A stretch of DNA of 64,000 nucleotides, taken from positions 1-64,000 of the forward strand of contig JAKLDN010000005.1 in NCBI GenBank assembly GCA_022703505.1, written 5' to 3'. Both the position numbers and the translations under genes were made by a program. The notes under the pieces were generated by a model, which was not told where the DNA came from, did not search any database, and was given only the letters and a program-made list of their open reading frames with translations. Below are positions 1 to 64,000 of the stretch, piece by piece (position 1 is the first letter of the stretch; every line of letters begins with the position of its first letter). Source of the DNA: Spirochaetota bacterium. Lineage in GTDB: Bacteria; Spirochaetota; Spirochaetia; Treponematales; UBA12059.

Positions 1-135
1 CGGCCCCGAGAAGCCTCGACGAGCGTCAGCTCGTCGCCGGGAACGGAGGTCCGCCCCGCGGACCGGCCCCGAGAAGCCTCGACGAGCGTCAGCTCGTCGC
101 CGGGAACGGAGGTCCGCCCCGCGGACCTCCGTTCC
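1..135. repeat. Two perfect 63-bp direct repeats with hairpins
   Basis: Positions 1-63 and 64-126 are identical. Each unit holds a hairpin (CGACGAGC, loop GTCA, GCTCGTCG; 17-36 and 80-99) followed by the arm GGAACGGAGGTCCGC. In the second unit that arm (103-117) pairs perfectly with 121-135, making a 15-bp stem with a 3-nt loop. The array may continue left of the window. The array at 30183-30322 has the same period and the same order of hairpins but a different sequence. Confidence 0.9.
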
Positions 136-141
136 CGCCAC

Positions 142-170
142 TTGCCGGTTACGCGCCGTTAGTATACAGT
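142..170 (+). promoter_or_regulatory. Candidate sigma70-type promoter for slyD
   Basis: TTGCCG (142-147) and TACAGT (165-170) are separated by 17 nt and lie about 115 nt upstream of the slyD start. TATACA at 163-168 is an overlapping alternative -10. Only the motif match and the position support it. Confidence 0.35.
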
Positions 171-284
171 ACCCGGGCATTCCGGACGCTCCTACCCGGC
201 ATCGGACCTTCCGACACTGCCTGCGCCATCACGCCCGGCCCGAAGCGAGCCTGTCTGCCATATTTCCACGAAAAGGCGGTTACC

Positions 285-815
285 ATGGTCGTAGAAAAAG
301 ACAAGGTTATCACGATCGATTATACCCTGAAGGATTCCGACGGCCAGACGATCGACAGTTCCGACGATTCGGAACCCCTCGTCTATCTCCACGGCAACGA
401 CAACCTGATCCCGGGCCTGGAGAAGCAGTTGGAGGGCAAGAAGGAGGGCGACAGGCTGTCCTGCGTCATCAACCCCGGAGAAGCCTACGGGGACTACGAC
501 GAGAGCCTCGTGTTCACGGTCCAGAAGTCCAACTTCGCGGATCCCTCCAAGATCGAGGAGGGGATGCAGTTCGAGGCCCACGGCGAGGACGGCCCCCGGG
601 TCGTGACCGTGGTGGCCGTCAAGGGCGACGAGGTGACCGTGGACGCCAACCACCCCCTGGCCGGGGAGGACCTCCACTTCGACGTCAAGGTCGTGGGGAT
701 CCGGGAGGCCACCGCCGAGGAACTGGCTCACGGCCACGTGCACTCCCACGAGGGTTGCGGTGACGACTGCGACTGCGAAGACGAGGGCGGCTGCGGCTGT
801 GGGTGCTGCGGCTGA
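285..815 (+). CDS. slyD: FKBP-type peptidyl-prolyl isomerase SlyD with Cys/His tail
   Basis: Cytoplasmic prolyl isomerase, chaperone and metal-binding protein of the SlyD family (176 aa). The FKBP core covers about residues 1-70 and 125-145 and is interrupted by the IF chaperone insert. The SlyD hallmark DANHPLAGEDLHFDV sits near residues 120-135, followed by the typical AxxEELAHGHVH stretch. The C-terminal 30 residues are a metal-binding tail rich in His, Cys and Asp (HVHSHEGCGDDCDCEDEGG, then CGCGCC), shorter than in E. coli SlyD but of the same type. In E. coli this tail binds nickel and helps mature hydrogenases; here only the metal-binding potential can be seen. The start is an ATG with a weak GGCGG site upstream. 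The 3' end overlaps the next gene by 56 bp, so one stretch encodes the metal tail in one frame and the next protein's N-terminus in another. Confidence 0.93.
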   Translation: MVVEKDKVITIDYTLKDSDGQTIDSSDDSEPLVYLHGNDNLIPGLEKQLEGKKEGDRLSCVINPGEAYGDYDESLVFTVQKSNFADPSKIEEGMQFEAHGEDGPRVVTVVAVKGDEVTVDANHPLAGEDLHFDVKVVGIREATAEELAHGHVHSHEGCGDDCDCEDEGGCGCGCCG

Positions 816-1254
816 GAACGGCGGGACCCGGGGATCCGGCCCGGAGGCTCCGACGGAGCCGCCCGCGGCCAAGCCCGGGAAGCTCCGGCTCACGTTCCTG
901 GACGCGGCGGCCGTACTGGCGGCCGCGTCCCTCGTTTTCCTGAGCTCCCTAGGCGCCGTCGACGCCGCGGGAGAACCCCGGGTCGTGATCGCCGACGCGA
1001 AGGGACAGGAGTGGATCTACCCCCTGGATACGGACCTGGAGGTCCCGATCGAGGGCCCCCTGGGGATCTCGACGGTCCACATCCACGACGGCCGGGTCGC
1101 CATCGAGAGCTCCCCCTGCCCCAACCAGACCTGCGTGGCCGCGGGATCCATCGACCGCCCGGGCCAGTGGGTCGCCTGCCTGCCGAACCAGGTCTTCGTC
1201 CGCGTGGAAGGAGGGACCGATGACGGATCGGACGTCGATACCGGCACCTGGTGA
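760..1254 (+). CDS. NusG domain II-containing membrane-anchored protein
   Basis: Small protein with one N-terminal membrane segment (TFLDAAAVLAAASLVFLSSL) and an outward-facing NusG-domain-II-like domain (PF07009 type). The conserved features are the CPNQTC pair and the later ACLPN motif preceding a VRVEG strand. In other bacteria this family sits beside Gx transporter genes and often FMN-related redox genes; its molecular role is not established. The GTG at 760 has a GAGGG site at 750-754. A GTG at 799 is an alternative that would remove a low-complexity TTATAKTRAAAAV leader. The gene overlaps slyD by 56 bp and the next gene by 35 bp, so the group is almost certainly one transcript. Confidence 0.8.
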   Translation: MTTATAKTRAAAAVGAAAENGGTRGSGPEAPTEPPAAKPGKLRLTFLDAAAVLAAASLVFLSSLGAVDAAGEPRVVIADAKGQEWIYPLDTDLEVPIEGPLGISTVHIHDGRVAIESSPCPNQTCVAAGSIDRPGQWVACLPNQVFVRVEGGTDDGSDVDTGTW

Positions 1255-1768
1255 TTCCCGGGCCCGCCTCCTGGCCTTCCTGTCCGCCCTCTCCTTCTTC
1301 CTCTCCGCGGTGGAGTACATGATCCCCAAGCCCCTGCCCTTCATGCGCCTGGGGATCGCCAACCTGCCCCTCCTCCTGGCCGTGGACCTCCTGCCCGTCG
1401 GTCCCTACCTGGCCCTGGCGGCGATCAAGGTCCTGGGGATGAGCCTGGTGACGGGCTCCCTCTTCTCGTACGTGGCCCTGTTCTCCCTGGCGGGAACCTT
1501 CTGCGCCGCCCTGGTGATGTTCGGAGCCCGGACCCTCTTCCGGACCCGGATGACCGCGGTGGGAATCAGCGTCCTGGGCGCCGTCTCCTCCAACGCCGTC
1601 CAGGTGGTCCTGGCCTCCCTGGTCGTCTTCGGCCGGGCGGCCCGGATCATCGCCCCGGTCTTCCTGGCCATGGGCCTGGCCACCGGCCTGGCCCTGGGGA
1701 TCTTCGCCGAGCGGTTCGCGGCCTCCTCCCGGTGGTACGCCCGGGCCCGGGAGGACGCCCGTGGATAG
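1220..1768 (+). CDS. Gx transporter family membrane protein (PF07456 type)
   Basis: Integral membrane protein of 182 aa with about five hydrophobic segments. It matches the family misnamed heptaprenyl diphosphate synthase component I and now called Gx transporter. Supporting motifs are the early FLSALSFFLSAVEYMIPKPL helix, the PFMRLGIANLPLLL segment and the later SNAVQVVLASLV stretch. The family resembles substrate-binding S components of ECF transporters, but its substrate is unknown. The ATG start has a strong GGAGGG site 4-5 nt upstream. It overlaps its neighbours on both sides, and its pairing with a NusG-II protein is a common arrangement. No polyprenyl-synthase motifs (DDxxD) are present, so an enzymatic role is unlikely. 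Confidence 0.8.
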   Translation: MTDRTSIPAPGDSRARLLAFLSALSFFLSAVEYMIPKPLPFMRLGIANLPLLLAVDLLPVGPYLALAAIKVLGMSLVTGSLFSYVALFSLAGTFCAALVMFGARTLFRTRMTAVGISVLGAVSSNAVQVVLASLVVFGRAARIIAPVFLAMGLATGLALGIFAERFAASSRWYARAREDARG

Positions 1769-2384
1769 GCTCGCCCGCGCGGAGCGAGCCCGGCAGATCT
1801 TCGACCCCCATTCCCTGGCGGCTGCGGGACTGGTCGTCGTCGCCGCCCTCCTCTTCCAACCCCGCCCGGGTCCCCGGGCGGCGATCCTTCTGGGGGCCAT
1901 GGTGTTCACCTGGGCGACGGGGCGGAAGGTTCCCGTCCTGGGCACGGGCCTGGTCATCCTGGGTATCGTGGGCGCTAACCTTCTGGTTCCGGTCGGCCGG
2001 GTGCTGGCGGTCTGGGGGCCGATCCGGGTGACCGAGACCGCCCTGCTGGAGGGCGTGGAGAAGGCCGTCACCTTCGAGGCCCTGATCTACGTTTCCAAGG
2101 CCGCCATCCGATCGGACCTGCGGATCCCGGGCCGCGCGGGGGCCCTGATCGGCTCCGCCCTGCGCTGCTACGAGAGGATCCTGGAAACCCGGATCCGGAT
2201 CCGGCGCGCCACCTTCCTCCGGGACCTGGACGAGATCCTGCTGGGAATCTACGACGAGGAACTCTCGAAGACGCCGGGCCGTCCGGCCGTCGTGCGGACC
2301 GGGCGGGGAGGGGCGGGGACGGTCTTCCTGGTCCTGGCGGCCGCGGCCGCCTGGCTTCCCTACCTGGTCCGGGCGATCCGTTAA
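1761..2384 (+). CDS. Membrane protein, possibly EcfT/CbiQ-like
   Basis: 207-aa membrane protein starting at a GTG that overlaps the previous gene by 8 bp, with GGGAGGA upstream. Two or three hydrophobic helices (residues about 15-75) are followed by the segment GPIRVTETALLEGVEKAVTF and a charged helical region, then a C-terminal helix (VFLVLAAAAAWLPYLV). The order of helices and the 'alleGvekav' stretch resemble EcfT/CbiQ transmembrane components. The diagnostic paired Ala-Arg-Gly coupling motifs are not clear and no ATPase gene follows, so this is only a suggestion. Its place directly behind a Gx-family gene argues that the two proteins work together. Confidence 0.6.
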   Translation: MDRLARAERARQIFDPHSLAAAGLVVVAALLFQPRPGPRAAILLGAMVFTWATGRKVPVLGTGLVILGIVGANLLVPVGRVLAVWGPIRVTETALLEGVEKAVTFEALIYVSKAAIRSDLRIPGRAGALIGSALRCYERILETRIRIRRATFLRDLDEILLGIYDEELSKTPGRPAVVRTGRGGAGTVFLVLAAAAAWLPYLVRAIR

Positions 2385-2409
2385 AGCAGTGTGACACTAC
2401 ACTAATGCC

Positions 2410-2472
2410 GCAGTTTCTCGAGAAACTGCAAAACGGGTTGTCGAAATGCTCGAGGCATTTCGACAACCCGTT
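2410..2472. terminator. Paired hairpins overlapping the MCP stop codon
   Basis: A short hairpin (2410-2429, GCAGTTTCT, CG, AGAAACTGC) is followed by a very strong one: AACGGGTTGTCGAAATGC (2432-2449), loop TCGAG, then the perfect complement at 2455-2472. The last two stem bases belong to the MCP stop codon (2471-2473). The genes converge here, so it could terminate both. There is no long T tract. It is grouped with the stop-anchored hairpins at 26963, 30325 and 62701. Confidence 0.75.
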
Positions 2473-4285
2473 AGATTTCGAAGGTATCCAGGGCCGCCTT
2501 GACCTCCCCGATCGAGGAGGCGGTCCGGGAGGCCAGGTCCATGGTCGCGGCGATGGCGTCGTTGATTTCCTTGGTGCCCGTCGTGATCTCCGCGTTGTTC
2601 TGGATCACGAGCTGGTTCACCGAGGTCAGGCGCTCCACCTGTTCCAGGATGGTCCGGTTGCCGGACTTCATCTCCTCCGCCCCGTAGGAGATCTCCCGGG
2701 TGAGGTCCTTGAGCCGGGACAAGTCCTCCAGGACCAGGCGGCCCCCCTCCCTCTGCTCGGCCATGGAGGCGTTGATGCGCCGGATCTCCGCGGCCAGGGC
2801 GTCCGCCTTGGCCAGCACGGTGCCGAAGGACTCCACCGCGGACAGGGACGCGTCCTGGACCTTCTCGATCGACCGGGACACCTGCCCGAGCCCCCCCGCG
2901 ATGTCCTTGGCCTGGGCCGTGGACTGCTCCGCGAGCCTTCGGATCTCGTCCGCCACCACCGCAAAGCCCCGGCCCGCGTCCCCGGCGTGGGCGGCCTCGA
3001 TAGCGGCGTTCATGGCCAGCAGGTTCGTGCGGCTGGCTATCTCGGAGATAAGGCGGACCGCCTCCGTGAGGTTCTCCGAGTGCCGGGCGATGTCCCGCAC
3101 GGAATCGCCCGCCTCGTCGATCCGCTCCTTGCCCTGGACCCCCTCGGCCGTCAGCTCCTCGCTGGCCCGGGCCGCCGAGTCCGCGGCGCGGGCTACGGAC
3201 TCCACGGAAGCGATGATCTCCTCCGTGGCCGCCGAGGATTGCCCGATCACGTCCGACTGGGTCTCGATCCGGTCCGACAGGGAGGTGACGCTCCGGGCCA
3301 GCTGCTCCACCGCCGCGGAGACCTCCTGGACGGATTCGGTCTGCTGGTCCAGCTGGCCCCGGGTGTTCCCGATGCCCGCGTTGATCTGGAGGACCGCGGC
3401 CCCGGTCTCCTCCATGTTCGCCGCCAGGCTCTGGCCCGTGGACTCCAGGTCCCGGACCTTCTCCATGACCGTGGACACGAGGTCCCGGATCCCGCAGACC
3501 AGGGCGTCCACGCTCCGGCCCATGCGGCCCATCTCGTCCCGTCCGTCCATGTCCGAGCAGGTCCGGAGATCCCCCCGGCCGGCCTGGGCCAGGGTATCCT
3601 CCAGCTTCCGCAGGGGCAGGGTTATGGACCGGACCGTCAGCAGGATCAGGAGGAGGGAGGCCAGGACGACCGCGCCGGACACCGAGATCACGGTCAGGCT
3701 GGCCGCGGCCGCGGACTTGCGCGCCCGGGACTCGACCTCGGAGGCCGCGGTCCGCGCGGCGGAGCCCTCCACCCAGATCCGCTCCTTGAGCTCCTCGAAG
3801 GTCGAATCGACCTGGACCATGACATCCAGGGCGCGGCGGGCGTCCTCCCGGAGGTAGCTCTGGACGACCCGGGCGGTGTTGAAGTAGGAATCGAAATCCG
3901 CCCCCGTTAGGCCCTTGGGGTTTCCGGACTCGTCGTACTCGAGGGTATCCAGGGTCTCCTCCGTGAAGGTATCCACGGAGGTCTTGAAGCCCGCCAAGGC
4001 CGTGTTGAACGCCCGGATGGCGTCCTCCCGGGCGTCCCCCCCGGACAGGGTGTAGTTGATCGCCCGGTACAGGTTGACCTGCACCGCGTAGGCCTGGTTC
4101 TCCAGGTCCTCGAACCTACGGACCTTCTTGTTCTGGACTTCCAGGATGTTGTCCATCGTGGCGGTCAGGGACCGGAACGCCTTCAGGGACACGTAGGCCA
4201 CCCCTCCCAGGGAGAGCAGGAAGACGGCCCCCAGGACCGTCAACTTCCCCAGGATCCCGATATTCGACAGCGCACGCCGTGCCAT
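2471..4285 (-). CDS. Methyl-accepting chemotaxis protein
   Basis: 604-aa membrane chemoreceptor that would feed a CheA/CheW array. TM1 covers about residues 13-33 and TM2 about 194-217. Between them lies a helical four-helix-bundle-type sensor of about 160 residues with no recognisable Cache or PAS motif. HAMP follows (about 218-270), then the signalling domain. The highly conserved hairpin tip ([20 protein letters not shown], then [20 protein letters not shown]) lies near residues 413-455. There is no CheR-tethering pentapeptide at the C-terminus (ends LDTFEI). The gene is monocistronic, with no che genes nearby, so it is an orphan receptor. The ligand cannot be told from sequence. Confidence 0.95.
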
Positions 4286-4315
4286 GACACCTCCGGCAGT
4301 TCGGGAACGGGCGGC

Positions 4316-6778
4316 TCAGCCCTCCCCGACCACAATGTTCACTAGTTTATCGGGGACGATGATCACTTTGCGTAGCGGTTTCCCCGCGATCCACTCCCGG
4401 GTCTTCTCCCGCCCCAGGGCGAGCCTCTCGAGCTCCGCCTTGTCCGTACCCGCGGGAGCCTCGAACTTGTCCCGGACCTTCCCGTTCACCTGGACCACGA
4501 TGACCGCCGTGTCGTCCCGCACCAAGGTCTCGTCATAGGACGGCCAGGGGGCCAGCCCGACGCTGGGGGCCTTGCCCGCCTTCTCCCAGAGCTCCTCCGC
4601 CAGATGTGCGGCGTAGGGCGCCAGGAGCCGGACGAAGGCTTCCCAGACTTCCCGGGGAAGGACGTCCAGCCGAGCCAGCTCGTTGGACAGGATCATCATG
4701 GCGCTGATGGCGGTGTTGAAGTTCAGGGTGGCGGTGTCGTCCGTCACCTTCTTGATGGTCTTGTGCAGGAGCTTGGCGAGGTCCGGGGACGGAGCCGCCC
4801 CGGTCAGGGGTTTCTCCGAGAGGGCCCACAGGCGTTCCAGGAAGCGGCTGACCCCCACGAGTCCCGCGGTGGCCCAGGGTTTGGAGACCTCCAGGGGCCC
4901 CATGAACATCTCGTAGACCCGCATGGCGTCGGCGCCGAAGTCCCGGACGATGTCGTCGGGGTTCACCACGTTGCCCCGGCTCTTGGACATCTTCTGGTTG
5001 TCCTCGCCCAGGATCATGCCCTGGTTCACCAGGCGTTGGAAGGGCTCGATGGTGTTCACCGCCCCGATGTCGTAGAGGACCTTGTGCCAGAACCGGGAGT
5101 AGAGGAGGTGGAGCACCGCGTGCTCCGCCCCGCCCACGTAGAGGTCCACGGGCATCCAATAGTCGATCTTGTCCTTGGCCGCGAAGGCCTTGTCGTTCTT
5201 CGGGTCGATGAAGCGCAGGTAGTACCAGCAGGAGCCCGCCCACTGGGGCATGGTGTTCGTCTCCCGCTTGGCCGGTCCGCCGCACTTCGGGCAGGTGGTG
5301 TTCACCCAGTCGTGGATGTTCGCCAGGGGGGACTCCCCGGTGCCCGTGGGGGCGTAGGTCTTGACGTCCGGCAGGCGCAGGGGCAGCTCGCTCTCGGGCA
5401 GGGGCACGATGCCGCATTCCTTGCAGTGGACCACGGGGATGGGCTCGCCCCAGTAGCGCTGGCGGGAGAAGATCCAGTCCCGGAGCTTGTAGTTCACCGC
5501 CTTGCGGCCGATCCCCTTCTCCGCCAGCCATTCGGTGATGGCCTTGATGGCCTCGGCCGTGGGCAGGCCGTCGAATTTCCCGGAGTTGATCGCGACGCCC
5601 TCCGCGGAGGTGCACTCCGACGGTTCAGCGGGGCCCTCCTCGGGCCGGACCTCCCCGCTCCGGGCCTCCTCGCTGCCCGGGGCCGCCACCACCTGCACGA
5701 TGGGCAGGCCGAACTTCTTGGCGAAGTCCCAGTCCCGCTCGTCGTGGGCCGGCACGGCCATGATGGCCCCGGTCCCGTAGGAGGCCAGGATGTAGTCCGA
5801 GATCCACACGGGGATCCTGCGTCCGTTGACGGGGTTGACCGCGTAGGCCCCCGTGAACTCGCCGGTCTTGTCCTTGGCCAGGTCCGTGCGCTCCAGGTCG
5901 CTCTTCCGAGCCGCCTCGGCCACGTAGGCCTCCACAGCGGCCTTCCGGTCCGGGGTGGTGATCTTCGACACCAGGGCGTGCTCCGGGGCCAGGACCATGT
6001 AGGTGGCCCCGAAGAGGGTGTCCGGCCGGGTCGTATAGACCTCTATCTCCCCCTCGCCCTCGGCCATCTTGAAGACCACGTTGGCGCCCTCGCTCCGGCC
6101 GATCCAGTTGCGCTGCATCAGCTTGATGGACTCCGACCAGTCCAGGGTGTCCAGGTCGGCCAGGAGCCGGTCCGCGTAGGCGGTGATCCGGAGGATCCAC
6201 TGGCGGATGCTCTTGCGCACCACGGGGGTCTCGCAGCGGTCGCAGCGCCCGTCCTTGACCTCCTCGTTGGCCAGGCCCGTCTTGCACTTGGGGCACCAGT
6301 TGATCGGAGCCTCGGCCTCGTAGGCCAGGCCCCGCTCGAAGAGCTTGAGGAAGATCCACTGGGTCCACTTGTAGTAATCGGGATCGCAGGTGGAGACCTC
6401 CCGGTCCCAGTCGTAGGAGAAGCCCAGGGACTTGATCTGGGTCCGGAACCGGTCGATGTTGGCCGAGGTGGTGGCCGCGGGGTGGGTGCCCGTCTGGATG
6501 GCGTAGTTCTCCGCGGGCAGGCCGAAGGAGTCGAAGCCCATGGGATGGAGGACCGCGTACCCGTTCATCCGCAGGAAGCGGCAGTAGATGTCCGTGGCGG
6601 TGTAGCCCTCGGGATGCCCCACGTGGAGGCCCGCCCCGGAGGGATAGGGGAACATGTCCAGGACGTAGACCCGCTTGTCCGCGGGGATGCCCGGGTCCTC
6701 GACGGCCTTGAAGGTCTTGTGCTCGTCCCAGTAGCGCTGCCACTTGGACTCGATCTCGGTGTACGGGTACTTGGCCAT
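4316..6778 (-). CDS. leuS: Leucyl-tRNA synthetase
   Basis: Class I aminoacyl-tRNA synthetase charging tRNA-Leu (820 aa, full length for the bacterial type). The HIGH motif appears as HVGH (residues 52-55) within [23 protein letters not shown]1 editing domain occupies roughly residues 220-420, and two zinc-type CxxC pairs are visible (CPKC with CDRC, and CKEC). The KMSKS loop is [10 protein letters not shown] near residue 597. The C-terminal anticodon-binding region and a short terminal domain ending VNIVVGEG are present. The start ATG is preceded by CAGGAG. It stands alone with its own promoter-like upstream sequence. Confidence 0.98.
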
Positions 6779-6820
6779 GGGTCACTCCTGGATCCGGGGA
6801 AGATCAAGCTGTTCCGGAGG

Positions 6821-6850
6821 ATGATACAGGAAGCCCGGGGGGCCGGACAA
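6821..6850 (-). promoter_or_regulatory. Candidate promoter for leuS
   Basis: On the minus strand TTGTCC (complement of 6845-6850) is followed after 18 nt by TATCAT (complement of 6821-6826), about 43 nt upstream of the leuS ATG. No T-box-like leader can be fitted into the short distance. Confidence 0.45.
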
Positions 6851-6890
6851 GGGCAGGGCGGCAGAGGTTAAAAAATACCCGGTTTTAAAA

Positions 6891-7132
6891 TTTCAGGAAC
6901 TCACCACGGAGGACACGGAGTTCACGGAGAAGAAGGAGGAGAGATGAAGTAAAAAAAGGAGACAGGATAACAGGATTTCCATGATGAACAGGATGAGATC
7001 TATTCATGCCAGAACTGAAACAATGGTGCTCTCTATCCTGTCAATCCTGCAGGATCCTTTTATCCTGTCTCAGTCGCCTATTCTTTTATATTTCTCCGTG
7101 CCCTCCGTGATCTCCGTGGTTGATTCCGGAAA
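6891..7132. repeat. 242-bp palindromic element of CACGGAG and ACAGGAT heptads
   Basis: This is the main content of the gene-free stretch 6779-7150. The ends are imperfect inverted copies (6891-6911 against 7112-7132) of TTTCYGGAATCAACCACGGAG. Inside the left end, CACGGAG occurs three times at a 9-bp period (6905, 6914 and 6923 area). Inside the right end, CTCCGTG occurs three times at the same period (7094, 7103, 7112). Nearer the centre, ACAGGAT (6962, 6970, 6988) faces ATCCTGT (7035, 7062). The element is AT-richer than its surroundings and encodes nothing convincing. Partial copies lie at 26787-26808 and 62812-62932. Confidence 0.85.
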
Positions 7133-7150
7133 CACCTGGGAACGGCCGGC

Positions 7151-7642
7151 TCAGTCCTCCGCGTCCAGGGCCTCGAAGACCTCCAGCAGGCGCGGGAGGT
7201 TCCGCAGGACCAGGGCGTGGTCGTCCTTGTGTATCGAGGTCCGGAAGGGATCAACCAGGGCCTTGAGCTCGGGGCTGGGGTACTGGACCAGGGCCTGGTC
7301 CATCATGGAGACGTAGACCCCGACGTAGATCGTGTAGTAGACGTCCCAGAACCGGCCGTCCCAGTTGTACTTCTCCAGGGTCCGCCGGACCTCCGCGGAG
7401 GTCCGGGCCTTGGCCAGGAGGGACTTGAGGGAGGCCGGGCTGAAGGAGGCCGGATCGTCCTGGGACTGGGCCACCTCCTCGTCGAAGTCCGATCCCGCGG
7501 CCTCCAGGTCCGCCATCAGGCCGGGGATGTCCTTGATGAAGCGCTCGATGTCATAGGGCGAGAGCACCTTGGGCGGGGTCTGGGCAAACCCCGCTCCGGC
7601 CAGCACGAAGGCCGCCAGGGCGGCCGCAAGGCATCGTTTCAT
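7151..7642 (-). CDS. Secreted hypothetical protein
   Basis: 163-aa protein with a clear Sec signal peptide (MKRCLAAALAAFVLAGAGFA, cleavage likely after AGFA). The mature part is mainly helical and acidic, with an aromatic stretch (YNWDGRFWDVYYTIYVGVYV) near residue 100. I do not recognise a family. It is the last gene of a minus-strand run behind the ABC transporter genes, 22 nt after the preceding stop, so it may be an accessory periplasmic factor of that transporter. That link rests on position only. Confidence 0.75.
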   Translation of the reverse strand: MKRCLAAALAAFVLAGAGFAQTPPKVLSPYDIERFIKDIPGLMADLEAAGSDFDEEVAQSQDDPASFSPASLKSLLAKARTSAEVRRTLEKYNWDGRFWDVYYTIYVGVYVSMMDQALVQYPSPELKALVDPFRTSIHKDDHALVLRNLPRLLEVFEALDAED

Positions 7643-7664
7643 GGCTCCTCCCGCGCGGCCGCCC

Positions 7665-8138
7665 TCAAGGTCCGGTGTTCCCGAAAGTCTCCAGGGGGTT
7701 GGCCAGGTCGTCCGCCGCGCGCTCCGCGGCCATCTGCTGTACCGTCGGAGCCACGAAGACCTCGATCCAGGGCTCCGCCCCGGCCATCAGCTTGGAGATA
7801 GACAGCAGGGTCATGTCCTGGCCCAGGGGCAGCCGGAACTCGACCTCCCGCTCCTGGGCTCCCGGGGCGAGGGGCTTCACCCTGATCCGGTGCCGCTGAC
7901 CCTTCACGACGAACTTGTCCCGGTCCCCGGGGTAGAACTCCATGGGCTTCTGACGGCCGATGGAGACCACGGCGGCCTTCAGGGCGGGATAGGCTCCCGC
8001 GGGATCTGCCTTGTTGTCCACCAGGATCGTATGTCCCTTCCCGGTCACGAAGAGGATGACCGCCAGCGCCAGGTAGACGGCCGCAAGGACGGCCCGGATG
8101 GCCCACCTGCGGGCGGCCTTGGGATCGAGCTTGCTCAT
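7665..8138 (-). CDS. Small membrane-anchored protein of the ABC operon
   Basis: 157-aa protein beginning MSKLDPKAARRWAIRAV with one N-terminal membrane helix (AVLAAVYLALAVILFVTG). The rest is an extracytoplasmic beta-rich domain holding the DNKADPAGAYPALKAAV and GDRDKFVVKGQRHRIRVKPL stretches. The ATG overlaps the permease stop by 4 bp, so translation is coupled to the transporter. Similar proteins accompany DUF3798-type ABC transporters in other spirochaetes as far as I recall (a DUF6672-like protein), but I cannot confirm this here. It could be a transporter-associated folding or docking subunit. Confidence 0.75.
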   Translation of the reverse strand: MSKLDPKAARRWAIRAVLAAVYLALAVILFVTGKGHTILVDNKADPAGAYPALKAAVVSIGRQKPMEFYPGDRDKFVVKGQRHRIRVKPLAPGAQEREVEFRLPLGQDMTLLSISKLMAGAEPWIEVFVAPTVQQMAAERAADDLANPLETFGNTGP

Positions 8139-9247
8139 TTCACGCCTCCCGCGGCGGCTTCCCCGCCCCGGAGCCCGGCCCGGGCCCGCTCCGCGTTGGC
8201 CCGCTTCCGCCAGGCGTAGATGACCAGGGCCATCGCGATGGCCGCGTAGGACAGTGCGTCCCGGAAGAACTCCCCGATCTGGGCTTCCCCGAAGAGCTGG
8301 GCGCCCGCCCGGGGCATCACGATGTACATCAGGTGCAGGAGCACCACACCGATGAAGACGTTCGGGATGGTGGCCTTGGAGACCGAGGCGCCTCCCACCA
8401 GGAGGGCCGCGGCCGCGAAGAACCCGGTCTGCTTGTGGGCGTTGTAGGTGGCCATGTTTCCCATGTTCTGGAGGAAGATGATCTGGCCGATCATGGCCAG
8501 GACCGTTGAGATCATGATGGCGATGATCCGGGTCCGCTCCACGGAGATCCCCGCGGAGTGGGAAACCCCCTGGTCCTGCCCGATCGCACGCATGTCCTGG
8601 CCCAGCTTGGTCCTGCGGAACCAGATGATGAAGACGCACAGGAGCCCTATGACCATGTAGGTGGCCAGGGGCAGGACGTAGGGTCCGATCCGGACCGCCA
8701 GGAGGTTGTCCAGGGACTGGCGGACCGAGTCGAGGCCCAGGGTGTTCCGGATGCCGTAGCCCCGGGACAGGGTGATGGCCGGGGAGCGGATGGGGATGAT
8801 GTACCCCATCATGTAAAGGACGACCAGCTGGTACACCCCGTCCATGAAGAAGCCCAGGATGTAGCCGGTGACCATCTCCCGGCCCTTTGCGCGGTTCAGG
8901 ACCTCCCCGGCGATCCAGCCCAGGAAGACGGCGATGGGCATGCCCACCAGGGAGGCGAAGGCCAAGCCGTTCACCCCCAGGATGCCCCAGTCCACGGCGA
9001 TGATGAGGCCGATCTCCCCGGCCATGGCCCCCAGGACCATTCCGAAGTTGATGCCCATGCCCGCCATGATAGGCAGGAGGAGGGAGAAGACCAGGAACGC
9101 GTTGCGGCCGATGCGGGTGAACAGCTCCTGGATGATGAACTGCGCGGAGAGCCCGGACACGGGGACCGCGAAGGCCGTCACCACCAGGAAGATGACGACC
9201 ACCAGGTTGTCCGCCAGGAACTTGCGCGGGTCGAACGTCTTGCTCAT
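8135..9247 (-). CDS. ABC transporter permease (BPD_transp_2 type), second copy
   Basis: 370-aa inner-membrane permease with about eight to ten helices, in the branched-chain/ribose/nucleoside permease family. Typical features are GMGINFGMVLGAMAGEIGLI in the early helices, the cytoplasmic EAA-like segment FRRTKLGQDMRAIGQDQGVSHSAGI reduced to its usual RAxGxnxxaAxxxGI form, and the glycine-rich ALLVGGASVSKATI helix. The start MSKTFDPRKF overlaps the stop of the other permease by 4 bp. With that permease it would form a heterodimeric channel. The substrate is unknown. Confidence 0.9.
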   Translation of the reverse strand: MSKTFDPRKFLADNLVVVIFLVVTAFAVPVSGLSAQFIIQELFTRIGRNAFLVFSLLLPIMAGMGINFGMVLGAMAGEIGLIIAVDWGILGVNGLAFASLVGMPIAVFLGWIAGEVLNRAKGREMVTGYILGFFMDGVYQLVVLYMMGYIIPIRSPAITLSRGYGIRNTLGLDSVRQSLDNLLAVRIGPYVLPLATYMVIGLLCVFIIWFRRTKLGQDMRAIGQDQGVSHSAGISVERTRIIAIMISTVLAMIGQIIFLQNMGNMATYNAHKQTGFFAAAALLVGGASVSKATIPNVFIGVVLLHLMYIVMPRAGAQLFGEAQIGEFFRDALSYAAIAMALVIYAWRKRANAERARAGLRGGEAAAGGVK

Positions 9248-10287
9248 TTCGTCACCTTCGTCTTTCGGGTCAGGGCGTACAGGATCATGCCGTTCGAGAT
9301 CAGGATGCGGATCACCTCGGACATGTCCGTCTGCAGGATGCTGTTGATGACCGACGGGGTCATGGTCAGGATGGACTGGAAGAGGAAGGTGCCCACGATG
9401 ACGTTCAGCATGCTGGCCTTGTTCACCGAGGCCCCGCCGATCAGCAGGGCCGCCACCGCCGGGAAGGCCATGAACAGGGGGGCGTTGTAGATCTGGATGA
9501 ACCCGAAGCTCTGCTGGTAGACCAGGATGCCGACCGCGCCGATCACGGTGGACAGGATCACGCTGGTCAGGCGCATCCGGTCCGCGGACACCCCGCCCGC
9601 CCGGGCGAAGTCCGGGTTGGAGCCCACGGCGGTCATGGCCGTGCCGGTCTTGCTGCGGAAGAAGAACCCCACCAGGACCGTCAGCAGGATCACGAAGAGG
9701 ATCATGCCCGTGGGGAACCGGAAGTTCTCCCCGATCCGGAGGGCCAGGAAGTCGTTGAGTATGAGTCCCCAGTACCCCTCCAGGGTGATGGTGGTCCGCA
9801 GTCCCTTGCCCGCGTAGCCCCAGACCATGTTCGGGCTGGAATACGGCAGGAGGAGCCACAGGATCGCGAAGAAGGTGACGATGGAGAAGCCCACGTACAT
9901 CGCGATGGTCATCTCCTCGCCCTTGACCTTGTTCAGCAGCAGCCCGTAGGCGAAGCCGAAGGCGACCGCGAAGGGAAGGGAGAGGCCGATGGCCCCCAGG
10001 AAGCCCGCCCAACCGACAAGGCCGAATTCCATGGCCAACGTGGAGCCCAAGAGGCCCGCGATGATCCCGACGGGCAGGCCGAAGTTGAGCCCGCAGCCCG
10101 CCTGGACCATGGGCACCAGGGCCAGGACCAGGACCGCGTTCTGCCCGAAGCGGTTGAAGACGTCCGTGAAGGACGAATCCACCCGGACCTTGACGAAGGG
10201 CGCCCCGATGAACAGGGCCACCACGAAGAGGAAGATGATGATGCGGGGCCAGCCGAAATCGGTGACGGCCTGCTTAAGTCTGTTCAC
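9244..10287 (-). CDS. ABC transporter permease (BPD_transp_2 type), first copy
   Basis: 347-aa multi-pass permease, paralogous to the neighbouring permease. Recognisable parts are MVQAGCGLNFGLPVGIIAGL near the second helices, the coupling-loop region RSKTGTAMTAVGSNPDFARAG with the family's AxGxN motif, and AALLIGGASVNKASMLNV. The start is GTG at 10287 with a perfect AGGAGG site 6 nt upstream. The GTG overlaps the ATPase stop by 4 bp. It probably pairs with the second permease around one double-domain ATPase. Confidence 0.9.
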   Translation of the reverse strand: MNRLKQAVTDFGWPRIIIFLFVVALFIGAPFVKVRVDSSFTDVFNRFGQNAVLVLALVPMVQAGCGLNFGLPVGIIAGLLGSTLAMEFGLVGWAGFLGAIGLSLPFAVAFGFAYGLLLNKVKGEEMTIAMYVGFSIVTFFAILWLLLPYSSPNMVWGYAGKGLRTTITLEGYWGLILNDFLALRIGENFRFPTGMILFVILLTVLVGFFFRSKTGTAMTAVGSNPDFARAGGVSADRMRLTSVILSTVIGAVGILVYQQSFGFIQIYNAPLFMAFPAVAALLIGGASVNKASMLNVIVGTFLFQSILTMTPSVINSILQTDMSEVIRILISNGMILYALTRKTKVTK

Positions 10288-11885
10288 GGCTGGACCTCCT
10301 CGGAAACCTTCTGACCCGCCATCAAGAGCCCGAACTCGGAGAGCGGGGCGCCGGGGGGCAGGATGCCCGCGATCCGGCCCTCGTCCACGATGGCCACGCG
10401 GTCGCAGATGGACCGGAGCTCCTCGAGCTCGCTGGAGGCCATCACGATAGTGGTGCCGAAGTCGCGGTTGTAGTGGCGCAGGTTGTCCAGCACCAGGGCC
10501 TTGGCGCCCACGTCGATGCCCCGGGTGGGTTCGGAGACGAAGAGGACCGAGGGCCTGAGGGCGAAGGCCTTGGCCAGGCAGATCTTCTGCTGGTTGCCCC
10601 CGGACAGCTCCTTGGCCTTCTGCTTGGGACCCGTGCACTTGATGTCCAGGAGCTTGACGTACTCCTCCGTGAGGGCCTTCATCGCCTTCTCGTCCCGGAG
10701 CCGCACCAGGCCCCCCAGGTAGGTCTTCAGGTACTCGCCCTTGATCTGCATGGCCGTGAAGGCGATGTTCCAGTCCAGGCTCTCGTCCAGGAGGAGCCCC
10801 ACGCCCCGGCGGTCCTCGCTGACGAAGGCCATGCCCGCGTCCAGGGCCGCCCGGGGGGCGTCCAGGGTCACGGCCTGGCCGTGAAGCCGGACCGTCCCAC
10901 CCGCGGGGTACAGGCCCATGATCCCGTTCGGGATGCCCAGCTTTCCCTGGCCGGCGAGCCCCCCGATGCCGAAGATCTCCCCCTCCCGCACGGAGAAGGA
11001 GACGTTCCGGACGGTCTCCCCGGGCATGTCCACCCAGAGGTTCTCCACCTCCAGGGCCGCGCCGGGAAGGTCCCGGGCGGCACCCTTGCGGCCGGCGTCG
11101 TCCACGTCCCGGCCCACCATCCAGGAGGCCACGTCCGCTACGGTCACCCCCGCCGCGTCGGTGTCCTTGACCACCCGGCCGTCCCGGAGGGTCACGATCC
11201 GGTCGCAGACGGACAGGACCTCGTGGAGGCGGTGGGATATGAAGATGATGGAGATGCCCTGGGCGGCCAGGTTCCGGAGGGCGGCCAATAGGACCTCCGC
11301 CTCGCTCTCCGTCAGGACCGCGGTGGGCTCGTCCAGCACCAGGAGCCGGACGTTGTCCCGGTTGATCTCCCGGGCTATCTCCGTGAACTGCTTGTGTCCC
11401 ACGGGCATCTCGGAAACGAGCATGTCCGGGTCCAGCTTGACACCCAGGCGGCCGATCGCGGACTCCGCACGGGCCCGCATCTTCGGACGGTCCAGGACGG
11501 ACATCCGTTCTCCGAAGACCTCCACGGCCGGATTGGGCTTTACGGATTCCCGGTTCAGGACGATGTTCTCCGTGGTCGTGAAGCCGGGTATCAGGGAGAA
11601 CTCCTGGTGAACCATCCCGATGCCCGCGTCCAGGGCGTCGAAGGGGGTTCGGAAGGAGACGGCCTGGCCGTCCAGCTTCACGGTCCCGGAAAACCCTCCG
11701 GTCTCCGAGATGACGGGCATCCCGAACAGGACGCTCATCAGGGTGGTCTTGCCCGCGCCGTTCTCCCCGACCAGGCCCAGGATCCTGCCCCTGCCCAGGG
11801 TGAAGGACACGTCTTTGAGGACCACGGTCCCGTAGAAGTCCTTGGTGATGCCTTCGAAACTCAATAAGGGCGATTCATTCGACAT
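10284..11885 (-). CDS. ABC transporter ATPase with two nucleotide-binding domains
   Basis: 533-aa tandem ATPase of the sugar/nucleoside importer class (RbsA/MglA-like). The N-terminal half has Walker A GENGAGKT (40-47) and Walker B LLVLDEPTAVL, but its signature is the unusual MPVGHKQFTEIAR. The C-terminal half has a canonical LSGGNQQK signature, a degenerate P-loop (GLAGQGKLGIPN) and a Walker B where the usual Asp before Glu is Ser (LFVSEPTRGID). One composite ATP site is therefore probably catalytic and one degenerate, as is common in this class. The ATG start is chosen because upstream reading runs into a non-conserved GC-rich leader. It is coupled to the downstream permeases by overlaps. 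Confidence 0.93.
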   Translation of the reverse strand: MSNESPLLSFEGITKDFYGTVVLKDVSFTLGRGRILGLVGENGAGKTTLMSVLFGMPVISETGGFSGTVKLDGQAVSFRTPFDALDAGIGMVHQEFSLIPGFTTTENIVLNRESVKPNPAVEVFGERMSVLDRPKMRARAESAIGRLGVKLDPDMLVSEMPVGHKQFTEIAREINRDNVRLLVLDEPTAVLTESEAEVLLAALRNLAAQGISIIFISHRLHEVLSVCDRIVTLRDGRVVKDTDAAGVTVADVASWMVGRDVDDAGRKGAARDLPGAALEVENLWVDMPGETVRNVSFSVREGEIFGIGGLAGQGKLGIPNGIMGLYPAGGTVRLHGQAVTLDAPRAALDAGMAFVSEDRRGVGLLLDESLDWNIAFTAMQIKGEYLKTYLGGLVRLRDEKAMKALTEEYVKLLDIKCTGPKQKAKELSGGNQQKICLAKAFALRPSVLFVSEPTRGIDVGAKALVLDNLRHYNRDFGTTIVMASSELEELRSICDRVAIVDEGRIAGILPPGAPLSEFGLLMAGQKVSEEVQP

Positions 11886-12048
11886 AGGGACACCTTCCGT
11901 GCGGAATCGGCCGGGGGGACCGGCCGGGAACGGCGCGGCGCCGGGGGGAAGGCGCGCGCTAAGGCCGGCCCCCGGGTCGTCCCCGGGAACCGGCCGCCCG
12001 GGGTGTCCCGCACGCGGTGCGCGCGCGGGGGCCCCGGGGAAGCTCGGG
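11886..12048 (-). promoter_or_regulatory. GC-rich gap with hairpins between binding-protein and ATPase genes
   Basis: The 163-nt gap is nearly all G and C and can form several short stems, for example around CCCCGGG repeats (about 11960-12010) and the GCGCGC tract near 12020. It contains no gene. Such gaps after binding-protein genes often reduce read-through or protect the upstream mRNA, giving excess binding protein. That role is inferred from position. Confidence 0.35.
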
Positions 12049-13275
12049 TTACTTCTTGAACTTGATGTTGTAGTACTTCTCGTCGACCTTCTGCTTGGTC
12101 GTGGGCAGGTAGCCCTTGCCCATGACGTAGGTGTCCATGTAGACCAGGACGTGGTTCTTGGCACGGACCCCGGTGTTGGCGTCGATGTAGTAGCCGCCGT
12201 TCCACTGGGCGCCGGGGGTGTAGACCGCCAGGGCGTCGTACAGACCCTGGAGGCTATCCTTGGTGGTCTTGCCCTCGATCACGTTCTTGGCGAACTCGCC
12301 CAGACCCGCGGTGACCGTGAAGCCGTAGCTGAAGGCCCAAGTGCCGAAGCGGCCGGCTCCGCCCTTGTCGATGACGGCCTGCTCGACCTTCTTGAGGATG
12401 GCGGGGAAGTTCCCGGCCTCGGCGGACAGGTCCAGGCCCAGGGCTCCCGGGTACCCCATCAGGGGGGAGGGCAGGTCGGCCTCGACGAACATTCCGCCGT
12501 AGGCGAGCAGCTGCTTGAGCAGGGGCTCGGTGTGGGCGTCGTTGGTGCAGAAGAAGGCGGTTTCCTTGCCGTACTTCTGGATCCACTGGGGGGTCTTCTC
12601 GAGGATGAACTGCTGGGCGCCCGCCTGGCCGACGTCGGAGGTCGGGTCCGGGGCGGTCTCGAAGGCGAACTTCAGGCCCAGGTCCTTACACGCCTGCTCC
12701 ATGATCTGGCGGCGCAGGCCCAGGGTCTCGTAGGACATGTGCCGGGGGAAGGAGATGTGCACGAAGGTCTTCGCGCCCAATTCCTTGGCGGCCCAGATGA
12801 TGGTGTAGCCGCGGGAGATGAAGTCGCTGTTGATGGCCAGGTCCGCGGCCGCCTCGATCACGAGGGGGTCCTCATGGGGCTCGCCGGCGAAGAGCAGGAT
12901 CTCGGGCCGCTTGGCGCGGACGCGCTTGAAGGCTTCCGCGGCGCCGGGCACCGACTGGTTCATCACGATGGCCTTCATCATGGGATCGTCCGCCAGGGCG
13001 ACGATCTGGGAGATCGTGGTCTCCTGCTGGTCCATGAAGTTGTCGGGATACGTGATGTGCTGGATCATCCCGCCGTCGGCGACCTTGCCGTACCGCTTGA
13101 TCAGCTCTTCCGCTCCGCGCAGGTCGTCCTCGGACTGGGAGACCGTACCGGTCACCACGCCGATATGGAACGCGGCCTTGGCGGGACCTGCGGGCTCGGC
13201 GGGCTTCTTCTGGCAGCCCGCGAAGATCAGGGCGACCGCGAGCAGGATCGCGGCGGTCTTCAGGAAACGATTCAT
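12049..13275 (-). CDS. DUF3798 family substrate-binding lipoprotein
   Basis: 408-aa periplasmic-face lipoprotein: signal peptide MNRFLKTAAILLAVALIFAG followed by Cys21. The mature protein has the periplasmic binding protein type 1 fold pattern. It begins FHIGVVTGTVSQSEDDLRGA, continues with QIVALADDPMMKAIVMNQSV, and the family-typical TSDVGQAGAQQFILEKTPQW lies in mid-protein. I recognise it as the DUF3798 family (PF12683), which has no known ligand. It is the first gene of the importer operon (then ATPase, permease, permease and two accessory proteins), which supports a binding-protein role. A strong promoter and GAAGGAGG site precede it. Confidence 0.88.
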   Translation of the reverse strand: MNRFLKTAAILLAVALIFAGCQKKPAEPAGPAKAAFHIGVVTGTVSQSEDDLRGAEELIKRYGKVADGGMIQHITYPDNFMDQQETTISQIVALADDPMMKAIVMNQSVPGAAEAFKRVRAKRPEILLFAGEPHEDPLVIEAAADLAINSDFISRGYTIIWAAKELGAKTFVHISFPRHMSYETLGLRRQIMEQACKDLGLKFAFETAPDPTSDVGQAGAQQFILEKTPQWIQKYGKETAFFCTNDAHTEPLLKQLLAYGGMFVEADLPSPLMGYPGALGLDLSAEAGNFPAILKKVEQAVIDKGGAGRFGTWAFSYGFTVTAGLGEFAKNVIEGKTTKDSLQGLYDALAVYTPGAQWNGGYYIDANTGVRAKNHVLVYMDTYVMGKGYLPTTKQKVDEKYYNIKFKK

Positions 13276-13310
13276 AATGCCTCCTTCGCCTCGATGTGGC
13301 GATACCCTAG

Positions 13311-13338
13311 ATTCTACTCCGATTGAAAACTTGGTCAA
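13311..13338 (-). promoter_or_regulatory. Promoter of the DUF3798 ABC importer operon
   Basis: On the minus strand TTGACC (13333-13338) and TAGAAT (13311-13316) are spaced 16 nt apart, 36 nt before the ATG at 13275. A perfect 14-bp palindrome TTCTATATATAGAA (13353-13366) lies just upstream of the -35 and could be an operator or UP-like element. Confidence 0.6.
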
Positions 13339-13557
13339 TACAGTCCCGTCGTTTCTATATATAGAATTATGCCCGCGATTTCCGGCCTCCGGGGCGGATC
13401 CCTCCCGGGTCGCATCCGTCTCCCGCATTCCAGGCCTCTCCGAGCCCGGCCCGCCATCGCGCGCCCGGCAGGGTTTCCTTTTCCCGGGGAATCCTTTATC
13501 ATGGCCCTTCGGACGCTCCGGCGAACCGCGGGTCCAAATCCAGACGTCGAGGGTTGC

Positions 13558-14823
13558 ATGCGGTTTCTTCCCAAGCGCTTCGCGGAAGAGTTTTTCCTCT
13601 ACTCCAGCCAGTTCACCGTCTTCTTCATCCTGATGCTCTTCTCGACCCCCTCCATCATCGCCCTCCAGCCCGTGGCCCTGGTCGTCCTGAACGGGTTCCT
13701 CCTGCTGCAGATCACCCTCCTGGCCTTCTGGGGCCACAAGCCCCTGCCCCGCTTCCTGTTCTCCTTCATAACCCCCGCGGGCTACTCCCTGCTCCAGACC
13801 ATCACGGGCTGGACCTTCCCCGTGGACATGGCCAGCTTCTTCCTGTGGGCGGTCTCCTTCTACGTGGGGCTCCTCCAGGCCTGGAGCGGGGCGGCCCGGA
13901 GGTCCTGGCCCAAGCGGGTCCTGGAGGCCTTCCTCTCCTTCGGCACGGTCCTCACCTTCATCTTTTTCTACTTCTACCTGGACCTCCGTATCTCCCTGGC
14001 CATGCGCTTCAACGCCGGGGACATCCCCTACGAGGGCTATATCTGGGGCCTTTCCATCTCGAGTTTCCTGCCCGCCTTCGTGACCTTCATCAAGTCGCCC
14101 CAGCACACCTTCTTCGCCTTCGGGGCCTTCGTCTTCGGGATCCTCCAGCTGGGGAACAAGGTGAAGGAGCTGTCCCTGCGGGCCCGGCTGGAGCGGATCG
14201 TCGGCTCCGTGCCGGTACCGACCCAGGACCTGAAGGACGAACCGGGGCGCGCCGAGGCGGAGGGCAAGGACGCCGCGGTCATCTACGGGGACATCTGGAA
14301 CTTCTCCGCCCTGACCGGCAAGGTCTCCGCCCGGGAGGCCGTGGAGGTGCTCAACCGGTACTACGCCCTGTGGAACGTGACCGTCACCCGTCACGGTGGA
14401 TACCTGGACCAGTTCGTGGGGGATACCGCGGTGGCGGTCTTCGGGCTCCTGGGGGAGAAAGACGGGGCCGAGCGGGCCGTGGCCTGCGCCTTCGAGCTCC
14501 TCCAGGAACTGCCCCACCTGCAGGAGGACCTGGCCGCCGCGGGACTGCCCGTCATCAAGCACGTCGGAATCGGCGTCCACTGGGGCAGGATCATGGTCGG
14601 GCAGCTGAACAACGGGACCTGCCCGGCCCTGTCCGTGTTCGGGGAGGCGGTCAGCATAGCCGCCCGCCTGGACTCCCTGTGCCGGGAGTTCAAGCAGGAC
14701 GTCCTGGTCAGCCAGGCGGTCTACAAGCAGGTGGGCATCGAGACCCAGCAGCACCTTCAGATGGCCGGGGAGGTCCTGCTCCGGGGCAAGACCCAGCCCA
14801 GCGCCGTGTACGGAAGGAAGTAG
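13558..14823 (+). CDS. Membrane class III nucleotide cyclase-like protein with altered substrate residues
   Basis: 422-aa protein with six hydrophobic segments in the first 210 residues (no recognised sensor family) and a C-terminal class III cyclase homology domain. Both metal-binding Asp positions are kept (IYGDIWNFSALT and QFVGDTAVAVFG). The glycine motif HVGIGVHWGRIMVGQ is also present. The usual DYTxxGxxVNxAARL segment reads ALSVFGEAVSIAARL, so the base-selecting Asp position is Ala and the transition-state Asn is Ser, while the Arg is kept. The ATG at 13558 has a GAGGG site; an upstream ATG at 13501 would add a charged, unconserved leader. The domain is homologous to adenylate cyclases, but its activity and substrate are uncertain. 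Confidence 0.85.
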   Translation: MRFLPKRFAEEFFLYSSQFTVFFILMLFSTPSIIALQPVALVVLNGFLLLQITLLAFWGHKPLPRFLFSFITPAGYSLLQTITGWTFPVDMASFFLWAVSFYVGLLQAWSGAARRSWPKRVLEAFLSFGTVLTFIFFYFYLDLRISLAMRFNAGDIPYEGYIWGLSISSFLPAFVTFIKSPQHTFFAFGAFVFGILQLGNKVKELSLRARLERIVGSVPVPTQDLKDEPGRAEAEGKDAAVIYGDIWNFSALTGKVSAREAVEVLNRYYALWNVTVTRHGGYLDQFVGDTAVAVFGLLGEKDGAERAVACAFELLQELPHLQEDLAAAGLPVIKHVGIGVHWGRIMVGQLNNGTCPALSVFGEAVSIAARLDSLCREFKQDVLVSQAVYKQVGIETQQHLQMAGEVLLRGKTQPSAVYGRK

Positions 14824-14830
14824 CGGCCCC

Positions 14831-16543
14831 CTAGGCGACCGAGTACCGCTTGACCTTCTTCGTGGTGGTCATCTCCAGGGGCTCCTCCAGCAGGGTGACC
14901 TTGGAGATCCTCTGGTAGGGCAGCATCTTCGAGTTAACCTCGTCCACCACCCTCCGGATCCGCGCCTCCACGTCCCCCGAGTCGATTCCGTCCCGGGCGC
15001 CGGGGCCCTCGAAGTATTCCTTGCTCGGGTAGATGAGGGCCTCGATCCCCTCGATCTTGGCCTTCCTGTCCTGGACGTAGCCCCGGATCAGGACCTGCTC
15101 CACCTCGGTATAGAGCTGGAACCGGTTCTCGATCTCCTCGGGATACACGTTCTTGCCCCCCTCGGTGACGATCAGGTTCTTGGCGCGCCCCGTCAGATAG
15201 AGGTAGTTCCCGGAATCCAGGTAGCCCACGTCCCCGGTGCGGAACCAGCCGTCCGGGGTGAAGACCTCCGCGGTGGCCTCGGGATTTTTGTAGTAACCCT
15301 GCATGACCATGGGCCCCTTCACGACGATCTCGCCCCGACCGTCAGGGTCGGGGTCCAGGATACGGAGCTCGGCCCGGGGGATGACCCGGCCCACGCTGGT
15401 TTCCACGTAGGCGTCCGTGGGGTTGAGGGTCAGGATGGGGCTGGTCTCCGTGAGGCCGTAGCCCTGGACGAAGTCGATGCCCAACTGGTTGTACTGCCGG
15501 AAGACGCTGGGCGCCAGGGGACCTCCCCCGGAGATGCAGATGCGGATGGTCCGCAGAGAGGCCTTGTCCAGGACTGAACCGAAGAGCTTCTTTCCCGGGT
15601 TCACCTTGAAGACCTTCTTGATCATTCCGGAAAGGGCCATCAGGAAACGGATGATCCCGTAGACGACGGGGCCCTTGGCCCGGATGCCCTTCAAGATCCC
15701 CGCCAGGACCTTGTTGAAGAGGAGGGGCACCCCCAGGAACATCGTGACCTTGGCCTCCTTGAGGTCCTTGAGGATCTGGCTGGTCACCATCCGCTGTCCG
15801 AAGACGATCTCGGCCCCCACGGACAGGGCCTCGATGAAGACCGCCAGCATCGTGTAGGAGTGGTGGATGGGCAGGAGGGCGTAGAAGGTGTCGGTTGGGA
15901 AGATATGCAGGTTGGCCTGGGCCAGGTAGCAGTCCGCCACGAAGTTGGCGTGGGTCAGCATGACCCCCTTCGGGACCCCCGTGGTGCCGCTGGTGAAGAG
16001 GATGGCCGCCAGGTCCCCTTCCCGGGCCGGCTCCTTCGGAACGCCCCCGGGGGCGGGCGCCAGGTCGTAGACGTAGCCCGGCTTGCCCGGAGCCAGGGAG
16101 TACCGCCCCTTCAGGTCCAGCCGCTTGGGGTCGAAGGAGTCGTACTTCTCCTCGTCCACGAACAGGAACCTTGAATCCGAGGCCCGGAGGATGTTCTCGA
16201 TCTCCTCGTTGCGAAGCTGGTAATCGATGGGCACCGCCGTGGCCCCGGCGAAGAGGATCCCCAGGTAGGCGACCGCCCATTCCGGGGCGTTCTTGCCCGT
16301 GACCGCGGCCTTGTCCCCCTTGCGAATGCCGGCGCCGGCCAGGAAGGCCGCGCACCGCTCGATCCGGGCCAGGGCCTCGGCGTAGGTCAGGGCGACCCGG
16401 TCCGGGGAGTAGACCGTGAAGCAGGGCCGGTCCGGATAGCGCCGGGCGGTGATCCGGAACATCTCCGGAAGGGTCGGCCATTCGCCGTCGAACATCTTGC
16501 CGCGGTATTCATCCAGGAATGCCCAGGGGGTCGTCGAATCCAT
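14831..16543 (-). CDS. AMP-dependent acyl-CoA synthetase/ligase
   Basis: 570-aa adenylate-forming enzyme that would activate a carboxylic (probably fatty) acid to acyl-CoA. The P-loop motif ILFTSGTTGVPKGVMLTH lies near residues 190-210, and YGLTETSPILTLNP is the adenine-binding region. The GWFRTGDVGYLD motif and the hinge YLTGRAKNLIVTEGGKNVYP follow. The C-terminal catalytic Lys is present in the TTTKKVKRY ending. The family is long-chain acyl-CoA synthetase-like (FadD/FACL type) and soluble. Its stop lies 7 nt from that of the convergent cyclase gene. There are no other beta-oxidation genes nearby, so a role in lipid recycling is as likely as catabolism. Confidence 0.92.
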   Translation of the reverse strand: MDSTTPWAFLDEYRGKMFDGEWPTLPEMFRITARRYPDRPCFTVYSPDRVALTYAEALARIERCAAFLAGAGIRKGDKAAVTGKNAPEWAVAYLGILFAGATAVPIDYQLRNEEIENILRASDSRFLFVDEEKYDSFDPKRLDLKGRYSLAPGKPGYVYDLAPAPGGVPKEPAREGDLAAILFTSGTTGVPKGVMLTHANFVADCYLAQANLHIFPTDTFYALLPIHHSYTMLAVFIEALSVGAEIVFGQRMVTSQILKDLKEAKVTMFLGVPLLFNKVLAGILKGIRAKGPVVYGIIRFLMALSGMIKKVFKVNPGKKLFGSVLDKASLRTIRICISGGGPLAPSVFRQYNQLGIDFVQGYGLTETSPILTLNPTDAYVETSVGRVIPRAELRILDPDPDGRGEIVVKGPMVMQGYYKNPEATAEVFTPDGWFRTGDVGYLDSGNYLYLTGRAKNLIVTEGGKNVYPEEIENRFQLYTEVEQVLIRGYVQDRKAKIEGIEALIYPSKEYFEGPGARDGIDSGDVEARIRRVVDEVNSKMLPYQRISKVTLLEEPLEMTTTKKVKRYSVA

Positions 16544-16666
16544 GGTTTTCGCTCCGAATTAGGGATACCGGAAGGGTTCCGGGCGCTTGGGCGCTGAGAG
16601 TTAGACGGTCCCGACCGCGGAACGGTTGCGGTCGAATCCCGCCGCTGCTTCACAAGCCTCGGGACA

Positions 16667-17224
16667 CTAGGGGCGGCGGCCGCTCAGGGTCCGGACCGCC
16701 AAGGCCAGGTACAGCCCCAGGATGCCCGCCCCCGCCGCGGCTATCGCGATCCACTTGGCCGGGGTCAGGGCCGAGGCCGCCAGGGCCCAGCCGAGGGGGC
16801 GGGCCGGCACGGAGGCTACCAGAACGGTGGCCGCGATGTTCTCCCCGTAATCCAGGAGGGGACCCGCCAGGACCAGGGCCCGCAGGGCCAGGGCGAAGGC
16901 GCCGGGGCTCGAATCCGCGCGCCGCAGGGCGAAGGCCGCGGCCGAGGCGAAGAGTGCCCCGTAGACCAGGGGCCAAGCCAGGTCCATGGTCCAGCGGTCC
17001 GAGATGTAGGAAAAGCGCCCCGGCGCGTCGAAGGCCGCCGCCTTGTCCAGGGCCTGCCGGGGACCGTAAAAGAAGCTCGTGTCGAAACCTCCGCCCGCGG
17101 GGGTGTAGCCCGCCGCCTTCCGGGCGTAGGGTACCAGCACCAGGGGCACAAAGGCCGCGAACAGGGCCGCCGCGGCCGCCAGGAACCAGGCGGAACCCAG
17201 GATCCTCCAGAATCTCTCCGACAT
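16667..17224 (-). CDS. Four-helix membrane protein, unknown
   Basis: 185-aa protein starting MSERFWRILGSAWF, with four predicted membrane helices: about 9-30, 76-95, 110-128 and 150-172. A soluble loop between the first two contains GGGFDTSFFYGPRQALD. I do not recognise a family. The start is placed at the ATG with GGGGAGG upstream rather than at the longer reading that adds a Gly-rich leader. It is separated from the acyl-CoA ligase by 123 nt that hold only an imperfect stem (16613-16633) and no clear gene. Confidence 0.7.
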   Translation of the reverse strand: MSERFWRILGSAWFLAAAAALFAAFVPLVLVPYARKAAGYTPAGGGFDTSFFYGPRQALDKAAAFDAPGRFSYISDRWTMDLAWPLVYGALFASAAAFALRRADSSPGAFALALRALVLAGPLLDYGENIAATVLVASVPARPLGWALAASALTPAKWIAIAAAGAGILGLYLALAVRTLSGRRP

Positions 17225-17375
17225 AGGACCTCCCCGCCCCTCCGGGCCGGATGTAACCAAGCCGCCGTAGTATCATTGTAGTACGTCAGGGGACGGGCCG
17301 GAAGGGACATAGCACCCGCCCGCCCCCGCCGTCCGGCCCCGCGCCGGCGGCTAATTCGATCCTTCGAGAGGCCCC

Positions 17376-18116
17376 ATGTCCAGATCCCGGCGACCGATGC
17401 GATACCTGCCCGCCCTGCCGGCGGCCGCGATCCTTCTCGCGGCCCTGTCCTCCTGCGCGGCGGGCCTCTCCCTGGCCGTGAACCCCGACGGGTCGGGGAC
17501 CCTGGCCGTGGACGCCCGGATCCCCGACGCTGCGGCGGCCCGCCTGCGGTCCTACGCGGCCGCCGGGACCCCGGGTTCCGCTCCGACGGCGCCCCTCTTC
17601 GACACCGCCGCGGTCCGCCGAGAGACCGCCCGACGCGGGCTGGCCGCGGTATCCGTGGAAACCCCCACCCCGAACCGTTTCCGGGGCAGCTTCTCCTTCC
17701 GGAGCCTGGCGGAACTGGCCGCGGACCCCGAACTGGCGGAGTCGGGCATTCTGCGGGTGGGATCGAAGGACGGCGTCACCGCCCTGTCCTTCCGGCTTTC
17801 CCGGGACAACGCCCGATCCCTGCCCCTGCTCTTCCCCGGGCTGGATCCCTACGTGTTGGAGGCCCTCTCGCCTCCGGCCCTGGATCCCTATCCCGTGTCG
17901 GCCTCCGAGTACCGGGAGATGCTCCAGGCCCTCCTGGGCACGGCGGCCCTGGGGGAACTGGATTCCGCGGAGATCCGTATCCAGGTCCGGGCCCCCGACC
18001 CCGTGCTCCGCCACGCGGGAGGCGCGGTCTCGGACCGCACCTTCACCGCGGTCCTGCACCTGATGGACATCCTGGTCCTGGAAAAACCGATGGAGTTCTC
18101 CGTATCCTGGAGGTAG
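17376..18116 (+). CDS. Lipoprotein, unknown
   Basis: 246-aa predicted lipoprotein with a long signal peptide and lipobox ALSSC (Cys27). The mature part starts SLAVNPDGSGTLAVDARIPD, a beta-strand pattern seen in exported proteins that measure or bind something at the membrane. A helical middle section follows (LDPYVLEALSPPALDPYPVS) and then more strands (FTAVLHLMDILVLEKPMEFS). I know of similar hypothetical lipoproteins in treponemes but no function. An ATG with GAGAGG upstream fixes the start. It converges on a sensor kinase, with a GC-rich hairpin between the stops. Confidence 0.75.
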   Translation: MSRSRRPMRYLPALPAAAILLAALSSCAAGLSLAVNPDGSGTLAVDARIPDAAAARLRSYAAAGTPGSAPTAPLFDTAAVRRETARRGLAAVSVETPTPNRFRGSFSFRSLAELAADPELAESGILRVGSKDGVTALSFRLSRDNARSLPLLFPGLDPYVLEALSPPALDPYPVSASEYREMLQALLGTAALGELDSAEIRIQVRAPDPVLRHAGGAVSDRTFTAVLHLMDILVLEKPMEFSVSWR

Positions 18117-18138
18117 CCCGGGAGGCCGCTTCCCGGGC
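18116..18138. terminator. Bidirectional hairpin between convergent genes
   Basis: GCCCGGGA (18116-18123) pairs with TCCCGGGC (18131-18138) around a 7-nt loop, immediately after the lipoprotein stop and 9 nt from the kinase stop on the other strand. There is no T tract, so it may act as a roadblock or 3'-end stabiliser. Confidence 0.45.
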
Positions 18139-18146
18139 CGGCCCGA

Positions 18147-20045
18147 TCAAGCCTTGAACCGGACGACGCCGGTCGTCCCCTCGCCGCCCCGGATCGAGAA
18201 ACTGCCGTTGAGCTGCTCGGCCAGCATCCGGACCAGCTGGAGGCCGAAGCCCGTCGAGGATTCCGGATCGAACCCTTCGGGAAGGCCTCGGCCGTCGTCC
18301 TTCACTTCCAGGACGATCTCGTTCCCCTCCCGGGCCACCCGGATCCCCAGGCTACCCCGATCGCGCCCCGGGAAGGCGTGTTTCATGGAATTCGTGATCA
18401 ACTCGTTGACGATGGTCCCCAGGGGGAAGACGGTCCGGGTCCCGAGTTCGAATTCCTGTATGTCCGGTTCGATCCGGATCCTCCCGGTATCCGGGAAGAG
18501 GTCCAGGATGGCGGCCAGCAATCCTTCCAGATACTCCCGGACGGAGACCTCCCGGTAGTCCCCGCTGACCAGGAGCTTGTCGTAGACCACCCGCATGCTC
18601 TCCACCCGGGCCGCGGCGTCCAGGATGGCGGTGCGGGAAGCGTCGTCGGGTACGGAATCAAGCTGGAGCCGGAGGACTCCCCCGATGGAGGCGAGGTTGT
18701 TCTTGATCCGGTGGTGGACCTCCCGGAGCAGGGTCTCCTTTTCCCGTAGCTGCCGCTCCAGGGCGTCCTCGGCCCGGCGCCGCCGGACGGTCTTCCAGAC
18801 GGCGTCCATCATAAGGGTCAGCTGGCGGACATCCGACTCGTCGTACTCCGCCTCCTTGTTGGCCACCCCCGCCACGGCGATGATCCTGCCTTCATCGAAG
18901 ACGGGCACGGTCAGGAAGCGGCGCAGCGGGGCATGCCCCTCGGGAAGACCCTTCTTGAGGGGGCTCGGCGCGGCATACTCGTTGACCAAGATCGGCTTCC
19001 TCTGCCGGACGGCCTCCCCCCAGATTCCGGTCTTGTCGAGTTCGTACACGGTCTGCTTTTCCAGGACCGTGCATTGATGCAGAACCTCCTTGGACCAGGT
19101 GTTCAGGGTGAACAGCTTCCGATCCTCGTCGTACAGGTAGATGTACCCGATCCGGCTTTCGGTCAGGAGGATGGCCTCGTCCAGTGCGTAGTCCAGGAGG
19201 TCCTGGATGTCCCGGGCGGGGTACTGGTTGATCCTCAGGAGGCTGGCCAGTCGGGCCTCGCTCCGACGGATCTCGCGGTCCGCCCGCACCCGTTCCGTCC
19301 TGTCCCGGGCTATACTGAGCATCGCGAAGCGTCCGCCCCAGTCCGCCGTCTGGACCGTCACCTCCAGGGGGAGGAGCGTGCCGTCTTTCCGCCGGTGGGT
19401 CACTTCGAACGTGGCTTCCCCGGCGTCCCGGATTTTCCGGATACGTTCCTCGATGAGCACCTCGCTCTCCGGCACGTCCAGGTCGTGGAGGTTGAGGGCC
19501 ATGAACTCGTCCTCGGAGTATCCGTGAAGGGCGAAGGTCCTGCGGTTGGCATAGAGGAAGGCGCCGGATTCGTCGTGGATCGTGATGGAGTCCGGGGCGG
19601 CGTCCAGGAGCCGGCCCAGCAGGGTGATGCGCTCCTCCTTGGCCCGGGCCTGCACCTTCGCCTCGAAGAGCCGGAAGGCCATCTTGATGGACGCCACAAG
19701 GACGTTCTCGTCCGAGTTCTTGACCACGTAGCCGTAGGAGGTGATCCCCTCGGTCCGTTCCACCACCTCCCGTTCGGTGTGCGAGGAAAGGAAGATCAGG
19801 GGAAGGTCCCGGGCCGCCAGGATCCGCTTCGCTGCTTCCGTGCCGTCGATGCCCGCTCCCAGGTTGATGTCCATGAGGACCAGGTCGACGTCCTGCTCGG
19901 AGGCGGCCGCGACCGCCCCTTCCCCGTCCGCTGCGGTCCGGACCCGGAAACCGTACCTCTCCAGGGTCCTCCGCTCCGCCAGAGCTATGAGGGCCTCGTC
20001 CTCGACGAGGAGCAGGGTCTTCAAAGGGCCGGCGTCGGGGGTCAT
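18147..20045 (-). CDS. Hybrid sensor kinase: REC-PAS-GAF-HisKA_2-HATPase
   Basis: 632-aa soluble kinase. An N-terminal receiver (about 8-125) has the acidic pair E15 D16, phospho-acceptor D59 in LVLMDINLG, and K109. A PAS domain (about 140-255, DESGAFLYANRRTFALHGYS) is followed by a GAF domain (about 275-420). The HisKA_2 dimerisation motif HHRIKNNLASIGGV has its histidines at 444-445. The ATPase domain shows an N box (IVNELITNSMKHAF), KDDGRGLPEG and STGFGLQLV. A receiver at the N-terminus of a HisKA_2 kinase suggests that an upstream phosphorelay tunes it. No response regulator gene adjoins it. It senses a cytosolic signal through PAS/GAF. Confidence 0.93.
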   Translation of the reverse strand: MTPDAGPLKTLLLVEDEALIALAERRTLERYGFRVRTAADGEGAVAAASEQDVDLVLMDINLGAGIDGTEAAKRILAARDLPLIFLSSHTEREVVERTEGITSYGYVVKNSDENVLVASIKMAFRLFEAKVQARAKEERITLLGRLLDAAPDSITIHDESGAFLYANRRTFALHGYSEDEFMALNLHDLDVPESEVLIEERIRKIRDAGEATFEVTHRRKDGTLLPLEVTVQTADWGGRFAMLSIARDRTERVRADREIRRSEARLASLLRINQYPARDIQDLLDYALDEAILLTESRIGYIYLYDEDRKLFTLNTWSKEVLHQCTVLEKQTVYELDKTGIWGEAVRQRKPILVNEYAAPSPLKKGLPEGHAPLRRFLTVPVFDEGRIIAVAGVANKEAEYDESDVRQLTLMMDAVWKTVRRRRAEDALERQLREKETLLREVHHRIKNNLASIGGVLRLQLDSVPDDASRTAILDAAARVESMRVVYDKLLVSGDYREVSVREYLEGLLAAILDLFPDTGRIRIEPDIQEFELGTRTVFPLGTIVNELITNSMKHAFPGRDRGSLGIRVAREGNEIVLEVKDDGRGLPEGFDPESSTGFGLQLVRMLAEQLNGSFSIRGGEGTTGVVRFKA

Positions 20046-20123
20046 ATCGAATTAAGTATTTCGCATCCTCGCCGAATGTCAAACGAGGTACATGGCGAGA
20101 CGGGAACGGGTCCAGAATGAAAC

Positions 20124-20960
20124 CTAGGGAGTCGAACCGATTCCGGTTTCCTTCCGCAGGAATGCGGACAAAGCCTCGAGCATCCCGACTCCGGAAGGGC
20201 TCGCATACTCTGGAGCGTCGCCGGCTCCAGCGGAACGCTGCAGCTCGGCTATAGCCTCCAGGCAACCCTCGATGGGAACCTCGACGAGGGCGTAGATCTT
20301 CCTCGTGGAGACGAAGTCCGTATCCTTTGGAGCCGCGTTCGGGGCTCGCCGGAGGATCTCGATCCAGTAGGTAGAAAGGCGTGACCCGGAAGAGAGACTG
20401 CGGGCGAGATCATCCGCCAGGATCGCCGCGGTCGCACGATCCGAATCCGACGGATTCTCCAGAGTCGAAACAACAAAGGGCAGTATGGTATCCCGAAGTA
20501 CCCGTTCAACTGTCAACTTCTTCGTCGAAGCCATGCTGGCCCTCGAGTACCGTAGCGCCAGGAAACCGGAATACTGAGGGAGACCGGTGAGCAGAAGGCG
20601 CTCGTCCGTCACCCATTCGGGGATGGGCTTCTCGGGGTCGGATCGCCCCTTAAGGAAGACGGTGTGCCCCAGGGTCCGGCCTTTGAGGTATTTGTCCAAG
20701 GATAGCACCGCGAAGCGGCCACTCGGGTAGGTCGCCAGCTCATAGAAACTACCCTGCCAGGAAAATCTGTATCCGTCCGGTGAAAATGCGGGCAGACTCA
20801 TGCGTTCCACTTTATGCCCGGCCGTTGAGATCACCGTCAGTTCCCCGTCTGCCGATTGTCGGACCGGGAAGCGAAGCTCCTCGGCCGTGCCCATCGCGGA
20901 GAGGGACAGCGCGGAAACCAGGAACATCAGGGCGGGAAGGGATTTGCGGGCGATGGGCAT
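20124..20960 (-). CDS. Exported hypothetical protein of lower GC
   Basis: 278-aa protein with an N-terminal signal peptide (MPIARKSLPALMFLVSALSL, then SAMGTAEE). The mature region holds RFPVRQSADGELTVIS and a central YRFSWQGSFYELATYPSGRFAVLSLDKY-like beta section (quoted only in part), then a helical C-terminus. I recognise no family. The ATG at 20960 has a GGAGGA site, better than the ATG 27 nt upstream. Codon use is visibly less GC-biased than in neighbouring genes (AT-rich third positions around 20440-20560), which suggests recent acquisition or relaxed selection. Confidence 0.65.
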   Translation of the reverse strand: MPIARKSLPALMFLVSALSLSAMGTAEELRFPVRQSADGELTVISTAGHKVERMSLPAFSPDGYRFSWQGSFYELATYPSGRFAVLSLDKYLKGRTLGHTVFLKGRSDPEKPIPEWVTDERLLLTGLPQYSGFLALRYSRASMASTKKLTVERVLRDTILPFVVSTLENPSDSDRATAAILADDLARSLSSGSRLSTYWIEILRRAPNAAPKDTDFVSTRKIYALVEVPIEGCLEAIAELQRSAGAGDAPEYASPSGVGMLEALSAFLRKETGIGSTP

Positions 20961-21073
20961 CGTATCCTCCACGGCCATCCTATCCAATTGTCAGTACCCA
21001 ATCAAGCGAGCCCGGCTACCGAAGCACCCCCGACTCCTGGACAGCGGCCGCACCCTCGGCTACCATTCCCGGC

Positions 21074-21925
21074 ATGAAAGGCGTCATCGTCGCGGCGGGC
21101 TACGGTACCCGCTTCCTGCCGGTCACCAAGACGGTCCCCAAGGAGATGCTTCCCCTCCTCACGAAGCCCAGCATCGCCTTCGTGGTGGAGGAGTTCGCGG
21201 CCTCGGGGATCCGGGACATCCTGATTCTGACCAGCCGGCGCAAGAAGGCCCTGGAGGACTTCTTCGACCGGGATCCGGAGCTGGAATCCGTGTTCAAGGC
21301 CGAAGGCGCGGCGGGCAAGCTCGAGCGGATCGCCCCGCCCGCGGTCAACGTATCCTTCGTCCGCCAGCCCGAGATGCGGGGCACGGGCCACGCCCTGCTC
21401 CAGGCAGCACCCTGGCTGGGCGGGGATCCTTGCGTGGTGGCCTATCCCGACGACCTCCATTTCGGCTCGCCCCCCCTGGCCCGCCAGCTCATGGACGTGT
21501 ACGAGCGCACGGGGTGCTCCGTGCTCTCGGGACTCCACGAGCCCGGGGACGTGTCCCGCTACGGGGTCATCGACCCCGCCCCGGACGGCGTCCATGTCCG
21601 GGGCTTCGTGGAAAAGCCCGCCCCGGGGACCGAGCCCAGCCGGGAGATCTCCCTGGGCCGGTACCTGTACACTCCGGAATTCTTCGAGATCCTTGCGGAG
21701 GGCTGGGCCAGGCATACGGGAGGGGAATACTACCACGCCTACGCCCTGGACAGACTCATCGCCGCGGGAAAGGTCGCCTGGGCCCCGGTCACGGGCACCC
21801 GCCTGGACACCGGGGATCCCGCGGGTTTCCTGGACGCCCTGCTGCGCTTCGCCTGGGAGGATCCGGGATACCGAAGCGTCCTCGAATCCTTCATCCGGGA
21901 AAAAACCGGGAAGCCGGCCCTATGA
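21074..21925 (+). CDS. galU: UTP-glucose-1-phosphate uridylyltransferase
   Basis: 283-aa cytosolic nucleotidyltransferase making UDP-glucose from UTP and glucose-1-phosphate for glycan and envelope synthesis. The N-terminal nucleotide motif is VAAGYGTRFLPVTKTVPKEM. MRGTGHALLQAAPWL and the metal-binding YPDDLHFGS region follow, then RYGVIDPAPDGVHVRGFVEK. The C-terminal LDTGDPAGFLDALLRFA is typical of GalU. It differs from dTDP-glucose synthases in lacking their YRPLD motif. The start ATG follows a GC-rich leader with a weak site. It is followed after 22 nt by a monooxygenase-fold gene and may be co-transcribed with it. Confidence 0.92.
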   Translation: MKGVIVAAGYGTRFLPVTKTVPKEMLPLLTKPSIAFVVEEFAASGIRDILILTSRRKKALEDFFDRDPELESVFKAEGAAGKLERIAPPAVNVSFVRQPEMRGTGHALLQAAPWLGGDPCVVAYPDDLHFGSPPLARQLMDVYERTGCSVLSGLHEPGDVSRYGVIDPAPDGVHVRGFVEKPAPGTEPSREISLGRYLYTPEFFEILAEGWARHTGGEYYHAYALDRLIAAGKVAWAPVTGTRLDTGDPAGFLDALLRFAWEDPGYRSVLESFIREKTGKPAL

Positions 21926-21947
21926 CGCGGGGCCGGAGGGAGGAACC

Positions 21948-22256
21948 ATGAAGGTCGTGCTGGTCCGAATACAGGTCAAGCCGGGCGCCGAGGAGGCCTT
22001 CCTGGCGGCCACCCTGGAGAACGCCCGGGCTTCCAACCGTGAGCCCGGGGTGGCCCGGTTCGACGTGCTCCGGGACGCGGGGGACCCTTCCCGCTTCGTC
22101 CTTGTGGAGGCCTACCGGGACGAGGAAGCCCCCGCCCGGCACAAGGAGACCGCCCACTACCTCCGGTGGAAGGAGATCGCCGAACCCCTCATGGCCGGGG
22201 AACGGACCCGGGAGTTCTACGAAGGCGCCTACGTCCCGGAGCGGGACCTCCGGTGA
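21948..22256 (+). CDS. Antibiotic biosynthesis monooxygenase (ABM) domain protein
   Basis: 102-aa small alpha/beta dimeric ferredoxin-like-fold protein. The sequence follows the ABM pattern: VVLVRIQVKPGAEEAFLAAT, NREPGVARFDVLRDAGDPSR, then YRDEEAPARHKETAHYLRW. Homologues include YgiN/LsrG-type enzymes that act on quinols or small carbonyl compounds. No catalytic residue can be assigned with confidence. The stop overlaps the start of the downstream alcohol dehydrogenase (GTGA), so the two are translationally coupled and may act on the same metabolite. Confidence 0.85.
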   Translation: MKVVLVRIQVKPGAEEAFLAATLENARASNREPGVARFDVLRDAGDPSRFVLVEAYRDEEAPARHKETAHYLRWKEIAEPLMAGERTREFYEGAYVPERDLR

Positions 22257-23461
22257 CCTGGGGATTCGGAGGACCCGGGGAGATCCTCTTCGGGGAGGGC
22301 GCCGTACGGGAGCTCGGCAAGCGGGCCGCCGCCCTGGGGACCCGGGCCTTCGTGGTGACCGGCCGGGATCCCGGCCGGGCCGCCGCGGCCCTGGATTCCC
22401 TGCAGGCCGCCGGTCTTGAGGTCGCGGTATTCCCCGCCCCCGGGGAACCCACCTTCACCGTCCTGCGATCCGCCCTGGCGGAGGCCCGGAAGTACGCCGG
22501 TCCGCCCGCCGAGGGCGCGCACGATGCAAGCGATCCGGCGGCTCCGCCTCCCGGGCTCGTCGTGGTCGGCTTCGGAGGGGGCAGCGCCCTGGACCTGGCC
22601 AAGGGTCTGGGCATCCTGCTTTCGAATCCCGGGGACCCCCTGGACTACGCGGAGGTGATCGGCGCAGGCCGGCCCTTCACGGCCCCCTCGGTCCCCGTGA
22701 TCGCCGTGCCCACCACCGCGGGCACCGGAAGCGAGGCGACCAAGAACGCCGTCTTCGCGGAACCCTCCCGGGGCGTGAAGGTATCCCTCCGGTCACCGCA
22801 CATGTATCCGCGGCTGGCCCTGGTGGATCCCGGGCTCTGCCTGGGGCTCCCATCCGAAGTCACGGCCTTCACCGGGCTGGACGCCCTGACCCAGGTCCTC
22901 GAGCCCTTCGTCTGCCTCAAGGCGAACCCCGCGACCGACGCCCTCTGTGCGGCCGCCCTGGCGGAAACGGCGCCGGCCTTGCGCCGGGCCTTCCGGGACG
23001 GCGGCGACCTGGCCGCGCGCTCGATCCTATCCCGGGTCTCCCTGTTCAGCGGCCTGGCCCTGGGGAACGCGGGTCTCGGGGCCATGCACGGCTTGGCGGC
23101 CCCCCTGGGCGGACGCTTCCCGGTGCCCCACGGGGCCGCCTGCGCGGCCCTCCTGGCGCCGGCCGCGGCGGTCAACATCCGGGCCCTCCGGAACCGCGAC
23201 TCCGGAGGCCCCGCCCTGGACCGCTACGCCCGGGCCGCCCGCCTGGTGACCGGGAACGCCGCGGCCGGGCCGGAAGACCTCCCGGCCGCCCTGGCGGACC
23301 TGGCCGCAGACCTGGGCATCCCCGGGCTTTCCGTCTGGGGCGTCCGGGAGGCCGACCTGCCCGGAATCGCGGCGGACGCGGGGACTTCCAGCTCCATGAA
23401 GGCGAATCCCGTCGCACTCTCGGCTCCGGAGACCGAGGGCATCCTCCGGGCGGCGCTGTAA
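22253..23461 (+). CDS. Iron-containing (group III) alcohol dehydrogenase
   Basis: 402-aa NAD(P)-dependent dehydrogenase of the Fe-ADH/maleylacetate reductase superfamily. The nucleotide motif VVGFGGGSALDLAKGLG and the PTTAGTGSEATKNAVF segment are clear. The metal site keeps Asp in TGLDALTQ, His in GAMHGLAAPLGG and His in PVPHGAA, but the usual His four residues after the Asp is Gln (DALTQ). The GTG at 22253 overlaps the ABM stop. An insertion rich in Pro and Ala (about 80-100) is unusual. It probably reduces an aldehyde or oxidises an alcohol; substrate and metal are not determined. Confidence 0.9.
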   Translation: MTWGFGGPGEILFGEGAVRELGKRAAALGTRAFVVTGRDPGRAAAALDSLQAAGLEVAVFPAPGEPTFTVLRSALAEARKYAGPPAEGAHDASDPAAPPPGLVVVGFGGGSALDLAKGLGILLSNPGDPLDYAEVIGAGRPFTAPSVPVIAVPTTAGTGSEATKNAVFAEPSRGVKVSLRSPHMYPRLALVDPGLCLGLPSEVTAFTGLDALTQVLEPFVCLKANPATDALCAAALAETAPALRRAFRDGGDLAARSILSRVSLFSGLALGNAGLGAMHGLAAPLGGRFPVPHGAACAALLAPAAAVNIRALRNRDSGGPALDRYARAARLVTGNAAAGPEDLPAALADLAADLGIPGLSVWGVREADLPGIAADAGTSSSMKANPVALSAPETEGILRAAL

Positions 23462-23529
23462 CGGGAACCGAGAGTCTCGAAGCGCCGGCCCGCCCCGGGG
23501 CCCCGTGGGCTTCCAACCTCGAAACACCC

Positions 23530-23558
23530 TAGACGGAAAAGCCCGAAGGGGCTATTAT
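23530..23558 (+). promoter_or_regulatory. Candidate promoter for the Mrp-DUF134 pair
   Basis: TAGACG (23530-23535), a 17-nt spacer and TATTAT (23553-23558) lie 30 nt before the ATG at 23589. A small stem AGCCC-GAAG-GGGCT overlaps the spacer and could end transcription from the alcohol dehydrogenase gene. GGCATA (23561) and TATGCC (23583-23588) form an inverted repeat spanning the ribosome-binding site. Confidence 0.45.
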
Positions 23559-23588
23559 TTGGCATAAGCCCATTAAAGAGGATATGCC

Positions 23589-24377
23589 ATGAACGAGGAG
23601 AAAGGCGCGGGAAACGCGAATCCCCGTATAGCCCGGGTCGTCGGGGTTGCCAGCGGCAAGGGGGGCGTGGGCAAGTCCACCATCGCCGTCCTCCTGGCCC
23701 AGGCCCTGGCGGCCAAGGGTTCCCGGGTGGGGATCCTGGACGCGGACATCACGGGCCCCAGCGTGCCCCGCCTTCTGGGGGTGGATTCCTTCCGCGCCGA
23801 GGCGGACGACGGCAAACTCGTGCCGATCAAGTCCGACGACGGGATCGAGGTGATGTCCATCAACTTCCTGATCGAGGAGGAGACCCGGCCGGTCATCTGG
23901 CGCGGCCCCCTTTTGTCCCAGGCGGTCAAGCAGTTCTGGACCGACACGGCCTGGGGAGACCTGGACTGGCTGATCGTGGACCTGCCCCCGGGCACCAGCG
24001 ATGTCATGCTGACGGCCCTCCAGAGCCTCCCCTTCGACGGCCTTCTGTTCGCGGCCACGCCCCAGGACTTCGTGTCCATGATCGTGGCCAAGGCCGTCCA
24101 CATGGCCGGTCAGACGGACACCCGGACCCTCGGCCTGGTGTTGAACATGGTATCCATGGTCTGCCCGCACTGCGGGAAGGAGATACCCCTGTTCACCGGC
24201 GGAGGTACCGACGACCCGGACCTGGGCATACCCGTCCTGGCCCGGATGCCCTGGCGGGCCGACCTGGCCCAAAAGCGCCACCTCCTCTGGGACGGCCTGT
24301 CCGAAGAGGTCCGCAGGACCGCTTCGGACCTGGCCGAGGGCGTCGCAGGAACCCTGGCCCGGGCGGAGGTACGGTAG
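23589..24377 (+). CDS. Mrp/Nbp35 family P-loop ATPase
   Basis: 262-aa cytosolic ATPase of the Mrp/ApbC/Nbp35 group, which carries or loads iron-sulfur clusters. The deviant Walker A is ASGKGGVGKSTIAV (residues about 20-33). Switch regions follow: ILDADITGPSVPRLLG and WLIVDLPPGTSDVMLT. The cluster-binding CPHC motif (VCPHCGKEIPLF) is present near residue 197. The size and lack of an N-terminal DUF59 domain fit the short archaeal-type Mrp. It lies 1 nt from a DUF134-NifX gene, a widespread partnership, so the two probably handle Fe-S or metal clusters together. Confidence 0.93.
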   Translation: MNEEKGAGNANPRIARVVGVASGKGGVGKSTIAVLLAQALAAKGSRVGILDADITGPSVPRLLGVDSFRAEADDGKLVPIKSDDGIEVMSINFLIEEETRPVIWRGPLLSQAVKQFWTDTAWGDLDWLIVDLPPGTSDVMLTALQSLPFDGLLFAATPQDFVSMIVAKAVHMAGQTDTRTLGLVLNMVSMVCPHCGKEIPLFTGGGTDDPDLGIPVLARMPWRADLAQKRHLLWDGLSEEVRRTASDLAEGVAGTLARAEVR

Positions 24378-24378
24378 C

Positions 24379-25056
24379 ATGCCCCGCCCCGTCTCGGAGC
24401 GCCGCGTCCGGGGCTGGCCCCGGTCCCGGGCCTTCAAGCCCGCGGGGATACCCCTGCGGGAACTCGAGACCGTGATCCTGACCCTGGACGAGCTCGAGTC
24501 GGTCCGCCTGGCGGACCTTGAGGGGCTCTACCAGGAAGCCGCGGCGGCCCGTATGGGCGTATCCCGGCAGACATTCGGGCGCATCGTAGAAACCGCGCGC
24601 CGCAAGATCGCGGACGCCCTGGTGAACGGAAAGGCGCTGGAAATAGACGGAGGAATCGTACAGATGGCCGAGACGGACATGAACGAGTACAGGATCGCCG
24701 TCCCCACCCGGGACGGGATGGTGGACCCCCATTTCGGGTCCTGCCGGGGCTTCACCCTCTTCGACGTCAAGGACGGGACCGTGGTCAAGGAGGAGTACTT
24801 CCCCGCTCCCGAGGGTGCGGGCTGCAAGAGCGCCGCCGCCTCGACCTTAGCCAAGGCCGGGGTCCGGGTGATGCTGGCCGGCGGCATGGGCGAAGGCGCC
24901 GTGCGGGTGATGGCATCCTTCGGGATCACCCCCGTGCGGGGGGTCACAGGTCCTGTGCGCCCCGTCGCGGAGGCCTGGGCCGCCGGGAAGCTCTCCGACT
25001 CCGGGGAGGTCTGCTCCCACGACCACGAAGGACACGACTGCTCGCACCACTCCTAG
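24379..25056 (+). CDS. DUF134-NifX/NifB-C domain fusion
   Basis: 225-aa two-domain protein. Residues 1-95 are DUF134: RxFKPAGIPLRELE, DELESVRLADLEG, and a helix-turn-helix in QEAAAARMGVSRQTFGRIV. Residues about 105-205 are a dinitrogenase iron-molybdenum cofactor-type domain (RIAVPTRDGMVDPHFGSC, GAGCKSAAASTLAKAGVRVM, GMGEGAVRVMASFGI). The tail CSHDHEGHDCSHHS is a His/Cys metal-binding end. In NifX-like proteins this fold holds metal clusters. Fusion to a DNA-binding-type domain suggests a cluster- or metal-responsive regulator. An SD overlaps the Mrp stop. No nif genes are in the window. Confidence 0.9.
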   Translation: MPRPVSERRVRGWPRSRAFKPAGIPLRELETVILTLDELESVRLADLEGLYQEAAAARMGVSRQTFGRIVETARRKIADALVNGKALEIDGGIVQMAETDMNEYRIAVPTRDGMVDPHFGSCRGFTLFDVKDGTVVKEEYFPAPEGAGCKSAAASTLAKAGVRVMLAGGMGEGAVRVMASFGITPVRGVTGPVRPVAEAWAAGKLSDSGEVCSHDHEGHDCSHHS

Positions 25057-25092
25057 GGGATCCCGCGGCACGGCGGAAGCCCGAAGCCTTCG

Positions 25093-25123
25093 AACCGCCC
25101 CGGATCCCGGGGCGGTTTTCTTT
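25093..25123 (+). terminator. Rho-independent terminator after the DUF134-NifX gene
   Basis: AACCGCCCCGG (25093-25103), loop ATC, CCGGGGCGGTT (25107-25117), then TTCTTTC. This is the most classical terminator in the window and lies 36 nt after the stop. Confidence 0.9.
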
Positions 25124-25164
25124 CACGCCCCCGGCCGCGCTATACTGGAATCCGGAGGCCGCCT

Positions 25165-26778
25165 ATGAAAAGTTCCCCCTCCCCGACTATCAAGCCGAAG
25201 CGGGCACGCCGGCCGGGGCGCCCCGCCGGCGCCCGGATTTTCGCGGCGGTCTTGGCGGCGGCCCTGCTCGCGTCCTGCGCCGGGATGAGCGGCAGCGCCT
25301 ACGAGCGCTCCGCCGAGTCCGATTCCTCCGCGGCGGCCGTCGCGGCCCAGCGGAAGAAAGACTCCCCTCCCCCGTCCCAACCCCGGACCCCTCCCGCCCC
25401 GGAGTCCGGTACCTCGGGGTTCCTGTTCTTCGGACCCCCGCCTCCACCGCCCCCCCGGGGATGGATCACGGTCCGGGGCCTGCCCTCCGGCGCTACCCTC
25501 TACGTCGATGATCGTCCCTACTCCGGAGGCTCCGCGGAGGTCGAGGCGGGCGACCGTTTCGTCGAGGTCCGGGCCTTCGGCTACGAACCCTGGTCGGCCC
25601 GGGTCACGGTCCGGATCGGAGAATCCGTCGAACTCGAGGCCGGGATCTTCCCCGCGGTCTTCCGGCTCACGGAACTGGAAGCCGAACCGGACACCTTCGA
25701 CCCCGGAGCACCCGGCGCCCTGGGGCGGACCCGGCTGGAATGGACGGTCACAGCTCCCGGCCGGGGAGACCTGGAGATCCGGGATACCCAAGGCCGGACG
25801 GTGTTCGCGGCCCGGGACATCGAGCTCGATTCCGCGTACGGGGATCTCGCCTGGGACGGCCGGGACGGCTCGGGTCGCTCGGCCGCGCCCGGGGTCTACT
25901 ACGCCCGCCTTTCCGCGGCAGGCCGGGACGGTTCGGCCTCCTCCCTGGAGACCTCCGTGGAGGTAAGCCCCGAGGCCGCCCCCCAGCGCTTCTCCGGCCT
26001 CCATGGGGGATTCTCGGGCGCCCTCTTCGCCCCGGATGCCCGAGTCCTGCCGGAAGGCTCCTTCCAGGCGGCGGCGGGAACCTACCTACTCTCGACGCCC
26101 CAGGACGCCGATTCCGCGGCCCGGATGCCGGCCTTCGCGGGGATCCGGGCGGGAGGGCTCTTCGGAGGGAGATCGGAGCTCGTCGCGTCGGGGATGCTGG
26201 TACCCTACTTCGGGTTTTCCGGGGCGGATCCCTCCTGGGGCTCCCTCATGGTGTCGGTCAAGACGACCTTGGCGGCGGGGCCTCACGGGGCCGCCGCCTT
26301 CCTGGCCTCCGCCTCGGTCGCGAGCTTCCTGGACGAAGCCTCCTCGGGCTTCCCGCCCGCCTGGGACGGCCCGGCCCGCTACCCCGGCCTCGGGGCCGGC
26401 CTCGTCCTGGAGGCCTCCACCCGGACCTCCCGGGTCTTCGCCAGCCTCCACGCCCACGCCTCGACCTACTACCCCGACTGGGACGGCCTCGAATGGGACA
26501 CTCCGGGGCTCTTCGCCTGGGCCTACGGCCGGGCGGGGGCGGAGGCCCTGATTTCGGGGGTGTTCGGAGGGGACCTGGCCCTGGCCCTGTCGGCGGCGAC
26601 CCGTACCGAGCCCTTCGGCGGAGCGAGGGGATTCCGGCCGCCCCTGTCCGTCGGCGCCGAGGCGCACTGGTACGCCCCGGAGTCCGGCCTGGTCCTGTCC
26701 GCCTACGCCGCCGGGGAATGGGCTGCCTTCAAAAGCTGGTACTACGCGGGGGGCTTCGGGATGGGCTTCGCGTTCTAG
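25165..26778 (+). CDS. Lipoprotein with PEGA and FlgD-like domains and a barrel-like C-terminus
   Basis: 537-aa exported protein. An unusually long basic N-terminus precedes the signal helix (ARIFAAVLAAALLAS) and lipobox Cys38. A Ser/Pro-rich linker ends in a run of prolines near residue 95. A PEGA domain follows (about 98-146, GWITVRGLPSGATLYVDDR), then a FlgD/Ig-like domain (about 160-250, LAWDGRDGSGRSAAPGVYYA). The last 280 residues alternate polar and hydrophobic positions with many Gly and aromatics and end in GGFGMGFAF, as in outer-membrane beta-barrels. A terminal Phe favours outer-membrane insertion. Likely a surface or envelope protein; function unknown. Confidence 0.75.
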   Translation: MKSSPSPTIKPKRARRPGRPAGARIFAAVLAAALLASCAGMSGSAYERSAESDSSAAAVAAQRKKDSPPPSQPRTPPAPESGTSGFLFFGPPPPPPPRGWITVRGLPSGATLYVDDRPYSGGSAEVEAGDRFVEVRAFGYEPWSARVTVRIGESVELEAGIFPAVFRLTELEAEPDTFDPGAPGALGRTRLEWTVTAPGRGDLEIRDTQGRTVFAARDIELDSAYGDLAWDGRDGSGRSAAPGVYYARLSAAGRDGSASSLETSVEVSPEAAPQRFSGLHGGFSGALFAPDARVLPEGSFQAAAGTYLLSTPQDADSAARMPAFAGIRAGGLFGGRSELVASGMLVPYFGFSGADPSWGSLMVSVKTTLAAGPHGAAAFLASASVASFLDEASSGFPPAWDGPARYPGLGAGLVLEASTRTSRVFASLHAHASTYYPDWDGLEWDTPGLFAWAYGRAGAEALISGVFGGDLALALSAATRTEPFGGARGFRPPLSVGAEAHWYAPESGLVLSAYAAGEWAAFKSWYYAGGFGMGFAF

Positions 26779-26786
26779 AAGGACAT

Positions 26787-26808
26787 TTTCCCGGAATCAA
26801 CCACGGAG
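26787..26808. repeat. Isolated end of the CACGGAG element
   Basis: CCGGAATCAACCACGGAG at 26791-26808 is an exact 18-bp reverse complement of 7112-7129 in the 242-bp element. It begins 8 nt after the stop of the lipoprotein gene and is cut off directly by a hairpin cluster. Confidence 0.8.
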
Positions 26809-26812
26809 TGCG

Positions 26813-26962
26813 CGCCAAGCCGGCGATGCCGGCTTGGCGGCGCCGAAGCAAGCTTCGGCGAATTGCCCACAGGTCAACCGGCTTCCATCGAGCCGGTCTC
26901 CAGGAATTCGGCGAAGCCCGGCAGGGCTTCGCTGCCGTAGGTCCGGCGCAGCCGGACCTACG
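26813..26962. repeat. Cluster of five consecutive hairpins at the deoxynucleoside kinase stop
   Basis: The stems are 26813-26824/26828-26839 (12 bp), 26841-26849/26852-26860 (9 bp), 26877-26883/26891-26897 (7 bp), 26911-26919/26924-26932 (9 bp) and 26936-26947/26951-26962 (12 bp). All are perfect. The last stem ends on the base before the kinase stop codon (26963-26965, minus strand). The region separates convergent genes and probably ends transcription from both sides. Confidence 0.85.
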
Positions 26963-27607
26963 TTACATACCGTACGGAAAGAGCGCGCCCTGCTTGTCCC
27001 GGAGGCGCTCGGCGATGGTGGAGGCGATGGCCCGGAAGTCCGCGGACTCCTCCACGAAGTCCAGGCGGTCCCCGGGCACCACCAGGACAGGAGCCCGGTC
27101 GAAGCCCCCGATCCACTCCTCGTAGAGCCTGTTCAGGCCCGCAAGGTATTCGTCGGGTATCGACGCCTCGAAGTCCCGGCCCCGCTTGGCGATCCGCTTC
27201 TTGAGGGTCGGGACGGAGGCCCGGAGGTAAATGACCAGGTCCGGCGGCGGGAGGAGGTCGGCCACGGTGGTGTAGAGCTCCCGGTACGTGGACCAGTCCC
27301 GCCCGCTCAGGGCCCCCTGCTCGCGCAGGTTGCGGGCGAAGACCTCGGCGTCCTCGTAGAGGGAGCGGTCCTGGACCACCGAGCAGGGATCGTCCATGAG
27401 GGCGCGGTGGGTCTTGACCCGATGGGTCAGGAAGAAGAGCTGGCTCTGGAGGGCCCAGCGGCCCATGTCCGCGTAGAAATCCGTGAGGTAGGGATTCTCC
27501 GCCACGGGCTCGTAGTAGGGCATGAACCCCAGGCGCTTGGCCAGAAGGCCGACCAGGGTGGACTTCCCCGCGCCGATGTTCCCCGCCAGGACCAGGTACT
27601 TCTTCAT
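26963..27607 (-). CDS. Deoxynucleoside kinase
   Basis: 214-aa P-loop kinase of the deoxyadenosine/deoxyguanosine/thymidine kinase-2 family, phosphorylating salvaged deoxynucleosides. The P-loop is AGNIGAGKST (residues 8-17). Substrate-site features follow: EPVAENPYLTDFYADMGRWA, then QDRSLYEDAEVFA carrying the DRS motif. The LID is KRIAKRGRDFE. Length and motifs fit the bacterial Dck/Dgk type (about 210 aa). The ATG overlaps the trpS stop by 4 bp, so it is translated from the trpS message. Confidence 0.92.
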   Translation of the reverse strand: MKKYLVLAGNIGAGKSTLVGLLAKRLGFMPYYEPVAENPYLTDFYADMGRWALQSQLFFLTHRVKTHRALMDDPCSVVQDRSLYEDAEVFARNLREQGALSGRDWSTYRELYTTVADLLPPPDLVIYLRASVPTLKKRIAKRGRDFEASIPDEYLAGLNRLYEEWIGGFDRAPVLVVPGDRLDFVEESADFRAIASTIAERLRDKQGALFPYGM

Positions 27608-28653
27608 CCCCGCTTTTTCTTCACGTCCTCCGCCTTGCGGGAGATCCGGTTCCACACCGCCGAGAGCCCCATGGCCTTCTTGGCCGCCGTAAGGGTGGCC
27701 CGGGCCTCCTCCCGCATTCGGAGAGTGCCGTCGAACACGACCTCGTCCGCCAGGCCCGACTGGGCTTCGTACTTCGCGCGGCGCTCCCGCAGGGGGTCCA
27801 GGAAGGCGTTCAGGGCCTTGGCCAGCTTCTCCTTCACCTCCACGTCCCCGACCTTGCCGGCCCGGTACCGGGCCTTGAGGTCCTCGACCTCGGCCTTGTC
27901 GGGATTGAAGGCGTCGTGGTACTGGAAGACCGGGTTGCCCTCCACCGTTCCCGGGACGTCCGCGCTGACCCGCTTGGGGTCCGTGTACATGGACATGACG
28001 CGCTTGTGCACGGTCTTCTCGTCGTCGGACAGGAAGATGGCGTTGTTGAGGCTCTTGGACATCTTCGCGTTCCCGTCCAGTCCGACCAGGGAGCCGAACT
28101 CCCCCTCCATGACGTCGGGCACCGGGAAGACCTCGCCGTAGAGGTTGTTGAAGCGCCGGGCGATCTCCCGGGTCAGCTCCACGTGGGCCACGTTGTCCTT
28201 GCCCACCGGCACCAGGTGCGCCCGGGGCAGGAGGATGTCCGCGGCCTGGAGGACCGGGTAACCTAAAAGGCCGAAGGGCATTTCGTCCAGGCCGGCACCC
28301 CGGGCCATTTCCTTGAGGCTGGGGATCCGGGACAAACGTGGCACGGTGACCAGGTTCTGGAAGAAGAGGGACAGTTCCACCACCTCGGGCACCGCGGATT
28401 GGAGGTAGATTACGCTCCGGGCCGGGTCGATGCCGCAGGCCAGGTAGTCCAGGACCGCGGAGCGGACGTTGTCCGCCAGGCCCTCGATGTTTTCCTTCTC
28501 GGGCTTGGTGGTCAGGGTGTGGAGGTCCGCGATGATGAAGAAGCAGTCGTACTCGTCCTGGAGCCGGACCCGGTTGGCCAGGGAGCCGACGTAGTGTCCG
28601 AGATGGAGTTTACCGGTGGGGCGGTCGCCCGTGAGGATGCGCTTGTGTTCCAT
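27604..28653 (-). CDS. trpS: Tryptophanyl-tRNA synthetase
   Basis: 349-aa class I aminoacyl-tRNA synthetase charging tRNA-Trp. The HIGH-type motif is TGKLHLGHYVGS (residues 12-23). The tryptophan pocket region includes LGYPVLQAADILL and VPVGKDNVAHVELTREIARR. The KMSKS loop is GNAKMSKSLNNAI near residue 194. The C-terminal helical part is ordinary in length. The gene begins MEHKRILTGDRPTG and drives the downstream deoxynucleoside kinase through an ATGA overlap. Confidence 0.97.
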   Translation of the reverse strand: MEHKRILTGDRPTGKLHLGHYVGSLANRVRLQDEYDCFFIIADLHTLTTKPEKENIEGLADNVRSAVLDYLACGIDPARSVIYLQSAVPEVVELSLFFQNLVTVPRLSRIPSLKEMARGAGLDEMPFGLLGYPVLQAADILLPRAHLVPVGKDNVAHVELTREIARRFNNLYGEVFPVPDVMEGEFGSLVGLDGNAKMSKSLNNAIFLSDDEKTVHKRVMSMYTDPKRVSADVPGTVEGNPVFQYHDAFNPDKAEVEDLKARYRAGKVGDVEVKEKLAKALNAFLDPLRERRAKYEAQSGLADEVVFDGTLRMREEARATLTAAKKAMGLSAVWNRISRKAEDVKKKRG

Positions 28654-28706
28654 GGCGAGGGATCATAGCCCGAAGGAGCGAGGACAGGCAAGGCGGACGG
28701 ACCCCC

Positions 28707-30104
28707 TCAGGCCGAACCGCCCAGGCGGTCGTCGTCGAATACGACGACGCACTCCAGGCCCGGGGAGTTCCGGATCTGGAGGGTCCCGCCCAGCTGACCC
28801 TCCGCCAGCATCTTCACGAGCCGGAGTCCCAGCCAGGGCCGCGGGATGTCCCGGAGGTCCACCTCGAGACCCGGGCCGTCGTCCGCCACCTGGAGCTCGA
28901 CCCGCCCGTCCCCGAGGCGCCGGGCCGTCACCGAGACCCGTCCCGGCCTGCCCGGAACCCTGCCGTGGACCATCGCGTTGTCCACAAGCTCCGCCAGGAG
29001 GATCCCGCAGGGGACCGCGGCCTCGATGTTCAAATCGACGCCGTCCGCGTCCAGGAAGAGTTCCGCCGCCGGCCCGCCCGGAATCCGGGAGGAAGTCTCC
29101 AGGAACCGGGAGAGGAAATCCAGCAGGGAGATGCGGGAGACGTCCCGCGCTGTGTAGAGGCTTCGGTGCACGGAGGCGATGGCGGCCACCCGTCTGCGCA
29201 TCCGGGAGACCAGGTCGTCGACCCGTCGATCCTCGTCCCGTTCCGCCTCGAGCATGAGCAGGGACAGCACCACCTGGAGGGTGTTGTTGATCCTGTGGAA
29301 CAGCTCCTGGATGAGGAGGTCCCGTTCCGCGATGGCCTTCCGGAGCCCCTCCTCCGCCCGCTTTTCGTCCGTGACGTCCCGGATGATCCCGAAGAGCCGC
29401 TTCTTCGCCCCGTCCCAAAGGGCCCGGGACCGGAGGTCCAGGATCCGGCCGTCGCTCCGCCTGCAAATCTTGAATTCCACGTCGTAGGGAAGGCCTCGGA
29501 GGATGTGGTCGTCCCGGGCCTTGTTCAGGAGTGGACGATAATCGGGGAGGGGTATCGTTTCGATGTCCCCGACGGTCAGGTTCTCCCGGGGGACGCCGTA
29601 AATCCTCGCCGCGCCCTCGGAGCCCGTCACGACCTTGGTCGCGTAGTCGAACTCCCAGCTCCCGATCTTGGCCATCTCCTCGGCCCGTTCCAGCAGGAAG
29701 GCGCTCTTGCGCTCCACGGCGGCGGCTTCCGCCGCGGCCGTGATGTCCCGGCAGATCATCACCAGGGCAGGTCTGCCGCCGGCCACCAGAGGGGAGGCGG
29801 AAAGCTGGTACCTCCGCTCCTCCCCCGACTTGGAACGGAGCCGGGCCTCGAAGCCCCGAACGGGTTCACCGCGACCCAGGCGTCCTGCGAACCGCTCTCG
29901 TTCCCCGGGATCCGCCCAGATCCCCAGGGAGAGGCTGGACTTTCCCAGTACTTCCTCCCGGGTGTACCCGGTCAGCTGGACGAAAGCCGGGTTGACCTCG
30001 AGAAAGGTCCCGTCCTCCAGGGTGGACACGGTGATGATGTCCGGCGTGGACTCGAATATAGCCTGGAGGAGGGATTCCCGGTCCCGGGATTCTGCATCCT
30101 TCAT
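28707..30104 (-). CDS. Sensor kinase: PAS-PAS-HisKA_2-HATPase
   Basis: 465-aa soluble histidine kinase. The first PAS domain (about 10-125, DIITVSTLEDGTFLEVNPAF) is joined through a short coil to a second (about 145-255, IGSWEFDYATKVVTGSEGAA). The HisKA_2 motif is ELFHRINNTLQVVLSLLMLE with His270. The ATPase domain has an N box LAELVDNAMVHG, ADDGPGLEV, and the lid WLGLRLVKMLAEG. No membrane segment or receiver is present. It stands between trpS and a lipoprotein gene with no regulator partner. The signal is unknown, though PAS domains in such kinases often bind small ligands or cofactors. Confidence 0.92.
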   Translation of the reverse strand: MKDAESRDRESLLQAIFESTPDIITVSTLEDGTFLEVNPAFVQLTGYTREEVLGKSSLSLGIWADPGERERFAGRLGRGEPVRGFEARLRSKSGEERRYQLSASPLVAGGRPALVMICRDITAAAEAAAVERKSAFLLERAEEMAKIGSWEFDYATKVVTGSEGAARIYGVPRENLTVGDIETIPLPDYRPLLNKARDDHILRGLPYDVEFKICRRSDGRILDLRSRALWDGAKKRLFGIIRDVTDEKRAEEGLRKAIAERDLLIQELFHRINNTLQVVLSLLMLEAERDEDRRVDDLVSRMRRRVAAIASVHRSLYTARDVSRISLLDFLSRFLETSSRIPGGPAAELFLDADGVDLNIEAAVPCGILLAELVDNAMVHGRVPGRPGRVSVTARRLGDGRVELQVADDGPGLEVDLRDIPRPWLGLRLVKMLAEGQLGGTLQIRNSPGLECVVVFDDDRLGGSA

Positions 30105-30182
30105 GCGACAATTCTCTCCATCGGGCGCCCGAAATCAAGCCGTCCGGGGCTCGCCCGGTCCGGCCGGGTGCCGTGCTCCGGT

Positions 30183-30322
30183 CCGGGAAAATAGACGAAG
30201 CCCTTCGGGCTTCGTTGCCGTGACGAACTACGGGCCGCCCATGGCCCGGGAAAATAGACGAAGCCCTTCGGGCTTCGTTGCCTTGACGAACTACGGGCCG
30301 GCCACGGCCCGTAGTTCGTCAA
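30183..30322. repeat. Two 63-bp direct repeats plus terminal hairpin at the FecR-lipoprotein stop
   Basis: Units 30183-30245 and 30246-30308 differ at three positions. Each has the hairpin ACGAAGCCC-TTC-GGGCTTCGT (30195-30215 in unit 1) followed by the arm TGACGAACTACGGGCC. In unit 2 the arm TTGACGAACTACGGGCC (30283-30299) pairs perfectly with 30306-30322, two bases from the stop codon of the minus-strand gene. The geometry equals that of the array at 1-135. Confidence 0.9.
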
Positions 30323-30324
30323 GC

Positions 30325-31695
30325 CTAATCCTCCAGGAACAGGCCCCCGCTCCCCAGGGCCTCCGCCTTGGAGCCGAAGAACTGTCCCAGGGGCGAGCCG
30401 GCGGATGCCCACTTGAACAGGAGCAGGGACCGGCGCACGTAGGCCAGCTTGTCGGCCACCCCCGGGGCTTCCGCCCGGTAGGCCCCGAAAAAGGCGGCCG
30501 TGGTCCGGCCGTCGGGCAGGGTCCCGGCCCCGACGCCCCGGTCGTGCAGGGCGGAGAGCTCCTGCAGGCGGAAGAGGGGCCGCTCCAGCTTGAACAAGGC
30601 CGCAAGGCAGTCGAAGAGGACGGGAGCCACAGCCTTCTTCTCGGGTATCCAGTCCGTGAACTTGGGTTCGCCTCCGGCCTCCCGGGCCACCGCCCAGGCA
30701 TCCAAGACGGACCCCTGGGCCTTCAGCTTGGCATAGGCGGCCTCGAAGGCGGGCAGGGCTTCCGTGTAGCGGCCGGCCAAGCCGGCTATGACCCGGGGGG
30801 CCCGGGCTTCCAGGGATTTCTGGCCGTCATCCACCCAGGCCACGCGGAAGTCCGCCAGGGTTTCCAGGGCCACCAGGTCCTCCCGGATGGATTCCCCGGC
30901 CTTCTGGGAGACGATCCGGCCGGGCTGGGCGTAGCCCCGCTCCCCCGAACCTCCGGTCACCTCGACGCGGCCTTCCGCGCAGGTCACCAGCAGGGCCCCG
31001 TCGGGGATGGTGTTGACGATGAAGGTGGTTCCCCGGACCCCGAGGACGGCGCTGTCCGTGCCGACCTTGAATTGGCCGTCCGCGAGCTTCTCCACCTTCA
31101 CGGCCACCGAGCCCGCCAGGAGCTGGAGCACCGTCCTGCGGGCCTCGTCGTCCGAGAGGGCGGTCTCGTAGTAGAAGGCCGTGTTCTCCGCCAGGCGGAT
31201 CTCCGCGCCTCCGGGGCTGCCGGGGTCGAGTTCCAGGGTGGCCCGGCTCTTCGGGCCCGTCTGGAGGACGTCGAAGTTCTCCACCACCTGGCCGATGTCG
31301 GCGGGGCGGGGAGCGGAGCCGCCCCGGTGCAGGGTGACCGTCCCCTCGGCGTATACGAGTTCCCCGATCCTGCGGGGGGCCTTCCGGGCGGTTTCCGGGG
31401 CGGGGGCGCCCGGGGAAGTCTGTCCGGGGACGGCCGGGGCGGCGGCGCCCGGGGCGGCGGCCCCGGGCGCGGTAGCCGGCGAGCCGGGGGTTCCGGAGGA
31501 CTGCCCGGCCTCGGCCGACCCGGTCCCGGCCGCGGCCCCGGAGGGGCCGGGGGAGGGTGGCGTTTCGGGGGCCTGGGCGCCCCGGGCGGCCTCGGGAACC
31601 GGGGAGGACGAGGGGCCGGGGCGGGCGCCGCATCCGGAAAGGAACAGGACAGCCCCGGCGAGGGCGAGGATGGAACATTTCCGCAGGACCTTCAT
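30325..31695 (-). CDS. FecR-domain lipoprotein
   Basis: 456-aa predicted lipoprotein (MKVLRKCSILALAGAVLFLS then GC, Cys22). Residues 25-85 are a Pro/Ala/Gly-rich flexible linker. A FecR-type domain follows (about 90-205): IGELVYAEGTVTLHRGG, VLQTGPKSRATLELD, then the diagnostic TDSAVLGVRGTTFIVN. The C-terminal 230 residues are helical and unassigned, ending GSGGLFLED. FecR domains outside iron signalling often sit in envelope proteins that may bind peptidoglycan or polymers. Here no sigma factor or TonB receptor is adjacent, so an iron-signalling role is unlikely. A divergent AT-rich zone (TATAGTATATAA near 31751) separates it from the next lipoprotein gene. Confidence 0.85.
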   Translation of the reverse strand: MKVLRKCSILALAGAVLFLSGCGARPGPSSSPVPEAARGAQAPETPPSPGPSGAAAGTGSAEAGQSSGTPGSPATAPGAAAPGAAAPAVPGQTSPGAPAPETARKAPRRIGELVYAEGTVTLHRGGSAPRPADIGQVVENFDVLQTGPKSRATLELDPGSPGGAEIRLAENTAFYYETALSDDEARRTVLQLLAGSVAVKVEKLADGQFKVGTDSAVLGVRGTTFIVNTIPDGALLVTCAEGRVEVTGGSGERGYAQPGRIVSQKAGESIREDLVALETLADFRVAWVDDGQKSLEARAPRVIAGLAGRYTEALPAFEAAYAKLKAQGSVLDAWAVAREAGGEPKFTDWIPEKKAVAPVLFDCLAALFKLERPLFRLQELSALHDRGVGAGTLPDGRTTAAFFGAYRAEAPGVADKLAYVRRSLLLFKWASAGSPLGQFFGSKAEALGSGGLFLED

Positions 31696-31852
31696 GGCGT
31701 CCTCCGCTGCGCAAGCTGGACCGGGCGTACCGCTGGAAACCTCGGTCCGTTATAGTATATAACGCTTTCAACGCCGTAGTCGGCCGATTCCCGCAAAAAC
31801 CCGACGTCCCCGAACGCGGGTCCGGGATAATCCCCCGCAGGAGGCCGTTCCC

Positions 31853-32740
31853 ATGAAGAAATACCTCGTCCCGGCGAACGCCGTTGCGTACGCCGTTGCG
31901 ATCACCGCCGCGATCGCCGTCTCGATCGCCCTGGCCGGTTGCGTCAGCGCCCCCCCGGAGAAAGCCCCGGAGCCCCGGCGCAAGGAACGGGTGGAGACTG
32001 TCCGGGTACCCGTCCTGCTCAAGGAGAGCTCCTACTTCGCCGACGGGGTTTTGGACCGGACGGCAACCTACACGTACGACACCACCCTGAAATTCCTCCT
32101 GGAGAAACGGGTCCAGGAACCCTCCCGTACGGAACCCACGGAGCGGATCGTGTACGAGTACACGGGGACCGCTCCGGCCTCGATCTCCGTCTACGACTTT
32201 GAAGGAAAACTCAGGACGCGTACGGACTTCAAGGTCGACGCCGCGGGTCGGGTTCTCCAGGAGACGGTCTCCGATCCCCGGGGGACTCCCCAGTCCCAGG
32301 TCCGATACGAATACGATCCGGCCGGGCTCCGCACGAGCCGCCGGGTGTACGACGGAGCCGGCGCCCTCCTGGCGATTTCCGAATACTCCTACACCGCGGG
32401 CCGCCTGGCCGTCGTGATCCTGAAGGATTCCGCGGAACGCCCCGCGGGCCGGGTGGAACACGAATACGACCCCGAGGGCAGGCTCGTCGTCCGGGTCGGC
32501 TTCGACCCCTCGGGGGCCGTGGCCCAGCGGGAGCGCTTCGCCTATGCGGGCGGCGCCCTGACCGAGGAACGGCTGGAGCGCGGGGACGGCCGGGTGGAGC
32601 GCCGTACGGTCCACGAGGCCGGCCCCGGGGGCGCCCCCGCAAAATCCACGGTGTACGACGGATCCGGCCGGATACGGGACGTCCGCGTCTACGAGTACGG
32701 GTTCCGCTCCGAGGAGCGGACCGTCGTCTACTACGAATGA
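31853..32740 (+). CDS. Lipoprotein with YD/RHS-like repeats
   Basis: 295-aa lipoprotein with lipobox ALAGC (Cys30). The mature protein is built of repeating strands of the YD type: VYEYTGTAPASISVYDFEGK, RYEYDPAGLRTSRRVYDGAG, VEHEYDPEGRLVVRVGFDPS and then FAYAGGALTEERL. These are the sugar-binding-like repeats of RHS and wall-associated proteins, but the chain is short and has no toxin domain. The stop overlaps an ATG in the following HEAT-protein leader (ATGA), so the genes are co-transcribed. Possible surface adhesin or envelope scaffold. Confidence 0.8.
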   Translation: MKKYLVPANAVAYAVAITAAIAVSIALAGCVSAPPEKAPEPRRKERVETVRVPVLLKESSYFADGVLDRTATYTYDTTLKFLLEKRVQEPSRTEPTERIVYEYTGTAPASISVYDFEGKLRTRTDFKVDAAGRVLQETVSDPRGTPQSQVRYEYDPAGLRTSRRVYDGAGALLAISEYSYTAGRLAVVILKDSAERPAGRVEHEYDPEGRLVVRVGFDPSGAVAQRERFAYAGGALTEERLERGDGRVERRTVHEAGPGGAPAKSTVYDGSGRIRDVRVYEYGFRSEERTVVYYE

Positions 32741-32754
32741 TCCGGAGGATGGGA

Positions 32755-33930
32755 ATGAAGCGAAGCCCCAAGATCCTGGCCGTCCTGGCCCTGGCCTGCC
32801 TGACGGCCCTGGCCTCGGCCGCGGACGAGATGACCTTCATCTACCGGCGCATCTACCAGCAGGCCGAGACCCTCCGGCAGAAGGAAGCCGCCGCCCTGGC
32901 GGTCGTCTCCCGGGACGATCCCGGGACCGCGTCCGTCCTGGAATACATCCTGGGGGACCTGCTCAGGTCCGGGCCCGAGGTGGCCAAGGGTTCCCAGGAC
33001 CGGCAGGTCTGGAACAACCTGGTGCGGACCACCGTCGGGGCCCTCGGCACGGCCCGGTACGTCGAGGCCGCCCCCCTGGCCTGGGACGCCTTCAACCAGA
33101 GCGAGGATCCCCTGGTGCGGGCGGAGGCCCTGATGGCCCTGGGGAACATGCGGGCCCTGGAGTACGCCGAGCGGATCGCCCTGGTCCTGCGGAACCTCAA
33201 CTTCGAGCCCGTCCAGGACCGGGAGGCGGGGGAGAAGACGGCCTTCGGAGCCATCCTGGCTTTGGAGAAGCTCCGGGACCCCGTCGGATTCGCCCCGGTC
33301 TTCTTCGCCTCCGAGGGCTGGTACACCCGGCGCGTCCGGGACCAGGCCCTGCGCAGCCTGCCCCTCCTGGCGGAAGACCCCACGGAGCCGGTGCGCAGGC
33401 TCATCCTCGAGGAATCCCTGGACCGCAAGCTCAGGGCCTTCGACCTCCACGCGGCATCCAAGGCTCCGGAGGAGAGGAAGATCGAGATAGCCCGCCTGGC
33501 CCTGCAGAGGGGGATCGAGATCAAGGCCCGGGACCGGGCGGAGGGTACCAAGCTCCGGGACCTCCGGGTCCGGGGCCTGCGCTCCCTGGTGGCCCTGAAG
33601 GCCCGGGGAGGAGCCTCGACGGACTGGATCCGGGAAGCCTTCCGGCTGGGGGAGACGGACGAGCGCCTCCTGGCCCTCCAGGCCCTGGGCACCGACGCCT
33701 CCGACCCCTCCGCCCGGGCCCTGGCGGAGATCCTCCTGGACCTGGACGCCCAGCAGCGGGCGGGGATCGCCGACGAGGTCCGCAACCGCATCGCCGCGGC
33801 GGCCATCCAGTACGCCGGGGCCACCCGGAACCGCCTGGTCCGGCCGGCCCTCACGGCGGTCTCCCTGAACGACACGTGGTCCAATTCCCTGATCCGGGCG
33901 GCCCAGGACGCCCTGAAGGAGCTACCATGA
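32755..33930 (+). CDS. Exported HEAT-repeat-like protein
   Basis: 391-aa all-helical protein with a signal peptide (MKRSPKILAVLALACLTALA, then SAADE). Tandem helical pairs resemble HEAT repeats: VRAEALMALGNMRALEYAER, then EKTAFGAILALEKLRDP, TDERLLALQALGTD. The ATG at 32755 has the strong GGAGG (32743-32747) at 7 nt; ATGs at 32737 and 32749 are in frame but fit worse. It overlaps the M24 peptidase gene by 4 bp. The truncated gene at the right edge of the window encodes a similar helical-repeat protein. Likely a periplasmic scaffold; partners unknown. Confidence 0.8.
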   Translation: MKRSPKILAVLALACLTALASAADEMTFIYRRIYQQAETLRQKEAAALAVVSRDDPGTASVLEYILGDLLRSGPEVAKGSQDRQVWNNLVRTTVGALGTARYVEAAPLAWDAFNQSEDPLVRAEALMALGNMRALEYAERIALVLRNLNFEPVQDREAGEKTAFGAILALEKLRDPVGFAPVFFASEGWYTRRVRDQALRSLPLLAEDPTEPVRRLILEESLDRKLRAFDLHAASKAPEERKIEIARLALQRGIEIKARDRAEGTKLRDLRVRGLRSLVALKARGGASTDWIREAFRLGETDERLLALQALGTDASDPSARALAEILLDLDAQQRAGIADEVRNRIAAAAIQYAGATRNRLVRPALTAVSLNDTWSNSLIRAAQDALKELP

Positions 33931-35057
33931 ACGACGACGCGAAGACCTTCGCCGCCCGCCGCGGGCGGATAGCCGAATGGCTCAAGGAGCGGGGCATAGC
34001 CGCCGCGGTCTTCGAGGACCGGGAGGGCCGGAGGGACCCCACGGTGCGCTACCTCTCCGGGCAGCCCGGGGACTCCCTGCTCCTGGTCACCGCCGCGGGC
34101 CGGGGGGTCCTGGTCTCCTGGGACGTGAACATGGCGCGGAAGCTGTCCCGGGTCGACGAGATCCTGGCCTACGGGGACTTCGAGCGGAAGCCCGTCCGGG
34201 CCGTCCTGGGCGTCCTGGCCCGGGAAGGGATCCGGCCCGGGTCCCAGGTGGAGCTCCCCTCCACCCTGGCCTATCCGGAGTACATCCGCTACGCCGAGGA
34301 GGGGGCCGACTTTGACTTCCTCTGCCGGGAGGACGGGGCGGACGAGTTCGCCCGGGGACTCCGGGCGGTGAAGGACGAGTCCGAGATCGCCGTGTACCGC
34401 CGCGCCTCGGCCGTCACGGACGAGCTCGTCGAGGCCCTGGAGGCCGGGGTCCGGAAGGGGACGATCTCCACGGAGTCCGACGCGGCCCTCTTCCTGGAGC
34501 GCGAGAGCCGGGCCCGGGGCTGCGAGGGCATGGGCTTCGAGACCCTGGCCGCGGGACCGGCCCGGTCCTTCGGGATCCACGCCTTCCCGACCTACACTTC
34601 CGGGGCCTTCGGGACCGCCGGGCTTTCCATCCTGGACTTCGGGGTCTGCCTGGAGGGCTACACCACGGACGTCACCCTGACCTTCGTCAGCGGACGACCC
34701 TCGGCCCTGCAGGAGCGGATGATCGCCCTGGTGGTGGAAGCCTACAAGGAAGCCGCGGGGATGCTGCGCCCCGGGGTCCCCACCCTCGAGGTGGCCCGCC
34801 GGGTGGACGAGATCTTCGCCGCGGGGGGCTTCAAGATGCCCCACGCCCTGGGACACGGGATCGGCCTGGAGGCCCACGAGGCCCCGGCCATGCGGAACCG
34901 GGACGACAACCCCTGGGTCCTGGCCCCCGGCCACATCGTCACCCTGGAGCCCGGACTCTACGATCCGGAGGCGGGAGGGGTGCGCCTGGAGAACGACTTC
35001 CTGGTCCTCCCCGGCGGCGCGGAAGCCCTGACCCGTTCCCGCATCGTGCGGCTGTGA
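33927..35057 (+). CDS. M24 family metallopeptidase (Xaa-Pro aminopeptidase-like)
   Basis: 376-aa cytosolic peptidase with an N-terminal creatinase-type domain (about 1-150) and a C-terminal pita-bread catalytic domain. All five metal ligands are present: Asp237 (SILDFG), Asp248 (TTDVTL), His310 (LGHGIGLEAHE), Glu341 (TLEPGLY) and Glu355 (RLENDFLV). It would cleave N-terminal residues next to proline, using two metal ions. The ATG overlaps the HEAT gene stop and its stop overlaps the next kinase start, so this is a tightly coupled trio whose logic is not obvious. Confidence 0.93.
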   Translation: MNDDAKTFAARRGRIAEWLKERGIAAAVFEDREGRRDPTVRYLSGQPGDSLLLVTAAGRGVLVSWDVNMARKLSRVDEILAYGDFERKPVRAVLGVLAREGIRPGSQVELPSTLAYPEYIRYAEEGADFDFLCREDGADEFARGLRAVKDESEIAVYRRASAVTDELVEALEAGVRKGTISTESDAALFLERESRARGCEGMGFETLAAGPARSFGIHAFPTYTSGAFGTAGLSILDFGVCLEGYTTDVTLTFVSGRPSALQERMIALVVEAYKEAAGMLRPGVPTLEVARRVDEIFAAGGFKMPHALGHGIGLEAHEAPAMRNRDDNPWVLAPGHIVTLEPGLYDPEAGGVRLENDFLVLPGGAEALTRSRIVRL

Positions 35058-36151
35058 ATCCCCGCCTCCGGGAGGGACATCCCCGCATCGTCCAGGCGGG
35101 GCCCATCCTGGCGATCCACAAGACCCTCTTCGTGGACCGCCCCTTGCTGTCCCTGGCGGGCGCGGCGGCGGTCTACGTCTTCATCGTCCTGGGCTTCGGC
35201 CGAAGCCTCGAGATCTCCAGCAACTACTTCGTCCTCCTGCCGGTCCTGGCGGCCGCCCTGGGCTACGGACTGGCCGGGGGCCTGGTCGCGGGGGCCCTGG
35301 GCCTCCCGGCCAACCTCCTGCTCTTCAACCTGCTGGGCCGGCCCGAGTTCTCCCCCGCCAGCAAGCCCATCGCGGAGCTCTCCGGCCTCCTGGTGGGGGG
35401 CGCCTCGGGCTACCTGGCCGAGTACTTCCGCCAGCTCCAGTCCGAGATCGCCCGCAGGATCCGGACGGAGGAATCCCTGCGGAGGGCCCTGGAGGACAAG
35501 CAGGTGCTCCTCCTGGAATTGAACCACCGGGTCAAGAACAACCTCAACGTTATCAAGAGTCTGATCCAGCTGCAGAGGAACCGGTCCGAAGCCCCGGAGT
35601 TCCGGGAGGCCTCGGACAGGCTCCTGGCCCGGGTCTTCGCCATAGCCCGGGCCCACGACCGAATGTTCGGGGAGGACGGTCCCCCGGTGCTCGACCCGGT
35701 CGAGTACCTCCAGGACATCCTGGCGGTCTACGACGCCGAGGCGGGGATCGGGCCCCGGATCGAGGCGAACCTCCGCCCCGACGGCCTGCGGCTTCCCGCG
35801 GAGACCGCGGTGCCCCTGGGGCTCATCCTGAACGAGGCGGTGGCTAACGCCTGGAAGTACGGATCCTCGCGGGAAGAAGGGACCATCCGGGTCTCCCTGG
35901 CCCGGACCGGGGCCGGCTGCGTCCTGGAGGTTCGGGACTCGGGACCGGGCTTCGACCCGGACGCCGTCGGCCGCCCGGACCGGCCTCAGGGCCTGGGAGT
36001 CAAGATCATACGCAGCCTGGCGGCCCGGCTGGGAGGGCGGGTGTCCTGGTCCCGGGAGGGGGGAACCCGCTTCCGGCTGGAATTCCCCGCGGCCGCCGAC
36101 CCCGGCAAAACCGGATCCGTCGTTGCCGATCCCGGGCCCGGAAGGCTATAA
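35054..36151 (+). CDS. Membrane sensor kinase of the HisKA_2 type
   Basis: 365-aa kinase with four membrane helices in residues 30-122 (a DUF4118-like, loop-poor sensor typical of KdpD-like membrane bundles), a short coiled coil, then HisKA_2 (LELNHRVKNNLNVIKSLIQL, His158). The ATPase part shows LNEAVANAWKYG, RDSGPGFDPDA and QGLGVKIIRSLAARLGG. The GTG start at 35054 overlaps the peptidase stop. There is no periplasmic domain, so it probably senses the membrane itself or a small molecule in it. No response regulator lies nearby. Confidence 0.9.
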   Translation: MNPRLREGHPRIVQAGPILAIHKTLFVDRPLLSLAGAAAVYVFIVLGFGRSLEISSNYFVLLPVLAAALGYGLAGGLVAGALGLPANLLLFNLLGRPEFSPASKPIAELSGLLVGGASGYLAEYFRQLQSEIARRIRTEESLRRALEDKQVLLLELNHRVKNNLNVIKSLIQLQRNRSEAPEFREASDRLLARVFAIARAHDRMFGEDGPPVLDPVEYLQDILAVYDAEAGIGPRIEANLRPDGLRLPAETAVPLGLILNEAVANAWKYGSSREEGTIRVSLARTGAGCVLEVRDSGPGFDPDAVGRPDRPQGLGVKIIRSLAARLGGRVSWSREGGTRFRLEFPAAADPGKTGSVVADPGPGRL

Positions 36152-36168
36152 TCCCCCCGGACCAATCG

Positions 36169-36987
36169 ATGAAGACCACATCAGCCGCGTACATCATGGA
36201 GAACGACCAGGAGAGCCGCCGCCTGGAATTGAAGACCGACGTCCGGGTCGTGCGGGACCAGGCCCGGAGGGCCGGCCTCGAACCGGGCATGCGGGTCCTG
36301 GACGCGGTCTGCGGGCCCGGGATCACCACCGCGGCCCTGGCGGAGGAGGCCGGGGAGGGAGGGTCCGCGGTCGGCATCGACTTCTCCGAGGACCGCATCG
36401 CCCGCGCGCGGGAGGCCCACGGGGGGGCTCGGACCGAGTTCCTGGTCCGGGACATCCTGGAACCCCTGGAAGGCCTGGGAACCTTCGACTTCATCTGGAT
36501 GCGCTTCGCCCTGGAGTACTATCGGGCCGAGAGCTTCGACATCGTCCGGAATCTGGCCTCGGTCCTCCGGGAGGGCGGGATCCTCTGCCTCGTGGACCTG
36601 GACTACAACTGCCTTTCCCACCACGGCATGTCCGGGCGCCTGGAAAAGGCCCTGCGCCACGTGGTGGACACCCTGGAGGCCCGGGCGAACTTCGATCCCT
36701 ACGCGGGCCGCAAGCTCTATTCCCACCTGTACAGGCTCGGGTTCCGGGACATACAGGTCGAGGCGGGAGCCCACCACCTGATCTACGGCCCCCTGCGGGA
36801 AGTGGACGAGTACAACTGGACCCGGAAGATGGATGTCCTCGGAGACCGGATATCCGGAGACCTGCCGGGCTATTCGGGGCTGGATGAATTCCGGAAGGAT
36901 TTCCTGGCCTTCTTCCGGGATCCCGGACGGTTCACCTACACCCCCGTGCTGTCCGCCTGGGGCCGGAAGCCCCCGGCCGGGGCCTAG
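36169..36987 (+). CDS. SAM-dependent methyltransferase
   Basis: 272-aa class I methyltransferase. The SAM motif I is RVLDAVCGPGITTAALA near residue 44; motif II is GIDFSEDRIARARE; and FDFIWMRFALEYYR marks the later strand. The C-terminal 110 residues form a cap with many aromatics (YPHLYR-type and HHLIYGPLREVDEYNW), probably for a small-molecule or lipid acceptor. The Ala in place of the common Gly at motif I (DAVCGPG) is a minor variant. It follows the kinase by 17 nt and may share its transcript. The acceptor is unknown. Confidence 0.88.
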   Translation: MKTTSAAYIMENDQESRRLELKTDVRVVRDQARRAGLEPGMRVLDAVCGPGITTAALAEEAGEGGSAVGIDFSEDRIARAREAHGGARTEFLVRDILEPLEGLGTFDFIWMRFALEYYRAESFDIVRNLASVLREGGILCLVDLDYNCLSHHGMSGRLEKALRHVVDTLEARANFDPYAGRKLYSHLYRLGFRDIQVEAGAHHLIYGPLREVDEYNWTRKMDVLGDRISGDLPGYSGLDEFRKDFLAFFRDPGRFTYTPVLSAWGRKPPAGA

Positions 36988-37023
36988 CAGGTTGTCGATA
37001 CACCCGATGCATTCCACGCCCCG

Positions 37024-39126
37024 CTAGAGGGCGGCAGCCTCCGGGCCCGGGACGACCGGAGCGCCCCGGGCCGCAGCCACGAGGCCGGATCCGGGGGGTA
37101 CCGGGGCAGCCGGACGTGCGACCGCTCCGCCCGGGACCGCCCCTCGCGGAGCCGGTCCGGCCCCGCCGCCCGGGACCGCCGGGGCGCCGGGGACCGCGGT
37201 CCGGCCCTTCACGATGGCCCGGAGCAGGGCTTCGATAACGGCCTCGTCCAGGTGCCGGCCCCCCTCGCGTTTCAGGGTCTCCACGGCTTCCTCGAAACGG
37301 AGGGGCTCGTGGTAGTGCCGCTTGGCCGTGATGGCCTCGAAGAAGTCCGCGACCGCCAGGATCCGGGCGCCCAGGGGGATCTCCTCCCCCCGGAGCCCCC
37401 GGGGATAGCCGGTCCCGTCCAGGCGCTCGTGGTGGGACCCGGCGATGAAGGGGACCTGCTGGTAGGTGCCGGAAAAGTTGATCCGGCTCAGGATGTCCTG
37501 GGTCTTCACCACGTGGGTCTTGATCTCCTCCCTCTGTTTACCCGTCAGGGGACCGCTCTTCTTGAGGATCGAGTCCTTGATCCCGATCTTGCCGTAGTCG
37601 TGGAGCTGGGCGGCCACCCGGATGACCTCCGTGAACTCCGCGGGCATGTTCATCTCCTCGCAGATCGCGATGGCGTACTCCGTGACCCGCTCCGAATGGC
37701 CCGCGGTCAGGCTGTCCCGGGCGTCGATGCTGGCCGCCAGGGTGCGGAGGATGGACCGGAACTGCCGTTCCCGTTCCACCGCGAAGAAGGCGCTGTTCAG
37801 GGTCAGGCCGATCTCCGGGGCGATGCCCATGAGGAGGTTGATGTCGCTCTCCAGGAGGGGCCGCTTGCTCTGCAGGTTGTCCACCGCCAGGACTCCCAGG
37901 CACTGGTCCTCGAAGAGGATGGGGCAGCAGATGAAGGACTTGGAGCCCAGCCTTCGCAGGAATTCCAGGCTGTGGGGGGAGATCTCCGACTCGATCGTCG
38001 ACACGTCGTTGACCAGGAAGGGCTTGCGATCCCGGTAGCAGATGACGAAAACCCCCCGGGAGTCGGGCTTGTACAGGCTGAACCGGGTGGCGCGGATCTC
38101 CCGGTAGAGATCCTCGGTGTACCCGAATCCGGCCCGGAAGACCAGGTTGCGCTTGTCCTCGTCCGCCAGGAGTATGATCCCCCGGTCGTAATCCCCCCGC
38201 TGGCTCAGGATCTCCATCACCCTGGCCAACATGGCGTCGACGTCCGTGGACGCCGACAGGACGTGGCCGATCTCCTTGCCCATCAGGGCGTTGTTGTAGA
38301 CCCGCTCGAAGTCCTCGAAGCTCCGCTCCGTGGTCAGCCGCTGATGCTCGATGACCGCGTTCAGCTCGTGGAACTGGACCTGCTCCTTGGCCAGGGACAG
38401 GGCCAGGACGGCCGCGGACAGGATGGCGGCGGTCTCGAGGAAGCGCTCCCCCCCTCGGTACCCGGCCGCGGCGGCCAGGATCGGCACGCAGGCGGCCAGA
38501 AGGCCCAGGCGGGCCATCCGGAGCACGACGGAGAAGGAGTCGTCCCAGGAGATCCGGTACCGGCAAGCCTTGCCGCCCTTGAACACGCACTCGGGATGCT
38601 CGATCCGGGGTTTGCGGCTGTTGTAGCCGGACAGGATCGCCTCGAAGTAGCCGATCCGGTTCTCGCACTGATAGGGCTTTTCCCGGACCCCCTCCCGGGG
38701 GGTTACCGAAAGCTCGATCTGCTTACGGCTCAGGGTCCGGGATTCGAAGAGGGTGGACCGGGTCAGGCGCCCGGCCAGGTTGCTGATGAGCTCGAAGGCC
38801 TTGCCCGGGTTGGAAAGCCCCAGGACGTAGTGGTAGAACCGGCCCAAGCCCTCCGGGGAGGCGCTGTACCTCCCGGCTTCCCGGGCGATTCCGGATTCCC
38901 CCGTGGCCTTGACGACCCCCTCGTAGAACAGGTCCACCTGGGCCTGGGTGAACCAGTGGCCCTCGTCCTCCGCCTGGTGGGGGGCCATCCCCGCCCGGGC
39001 GAGCAGGGCCGCGGAGTCCACGAAGGGATACTTTCGCTTCAGGAGCCTCAGGTACGTGGAGATGATCTTGCTGTTGTAGAGCGGTTCGTCGTCAGTCCGA
39101 ACCGGCCCGTCGTTCCTCTTGTTCAC
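37024..39126 (-). CDS. HD-GYP domain c-di-GMP phosphodiesterase with GAF domain
   Basis: 700-aa signalling protein. Residues 1-180 form an N-terminal domain like V4R/heme-binding sensors, with ECVFKGGKACRYRISW closing it. Two membrane helices follow (about 198-245), then a GAF domain (about 285-450). The HD-GYP domain (about 460-635) is intact: HDYGKIGI with His509-Asp510, the GSHHERLDGTGYP motif, and GYP at 573-575. Such enzymes hydrolyse c-di-GMP. A 60-residue Gly/Pro/Ala tail follows. The GTG start lies 35 bp inside the upstream PilZ gene, making a two-gene c-di-GMP unit. Confidence 0.93.
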   Translation of the reverse strand: MNKRNDGPVRTDDEPLYNSKIISTYLRLLKRKYPFVDSAALLARAGMAPHQAEDEGHWFTQAQVDLFYEGVVKATGESGIAREAGRYSASPEGLGRFYHYVLGLSNPGKAFELISNLAGRLTRSTLFESRTLSRKQIELSVTPREGVREKPYQCENRIGYFEAILSGYNSRKPRIEHPECVFKGGKACRYRISWDDSFSVVLRMARLGLLAACVPILAAAAGYRGGERFLETAAILSAAVLALSLAKEQVQFHELNAVIEHQRLTTERSFEDFERVYNNALMGKEIGHVLSASTDVDAMLARVMEILSQRGDYDRGIILLADEDKRNLVFRAGFGYTEDLYREIRATRFSLYKPDSRGVFVICYRDRKPFLVNDVSTIESEISPHSLEFLRRLGSKSFICCPILFEDQCLGVLAVDNLQSKRPLLESDINLLMGIAPEIGLTLNSAFFAVERERQFRSILRTLAASIDARDSLTAGHSERVTEYAIAICEEMNMPAEFTEVIRVAAQLHDYGKIGIKDSILKKSGPLTGKQREEIKTHVVKTQDILSRINFSGTYQQVPFIAGSHHERLDGTGYPRGLRGEEIPLGARILAVADFFEAITAKRHYHEPLRFEEAVETLKREGGRHLDEAVIEALLRAIVKGRTAVPGAPAVPGGGAGPAPRGAVPGGAVARPAAPVPPGSGLVAAARGAPVVPGPEAAAL

Positions 39127-41272
39127 GGCAGGATCTCCTGAAGGTTCCGCGGACGGATTCGAAGTAGGCGTCCGAGTACGCGGTATTCAATACCCAGAGG
39201 GCGTATTTTTTCTCGCAGGGCACCGAATACCTGTCCAGGTACTCCTCGGGGTAGACCAGGACGGGCGGGGTCTCGTCGTCGTACGCGCCCCGCAGGGCAT
39301 CCAGGGCGGAGAAGAGGGTGCCCGCCGGAAGGCGTTCCGGGTCCAGAACCCAGACGTGCAGGCAGCTCGTCAGGCTCGAAAGGTTCAGGCCCAGGTCGGA
39401 CACGGTCACCTGGATGACCGCGGCCAGGGCGCCCCCGCACCGGAGGCTGTAGACCTGCCGGTCCCGCCGGAATCCCTCCCGGCGGTACTCCCCGGAGAGC
39501 TCCGCGTCGGATCCGTCCGACTTCGTCAGGGCCAGGGCGTCCAGGGTCAGTCCCCCGGATCGGGCCTCGTACCACCGGCGCAGCTCCCGGAAGTCCTCGG
39601 GACGTGCGGGGAAGAGCTGGAATCCCCCCGGGGCCCCTTCCGGCGGGGCGGGCAGACGCAGGTAGCCGAAGATGTCCACCGAGGAGCCCTTGGGATCGGC
39701 GATATCCTTGGCCACGTTTCCGAAGACCCGGGCGGGGAAGCGGTTCTCCGGGCGGTAGTAGCACATCAGGTAGTCCATCCGGGCCCCGGGGTGGAGGTGG
39801 AAGTCGTTCGTGAACCGGCCCGCCTCGTCCAGGACGCTCACCCCCGCGGCGCCGTACCCGTCCCGGGAGGCCGCGTGGTGCTGGATCAGCCAGGAATCGG
39901 GATAGAACCGGAGCATGGACATGTGCCCGAAGATCCGCCCCTTGTCCCGGAAGAAGAAGTGGCGGGCTATGGAGGGGCTGTCCTGGTACAGCTTCCGGTA
40001 GGTCCTGCAGAACTCGTCCTTGTGGGTCTGGAGGGAAAGGTATTTGGACGGGTAGAGGAAGCCCGAGTCGAAGAAGAACTGCCAGAGCTCCTCCATCTCC
40101 ACCCGGCCGCACACGGACAGGCGGCCGTCGATGGAGGCATGGACGGCGGAGGAGAGCCGGACCTGGTCCCGGGCGTCCAGGTCCAGGAACGCCAGTCCGT
40201 ACCGGGCGGTCCGCCGTCCCTCCGGCTTCTCCAGGACGTTCACGTAGAGGACCTGGGCGCGGCAGGCCGCCAGGACGCTCCCCGCGAGCTCCACCGTCAG
40301 GTCCTCGAGGATCAGGCCCGGGAAGAGGGAGGATTGCTCGAAGAACTCCTCCACGCAGACCCCCATGCCCGAGACGTTCTCCGCCCGGAGGAAGGCGGTG
40401 CGGCCCGAGAGGGGGTGGGTGAATCGGACCACGGGCTGGGGGGAGAGCTCCCGTCGGTGGCTCCGGTGTTCCCGGGGCGGGAAGCGCTGGATGTTCGTCC
40501 GGGTCGGGGACAGGGCCATGCGCTTGCCCGGGGCGCCGCGATCCCTCGCGAGGAAGGCGCATTCTCCGCTGAACAGGAGGATCCCGTCCCGGAAGAGCAG
40601 GAGCGTGACCGGCTGGGAGGGATTCAGCCAGTTCCGGGAGGGGGACGGGCCGTCGTCCAGGATAACCCCCAGACTGACGCCGTTGAAGTCCTCGAGGTTC
40701 CCTTCCCAGGTGACGCCCGATTGGAGGACCTTCGCCCGAACTCCCGCCACGGGGTACCGTTCCTGGCCCCGGACGCTCTCCTGGGTGCCCGGCTCGGGAA
40801 GCCGGAGTTCGATGCCCGCCTCGTCCATCCCGGCGGCCTCCGCGGGAACGGAGGTGTAGAGGGTGCCGTCGCTGATGAGCAGTCCGCTGCAGGAGTAGGC
40901 CGCGAGCTTCTCCGGTTCCGGGCCCCGGGAGGCCCAGCGGCATGATAGGGTACGGCCGTCGCTGGGCAGGGGCAGGGCTTTCAGGGAAAAACTCCCCACC
41001 CCGTCCCGGCGCTCGAAACGGACGAAGACGCTGCCTTCCTTGAAGTGTATCCGGTTCAGGAGGTTGGCCAGGTCCCGGTGCTTGATCCGCCGGCCGCCCC
41101 GAAGATCCTCGGCGGAGGCTGCCCCGACCTGGACCGCCGGCTTGGCCGGGAGTCCCGGGGGGAGGAAGGGAGCCGAGGATCCCAGGCCCCCGTCGTCATG
41201 CACGGCGGGCCTCGGGGGGATGGTCGGGCTTCCGGTCAGTATCCATCGGCGGTTCCTGGAATAATCGTTCAT
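39092..41272 (-). CDS. Double PilZ-domain protein with acyltransferase-like C-terminus
   Basis: 726-aa soluble protein. After a variable N-terminus, two PilZ modules are visible. The first (about 165-240) has QERYPVAGVRAKV and then DFNGVSLGV. The second (about 275-365) has HRRELSPQPVVRF and then ENVSGMGV. Both keep the Arg stretch and the (D/N)xSxxG loop needed for c-di-GMP binding. The C-terminal 340 residues (MEELWQFFFDSGFLYPSKYL, QHHAASRDGYGAAG, VLDPERLPAGTLFSALDAL) resemble a GNAT/FemAB-like fold, but that is tentative. The gene precedes the HD-GYP gene with a 35-bp overlap, pairing a c-di-GMP effector with a c-di-GMP-degrading enzyme. Confidence 0.85.
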   Translation of the reverse strand: MNDYSRNRRWILTGSPTIPPRPAVHDDGGLGSSAPFLPPGLPAKPAVQVGAASAEDLRGGRRIKHRDLANLLNRIHFKEGSVFVRFERRDGVGSFSLKALPLPSDGRTLSCRWASRGPEPEKLAAYSCSGLLISDGTLYTSVPAEAAGMDEAGIELRLPEPGTQESVRGQERYPVAGVRAKVLQSGVTWEGNLEDFNGVSLGVILDDGPSPSRNWLNPSQPVTLLLFRDGILLFSGECAFLARDRGAPGKRMALSPTRTNIQRFPPREHRSHRRELSPQPVVRFTHPLSGRTAFLRAENVSGMGVCVEEFFEQSSLFPGLILEDLTVELAGSVLAACRAQVLYVNVLEKPEGRRTARYGLAFLDLDARDQVRLSSAVHASIDGRLSVCGRVEMEELWQFFFDSGFLYPSKYLSLQTHKDEFCRTYRKLYQDSPSIARHFFFRDKGRIFGHMSMLRFYPDSWLIQHHAASRDGYGAAGVSVLDEAGRFTNDFHLHPGARMDYLMCYYRPENRFPARVFGNVAKDIADPKGSSVDIFGYLRLPAPPEGAPGGFQLFPARPEDFRELRRWYEARSGGLTLDALALTKSDGSDAELSGEYRREGFRRDRQVYSLRCGGALAAVIQVTVSDLGLNLSSLTSCLHVWVLDPERLPAGTLFSALDALRGAYDDETPPVLVYPEEYLDRYSVPCEKKYALWVLNTAYSDAYFESVRGTFRRSCREQEERRAGSD

Positions 41273-41345
41273 CGCGCTTCATGGTAATGATCGGCGGAAT
41301 GGACCCCCGGCAATACAGGAACCCGCCGGGAACGCCGGGCCCTGC

Positions 41346-41374
41346 TTGACGGAGGGCCAGGATTCCGGCATCCT
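41346..41374 (+). promoter_or_regulatory. Candidate promoter for the biotin operon
   Basis: TTGACG (41346-41351), 17 nt, CATCCT (41369-41374). The start point would fall near 41381, inside the BirA operator, which fits repression by occlusion. The -10 is weak. Confidence 0.4.
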
Positions 41375-41380
41375 GCCTTC

Positions 41381-41409
41381 GTTAACCCGTATATGGTCAT
41401 ATGGTTAAC
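41381..41409. promoter_or_regulatory. BirA operator
   Basis: GTTAACC (41381-41387), 15 nt, GGTTAAC (41403-41409): a perfect inverted repeat matching the known BirA site pattern GTTAACC-N14/16-GGTTAAC. It lies 25 nt upstream of birA itself and the biotin transporter genes, so biotinyl-AMP-bound BirA should repress its own operon. Confidence 0.85.
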
Positions 41410-41434
41410 CTAAATCCCCGAAAAGGAGCGGCTC

Positions 41435-42370
41435 ATCACGGATCGAGGCAAGCTCGGAGACAGGCTCATCCTGGAACGGCTCCGCGGGGCCGAAGGCCCC
41501 GTATCCGGGGAGTACCTGGCCCGGGACCTGGGGGTCAGCCGGGTGGCCCTCTGGAAGCGGATCGAGGCCCTCAGGGCCTGGGGCTACCGGATCGAGTCGA
41601 GCCGCCGGGGATACGCCCTGGTCCGGGACGACGGTCTGGCTCCGGCGGACCTGCCGCCTCCGGTCCGGGTCCTGTCCGAGGCGGGATCCACCATGGACGA
41701 AGCCCGGGACTGGGGAAGCGCGGGGGCTCCCTCCGGAGCCGCCGTCCTGGCCCTCCGGCAGAGCGCCGGCCGGGGCCGGGGCGGCCGAAGGTGGGAAAGC
41801 CCGGACGGCGGTCTTTACCTTTCCCTGGTCCTCCGCTCCGCCCTGCCCGCGGCCTGCGCGGGGGCCCTGGTCCTGGAGGCCGCGCGCTCCCTGCTGGATG
41901 CCCTGGCGACGGCCGGAATCCGGGGGGTCTCCTTCCGGTGGCCCAACGACCTCGTCGCGGGCCCCCGCAAGCTCGGGGGGATCCTGGCGGAATCCTTCGG
42001 GGGCCTGGACCGCCCCGAGTTCTACGTCCTTGGAATCGGGCTCAACGCCGCCCCCGTCGAGGTATCGGGCCGGGCGGCGGCGGGCCTCGCGGATCTGGCG
42101 CCGGGGCTGCCCCGGAGGCGGGACCTGGCCCTGGGCCTGTCCGAGTCCCTCCGGGCCTGGTGCGAACGCCCGGACACGGATCCCCGCCGCTGGGCGGGCC
42201 TGAAGCCAGACCCCCGGCGCCCGGCCCGCGCCGAGCTATGGGACGGCCGGATCCTGGGTATCCGTCCCCGGGGCTATACGACCCGGGGGGAGCTGGCCCG
42301 CGAAGGCGACGGCCCCGCGCTGGCCTTCGGGGAGTGCCGCAAGATGACCTACGAAGGAGAGGAACCTTGA
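41435..42370 (+). CDS. birA: Bifunctional biotin-protein ligase and biotin operon repressor
   Basis: About 311 aa. The N-terminal winged helix (residues 5-65) contains GEYLARDLGVSRVALWKRIE and RAWGYRIESSRRGYALV, equivalent to the DNA-binding part of E. coli BirA. The ligase domain has SAGRGRGGRRWESP (biotinyl-AMP loop) and FRWPNDLV with KLGGILAE. It attaches biotin to carboxylase carrier proteins and represses at the adjacent operator. The reading frame is open only back to a stop at 41411, and no ATG, GTG or TTG lies before the helix-turn-helix. AAAAGGAG (41421-41428) points to ATC at 41435 as the start. The first ATG-like codon (GTG at about 41540) would delete the helix-turn-helix. Confidence 0.88.
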   Translation: MTDRGKLGDRLILERLRGAEGPVSGEYLARDLGVSRVALWKRIEALRAWGYRIESSRRGYALVRDDGLAPADLPPPVRVLSEAGSTMDEARDWGSAGAPSGAAVLALRQSAGRGRGGRRWESPDGGLYLSLVLRSALPAACAGALVLEAARSLLDALATAGIRGVSFRWPNDLVAGPRKLGGILAESFGGLDRPEFYVLGIGLNAAPVEVSGRAAAGLADLAPGLPRRRDLALGLSESLRAWCERPDTDPRRWAGLKPDPRRPARAELWDGRILGIRPRGYTTRGELAREGDGPALAFGECRKMTYEGEEP

Positions 42371-42924
42371 AGAACAGACCCTGGAACCTCGCGGCGTCCG
42401 CCCTCTTCGCGGCCCTGATCTCCGCGGGCGCCCTCTTCTCCCTGCCCCTGCCGCCGCCTTTGCCCCCCGTGTCCCCGGCGGTCTTCTTCGTCCTCCTGGC
42501 GGGACTGGTCCTGGGTCCCGCCGGGGCGGGGGCTTCCGCGGGGATCTACCTGCTCCTGGGCTCCCTGGGCCTGCCCGTGTTCGCCAACGGGGCGGGGGGA
42601 CTGGGGCACTTCCTGGGGCCCACGGGGGGCTTCCTGGCAGGATACCTGGCCGCGGCCCTGGTGACCGGGGCCCTGGCCGACCGGAAGCGCTGGGGCGCGG
42701 GGCGATCCTTCCTGGCCGCCGTGGCCGGGGTCCTGGCCTTGTACGCCCTGGGCCTTCCCTGGATGCGGCAGGTCCTGGCGGCCAAGTTGGCCACCCTGGC
42801 CGCGGCGGCGGCCCTGATGCTCCCGTACTTCATCGGGGACCTGGTCAAGGCCGCCGCGGCTGCCCTCCTCGTCCGCGCCTTGAAGCCCGTACTGGAGCGG
42901 CACTTCCCCCGGGAGGACCTGTGA
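42367..42924 (+). CDS. bioY: Biotin ECF transporter substrate-binding component BioY
   Basis: 185-aa integral membrane S component that binds biotin with high affinity. Six hydrophobic segments are seen. Family features are FVLLAGLVLGPAGAGASAGI and LLLGSLGLPVFANGAGGLGH, followed by GPTGGFLAGYLAAALVTG, matching the BioY GxxGLPVFxxGxxGxxxxxGPTGGY(F)L signature. The start is TTG at 42367 overlapping the birA stop (TTGA), with GAAGGAGAGG upstream. Operon order birA-bioY-bioM-bioN and the BirA site make the substrate assignment firm. Confidence 0.95.
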   Translation: MKNRPWNLAASALFAALISAGALFSLPLPPPLPPVSPAVFFVLLAGLVLGPAGAGASAGIYLLLGSLGLPVFANGAGGLGHFLGPTGGFLAGYLAAALVTGALADRKRWGAGRSFLAAVAGVLALYALGLPWMRQVLAAKLATLAAAAALMLPYFIGDLVKAAAAALLVRALKPVLERHFPREDL

Positions 42925-43667
42925 GGCTGGAGGCCCGCGGCCTGGTGCGGATCTTCCCGGACGGCACCCGGGCCCTGGACGGGGCGGACCTGGAGCTCCG
43001 GACGCCCTGCTTCATGGTCCTGTCCGGGCCCAACGGGAGCGGCAAGACCGTCCTGGCCCGGCATTTCGTGGGCCTTGAGAAGCCCCAGGCCGGGGCCGTC
43101 CTGGTCGACGGGGTCCCCGTGGAGCGGTGCCTGGCGGAGACCCGGCGCCGGGTGGGCTTCGTGTTCCAGGAGCCGGAGCACCAGATCCTGGGGATCACCG
43201 CCGGGGAGGACGTGGAGTTCGGGATCCGCGTAAGAGTCCCGGACCGGGGGGAGCGCCGCCGCCGGGCGCTCCGGGCCCTCCGGGACGCGGGCCTGGCCGG
43301 GTCGGAGGATCGCCTGGCCTCGTCCCTCTCGGGGGGCCAGAAGCGTCGCCTGGCCGTGGCCTCCGCCCTGGTCTCGGACCCGGAGCTGGTCATCCTGGAC
43401 GAGCCCTTCAACGGCCTGGACCCGGCGGGGGCCTCGGGGCTCCTGCGGATGCTCCTTTCGCTCCGGGATCGGGGAGTGGGGATCCTCCTGGTGACCCACG
43501 ACCTGGAGAAGTGCCTGGCCCACGCGGACCGCCTGGCGGTCCTGGACTCCGGTCGGGTGGCCGCGGACGGCCCTCCCGCGGAGCTCTGGGACCGGCTTCC
43601 GTCCCTGGGCCTCCGACGGCCGCCGGGAGGGTCCGGGCGGCTGGAGGAGATGACATGGCTGGATTGA
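42921..43667 (+). CDS. bioM: Biotin ECF transporter ATPase BioM
   Basis: 248-aa energy-coupling ATPase. Walker A is GPNGSGKT (about 36-43). The Q-loop region is VGFVFQEPEHQILGITAGED, where FQxPExQ is typical of ECF ATPases. The signature is LSGGQKRR, and Walker B is LVILDEPFNGLD, followed by the switch VTHD. The GTG start overlaps the bioY stop. As the only ATPase here it would form a homodimer beneath BioN and BioY. Confidence 0.95.
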   Translation: MRLEARGLVRIFPDGTRALDGADLELRTPCFMVLSGPNGSGKTVLARHFVGLEKPQAGAVLVDGVPVERCLAETRRRVGFVFQEPEHQILGITAGEDVEFGIRVRVPDRGERRRRALRALRDAGLAGSEDRLASSLSGGQKRRLAVASALVSDPELVILDEPFNGLDPAGASGLLRMLLSLRDRGVGILLVTHDLEKCLAHADRLAVLDSGRVAADGPPAELWDRLPSLGLRRPPGGSGRLEEMTWLD

Positions 43668-44335
43668 ACGGCCGCCCCGCCGCCTTCCCATCGGACTACC
43701 GCGCCCGCTTAGCCCTCTACCTGGCCCTGCAGGCCGCTGTCTTCCTGGCCCCCGGGCCGACCATCCTCCTGCCCGCCGCCGTCGTCGCGGTCCTGGGAGC
43801 CCGGGCGGGGGTGGACTGGGGACGGTGGCTGGTCCGACTAGGTCCCCTGCTGGGAATGATCCTCCTGCCCGCCCTGGCGGGCTTGCCGGAGGCCTGGCCG
43901 GTTCGGGCCGAGGGAGCCGCCTTCCTGGCCGCCTGGTCGCCGGGTCTGCGAAGGAGCCTGGCCTTCCTGCTGGTCCTGGCCTCGGCGGAATGGCTTTCCC
44001 GGACCACCCGGGTCGACGAAATCCGGGATACCCTGGAAGGCCTGCTCGGCCCCCTGGGACCCCGGGGACGGCGGGCGGCTCTGGCCGCGGCCCTGACCCT
44101 GGGATTCCTGCCCTGGGCGCGGTACGAGCTGGCCCGGGCGGACGAGGCCGCCCGCCTCCGGGGTTCGGACCCCCGGCGCGGTCCCCTGAGGCACCTGGCC
44201 GTCCTGGGGATACCCCTGACGGCCCGTCTGCTGGAAAAGGCGCGCCTAAGCTCGGAGGCCCTGGCCCTGCGGGATGCGGATCCGGACCCGGGCGCCTCGA
44301 ACCTTGCCAGGAGCCCCCGCAGGTTCTACAGTTAG
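43655..44335 (+). CDS. bioN: Biotin ECF transporter transmembrane component BioN
   Basis: 226-aa T component. N-terminal membrane helices (LALYLALQAAVFLAPGPTIL, then PAAVVAVLGA) are followed by two further hydrophobic segments. The cytoplasmic coupling helices show the paired Ala-Arg-Gly-like motifs ADEAARLRG and SEALALRDAD, the second in a weakened form. It links BioM ATP hydrolysis to BioY toppling. The ATG lies 11 bp inside bioM with GGAGGAG upstream. The gene ends the operon; no terminator with a T tract is visible in the 16 nt before the next gene. Confidence 0.88.
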   Translation: MAGLNGRPAAFPSDYRARLALYLALQAAVFLAPGPTILLPAAVVAVLGARAGVDWGRWLVRLGPLLGMILLPALAGLPEAWPVRAEGAAFLAAWSPGLRRSLAFLLVLASAEWLSRTTRVDEIRDTLEGLLGPLGPRGRRAALAAALTLGFLPWARYELARADEAARLRGSDPRRGPLRHLAVLGIPLTARLLEKARLSSEALALRDADPDPGASNLARSPRRFYS

Positions 44336-44351
44336 GGGATAGGAGTCTTCC

Positions 44352-45248
44352 ATGCGGATATCGCGCTTCCTGGCGGCCGGGATCCTCCTGCTCGCCTCGG
44401 CGTCCGCCGCGGGCCAGACCCGGCGGGTGGCTGTCCTCCCCTTCGAGAACGACGGCCTGGCGGCGGGCGACGTCCGCGGCCTGACCCTCTTCTTCGAGAC
44501 GGCCCTGCAGAACACCAAGCTCTGTGAGATCGTGGAACAGACCAAGGTGGAGGAGATCCTCAAGGCCCACCAGTTCGTCCTGGCGGACTTCAACGACCCC
44601 GCCAAGGCCGTGGCCATCGGCAAGCTCGTACCGGCGAATACGATCGCCCTGGGCGCCGCGGGGAAGCTCGGGGGCCGTCCCTACCTGAACGTCAAGCTCA
44701 TCGACCTGGTGAGCGGCACCGTGGTGGCCGCCCGCAACGTGACCGCCGCCAGCGTCGAGGCCCTGACCTCGGAATTGAACGCCCTGGCCGCGGGGATCAT
44801 GGGCAGTCCGTCCTCCTCCCTCGCCTCACCGCCCGAGACCTCGCGCCCCGGACCTCCCGTACCCCTGACCGCGGTGCCCAGGGTGGGCCGCTCCCAGCTC
44901 TCGATGTTCGAGAGCGGCCCGGGCATCCCCCCGCCGGAATCCCGGATCTACGCCGTGACCTTCTTCACCGCCTACACCCGCTTCATCAACTGGGACCTCT
45001 TCCTGGAGTTTTCCGCCCCGGTATCGCGGAGCATGACCCTGCCCGTGGACGCGACCATACTCCGCTCCAACGGCACGGTGCTCACGGTCCAGAGCCTGAC
45101 GGCGAACCTAGAGTCCGGCTGGAACTGGTTCCGGATGTGGAACGGCTGGGGGGCTCCCAACCCGTACAACTGGGCTCCGGACACCTACACACTCCGGGTG
45201 ACCCTGGGCGGAGTGCCCGTGGCGACGACCACCTTCGTGGTGCGGTAA
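44352..45248 (+). CDS. Exported CsgG/LpoB-like protein with C-terminal beta domain
   Basis: 298-aa protein with a signal peptide (MRISRFLAAGILLLASASAA). The first domain matches the CsgG/TolB-N/LpoB fold: RRVAVLPFENDGLAAGDVRG, FFETALQNTKLCEIVEQTKV, then GKLVPANTIALGAAGKLGG and YLNVKLIDLVSGTVVAARNV. A Ser/Pro linker (about 155-185) leads to a separate beta-rich domain with many aromatics (WNWFRMWNGWGAPNPYNWAP). Proteins of this fold act in outer-membrane assemblies or as peptidoglycan-synthase activators. There is no lipobox. It follows bioN by 16 nt but is unlikely to be part of biotin uptake. Confidence 0.78.
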   Translation: MRISRFLAAGILLLASASAAGQTRRVAVLPFENDGLAAGDVRGLTLFFETALQNTKLCEIVEQTKVEEILKAHQFVLADFNDPAKAVAIGKLVPANTIALGAAGKLGGRPYLNVKLIDLVSGTVVAARNVTAASVEALTSELNALAAGIMGSPSSSLASPPETSRPGPPVPLTAVPRVGRSQLSMFESGPGIPPPESRIYAVTFFTAYTRFINWDLFLEFSAPVSRSMTLPVDATILRSNGTVLTVQSLTANLESGWNWFRMWNGWGAPNPYNWAPDTYTLRVTLGGVPVATTTFVVR

Positions 45249-45288
45249 GCTCCAAGAAGGCACCGCGGACCGGGCGGACGGCTGCCGC

Positions 45289-45316
45289 TTGCGCCGGAAC
45301 TCGAAACGACTACACT
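45289..45316 (+). promoter_or_regulatory. Promoter of the small secreted protein gene
   Basis: TTGCGC (45289-45294), 16 nt, TACACT (45311-45316), 72 nt before the ATG at 45389. The -35 is identical to those at 45811 and 48928. Confidence 0.5.
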
Positions 45317-45388
45317 TGAAGACGACATGTCCGGGCCCGCCCCGAGGGCGCCCGGTGTATCCCATCTTCGATCCATGAGGAGCAGACC

Positions 45389-45757
45389 ATGAAACGCTTC
45401 GCCCTGACCGCCCTCATCCTGGCCCTGGCCCTGGCCCCCGCCGCGGCCCAGGGCATCGACCTAGGCAACTTCCCGCTGGGAAGCTGGCTGGACGCCAACT
45501 ACGACGCCGTATGGGAGTTCAGCTCCGGGAACATCCGCATCCTGTCCCCCGCCGGGGACGTCCTCTTCGACTTCGGCGCGGCGGGCGTCCAGAACTTCAA
45601 GGTCGGTGCGGGGGGCGACGGTCCCTTCATCACCTTCGCCTGCGAGGCCGCCGGGCGGACCTACAAGATCACCAAGCCGCTGACCAAGTCCTCAGCGGTC
45701 CTGGAGATCCAGCGCCCGAACCTCGCGGACTACAAGGTGGAGATGCCGAAGAAGTAA
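45389..45757 (+). CDS. Small secreted protein, unknown
   Basis: 122-aa protein with a signal peptide (MKRFALTALILALALAPAAA). The mature part of about 100 residues is a compact beta-rich domain: FPLGSWLDANYDAVWEFSSG, NIRILSPAGDVLFDFG, TYKITKPLTKSSAVLEI. It looks like a lipocalin-like small barrel or a periplasmic assay-type fold, but I recognise no family. The ATG follows GAGGAG. It has its own promoter and is followed by a terminator, so it is a single-gene unit. Confidence 0.75.
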   Translation: MKRFALTALILALALAPAAAQGIDLGNFPLGSWLDANYDAVWEFSSGNIRILSPAGDVLFDFGAAGVQNFKVGAGGDGPFITFACEAAGRTYKITKPLTKSSAVLEIQRPNLADYKVEMPKK

Positions 45758-45766
45758 GCCGGCGCG

Positions 45767-45799
45767 GGCGGCCCGCCGAGGAGGGGGCCGCCGCTTTTT
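45767..45799 (+). terminator. Rho-independent terminator
   Basis: GGCGGCCC (45767-45774) pairs with GGGCCGCC (45785-45792) and is followed by GC and five T residues (45795-45799), 10 nt after the small secreted protein stop. Confidence 0.8.
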
Positions 45800-45810
45800 C
45801 CGGCTCCACG

Positions 45811-45839
45811 TTGCGCCCGCGTCGATCGGGTGATACGAT
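45811..45839 (+). promoter_or_regulatory. Promoter of the H1-like/tail-fibre fusion gene
   Basis: TTGCGC (45811-45816), 17 nt, TACGAT (45834-45839), 71 nt upstream of the ATG. The promoter and leader are repeated almost unchanged at 48928-49029. Confidence 0.65.
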
Positions 45840-45910
45840 TTCCCCGACGTCGCGGCGGTTCCCGCCCGGGGCGGCCGAGACGATCCATCCGGAAAACAAA
45901 GGAGAACGTC

Positions 45911-47461
45911 ATGGCCGCCACCAAGAAACCCTCGAAGGCACCCCCAGCCTCTGCAAAACCGAAGACCGGCAAGAAGCCGGCCGCCGCGCCCCCGGTAAGC
46001 AAAGCCGCCTCGAAGACGGCCAAGCCCGCGCCGAAACAGTCGGCCAGGCCGACCGCAAAGAAACCGACGGCCGCAGCATCCAAGACCGCTCCGCGGAAGC
46101 CCCTTCCGGAATCCGTGATCCCGATCCCCGGCACTGCCCCGGACGTACCCGCCCAGATCGTCGCGTTCCTGGAGAAGTTCGACGCCCTGAAGGCCGGCAA
46201 GACCTGGGCCGTGAAGGCCGCAGCCCTGATCGAGAAGATCCCCGCGGCCCTGTTCGGCGAGTTCGAGGATGCCCTGGACCTGGAGACGCCCCTTTCCACG
46301 GGCAAGATCCCCCTGCACCTGATCGACCCTAAAACGGCCAAGACGGCCGCCGCCAAGACCGGCAAGGGGACGATCCCCGCGCCCCGGCCCTCCCCCAAGA
46401 CCTTCGGGACCGCCATCCTCGGAAACAAGATCGGCCGGGAGGAGTTGGTGGAACTCGTGGAGCGCCTGCGCTGGTGCCTCTGCTGCTGCCACTGCTGGCC
46501 CTGCCGACCCTGGCCCTTCTGCAGGATCTGCCGGTGGCGCCTGGTCAAGGTGAGCAGCACGGCGGATTCCGGCTGGGTCTATCACCTCAACTTCAAGAAC
46601 GCGTCGGCCGCCATCGCGGACCGGGTGGCGGAAATCTCCTGCCCGTCCGGAGGATCCTCGGGCGGCCCCTGGGCTCCCCAGGTCTGGAACGCGTCGACCC
46701 CGGCCGCCGAGGCCCCGGTCGGATATGCCGAGGCGGGCCACGATCACGACGGGGTCTACTCCGCCACCGGGCACAACCACGACGCGGCGTACGCGCCGAA
46801 ACAGAAGAGCGGGGCGGATATCAAGTACGCCGAGATCGACGCGCCCGTGGGGCAGACCGTCAAGTTGAGGGACAAGGCTACATCGCCCTCCCCCGCGGAC
46901 GTGACGGTCAGCCTGTCGGGGCACAACCATGATACGGCGTACGCGGCGGCCGGGCACAATCACGATACGGCGTATGCGGCCGCCGGGCACAACCACAATA
47001 CGGTGTATGCTGCTGCCGGACATAACCATGACTCTTCCTACGCGGCAGCCGGACACAACCACGATTCAGCGTACGCGGCGGCGAGCCACGACAACACAAG
47101 CCATACGAAGAAGTACTTCTCCCGAACGAACCTGATCATGAAGGCGAACCCGGACACCACGTTGGACGCGGGACACTACTGGGTTAAGATTCAACTCAGC
47201 TTGCCGGTGGGGTTTGCCCCGGGCACGAGCAATTGGGCCGAGTGCGTCTCCGGGGTATGTATGGATCCGACCATGGCCGCCGCCCCCCTGGACCTCCAAG
47301 CCGTTTCGCCGACGATCATCACGGAGTTGGAGGGCGGAGTAAACGTGCCCAAGCTCAAGTTCCGCCTCACGGATTCCGGCGGAACCGACTACCGGAAAAA
47401 CAACGGTATCTGGGCAGGCAAGCTCGTCGTGGTTACCGTGGCGGCGCCCGTCACGGACTGA
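45911..47461 (+). CDS. Histone-H1-like N-terminus fused to a Cys-rich segment and GHxH tail-fibre-like repeats
   Basis: 516-aa mosaic protein with no signal peptide. Residues 1-65 are a Lys/Ala/Pro-rich H1/HctB-like tail. A folded helical part follows (about 75-185). Residues 189-207 are a cysteine cluster, CLCCCHCWPCRPWPFCRIC, with 8 Cys in 19. From about residue 275, and densely at 337-392, an 11-residue repeat of the form GHNHDTAYAAA occurs at least five times. It resembles the His-x-His metal-binding repeats that trimerise phage tail fibres. The last 115 residues are a beta-rich head ending LVVVTVAAPVTD. The repeats suggest a trimeric fibre; the basic tail suggests binding to DNA or another polyanion. 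Function unknown. Confidence 0.82.
   Translation: MAATKKPSKAPPASAKPKTGKKPAAAPPVSKAASKTAKPAPKQSARPTAKKPTAAASKTAPRKPLPESVIPIPGTAPDVPAQIVAFLEKFDALKAGKTWAVKAAALIEKIPAALFGEFEDALDLETPLSTGKIPLHLIDPKTAKTAAAKTGKGTIPAPRPSPKTFGTAILGNKIGREELVELVERLRWCLCCCHCWPCRPWPFCRICRWRLVKVSSTADSGWVYHLNFKNASAAIADRVAEISCPSGGSSGGPWAPQVWNASTPAAEAPVGYAEAGHDHDGVYSATGHNHDAAYAPKQKSGADIKYAEIDAPVGQTVKLRDKATSPSPADVTVSLSGHNHDTAYAAAGHNHDTAYAAAGHNHNTVYAAAGHNHDSSYAAAGHNHDSAYAAASHDNTSHTKKYFSRTNLIMKANPDTTLDAGHYWVKIQLSLPVGFAPGTSNWAECVSGVCMDPTMAAAPLDLQAVSPTIITELEGGVNVPKLKFRLTDSGGTDYRKNNGIWAGKLVVVTVAAPVTD
46919..47083 (+). repeat. 33-bp tandem coding repeat (GHNHD motif)
   Basis: Five consecutive 33-bp units encode GHNHDTAYAAA-type 11-mers with small variations (GHNHNTVYAAA, GHNHDSSYAAA). 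Two more degenerate units lie upstream (GHDHDGVYSAT, GHNHDAAYA). Confidence 0.85.
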
Positions 47462-47467
47462 ATCCCA

Positions 47468-48718
47468 TCAGGGGGTGAAACGGTAGATCGTATTCACCGG
47501 TGGTGAGGACATGGAAACGAGTCCGCCGGAGACGTAGACATACCCCCCCGAGCTCGCGGCCGCGGGATAATCCAAGGCCGCGGGCATCGTGAAGTCCTGG
47601 GACTCCCCCTCCGAATCCGAGTATTTCCTTACCGCGGCAGAGATACCGATTACATACCCTCCGAAGAGGTATACGTTTCCCAGGTCGGCGGCAGAGGCGA
47701 ATCGGTACGACGAAGTAGTCAGATCCGTAAGATCCGATATGGAAGGGCCGGACGGATCGAAGGAGCCTACGTCCTTCGTCGACATGGATCCGCCGACAAG
47801 GAGGATTCCCGCTCCAATTGGGACAGCCTGAAAGTAGGTGCGGTCCGAGTACAATCCCGACGAAAGTGTAACGGCGGCCGGATCGGACCCCGGTGAGTAT
47901 GCGTAGATTGTATCTAAGGAACCGACGCCACTGTCTCCGGGGAATATGTAGATGACACCGCCAGAAACCGCAGCGCAAAGGTTGTCTATAGCCACGGGCA
48001 GCTCGTCGGTGACAGTTGTCCAGTTCCCGGGGTTCTGCGTATCGAATACCTCGATTGAAGCGGAAGGGACGAGGACAGGATCAGGGTCAGGGACACCATT
48101 AACAGTTCCCCCGATGACATAGATTTTTCTGTTCAATACCGCGATTCCGAAAGCCGCGCGGGCAGAGTTCAAATCATATCCAAGATCGGAAACAACCCCG
48201 GTACCGACATCATACACCTCGCAGTCCGCCGTCATGAGTCCGAAGCTTTGATCTGTGAAGCCCCCAATGATATAGATCTTCCCATCCACTTCAACGGCGC
48301 CGTGCCCCATCCGGGCTGTCGTCAATGTAGCCGACATCTTTTTCCAGGCGAGTTCGAAGGTCCGGGATGCGACAGACGACTCCCGCAGGCCGGGTTTAAA
48401 AGCACGCGCCTTGACGGTCGTCGCATCCTCCGTCCCGGCCAGGTTGAATGGAACGGTGTATTGGTAATTAGTAGCCGAAACCGTATTCGTAGGGGTGCTT
48501 CCGTTCAGCGTGTAGTATATATCCGCGCCGCCGTTCGGATCCGTGATCGTGACGGATCGGCCTCGGGCAGGAGTCATAGAGTATCTAAAGTCCGGTTCCC
48601 CGTTGCTTATCACCGGCGGCTGGAGTGTCTCAGTCTCCACGTTGATGTTCTGGCAGGAAAGCGCCGCGGCTAGGAGGGCGAGGGCGGCGAGACCGGACGC
48701 GATGCTTCGAGTCCTCAT
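47468..48718 (-). CDS. Kelch-type beta-propeller lipoprotein with chitobiase-like domain
   Basis: 416-aa predicted lipoprotein (MRTRSIASGLAALALLAAAL then SC, Cys22). A chitobiase/beta-hexosaminidase C-terminal-type domain (CHB_HEX_C_1) covers about 30-125, with the diagnostic DPNGGADIYYTLNGSTPT. Five or six kelch-like blades follow: RMGHGAVEVDGKIYIIGGFT, RAAFGIAVLNRKIYVIGGTV, then GGVIYIF, GAGILLVGGS, GNVYLFGGYV and GGYVYVSGGLV. The gene has clearly lower GC than its neighbours. The ATG at 48718 follows AAGAGG. It is probably a surface-exposed protein for binding carbohydrate or other proteins. Confidence 0.87.
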   Translation of the reverse strand: MRTRSIASGLAALALLAAALSCQNINVETETLQPPVISNGEPDFRYSMTPARGRSVTITDPNGGADIYYTLNGSTPTNTVSATNYQYTVPFNLAGTEDATTVKARAFKPGLRESSVASRTFELAWKKMSATLTTARMGHGAVEVDGKIYIIGGFTDQSFGLMTADCEVYDVGTGVVSDLGYDLNSARAAFGIAVLNRKIYVIGGTVNGVPDPDPVLVPSASIEVFDTQNPGNWTTVTDELPVAIDNLCAAVSGGVIYIFPGDSGVGSLDTIYAYSPGSDPAAVTLSSGLYSDRTYFQAVPIGAGILLVGGSMSTKDVGSFDPSGPSISDLTDLTTSSYRFASAADLGNVYLFGGYVIGISAAVRKYSDSEGESQDFTMPAALDYPAAASSGGYVYVSGGLVSMSSPPVNTIYRFTP

Positions 48719-48927
48719 GGCTTGCCTCTTTTCTCGGATTGTTACGACAATTCTATCCCATCCCGGGGGATTTTGCACGAATCCCGCGCAGGATGCCGAC
48801 CCGCCGCATCCATCCTCTTTACCCTCGACCTACGCCGCGAAGACCGGCCGAGGTCCGTACCTTCCGAAATCGGACCGTCGAGAGTTAGTCCGCCGAAACG
48901 AGTCCTGTACGATTTCCCGCCGAAACA
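48719..48927. other. Gene-free divergent region
   Basis: Together with the leader at 48928-49029 this is a gene-free stretch of 311 nt between the kelch lipoprotein (minus) and the H1-like gene (plus). A TAGAAT box on the minus strand (near 48755) could be the -10 of the kelch gene, but I see no convincing -35. Nothing else is recognisable before the promoter at 48928. Confidence 0.4.
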
Positions 48928-48956
48928 TTGCGCCCGCGCTTGAACAGTGCTACGAT
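48928..48956 (+). promoter_or_regulatory. Promoter of the H1-like protein gene
   Basis: TTGCGC (48928-48933), 17 nt, TACGAT (48951-48956). The following leader up to the ATG at 49030 is nearly the same as 45840-45910, sharing GACGTCGCGGCG and GAGACGATCCAT blocks and the AAAGGAGA ribosome-binding site. Confidence 0.65.
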
Positions 48957-49029
48957 TCTATCGACGTCGCGGCGCAAACGCCCGGGGGGCGGCCCGAGAC
49001 GATCCATACGGAAACCAAAGGAGATGTTC

Positions 49030-49383
49030 ATGGCCGCAAGCAAACCCGCGAAGGAACCCGCAGCCGCCGCGAAACCCAAGACCGAGAAGAAACCGGCCGA
49101 GAAGAAAGCCGCGGCGCCCAAGCCCGTTGCCGTCAAGAAGCCGGCTGCCAAGCCCGCTGCCGAGAAGAAGCCCGCAGCCAAACCGGCCGCCAAGCCCGCC
49201 GCCGCCAAGAAGCCCGCAGCCAAACCGGCCGCCAAGCCCGCCGCCGCCAAGAAGCCCGCAGCCAAACCGGCCGCCAAGCCCGCCGCCGCCGACAAGCCCG
49301 TCGAGAAGAAAGCTGCGGCTCCCAAGCCCGCGGCCGCCAAGAAGCCCGTCGCCAAACCGGCTGCCAAGCCGACGGGAAAGTAA
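49030..49383 (+). CDS. Histone-H1-like Lys/Ala/Pro-rich protein
   Basis: 117-aa protein made almost only of Lys, Ala and Pro with a few Glu, Val and Thr. It begins MAASKPAKEPAAAAKPKTEK and continues in KKPAAKPAAKPAA repeats. It is homologous in its first 25 residues to the N-terminus of the fusion protein at 45911. Such proteins (H1/HctB-like, AlgP-like) bind DNA or RNA non-specifically and are intrinsically disordered. A 42-bp tandem repeat makes up the middle. The ATG follows AAAGGAGA at optimal spacing. Copy-number change in the repeat is likely among strains. Confidence 0.85.
   Translation: MAASKPAKEPAAAAKPKTEKKPAEKKAAAPKPVAVKKPAAKPAAEKKPAAKPAAKPAAAKKPAAKPAAKPAAAKKPAAKPAAKPAAADKPVEKKAAAPKPAAAKKPVAKPAAKPTGK
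49165..49290 (+). repeat. 42-bp tandem coding repeat, three units
   Basis: Units start at 49165, 49207 and 49249, each encoding KKPAAKPAAKPAAA. A degenerate unit follows at 49291. Confidence 0.9.
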
Positions 49384-49396
49384 GTTCCCCAGGCAA

Positions 49397-49422
49397 AGCC
49401 GGGTGCCCGCACGGACCCGGCT
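49397..49422 (+). terminator. Hairpin after the H1-like gene
   Basis: AGCCGGGT (49397-49404) pairs with ACCCGGCT (49415-49422) around a 10-nt loop, 13 nt after the stop. There is only a weak T-rich tail (GCCTGTATCCTT). Confidence 0.45.
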
Positions 49423-49432
49423 GCCTGTATCC

Positions 49433-49461
49433 TTGACACCCGCGCCCCGATGGGCGATCCT
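49433..49461 (+). promoter_or_regulatory. Candidate promoter for the DUF362 redox operon
   Basis: A perfect TTGACA (49433-49438) is followed after 17 nt by GATCCT (49456-49461), about 110 nt upstream of the GTG start. The -10 is weak. Confidence 0.4.
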
Positions 49462-49571
49462 GGATATTCCCGACGACCACGCTCGGGTATTCGGCGGCGC
49501 GCAAGCCGGTCCGGCGTGCTCCTGAACAGAGCGCCCCGCTCGGCCGCCCGCGCCGTTCCCGGAGGTTCCCC

Positions 49572-50501
49572 GTGGACCGACGAGATTTCCTCAAGACCCT
49601 AGGCCGGGGCGCGGGCGCCCTGGGAGCCGCGTGGCTCCTGGGTCCCGCGTCCCGTGTCTTCGCGCAGGCCGGCGGAACCCCGACCCCCGGCGCCTACCCG
49701 GACCTCGTGGCCGTGAAGGGCGGAAGCGCCGCCTCCCGTGTGGACGCCGCCCTAGCCGCGGCCGGGGGGGTCTCCCGGTACGTCCGCAAGGGCGCCCTCG
49801 TGGTCATCAAACCCAACATGGGCTGGGACGTCCGGCCCGAACTCGCGGCTAACACGGACCCCGCGGTGGTCAAGCGGATCGTGGAGCTCTGCCTGGCCGC
49901 GGGGGCCCGGAAGGTCGTGGTCTTCGACCACACCTGCGACTCCTGGAGGGCGGCCTACGCGAACTCCGGGATCGAGCGCGCCGCGAGGGACGCCGGGGCC
50001 GAGGCCGCCCCGGCCCACGCGGAATCCTACTACCAAGCGGTCGCGAATCCCGCGGCCCGCACCCTCGGGCAGGCCAAGGTCCACGAGCTCGTCCTTCAGG
50101 CGGACGTCTTCATCAACGTCCCGGTGCTCAAGAACCACGGCGGGGCCGGGATGACCTGTGCGATGAAGAACCTGATGGGCGCGGTCTGGGACCGGGGATA
50201 TTTCCATTCCCGCGGCCTGGACGCCTGCATCGCCGAGGCGGCCCTCCTGCGCAGGCCGGACCTCAACATCGTGGACGCCGGAAAGGTCATGCTCTCCGGG
50301 GGACCCCGGGGGAGCGCGGCCTCCCGGTATTCCGAACAGCGTCTGCTCATGCTTTCGTCCGACATCGTCGCCGTGGATGTCGCCTCCGCGCGCACCCTGG
50401 GACCCGGGCCCGACGCCTTCGAGTACATCGCGAAGGCCGCCGCCCTGGGCCTGGGTCAGCCGGACCTGGCCAAGCTGGCGGTGCGGCGGATCGAGCTTTG
50501 A
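49572..50501 (+). CDS. DUF362 domain protein with twin-arginine signal
   Basis: 309-aa protein starting at GTG with GGAGG upstream. The N-terminus MDRRDFLKTLGRGAGALGAA is a Tat-type signal (RRDFLK), implying export of a folded, probably cofactor-bearing protein. The DUF362 pattern follows: VVIKPNMGWDVRP, NTDPAVVKRIVELCLAAGAR, KVVVFDHTCDSW and then FINVPVLKNHGGAGMTCAMK with NLMGAVWDR. No ferredoxin motif is included, unlike cytosolic DUF362-ferredoxin fusions. It is coupled (TTGA) to a polyferredoxin gene, so it probably serves electron transfer at the outer face of the membrane. Confidence 0.88.
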   Translation: MDRRDFLKTLGRGAGALGAAWLLGPASRVFAQAGGTPTPGAYPDLVAVKGGSAASRVDAALAAAGGVSRYVRKGALVVIKPNMGWDVRPELAANTDPAVVKRIVELCLAAGARKVVVFDHTCDSWRAAYANSGIERAARDAGAEAAPAHAESYYQAVANPAARTLGQAKVHELVLQADVFINVPVLKNHGGAGMTCAMKNLMGAVWDRGYFHSRGLDACIAEAALLRRPDLNIVDAGKVMLSGGPRGSAASRYSEQRLLMLSSDIVAVDVASARTLGPGPDAFEYIAKAAALGLGQPDLAKLAVRRIEL

Positions 50502-52129
50502 GGATCCCGAACCCGGCCCGCCTCGCCTCCCGGATCCGGGGCGGACTGGCCGCCCTGTGGCTGGCCGCCTTCTGCGCCGGGGTCGCCCTGCCCGCCACGG
50601 AGCTTCCCGAGACCGCGCCCCTGGCGGCCTTCCTCGCCCGCACCCAGCCCTTCCACGCCCTGGAGAAGATCCTGCTCGCCCGGGCCGTCCCCGCCGCCGC
50701 CGGGGCCTCGATCCTGGCCGTCCTGACGGTCCTGGTCGGCACCCTGGTCCTCGGCCGCTTCCACTGCTCCCTCACCTGCCCCCTGGGAACCTGCCAGGAC
50801 GCGGCGGCCCGGCTGGCCTCGGGCCTCCGGTCCCCGGGGCGCGGCTCTCCCCGACCGGCCCACCGCAGGCTTCGTACCGCGATACCGAGATGGACGGTCT
50901 TCGGCCTGGCGATCGCCGGGCTCGCCGCGGGCATTCCCGCCGCCGCGGCCCTCCTGGAGCCCTACACGATCTTCGCCCGGGGCTTCCAGCGGAGCTTCGG
51001 GGACCTGGTCGCCCTGGGGCTCAACGGACTGGCGGCCCTGGGAGCGCGCATCCCGATCCTGACGGTACGATGGGAGCCCTTCGCCTTCGCCCTGGCGGTC
51101 CTGCCCTTCGGGGCGGTCCTGTCGGCCGCGGCCTTCCGAAGCCGCCTCTTCTGCGGGGAACTCTGCCCGGCGGGCACCCTACTGGGTACCCTGAACCGGG
51201 TGGCCCTCCTCAGGGTTCGCCTGGACCGGAAGGCGTGCATAGATTGCGGAGCCTGCGCCCGGGTCTGCCGGACCCGCTGCGTGGACGGCCGGACCCTGGA
51301 CGCGAGCCGCTGCGTCCAGTGCCTGGACTGCGTGGCCGCCTGCCCGACCGGGGCCCTCCGGTACGGCCCGCCGCGGCGGGCGGCCGGCGTGGACGCCTCC
51401 CCCGAATTCGCGCCGGACCCCGGCCGGCGCAGTTTCCTGGCCGAGGCGGGAGGCGCGGCGCTCGGCGCCGCCGCGGGCACCGCCCTTGCCCTGGCGGCCC
51501 CCGGTCTCGCCGGGACGGCGGGATCGCCCCTCGTCCGGATCGAGCCCCGGGGCGCCTCGGGCCGCCTCCTGGCCGCGCCTCCCGGGGCGCTCTCGGTGGA
51601 CCGCTTCGCCGGGCTCTGCACCGCCTGCGGTACCTGCATCCGGGCCTGCCCCTCGGGGGTCCTGAAGCATTCAACCGTCGAGTTCGGACTCGGCCGGCCC
51701 GGGGTTCCTTACCTCGACTACGGCCGGGCCTTCTGCCAGTACGAGTGCGCCGCCTGCCCGGCGGCCTGCCCCTCCGGGGCCCTCCTGGACCGCGACCCGG
51801 ATCTCAAGAAGCGGGAGGCGATCGGCAAGTCCGCCCTGGTCCTGGCGGACTGCATCGTGGTGTCCAAGGGCACCCGCTGCGGGGCCTGCGCCGAGCACTG
51901 CCCCACCGGGGCGGTCCGGATCGAGCGGGTCGAAGGCCGCCCCCTCCCCGTCCCGGTCCTCCACGCCCCCACCTGCATCGGCTGCGGGGCCTGCGAGACC
52001 GTCTGCCCCTCGACCCCCCGGAAGGCGATGACCGTCTCCGGCCTGGCTGTCCACGAGATCGCGGATCCACCCCGGAAGGAGCCCCCCGTGCCCGTGGAGC
52101 ATCCTCCGGAGGAAGGCTTCGCGTTCTAG
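50498..52129 (+). CDS. Membrane-bound polyferredoxin (4Fe-4S)
   Basis: 543-aa protein starting at TTG over the previous stop. Its N-terminal half has about five membrane helices with NapH-type CxxxCP motifs (FHCSLTCPLGTCQ, LFCGELCPAGTL). Ferredoxin clusters follow: ACIDCGACARVCRTRC, RCVQCLDCVAACPTGA, LCTACGTCIRACPSGV, YECAACPAACPSGA, RCGACAEHCPTGA and TCIGCGACETVCPS. A Tat-like stretch (RRSFLAEAGGAALGAAAG) sits in mid-protein, as in MauM/NapG-type fusions, so this looks like a NapH-NapG fusion. It would pass electrons between the quinone pool or ferredoxin and the exported DUF362 protein. Confidence 0.9.
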   Translation: MRIPNPARLASRIRGGLAALWLAAFCAGVALPATELPETAPLAAFLARTQPFHALEKILLARAVPAAAGASILAVLTVLVGTLVLGRFHCSLTCPLGTCQDAAARLASGLRSPGRGSPRPAHRRLRTAIPRWTVFGLAIAGLAAGIPAAAALLEPYTIFARGFQRSFGDLVALGLNGLAALGARIPILTVRWEPFAFALAVLPFGAVLSAAAFRSRLFCGELCPAGTLLGTLNRVALLRVRLDRKACIDCGACARVCRTRCVDGRTLDASRCVQCLDCVAACPTGALRYGPPRRAAGVDASPEFAPDPGRRSFLAEAGGAALGAAAGTALALAAPGLAGTAGSPLVRIEPRGASGRLLAAPPGALSVDRFAGLCTACGTCIRACPSGVLKHSTVEFGLGRPGVPYLDYGRAFCQYECAACPAACPSGALLDRDPDLKKREAIGKSALVLADCIVVSKGTRCGACAEHCPTGAVRIERVEGRPLPVPVLHAPTCIGCGACETVCPSTPRKAMTVSGLAVHEIADPPRKEPPVPVEHPPEEGFAF

Positions 52130-53613
52130 GCGGCATCCCCCCGGAGACCCGGGGCGAAGGGAACACCGTCCCTCCTGCACATCGCCCGGATCGCGTTCCG
52201 GCCCGACTGGGCCGCGGTGGTGATCCCGCCCCAGGCCTCCACCCACTGCCCCGCCCGCCAGAAACCATCGAGCCCGGGATCGTCGTACCGGGCCGCCCCC
52301 CGCAGGAGGGTCCGGATCATGCCGGCGTCGGGCTTCCGGGCCTGCATGGTGCCCATGTAGTTTCCGGTGTACCGCTCCCGGGTCCGGGGCGTGGACACGT
52401 CCGTCACCTCGACCTTTCCCGCGAACCCGGGGCGGAAGCGCTGGACCGCCTGGACAACGATGTCCGCGCAGCGTCGCTTCTCCGCCTCGTACCGGGCTCG
52501 ATCCGCCTCCAGATCTTTCCAGAACCCGTAGTCCGATTCCAGGAAGGCCATGAGGGCGGACTTCCCCGCGGGAGCCGAGGCGGGATCGTAGCAGCGGTGG
52601 TGGACCGTGAGCCGGTGCTGGGGCCGTCCGGCCGCGGACGGAGCGTCCGGGAGCAGCCAGGTCAGGGGTCCCGGGTATTCCGACCAGTCCTCGGCTACCC
52701 CGAGGTTCACTTGGACGGGCTGGTCCGACATGCGCCGGGGGTCGAACTCCGCGCCATCCGAGCTCCCTCCCGGGAGGAGCGAGCGGGTGAAGCGCCCGTC
52801 CGCGGCGGACAGGACCCGGTCCGCGGGAAATTCCCGGCCGTCCGCCAGGGCGACACCCCGGACCTTCCCGGACTCGATCTTCAGCCGCACCACCCGGGCC
52901 CCGTACAGGACCCGGCCGCCCAGCTCACCGAGGCGGGCCTCGATCGCCCGGGCGAAGGAAATCCAGCCTCCCCGGGGGATCCCGGTCATCCTCCGGTGCG
53001 CGTAGGCCAAGGGCAAAAGGACGGTCAGCAGGGGTACGTCGGTCCCCCCGAAGTGGACAAGGTTGCCGAAGGCCTCCACCGCGAGGGGATCCGAGAGCCC
53101 CTCCAGGAAGCGCCTCAGGGTCAGGGTCCCGTACCGCAGGAGGACGGGAAGGGTCGACAGGGCCGAGGGTCCGGCTCCCCGGGGCTCTCCCGCCAGGGGC
53201 ATGTCGAAGCGGAGGCAGGCCCTGAGCGCCCCGACGAAGGCCCGGACCGCCCGGGCGTCCCGGGGAAAGTTATCCAGAAAATGCGCCTCGAACCGGTCGA
53301 TGTCCGTCCATACTGTCACGGTCCTGCCGTCGCTCAACCGGACGCTCCCGAAGCTCTCCGGATCCCGGAGGGGACACCGCCCGATCACCCCGAGTTCCTT
53401 CCACATCCGGTACAGGGGCGCCCCGGGGCCCGAGCCGGCCAGTCCGGCCGCGGACCCGTCGAAGGTATACCCGCCCCGGCTCCAGGTGGCGCAGAGCCCC
53501 CCGGGAGTCCCCGCCATCTCCAGGACGGTCACCCGGTAGCCCGAGGCCGCGGCATAGACTCCCGCAGACAGTCCCGCCGTCCCGGCCCCGATGATCAGCA
53601 GTTCATCGCTCAT
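52126..53613 (-). CDS. Phytoene-desaturase-like FAD oxidoreductase
   Basis: 495-aa flavoprotein. The dinucleotide-binding motif is LLIIGAGTAGLSAGVYAAAS at the N-terminus, followed by YRVTVLEMAGTPGGLCATWS. The C-terminal FAD motif is WVEAWGGITTAAQSGRNA. Homologues are in the phytoene dehydrogenase/COG1233 family that acts on carotenoids or retinoid-like and other polyprenoid substrates; no carotenoid gene is nearby. The ATG at 53613 is preferred to that at 53622, which touches the ribosome-binding site. The stop codon shares two bases with the stop of the opposing polyferredoxin gene. It overlaps the tetR-family gene upstream by 11 bp. Confidence 0.88.
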   Translation of the reverse strand: MSDELLIIGAGTAGLSAGVYAAASGYRVTVLEMAGTPGGLCATWSRGGYTFDGSAAGLAGSGPGAPLYRMWKELGVIGRCPLRDPESFGSVRLSDGRTVTVWTDIDRFEAHFLDNFPRDARAVRAFVGALRACLRFDMPLAGEPRGAGPSALSTLPVLLRYGTLTLRRFLEGLSDPLAVEAFGNLVHFGGTDVPLLTVLLPLAYAHRRMTGIPRGGWISFARAIEARLGELGGRVLYGARVVRLKIESGKVRGVALADGREFPADRVLSAADGRFTRSLLPGGSSDGAEFDPRRMSDQPVQVNLGVAEDWSEYPGPLTWLLPDAPSAAGRPQHRLTVHHRCYDPASAPAGKSALMAFLESDYGFWKDLEADRARYEAEKRRCADIVVQAVQRFRPGFAGKVEVTDVSTPRTRERYTGNYMGTMQARKPDAGMIRTLLRGAARYDDPGLDGFWRAGQWVEAWGGITTAAQSGRNAIRAMCRRDGVPFAPGLRGDAA

Positions 53614-54271
53614 TCGATCCATCCTTCCCCTCACGGCGCGCCTCGCGTCGCCGGGCGTCCCGCTCCGTTTTAACAAGCTTCGCACCACCGGTACCCGAAT
53701 CCGGAATTCCCAGCAGGTCGCAGGCCTTGGCCAGCAGGCGGTCCCGGGTCTTCTTGTCCCGGGCATCCGCCCCGAGCCACTCCGCGGCGCCCTCAGGGCG
53801 TACTAGGGTCATGTGCACGAAGGCCAGGAGGGACCAGACCCGGAACCGGGCCTCCGCTTCCCCGAGGCCGGGCGACTCGGACCGGAGCATCGCCGCCAGG
53901 GCGGACAGGGTCTCCCCGGTCAGGCTCTCGCCGCCTCCGCCCGATTCCATCTCGCTCTCCAGGGCCAGTCGGGCGGCCACGGGCTCGTCGAAGAGGAAAT
54001 CGCAGATCCGCGCCAGGTTCTTCCGGAGCCCCGGGCCCGTGGATCCGGGCAGGATGCCCCGCTCCCGGTAGTATTCCCCGATGACGGCCCGAACCGCCTC
54101 CCGGATCAGGGCCTCCTTGGAGCCGAAGTGGTAGTTGACGGCGTTCAGGTTGACCCCCGCCGCCTGGATGATCCGCCGCACCGTCAGATCCCGGACGGAT
54201 CCGGCTTTCCGGATCAGGGCCGCCGCGGAATCCAGGATGGACTGCCGCGTCGTGGATGGTTCATATTTCAT
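53603..54271 (-). CDS. TetR family transcriptional regulator
   Basis: 222-aa repressor. The DNA-binding domain (residues 5-50) reads TRQSILDSAAALIRKAGSVR, then IIQAAGVNLNAVNYHFGSKE, the standard TetR helix-turn-helix. The ligand-binding region is of the CerR/DUF1956 kind by pattern. The C-terminus is a basic tail (RDARRREARREGKDG). Its gene overlaps the oxidoreductase gene, so it probably controls that gene and itself. The upstream minus-strand sequence carries the direct repeat GAAACAATGTA/GAAACAAAGTA (period 12 nt, about 54272-54297), a possible operator. Confidence 0.9.
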   Translation of the reverse strand: MKYEPSTTRQSILDSAAALIRKAGSVRDLTVRRIIQAAGVNLNAVNYHFGSKEALIREAVRAVIGEYYRERGILPGSTGPGLRKNLARICDFLFDEPVAARLALESEMESGGGGESLTGETLSALAAMLRSESPGLGEAEARFRVWSLLAFVHMTLVRPEGAAEWLGADARDKKTRDRLLAKACDLLGIPDSGTGGAKLVKTERDARRREARREGKDGSNER

Positions 54272-54362
54272 ACTTTGTTTCTTACATTGTTTCATAAAAC
54301 CTGTCAAGGGATCCCGATGGAGGCGGAAAAACGAGCAGGGCGAAAGCCCGGGATGTGCCGGA

Positions 54363-54932
54363 TCAATCGCGGATCGTGCGGTCCTTCGACACGGCCCCGG
54401 GGATTCGGACGGGAGCGAAACTGGAGACCAGCTTGTGGCAGTAGAGGACGGGGAACCAGGCCAGATCCGGACGGCCGAAGGCCAGGACGCCCGCGGCGGA
54501 TCCGAGGGCCGCCAGACCCGCGCCCAAGGCGTCCTGCCAGGGCTTCCCGTCCGCCAGGATCACGGCGGTCGCGAAGACCGCGGACACTCCCCAGAGGGCC
54601 AGGGGAGCCCTCGGTCCGATCTCCGGGAAGGCGGCCCAGAGCAGGAGCGGCTGGAGGATGTGGATTCCCAGGAACGAGAACCGTAGCGGGCGGCCTCCGC
54701 GGGCATAGAAGCGGTCGGTGCTCACCGTCCGGTTCGCGGCCACGCCGCCCAGGATGTCGGCCGCCAGCAGGAAACCGACGGCCCGCTGGACGGGGCTCCA
54801 GCCCCACGGACTGCCCGCCAGGGCCGCCGCGACCCCGCCCCCCAGGCCCAGGGCCAGGACCAGGGCCACCTCCGGCTTCCGGGGTTCCTTCCCGAACAGG
54901 AAGGCCATCGCCGTTCCGAACCGACCATTCAT
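54363..54932 (-). CDS. Membrane protein, unknown
   Basis: 189-aa protein with five or six hydrophobic helices (VALVLALGLGGGVAAALAGS, then AVGFLLAADILGGVAAN and LGIHILQPLLLWAAF). The segment NRTVSTDRFYARGGRPLRF and the end YCHKLVSSFAPVRI are charged loops. Conserved His and Asp residues near helix ends hint at a small membrane enzyme or carrier, but I assign no family. It stands between the tetR-family gene and the TIGR03545 gene, 24 nt from the latter, and may be expressed with it. Confidence 0.72.
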   Translation of the reverse strand: MNGRFGTAMAFLFGKEPRKPEVALVLALGLGGGVAAALAGSPWGWSPVQRAVGFLLAADILGGVAANRTVSTDRFYARGGRPLRFSFLGIHILQPLLLWAAFPEIGPRAPLALWGVSAVFATAVILADGKPWQDALGAGLAALGSAAGVLAFGRPDLAWFPVLYCHKLVSSFAPVRIPGAVSKDRTIRD

Positions 54933-54956
54933 GGTATCCGCCTTCGCCGTCCCGGC

Positions 54957-56903
54957 CTACGGCCCGATCTTCGGAACCGTCACGCCCTTGAGGAGGTCCG
55001 CGCCCAGGGCTTTCGACCGGGCCTCAATCTCCGCCCGCTTGCCGTCCAGGGATTTTTCCAGGGATGCGGCGGAAGCGGCGTCCCCCTCGGCGGCCTTGAA
55101 CAGGGAATCGAAGTCCTTCTTCGGGGCGAGCTTGCCCTCCAGCTCTCCGTCGATGTACCGGCGAAGGGCGGCGTCGAGCTCCCGGGAAGCCTGGGCGGCG
55201 TACCGTCGGCCCGCGGCGTCCACGGCCCCGGCAATGATCCGGTCCAGGTCCGTGCGCAGGACGAAGGAGTCCTTCCCGCCCGGGACGACCCGGTACTCGG
55301 CCGTAAGGTTCACGGCCCCGGCGTCCCGCAGGGCGTCCGCGGCCGTCTTGCCCAGGGTGCCCGAGGGGGCCGCCACGACGGGGTTCCGCACCTCCGCCTC
55401 CAGGGACGCAGAGAAGCCCCCGTCCCGGACGCCCCGGACTTCCGAGGTTCCCTCCAGGATCCCGGTGAGACCGGAAAGCCCCGCCCCGGCAAGGGAGTCA
55501 CCCAGGTCCAGGGGAAGGTGGGCCGCGCTCAGCGAAGCTTCCCAGGATCCACCCGCGGATTCCCTCAAGTCCGCCCGGGCGTCCGCCCGGACCAGGGAGC
55601 CGCCCCTCCGGATCTCGATCTTGAGGGACGAGGGTGCCGGCACCAGGTCCGGTTCCGTGGAGACCTCCCGGACCTCGACGTACCACGCGGAGTCCCCGGC
55701 CTTGAAGCTGGAAGTAAGGAGCCCCAACCGGAACCGGGGGAAGGCGGCTCCGGGGAAGACCACGTCCCGGCCCCGGAAGGCGGGCTTCCCGCCGGCCTTG
55801 TCGGCGCCGGCCGCCCCGCCCCCCGAGCCCTTGAGACGCGACGCCGCCTCCAGGAACCTCCCGCCGTAATAGAGCCAGGTTTCACCCTTGTCCGTGAGCA
55901 GGGAGCGGAGCGCGGGCTCCAGGGCGGCCCGGGCGGCTCCGCTGCCGGGGGTGACCAGGGACTTCAGGTAGGCCGCGTCGCGGTCCGCCGTGTCCCGGGC
56001 CTCCTTGGCCTGGCGGTCCAGGGCCGCGGTGTCCTTCCGGATCCCCTCGGCCACGGCCTTGGCCTCCGTCCCGACGGACTGGACGTCCCCGGCGGCCGCC
56101 TTGACCACGGCCAGGGCCTGGGCCGCCTCCCCGGCGGTTCGGATTGCTTTCACGTCGATGGCCAGGGCGGCCGTGGAGGAGGCCCGGGCCTTCTCCACGG
56201 CGGCGGAGGAGGTTTCCCTCCGCCCCTTCCACTCCTCCACCGACCGGGCGTAGGACCGGCCGGCCGCCTCGTAGGCCGCGGGGGCGGCGAGCTTGGCCTT
56301 TTCCCGCTCCAGCAGGGCCTGGGCGTCGAAGGCCTCCCAGTCCACCAGGGCCGGGATCTCCGGGGCCGGGCGCTTTTGCCGAGGCTCGGGCTCCGCCGCG
56401 CCGGGCAGGGCCCCCGAGGTCGAGCGGGGCGCCCCGAGCTCGACGGACGCCGCGGAGGCCTCCTCGATGTAGACCTTCCCCCGCAGGACCGCGGAGGGGG
56501 AGAGGCGGAACTCGAGCCGGCCCGCGCGGAAGAGGTCCGTCATGGGAGAGGCCGCGTCCGCCACCGCGACGGAGCCGACGGACAGGCGCATCCGGAAGGG
56601 CCGGAACCGGAGGCCCTCGACCGTTGCCCGGGCCCCGAAGGCCGCCTCGAGCCCGGCCTCCGCGCCGGACTCCAGGAGGGGGTTCATGAAGAAGATCCCG
56701 AAGACCGCCAGGCCCGCGGCCAGGAGGACGAGACCCAGAAGGGGCCCGGCCTTCACGTACCCCCGGTTCGCCTTGGCCTCCTTCGCCGCGCTTTTGGCCG
56801 CGGCCGCCGCCGACCGGACCGACTTCGCCTCGGCCTTGGCGGCCGCCCGGGCGGCCTTGTCGCCCGTCGCGTTCGAGGCGGGCTTCTTCGCGTTCTTGTC
56901 CAT
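54957..56903 (-). CDS. TIGR03545 family protein
   Basis: 648-aa envelope protein. A basic Ala/Lys-rich cytosolic N-terminus (1-48) precedes one membrane helix (about 51-74). The exported part begins with an AsmA-like strand pattern (ATVEGLRFRPFRMRLSVGSV, then FRAGRLEFRLSPSAVLRG). A long coiled-coil section (about 200-310, rich in Ala, Glu and Lys) and a second beta-rich part follow. I recognise it as the TIGR03545 family, which is found next to TIGR03546 in spirochaetes and some gammaproteobacteria. The AsmA-like region suggests lipid transfer or envelope spanning, which is unproven. It lies 9 nt after its partner. Confidence 0.85.
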   Translation of the reverse strand: MDKNAKKPASNATGDKAARAAAKAEAKSVRSAAAAAKSAAKEAKANRGYVKAGPLLGLVLLAAGLAVFGIFFMNPLLESGAEAGLEAAFGARATVEGLRFRPFRMRLSVGSVAVADAASPMTDLFRAGRLEFRLSPSAVLRGKVYIEEASAASVELGAPRSTSGALPGAAEPEPRQKRPAPEIPALVDWEAFDAQALLEREKAKLAAPAAYEAAGRSYARSVEEWKGRRETSSAAVEKARASSTAALAIDVKAIRTAGEAAQALAVVKAAAGDVQSVGTEAKAVAEGIRKDTAALDRQAKEARDTADRDAAYLKSLVTPGSGAARAALEPALRSLLTDKGETWLYYGGRFLEAASRLKGSGGGAAGADKAGGKPAFRGRDVVFPGAAFPRFRLGLLTSSFKAGDSAWYVEVREVSTEPDLVPAPSSLKIEIRRGGSLVRADARADLRESAGGSWEASLSAAHLPLDLGDSLAGAGLSGLTGILEGTSEVRGVRDGGFSASLEAEVRNPVVAAPSGTLGKTAADALRDAGAVNLTAEYRVVPGGKDSFVLRTDLDRIIAGAVDAAGRRYAAQASRELDAALRRYIDGELEGKLAPKKDFDSLFKAAEGDAASAASLEKSLDGKRAEIEARSKALGADLLKGVTVPKIGP

Positions 56904-56912
56904 ATCCGCCCC

Positions 56913-57452
56913 CTATTCCGCCGAACCGGCGATCCCGGCCGCGGCCCCGACGGCCTTGGCCAGGGCGCTCACCAGGGGTACTTTCTTCAAGGCCGTGACG
57001 AGCTTGCTGCCCGCGATCCGGGGGGCTATCCGGGCCCGGTACGCGGAGACCCCCGCCCGGGCTGCCAGGAAGGCGGGCGCCCACAGGACGATACCCGCCA
57101 GGAGGCCTCCCGTCACCAGGGTGTTGTTGAACCGCGTGAGGGGCGCCACCGGCATGCCGTACAGGGCCGTGAAGGCGGGCCGCAGGACGGGGGCGTTCAG
57201 GACCGTCCAGCCCAGGGCGTCCAGGGGCCCCGCGGCGGCCGGGGCGGCCAGCTTGAAGACCGCCATGGAAACCAGGGCCATGCCGTAATGGGCCTTGGAC
57301 AGGAAGAGGAGCAGGAAGAGCAGGATCCACAGGAGGTTGCCCGCGGGCAGGAGGGCCAGGAGCAGGCCCGATGCGACTCCCGCGGCGATCTGTACGGGAT
57401 TCGTGTTGGAGGACAGTGTCACGATCACCCGGGCGATCAGTTTCAGGAACAT
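56913..57452 (-). CDS. TIGR03546 family (DUF2062-like) membrane protein
   Basis: 179-aa membrane protein with helices at about 22-55 (QIAAGVASGLLLALLPAGNL, then LWILLFLLLFL) and 110-135. The N-terminus MFLKLIARVIVTLSSNTNP with PxQIAxGxAxGxxxxLxPxGNLLW is the TIGR03546/DUF2062 signature. It always travels with TIGR03545, and the two are read as a unit here. The ATG at 57452 has GGAGGTGCCC upstream. Its role is unknown. Confidence 0.88.
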   Translation of the reverse strand: MFLKLIARVIVTLSSNTNPVQIAAGVASGLLLALLPAGNLLWILLFLLLFLSKAHYGMALVSMAVFKLAAPAAAGPLDALGWTVLNAPVLRPAFTALYGMPVAPLTRFNNTLVTGGLLAGIVLWAPAFLAARAGVSAYRARIAPRIAGSKLVTALKKVPLVSALAKAVGAAAGIAGSAE

Positions 57453-57544
57453 GGGCACCTCCGATTCGGATGAAACGGTTCGGGAGCGAGTCGGAACGGG
57501 AACCAATACAAGTATGAGGTCCGGGATCGACGAACGCAACAATC

Positions 57545-57578
57545 GGGAAAAGAACGGCGGCCCCCTCAAGGGCCGCCG
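57545..57578 (-). terminator. Terminator of the AOR operon
   Basis: CGGCGGCCC (57555-57563) pairs with GGGCCGCCG (57570-57578). Read on the minus strand the stem is followed by TTCTTTT. It lies about 70 nt past the AOR stop. Confidence 0.75.
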
Positions 57579-57650
57579 CGCCTGTCTCGACCATCGGAGG
57601 CGGCCGTCGTATTGCGCCCCGCCCCTCTTACCTGAGTCCTGACTCCTCCC

Positions 57651-59813
57651 CTACAGCCGACCCTCGATCCGGCCCTTCACTACCTCCAGGACCTCCGGCA
57701 GATCCATGCCGATCTTTTTCAGGTGCTCGGGGGTCGGGCAGCCGTCCGGTGTCCAGCCCCGGCGCTTGAAGACCGCGTCCAGGAGGGACTCGTACTGCTT
57801 GAGGCGGTACTCCCGGGTGATCTTGACCTTCTCCGCCACGGTCTTGCCCGCGGGGTCGATCCCGATCTTCTCCTTCATCTGCTTGTCGTAGCGCTCCGCC
57901 CGGGCCTCGTACTCGTCCTCGAACACGGGGCCCATGGCCCGGTAGGGCGGCTTGTCGTCCTTCCGGTGCCCGAACCCCTGGCGGATGTTGAAGGTCCGCT
58001 GGAAGTTGTAGACCCGCTCGCTCTGGAGGATGAGACCCTCCCAGTCCAGGGGCTCCCCGGTGATGGCGGTGTACAGGTCGATGTAGTTGTGGACGTGCTC
58101 GGGGACCTTGTTGGGCTCCGGCCACTTGGCGTTGTCCGCGGGCTCGACGTCGTTCCAGGGGAGCTTGCACAGGCCCTGGAGGCCGAACCAGGTCCGGAAC
58201 ATGGGGAAGTAGTGCAGCGCCTCGGCCTTGTTCTCGAAGGTGGGGATGCGATTGTTCACCATGTCCATGAAGATCAGCCAGGCCTCGTCGTGCTGGGGGC
58301 CCTTGTTGGTCATGTAGTAGCCGCCCTGCTGGGCCAGGGACTCCTTGGAGATGTATTCACTCTGCTCCAGGCCCTTGCCGTGGAGGGCGATGTCCTTCAT
58401 GACCTGGGGATCGGCTCCGTACTCCTTGGCGAAGTAATCCGCCAGGAACTTGACACCCCTGCCCGCCAGAACCCCGAAGCGCTTGCCCTCCGCCATGTCG
58501 TGGAGGATCTGGCAGGCCCCCTTCCAGTTGCCCCAGGACAGGTCGATCCCGTCGGTGCGCTCCTTGTTGAGGACCCCGAGCTCCCAGCACTCCATGAGGA
58601 AGCTGGTCATGGTCCCGAAGGAGATGGTGTCAATCCCGTAGGTGTCGCAGTAGAAGTTGATCTCCAGGATACCGTGGGGGTCGTAGACGTAGAGGTTCGA
58701 GCCCACCCCCGCGGCGGTCTCGTACTCCGGCCCGTCCACGCAGACCTTGGTGCCCTTGTAGGGACCGGTCTCCAGGAGGAAGTGGTCCACCGCGTGGGCG
58801 CAGGCCAGGGTGCAGCCGAACCAGCACCCGTCCGGCACGTCCTGGGAGAAGAGCTTCTCCCAGACCCAGGACGCCACCTCGGGCCCCTTGGGGTCCTGGC
58901 CGTACTTGTGGTTCTTGGTGGGTAGGAGGTCGTAGTCGTTCATGACCTCCATGAGGTGGGCGGTGCCCTGCTTGCGCATCTTGCACTGCTTGTCGTCGTT
59001 GACCACGATCTCCCGGTGGAGCTTGAGGCCGATCCGCTGGACCGCCGCGGGATCCGCCGCCCCGTTGGAGTCCTGCTCGACCCCCTTGTACCGGGCCACC
59101 ACGGCGCGGATCTTCTTGTTCCGCAGGACCAAGCCGATGCCGCCCCGGCCGGCCTGCTTGACCCGGCAGCCCCCCCGGCGCTTGTCGTAGAGGCTGAAGT
59201 TCAGGAGGCCCATGGGGGAATGGTCCGCCCCCCGGCCCGCGGAGACCACGGACACGGACTGGAGGTCCTTCTCGTCCTTCGCGAAGGCGTGGGTCAGGGC
59301 CTCCGCCAGGAGGTGGGTGTCCTGGGGCAGGTCGGCGGGGGCCTCGAAGATCCGCACGAGCCCCTCGTTGCCGTCCAGGAAGACGATGGTCTCCCGGTCC
59401 GCCTTGCCCTGGAGCTCCAGGGCGTCCCAGCCCCCGAACTTGAGGTAGGGGCCGAAGTACCCGCCCACGTTGGAGTCGATGGGCACCCCGGTCATGGGGG
59501 ACAGGGACACCACAAGACTCTTTCCGGAGCCGGGGTAGTTCGTGTTGCCGCACACAGGGCCCATGGCGATGACGATCTCGTTTTCCGGGGAATCCCACGT
59601 GGTGGAGGGCTTGGTGGCGTCCCAGAGCAGGCGCAGCCCGAAGCCCTTGCCGCCGATGAAGCGCTTCTTCATGTCCTCGGACACGGGCTTCTCGGAAACC
59701 TTCCGGGTCCCCACGTCCACGTGGAGGGTGCGCATGTTGTAGCCCCTGGCCAGGGGTTTCTTCTCGTAGGTCCACTCGGAAAGGAGCTTGAAGGATTTGG
59801 CGTCGAATTTCAT
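57651..59813 (-). CDS. Aldehyde:ferredoxin oxidoreductase family tungsten enzyme
   Basis: 720-aa member of the AOR family, oxygen-sensitive enzymes with a bis-pterin tungsten (or molybdenum) centre and one 4Fe-4S cluster, oxidising aldehydes to acids with ferredoxin. The N-terminal domain shows KKRFIGGKGFGLRLLWD and GPVCGNTNYPGSGKSLVVSL-type pterin loops (quoted in part). GRGGIGLVLRNKKIRAV is typical. Cluster cysteines are C330, C334, C338 (CWFGCTLAC) and C549 (GLQGLCKLP). The first spacing is CxxxC rather than the usual CxxC. Length exceeds the classical 600-aa AOR, giving a longer C-terminus (KYDKQMKEKIGIDPAGK). It is coupled to a ferredoxin-type subunit by a 4-bp overlap. Confidence 0.92.
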   Translation of the reverse strand: MKFDAKSFKLLSEWTYEKKPLARGYNMRTLHVDVGTRKVSEKPVSEDMKKRFIGGKGFGLRLLWDATKPSTTWDSPENEIVIAMGPVCGNTNYPGSGKSLVVSLSPMTGVPIDSNVGGYFGPYLKFGGWDALELQGKADRETIVFLDGNEGLVRIFEAPADLPQDTHLLAEALTHAFAKDEKDLQSVSVVSAGRGADHSPMGLLNFSLYDKRRGGCRVKQAGRGGIGLVLRNKKIRAVVARYKGVEQDSNGAADPAAVQRIGLKLHREIVVNDDKQCKMRKQGTAHLMEVMNDYDLLPTKNHKYGQDPKGPEVASWVWEKLFSQDVPDGCWFGCTLACAHAVDHFLLETGPYKGTKVCVDGPEYETAAGVGSNLYVYDPHGILEINFYCDTYGIDTISFGTMTSFLMECWELGVLNKERTDGIDLSWGNWKGACQILHDMAEGKRFGVLAGRGVKFLADYFAKEYGADPQVMKDIALHGKGLEQSEYISKESLAQQGGYYMTNKGPQHDEAWLIFMDMVNNRIPTFENKAEALHYFPMFRTWFGLQGLCKLPWNDVEPADNAKWPEPNKVPEHVHNYIDLYTAITGEPLDWEGLILQSERVYNFQRTFNIRQGFGHRKDDKPPYRAMGPVFEDEYEARAERYDKQMKEKIGIDPAGKTVAEKVKITREYRLKQYESLLDAVFKRRGWTPDGCPTPEHLKKIGMDLPEVLEVVKGRIEGRL

Positions 59814-60268
59814 TCCTTCCCTCCCTGGGACACGGCGGCGGCGACCTCGAAGGGCCTGCGGGCGGCCGGGCTCTCCTCCTTCTCCCGGACGGACAGGGCC
59901 TCCTTGGGGCACTTCTTGGCGCAGGCCCCGCAGGCTATGCACTTGAAGGGGTTCTTGTGGCCCGGATAGTAGCGCATGGCCTCGATCGGGCAGACGGCCA
60001 CGCAGGCCAGGCAGCCCACGCAGAGGCTCTTGTTGATCATCACGACCCCGGTCTTGGACACGGTGATGGCCTGGGTCGGGCACTCCATTACGCACTTCCG
60101 GCATTCCTGGTCGCAGGCGACCAGGTGGAAGGCCCCCTTGCCCATGCCGAAGACCTGGATGCAGGACTTGGCCGGGTTGTCCTCCTTGAAGTACATCTGG
60201 GAGCAGACCGCCGTACAGGTCATGCACCCGACGCACTTCGAGTCGTCCGTGTGAAGATACTTGATCAT
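59810..60268 (-). CDS. Four-cluster ferredoxin subunit associated with AOR
   Basis: 152-aa iron-sulfur protein of the HycB/DMSO-reductase-chain-B type. Cysteine groups are CVGCMTCTAVC (12-22), C36 with CDQECRKCVMEC (52-63), CVGCLACVAVC (83-93) and CIACGACAKKC (110-120), giving room for four 4Fe-4S clusters. It probably carries electrons from the tungsten enzyme to ferredoxin or a membrane carrier. It is the first gene of the two-gene operon, with AAGGAGG upstream and a good promoter about 100 nt away. Confidence 0.93.
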   Translation of the reverse strand: MIKYLHTDDSKCVGCMTCTAVCSQMYFKEDNPAKSCIQVFGMGKGAFHLVACDQECRKCVMECPTQAITVSKTGVVMINKSLCVGCLACVAVCPIEAMRYYPGHKNPFKCIACGACAKKCPKEALSVREKEESPAARRPFEVAAAVSQGGKE

Positions 60269-60317
60269 GGCTCGCGGACCTCCTTCTTTGAGCTGGATCG
60301 AGGTATTCGAAGATGTT

Positions 60318-60344
60318 GCTGATGTATCAGCCGTCCTAGCTGAT
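60318..60344. promoter_or_regulatory. Candidate operator in the AOR operon leader
   Basis: GCTGAT occurs three times in alternating orientation: GCTGAT (60318-60323), ATCAGC (60326-60331) and GCTGAT (60339-60344). The first two form a perfect palindrome, and the third is 21 bp from the first (two helical turns). The site lies downstream of the predicted transcription start. Confidence 0.45.
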
Positions 60345-60367
60345 TACTTCCCGTATGAAGCCCGGAC

Positions 60368-60397
60368 AGTATAGCCCGGAATTCCCGAAATCGGCAA
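60368..60397 (-). promoter_or_regulatory. Promoter of the ferredoxin-AOR operon
   Basis: On the minus strand TTGCCG (60392-60397), 18 nt, TATACT (60368-60373). The -10 is near-consensus. Confidence 0.6.
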
Positions 60398-60419
60398 GCG
60401 AAGCCTTTCTCCCGACGGG

Positions 60420-62309
60420 CTAGAGGGTGCCGAAGCGGATATCCACCCGGAGGCCGGAGCCGTCGGGCCGGGCGGCGGCCGTGACCGTCCCCCGGAGCTG
60501 GGAGACCAGGGACTCCACCAGGGTGCGCCCGATCCCCGGTACGGAGGTCCCCGAAGGGACTTCCCCGACGCCGTCGTCCTCCACGATCAGGCGGTACCCC
60601 GGATCCTCCCGGGCCAGGACGACCGAGACAGCGCCCGGGCGCTCCCCGGGGAAGGCGTGCTTGAGGGCGTTGACGGTCAGTTCGTTCACGATCAAGCCGC
60701 AGGGGATGGCCTGGGACAAAGGCAGGCGGATCTCCCGGGCGTCCACCCGGATGTCGATCCGGGGAGCGTCCGCGGCCCGGGACCACCGGAGGGAGGAACA
60801 GATCCGGCCCAGGTATTCCTCCATCTCCACCTCGGTGTAGAGGCCGGACTGGTAGACCCCCTCGTGCACGAAGGCCATGGCCAGGATGCGTTCCTGGCAG
60901 GCCGCGAAAGCCTCCAGGGCCTTGGGATCCTCGATCTCCCCGGCCTGGATGGACAGCATGCTGGAGATTACCTGGAGGTTGTTCTTGACCCGGTGGTGCA
61001 CCTCCTTGAGGAGGACCTCCTTTTCCTCCAGGTTGGAGCGCAGGGTCTCGAAGCTGATCAACAGGCTGGAACGCATGTTGTCGAAGGAGGCGGCCAGTCG
61101 GCCGATCTCGTCCCTGCGGCGGGCCAGGGCCCGGACCGTCCCGCCGGAATCCTCGGAGAACCGGGCGAAGGCCAGGTCCCGGACCGCCGCCTCCAGCTGG
61201 CTCAGGGGCTCCGTCAGTCCGTCCACGGTCAGCCACGCCACGAGGAGGGCCAGGGACAGGAGGAGCAGGAACACGAAGCCTCCCCGCACGTCCGATTCGG
61301 TCATCCGCTCCGTGAACTCGGACTCCGGAAGGATGGCGACCACCCTCCAGCCCAGGTCCCATTCGTCGTTCCGAAGCTCCGAAATCCCGGCGATGTACCG
61401 AACCCCCTCCAACCGGAACCTCAGGCTGGACGACTCGGGTTTGACCTTAAGGGGGAGGTGCGGAGAGGCCTTGGCGAGCAGGGAGTTGCCGGATTCCTCC
61501 GCCGCGGGGAGCATGCCGTCCCCGTCCAGGCTGACCGGGTACTTCCCGGTGACGGCGATCGTCCGGCCCTCGCGGTCCAAGATGGCCAGGACGCCCCGTC
61601 GGGCCTGGGGCATGGTGTTGAGGAAATCGTGGATGCCCTTGAGGGTCGTCGTCACGGATACCACGGCCAGGACCTCGCCCCCCGCGAGGACGGGAAACCC
61701 CGCGGCGACGGCGAGATCCTGGTTGGAGTAATAGGAGTACACCGGGGACCAGCCGGGTATCCTGGTTTCGGCGCTTCGCAGGTACCAGGGCCGGGTCCGG
61801 GGGTCGTAGCCCGGACGGGTCGCGTACAGCTCGCCGGGGTTACCGTCCTCGTCACAGGTCCAGCTCTCCAGGGCCCCGCCCGTGGAGCGGCCGGCACGGC
61901 CCACCAGGATCCGGCCGTCCCCCAGGCGCTGGGCCTCCGCGTACTCCCCGTCCCGGAACCCGATGGCCGCGATGTTGAGTTCCGGAACCTTCCCCAGCTG
62001 GGCCCGGAAGACCCGCTGGAACAGGTCCAGGCTCGACTCGGAATCCCCCACCTGCCGGGCGAACTCGGCGACCGTGATGCCGACGTGCCGGGGCGCCTCC
62101 AGGATGCGGGAAAGACGGGCATCCAGGACGGCGGTGGTCTCCAGGACCAGACGCTCCACGACCCCGCCCATGGAAGCCCGGGAAGCCAGGACGTACAGCG
62201 TCCAGGAGGCCGCGAAGCCCAGGAGCACGAGGGAGGCCAGGGGCAGGAGGATGGCCGTGCGGAGGCTGGAGCCCCGCCGGGGTCCGGGAATCTCGGGAGC
62301 CGCTGCCAT
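60420..62309 (-). CDS. Cache-type membrane sensor kinase, HisKA_2-HATPase
   Basis: 629-aa kinase. TM1 is about residues 17-40, and TM2 about 345-367. Between them lies a large periplasmic double-Cache-like domain (RPGYDPRTRPWYLRSAETRI, SPVYSYYSNQDLAVAAGFPV, then VVSVTTTLKGIHDFLNTMP). This domain binds small organic ligands in related receptors. HAMP follows (about 368-425). The HisKA_2 motif is EVHHRVKNNLQVISSMLSIQ with His438-His439. The ATPase domain has IVNELTVNALKHAF and VEDDGVGEVP, but its last glycine box is the unusual VPGIGRTLVESL. It lies between the AOR operon and a ThiS-like gene, so it may sense a related metabolite. Confidence 0.92.
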   Translation of the reverse strand: MAAAPEIPGPRRGSSLRTAILLPLASLVLLGFAASWTLYVLASRASMGGVVERLVLETTAVLDARLSRILEAPRHVGITVAEFARQVGDSESSLDLFQRVFRAQLGKVPELNIAAIGFRDGEYAEAQRLGDGRILVGRAGRSTGGALESWTCDEDGNPGELYATRPGYDPRTRPWYLRSAETRIPGWSPVYSYYSNQDLAVAAGFPVLAGGEVLAVVSVTTTLKGIHDFLNTMPQARRGVLAILDREGRTIAVTGKYPVSLDGDGMLPAAEESGNSLLAKASPHLPLKVKPESSSLRFRLEGVRYIAGISELRNDEWDLGWRVVAILPESEFTERMTESDVRGGFVFLLLLSLALLVAWLTVDGLTEPLSQLEAAVRDLAFARFSEDSGGTVRALARRRDEIGRLAASFDNMRSSLLISFETLRSNLEEKEVLLKEVHHRVKNNLQVISSMLSIQAGEIEDPKALEAFAACQERILAMAFVHEGVYQSGLYTEVEMEEYLGRICSSLRWSRAADAPRIDIRVDAREIRLPLSQAIPCGLIVNELTVNALKHAFPGERPGAVSVVLAREDPGYRLIVEDDGVGEVPSGTSVPGIGRTLVESLVSQLRGTVTAAARPDGSGLRVDIRFGTL

Positions 62310-62497
62310 GGCGTCAGTATATGCATATTCGAGAATTTGGGGAACCGGTTCGGAGAATCGCGGAGGAACGCGGAAGCGATTGTGACACCCGGCCGGTACT
62401 CCGGGCGGCCGGCATCCTTACAGGCCCTTTACCCGTCCGGAAGGCTTTGGTAGCTTATACCCGTAGGCCCGGGGGAACCGTCGGGCCGGGGGCGAGC

Positions 62498-62701
62498 GTG
62501 AAGATCGTATTGAACCACAACCCGGAGGATATTCCCGGGGAATCCCTGACCATCCGCCAGATCCTGGATCTCAAGGGCTGGAGCTTTCCCCTGATCATCG
62601 CCCGGGTGGACGGGACCCTGGTGGAGCGCAAAGACTGGGATTCCGTCGTGGTCCGGGACGGCTCGGTGGTGGACCTGCACCACTTGGTCAGCGGGGGCTA
62701 G
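62498..62701 (+). CDS. ThiS/MoaD-like sulfur carrier protein
   Basis: 67-aa beta-grasp protein starting at GTG. It shows the ThiS pattern: VKIVLNHNPEDIPGESLTIR, then a helix (QILDLKGWSFPLIIARVDGT) and DGSVVDLHHLVSGG ending in the Gly-Gly needed for thiocarboxylation. MoaD-type carriers donate sulfur to the pterin of molybdenum and tungsten enzymes; ThiS serves thiamine. With the AOR operon nearby and no thi genes in view, the pterin role is attractive but unproven. No E1-like partner is adjacent. The stop codon is built into the base of a long hairpin. Confidence 0.8.
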   Translation: MKIVLNHNPEDIPGESLTIRQILDLKGWSFPLIIARVDGTLVERKDWDSVVVRDGSVVDLHHLVSGG

Positions 62702-62780
62702 CGGGGTTCTGACAAGCTCCGAGCTTGTCAGAACCCCGCTATGCAATTTCTCGAAAAGCTCACGCTTTTCGAGAAATTGC
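62700..62780. terminator. Paired long hairpins at the ThiS-like stop
   Basis: The first stem has 19 bp: AGCGGGGTTCTGACAAGCT (62700-62718), loop CCG, complement 62722-62740. The second has 17 bp: GCAATTTCTCGAAAAGC (62743-62759), loop TCAC, complement 62764-62780. The stop codon TAG (62699-62701) contributes two bases to the first stem. No T tract is present. Confidence 0.8.
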
Positions 62781-62811
62781 GACACCCGGGATCGGGTTGA
62801 ATCTGAAGGAT

Positions 62812-62932
62812 CTTTAATATCCCGTACCGAATCCTGTTCATCCGAACTTGATCCCGTCAATCCTGTCAAAAGTTTGATCCCAAGCCCCTGATTCTCCGTG
62901 CTCTCCGTGAGCTCCGTGGTTTATTCCAGAAA
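62812..62932. repeat. Right half of the CACGGAG/ACAGGAT element
   Basis: ATCCTGT-type heptads (62831, 62860 area) are followed by three CTCCGTG copies at a 9-bp period (62894, 62903, 62912) and the end sequence CTCCGTGGTTTATTCCAGAAA. This is equivalent to the right half of 6891-7132. It ends 23 nt from the stop of the minus-strand HEAT-like gene. Confidence 0.8.
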
Positions 62933-62955
62933 TAGGATCCCTTCCAGACACATCG

Positions 62956-64000
62956 TCACCATTTCAGGTTCTGCAGGGCGTCCTTGGCGGCCTTCTTGAT
63001 GGAGTCCGGGTACTTGAGGTAGCCGATGTACAGAAGGTAATCGAAGGCCACCTTGTCCCCCAGGATGCCCAGGTTGCGGATCACCGCCATCACGGTCTGC
63101 TCGTCGAAGACCTTGCCCTGCTCGGTCTCGGTGTTGATCAGCTGGAGGTAGAGGGACAGGGTCTGGGCGGCTTCCGGGGTACCCATGGCGCCCAGGCAGG
63201 CCACGGCCTCCAGCAGGGAGCCCTTGGTCGCTTGGCTCCGGTTGAACAGGGACAGGACGTCGTAGAAGTGCCGGATCGCGGCGGGGGACGCCCTCTGCCA
63301 TTTCCGCTCGGTCAGCTCCCGCACGGCCTTGTACCGCATCTCCCGCACGGCCTCGGTCTCCACGGCGTTCCCGCTGGAGTAGCCGATCCCGGCGCTCAGG
63401 GCCGCCTCGGCCAGGGCCGCCCGCTGGTCCCCCGTGAAGCCCGGGTTGGAAAGCCCCGCGTCCAGGGCGGCCCGCTTCTCCAGGGCCGTGTTGCGCTCTA
63501 TGACCTGGACCAGGTAGCCGTGGTAATCCCCCTTGAGCCCCGCCAGGGCCGCGGAGGCCTTCTGGGTCACGTCGACCCGGTACCCCGCCACGAAGGCGGA
63601 GAACAGGACCGGGAAGGACGAACCGTCCCCCAGGCGGCCGAGGGCCTCGATACACGCCTCCAGGGTCGGGTAGTCCGGCTGGGAGCCGGACCGGAACAGG
63701 GTCGTCTGGGCTCCCAGGTAGGCGTTGAGCCGTTCGATGAGCCTCGGGTTGTCCTGGGCCGTCTCCCCCAAGGCCAGGAGGATGGGAACCCGGACGCTGT
63801 TTTCCCGGAAGGTCTGGAAGAGGTCCCACAGGGATTCCGCGGCGGGCACGTACTTGTATTTCCGGATCATCTCGGCGGAGACGATGGCGATGTCCCGCAT
63901 GACCAGGTCGGATTCCAGGAGGGAGGCGTTCCCCAGGACGAATTTCACCGCCGTCTCGTACAAGGGCCCCATGTCCACGCCCTCGTAGCCCGCGGCCTCC
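62956..64000 (-). CDS. HEAT-repeat-like protein, 5' end outside the window
   Basis: At least 348 residues, open to the right edge, so the N-terminus and any signal peptide are missing. All-helical with repeating helical pairs: VRVPILLALGETAQDNPRLI, LEACIEALGRLGDGSSFPVL, EAVACLGAMGTPEAAQTLSL and AVIRNLGILGDKVAFDYLLY. It ends DSIKKAAKDALQNLKW, similar in style to the end of the HEAT-like protein at 32755 (RAAQDALKELP). An in-frame GTG at 63978 and ATG at 63972 are internal by this reading. A scaffold or protein-binding role is likely; no enzyme motif is visible. Confidence 0.8.
   Translation of the reverse strand, partial: EAAGYEGVDMGPLYETAVKFVLGNASLLESDLVMRDIAIVSAEMIRKYKYVPAAESLWDLFQTFRENSVRVPILLALGETAQDNPRLIERLNAYLGAQTTLFRSGSQPDYPTLEACIEALGRLGDGSSFPVLFSAFVAGYRVDVTQKASAALAGLKGDYHGYLVQVIERNTALEKRAALDAGLSNPGFTGDQRAALAEAALSAGIGYSSGNAVETEAVREMRYKAVRELTERKWQRASPAAIRHFYDVLSLFNRSQATKGSLLEAVACLGAMGTPEAAQTLSLYLQLINTETEQGKVFDEQTVMAVIRNLGILGDKVAFDYLLYIGYLKYPDSIKKAAKDALQNLKW

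Follow-up and report, generated by a model that had tools for sequence, protein, structure and literature searches.

What kind of protein joins, in a single chain, a histone-H1-like Lys/Ala/Pro tail, a dense cysteine cluster and the GHNHD repeats of a phage tail fibre, and why is it encoded in a spirochaete genome outside any phage? The question is posed by a gene at 45911-47461 of the window, the 64,000-nucleotide stretch of a Spirochaetota bacterium (genome G000) analysed here. We propose, with a probability of about 0.5, that this gene is half of a two-gene, horizontally exchanged Spirochaetota recognition cassette, whose two products are a tail-fibre protein of phage type and a lipoprotein with a kelch propeller.

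The Fibre-Like Gene and Its Protein

The locus comprises the following elements (window coordinates, strand in brackets):

45796-45983 (+), leader and opening codons of the H1-like gene, left copy; alignment to the G002 locus extends to about 46063
45911-47461 (+), fibre-like protein gene, 516 aa, with homologues in G010, G015, G016 and G017
45911-46114 (+), tail rich in Lys, Ala and Pro (residues 1-68), whose initial 24 codons, at least, come from the H1-like gene
46115-46702 (+), conserved family core, residues 69-264, a predicted helical region and the Cys cluster
46475-46531 (+), eight-Cys cluster, residues 189-207
46703-47119 (+), shaft with HxH (GHNHD) repeats, residues 265-403
47120-47461 (+), variable C-terminal tip, residues 404-516 (~113 aa)
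47468-48718 (-), kelch-repeat lipoprotein with SCQNINV lipobox, Fn3_assoc/CHB_HEX_C_1 and kelch propeller, convergent with the fibre gene
48913-49043 (+), leader and opening codons of the H1-like gene, right copy
49030-49383 (+), H1-like KPA-repeat protein gene, about 117 aa, with a 46-aa orthologue in G002

The fibre-like reading frame opens with an ATG preceded by AAAGGAG, and its coding status is backed by a GC3 of 0.76-0.92 and by homologues in other genera. The parts of the chain singled out by an initial annotation of this DNA are all present: the 68-residue tail forms the N-terminus and contains 15 Lys, 2 Arg, 18 Ala, 14 Pro and one acidic residue; the cluster, CLCCCHCWPCRPWPFCRIC, packs eight Cys into 19 residues, far above chance (this density was reached in none of 20,000 shuffled versions of the protein); and seven HxH motifs (at 277, 288, 338, 349, 360, 371 and 382, spanning 277-384) are spaced by 11 residues within their runs. 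The region between tail and Cys cluster is probably helical, as judged by prediction.

The annotation was also right that the protein lacks a signal peptide: a sequence check found its N-terminus devoid of a hydrophobic segment, in contrast to the products of the neighbouring kelch, CsgG-like and 122-aa genes, which all have one. Neither this nor the other hallmark of trimeric autotransporter adhesins, a C-terminal membrane-anchor domain, was found. A Pfam scan of the protein returned zero matches, including no tail-fibre N-terminal domain of the PF12571 type and, in the tip, neither a domain nor a toxin signature; the PDB holds no sequence relatives. AlphaFold2 confidence was low, with a pLDDT of 31 for the whole protein (two-sequence alignment) and 34.5 for the C-terminal part alone.

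Origin of the Lys/Ala/Pro Tail

The initial annotation considered a functional role for the basic tail, raising the idea of a DNA-linking or polyanion-captured filament of which the tail is the working part. A repeat search points to another origin. The untranslated leader and first codons of the fibre gene recur 3.1 kb downstream, before the H1-like KPA-repeat gene, and the leader of that gene has a sole strong second match genome-wide, at 45808-45983 (~175 bp, 78%, E 3e-31); when restricted to the untranslated part, the match still scores 90, and none of 500 shuffles exceeds 24. Clear DNA homology of the tail to the H1-like gene covers ~24 codons, and the composition of the remainder suggests that it, too, came from that gene. 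The H1-like protein itself matches PF07382 with an E-value of 0.0018, below the curated cut-off, and its length varies through the KPA repeats, from 46 aa in G002 (L028, about 3150-3300, minus strand) to ~117 aa in G000.

G002, a genome of the same genus, presents the locus in its empty form: a collinear series of a CsgG-like gene, a 122-aa gene, one 46-aa H1-like gene and a DUF362 gene, with neither fibre nor kelch gene, and a single leader that aligns to both the left and the right copy of G000. On the simplest reading of these alignments, the H1-like gene has a duplicated 5' end and the fibre-kelch pair lies inside that duplication, which would explain why the fibre carries that gene's leader and Lys/Ala/Pro start. 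The three leader copies (two in G000, one in G002) are roughly equidistant, at 74-78%, so their age cannot decide between gain in the G000 lineage and loss in G002.

Biotin-ligase-like, BioY-like and ECF transporter-like genes lie upstream of the locus at 41543-44335, in the same order in G002.

On the sequences compared, the tail is not part of the fibre protein family. Strongly basic and H1-like as the segment is, its confinement to one lineage and its explanation by fusion with a neighbouring gene make a DNA-linking or polyanion-captured filament very improbable; the tail would be a by-product of gene fusion and at most a weak polyanion-binding tether. What looked like an odd chimera can be traced to a gene fusion, and a related genome has the locus in its empty form.

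A Tail-Less Family with a Lipoprotein Partner

Homologues with other N-termini, which the initial annotation had envisaged, do exist. They occur in G016 and in three genomes of genus g9 (G010, G015 and G017), that is, in two genera besides that of the source; all have the core and Cys cluster, and none has the Lys/Ala/Pro tail. The closest, in G016, begins MAVITDPADAIPKEI and is 54-57% identical across the core; the MAG HGW-Spirochaetae-3 (Spirochaetota) contains an identical locus. No further homologues were found among the 394 order-level and 393 phylum-level genomes sampled. Weak matches in G014, G200, G347 and G449 were judged spurious (short or stop-containing frames, or unrelated contexts), and a Streptomyces match (L014) was dismissed as antisense to a transporter gene.

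The HxH shaft is limited to the G000 and G016 proteins, with seven motifs in the former, four in the shaft of the latter and none or one in the g9 homologues. Metal binding, which the annotation had attributed to the fibre, is consequently not a family trait.

What the annotation had not mentioned is a constant partner. Each of the five fibre genes is followed by a convergently oriented gene for a lipoprotein, and all five lipoproteins belong to one family. In the partner at 47468-48718, the signal was recognised from a computed hydrophobic segment and a lipobox read by eye. Both of the partner proteins scanned against Pfam (two of the five) contain an Fn3_assoc/CHB_HEX_C_1 domain and kelch repeats, the kelch match (PF01344, E 1e-23) lying above the cut-off. 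The literature searched contained no description of such a kelch lipoprotein in spirochaetes. The N-terminal module of the lipoprotein recurs without a fibre in other proteins (L037, G000:C3:16966-17307; L039, G010:C2).

In G016 and g9, a third gene, divergent to the lipoprotein gene, encodes a secreted protein without a Pfam match, which we infer from its sequence to be outer-membrane barrel-like; in G000 it lies on another contig. The barrel-like gene of G001 (L059:3196-4107), interrupted by an in-frame TAG, is a possible pseudogene. G008 may hold a variant of the locus: at a contig end, a lipoprotein gene of another kind (Fn3 domains, CQQNLNVDD start; L066:168-1106, minus strand) is divergent to the barrel-like gene.

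Block Replacement of Propeller, Shaft and Tip

The pair is conserved at its outer edges, namely the lipoprotein-signal end of the kelch gene and the fibre core including the Cys cluster. Between related genomes, the inner 1.3-1.6 kb, which encode the propeller and the fibre shaft and tip, are replaced as a block. G015 and G010 share ~88% DNA identity outside the island and no similarity across L032:4413-6012, a stretch that begins just past the kelch signal peptide and ends at the fibre core. Between G015 and G017, likewise ~88% identical outside, the similarity gap runs from 4669 to 6002 and homology extends into the N-terminal part of the kelch protein; the two comparisons nearly agree on the position of the right edge. 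The flanking proteins share 81-86% identity. The gap between conserved edges implies that propeller, fibre tip and shaft were exchanged together.

Tip and kelch types co-segregate, {G000, G015, G017} against {G016, G010}, whereas the fibre cores group otherwise, {G000, G016} against g9. The core grouping of G000 with G016 conflicts with the RpoB tree, which, read with G012 and G017 left out, puts g1 beside g9. Drawn from five loci, this discordance and the co-segregation suggest horizontal exchange but are not conclusive; the tips of G016 and G010 resemble each other weakly (z 4.2).

A conserved N-terminus, a replaced C-terminus and a co-replaced lipoprotein neighbour are also what a polymorphic effector pair would display, in which the fibre would deliver the swapped tip as an effector and the lipoprotein would be the matched immunity or receptor protein. 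We consider this improbable, given a tip devoid of Pfam domain and toxin signature, genes that are convergent rather than co-directional, and a partner whose large propeller sets it apart from typical immunity proteins.

Relation to Phage Fibres

The GHNHD repeat, taken alone, matches true phage tail fibres, as the annotation had recognised, and repeat-only relatives occur in viral contigs. One such fibre, in the phage locus L067, carries PF12571 and is encoded directly after Baseplate_J and Tail_P2_I genes. At L067:5353-7796, the GHNHD tail fibre is followed by a gene of propeller-like repeats, a layout like that of the fibre-kelch pair. The similarity of the spirochaete tip to the L067 and L068 phage fibre tips is not significant, and neighbourhood maps place the fibre gene in no tail-gene operon, in agreement with the non-phage setting noted in the annotation.

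The pair might be a lost-prophage leftover or moron, a tail-fibre gene and a phage-type propeller gene that happened to survive together. The phage-matching repeat and the L067 layout speak for this, as do the lower GC3 of the kelch gene and the matches of its protein to PHROG families, one of them a virion structural protein. We nevertheless deem it unlikely, because no contig in the phage, plasmid and IMG/VR collections encodes a relative of the whole protein, the reading frames are intact in five genomes, the partner has a lipoprotein signal, and the pair is kept with conserved edges in 3/3 g9 genomes.

If a tailocin or extracellular contractile injection system were encoded at another site in the genome, the fibre could be loaded onto it; this would suit a tail-fibre-like repeat without a signal peptide, and tip exchange is known for tailocin fibres (PMC13195805). 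This alternative is strongly disfavoured: neither Phage_sheath_1 nor Baseplate_J has a match in the G000 genome (assembly 98.5% complete), which makes such a fibre unlikely, and the partner is a lipoprotein.

A Candidate Recognition Cassette

We favour the recognition cassette described at the outset. The architecture and variation of the genes point to a surface recognition pair with swappable specificity, in which the fibre would be a trimer held by the core/Cys region, fibre tip and propeller together would bind a surface ligand (a glycan, a phage or a neighbouring cell), and co-replacement would keep the two matched. Against this count a fibre with neither a signal peptide nor a known export route, the lack of structural support (AlphaFold2 pLDDT 31-35), a co-segregation that rests on five loci with one weak tip likeness, and the near-equal distances of the leader copies.

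More tentatively, the pair may be a specificity cassette of spirochaetes not described before, serving in self/non-self or receptor recognition and exported by a route of its own. Block replacement between two conserved gene ends would then diversify its two members, the phage-fibre-like protein and the kelch lipoprotein of the outer surface, in concert. The locus is an unannotated, hypervariable, surface-type gene pair whose matched fibre-tip/propeller variation is directly testable and, if our reading is true, parts of phage fibres have been reused as a bacterial recognition module.

Comparison with Known Systems

Four known systems share features with the locus:

(i) AlgP (PMC9239181) and chlamydial Hc2 (PMC2848022) resemble the H1-like neighbour gene, the source of the tail, in their Lys/Ala/Pro repeats of variable length. 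Unlike them, the fibre protein carries merely the captured 5' end of such a gene.

(ii) Polymorphic toxin-immunity systems (PMC3482391) likewise combine a conserved N-terminus, a swapped C-terminus and a linked neighbour gene. The spirochaete pair differs in its convergent gene order and in that no toxin domain was found.

(iii) Phage tail-collar fibres and T4 gp37-type shafts, the HxH motifs of T4 gp37 being reported to bind iron (PMC11705849), share 11-residue HxH repeats (here GHNHD...Y), a conserved N-terminal part and a variable C-terminal tip. The spirochaete fibre has no tail-fibre Pfam domain and no tail operon, whereas it does have a Cys cluster and a lipoprotein partner, and HxH is nearly lost in g9.

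(iv) Tailocins exchange fibre parts and tips by recombination while the rest stays (PMC13195805). The spirochaete locus resembles them in this respect and differs in having no tailocin genes and, as the co-exchanged partner, a convergent kelch lipoprotein.
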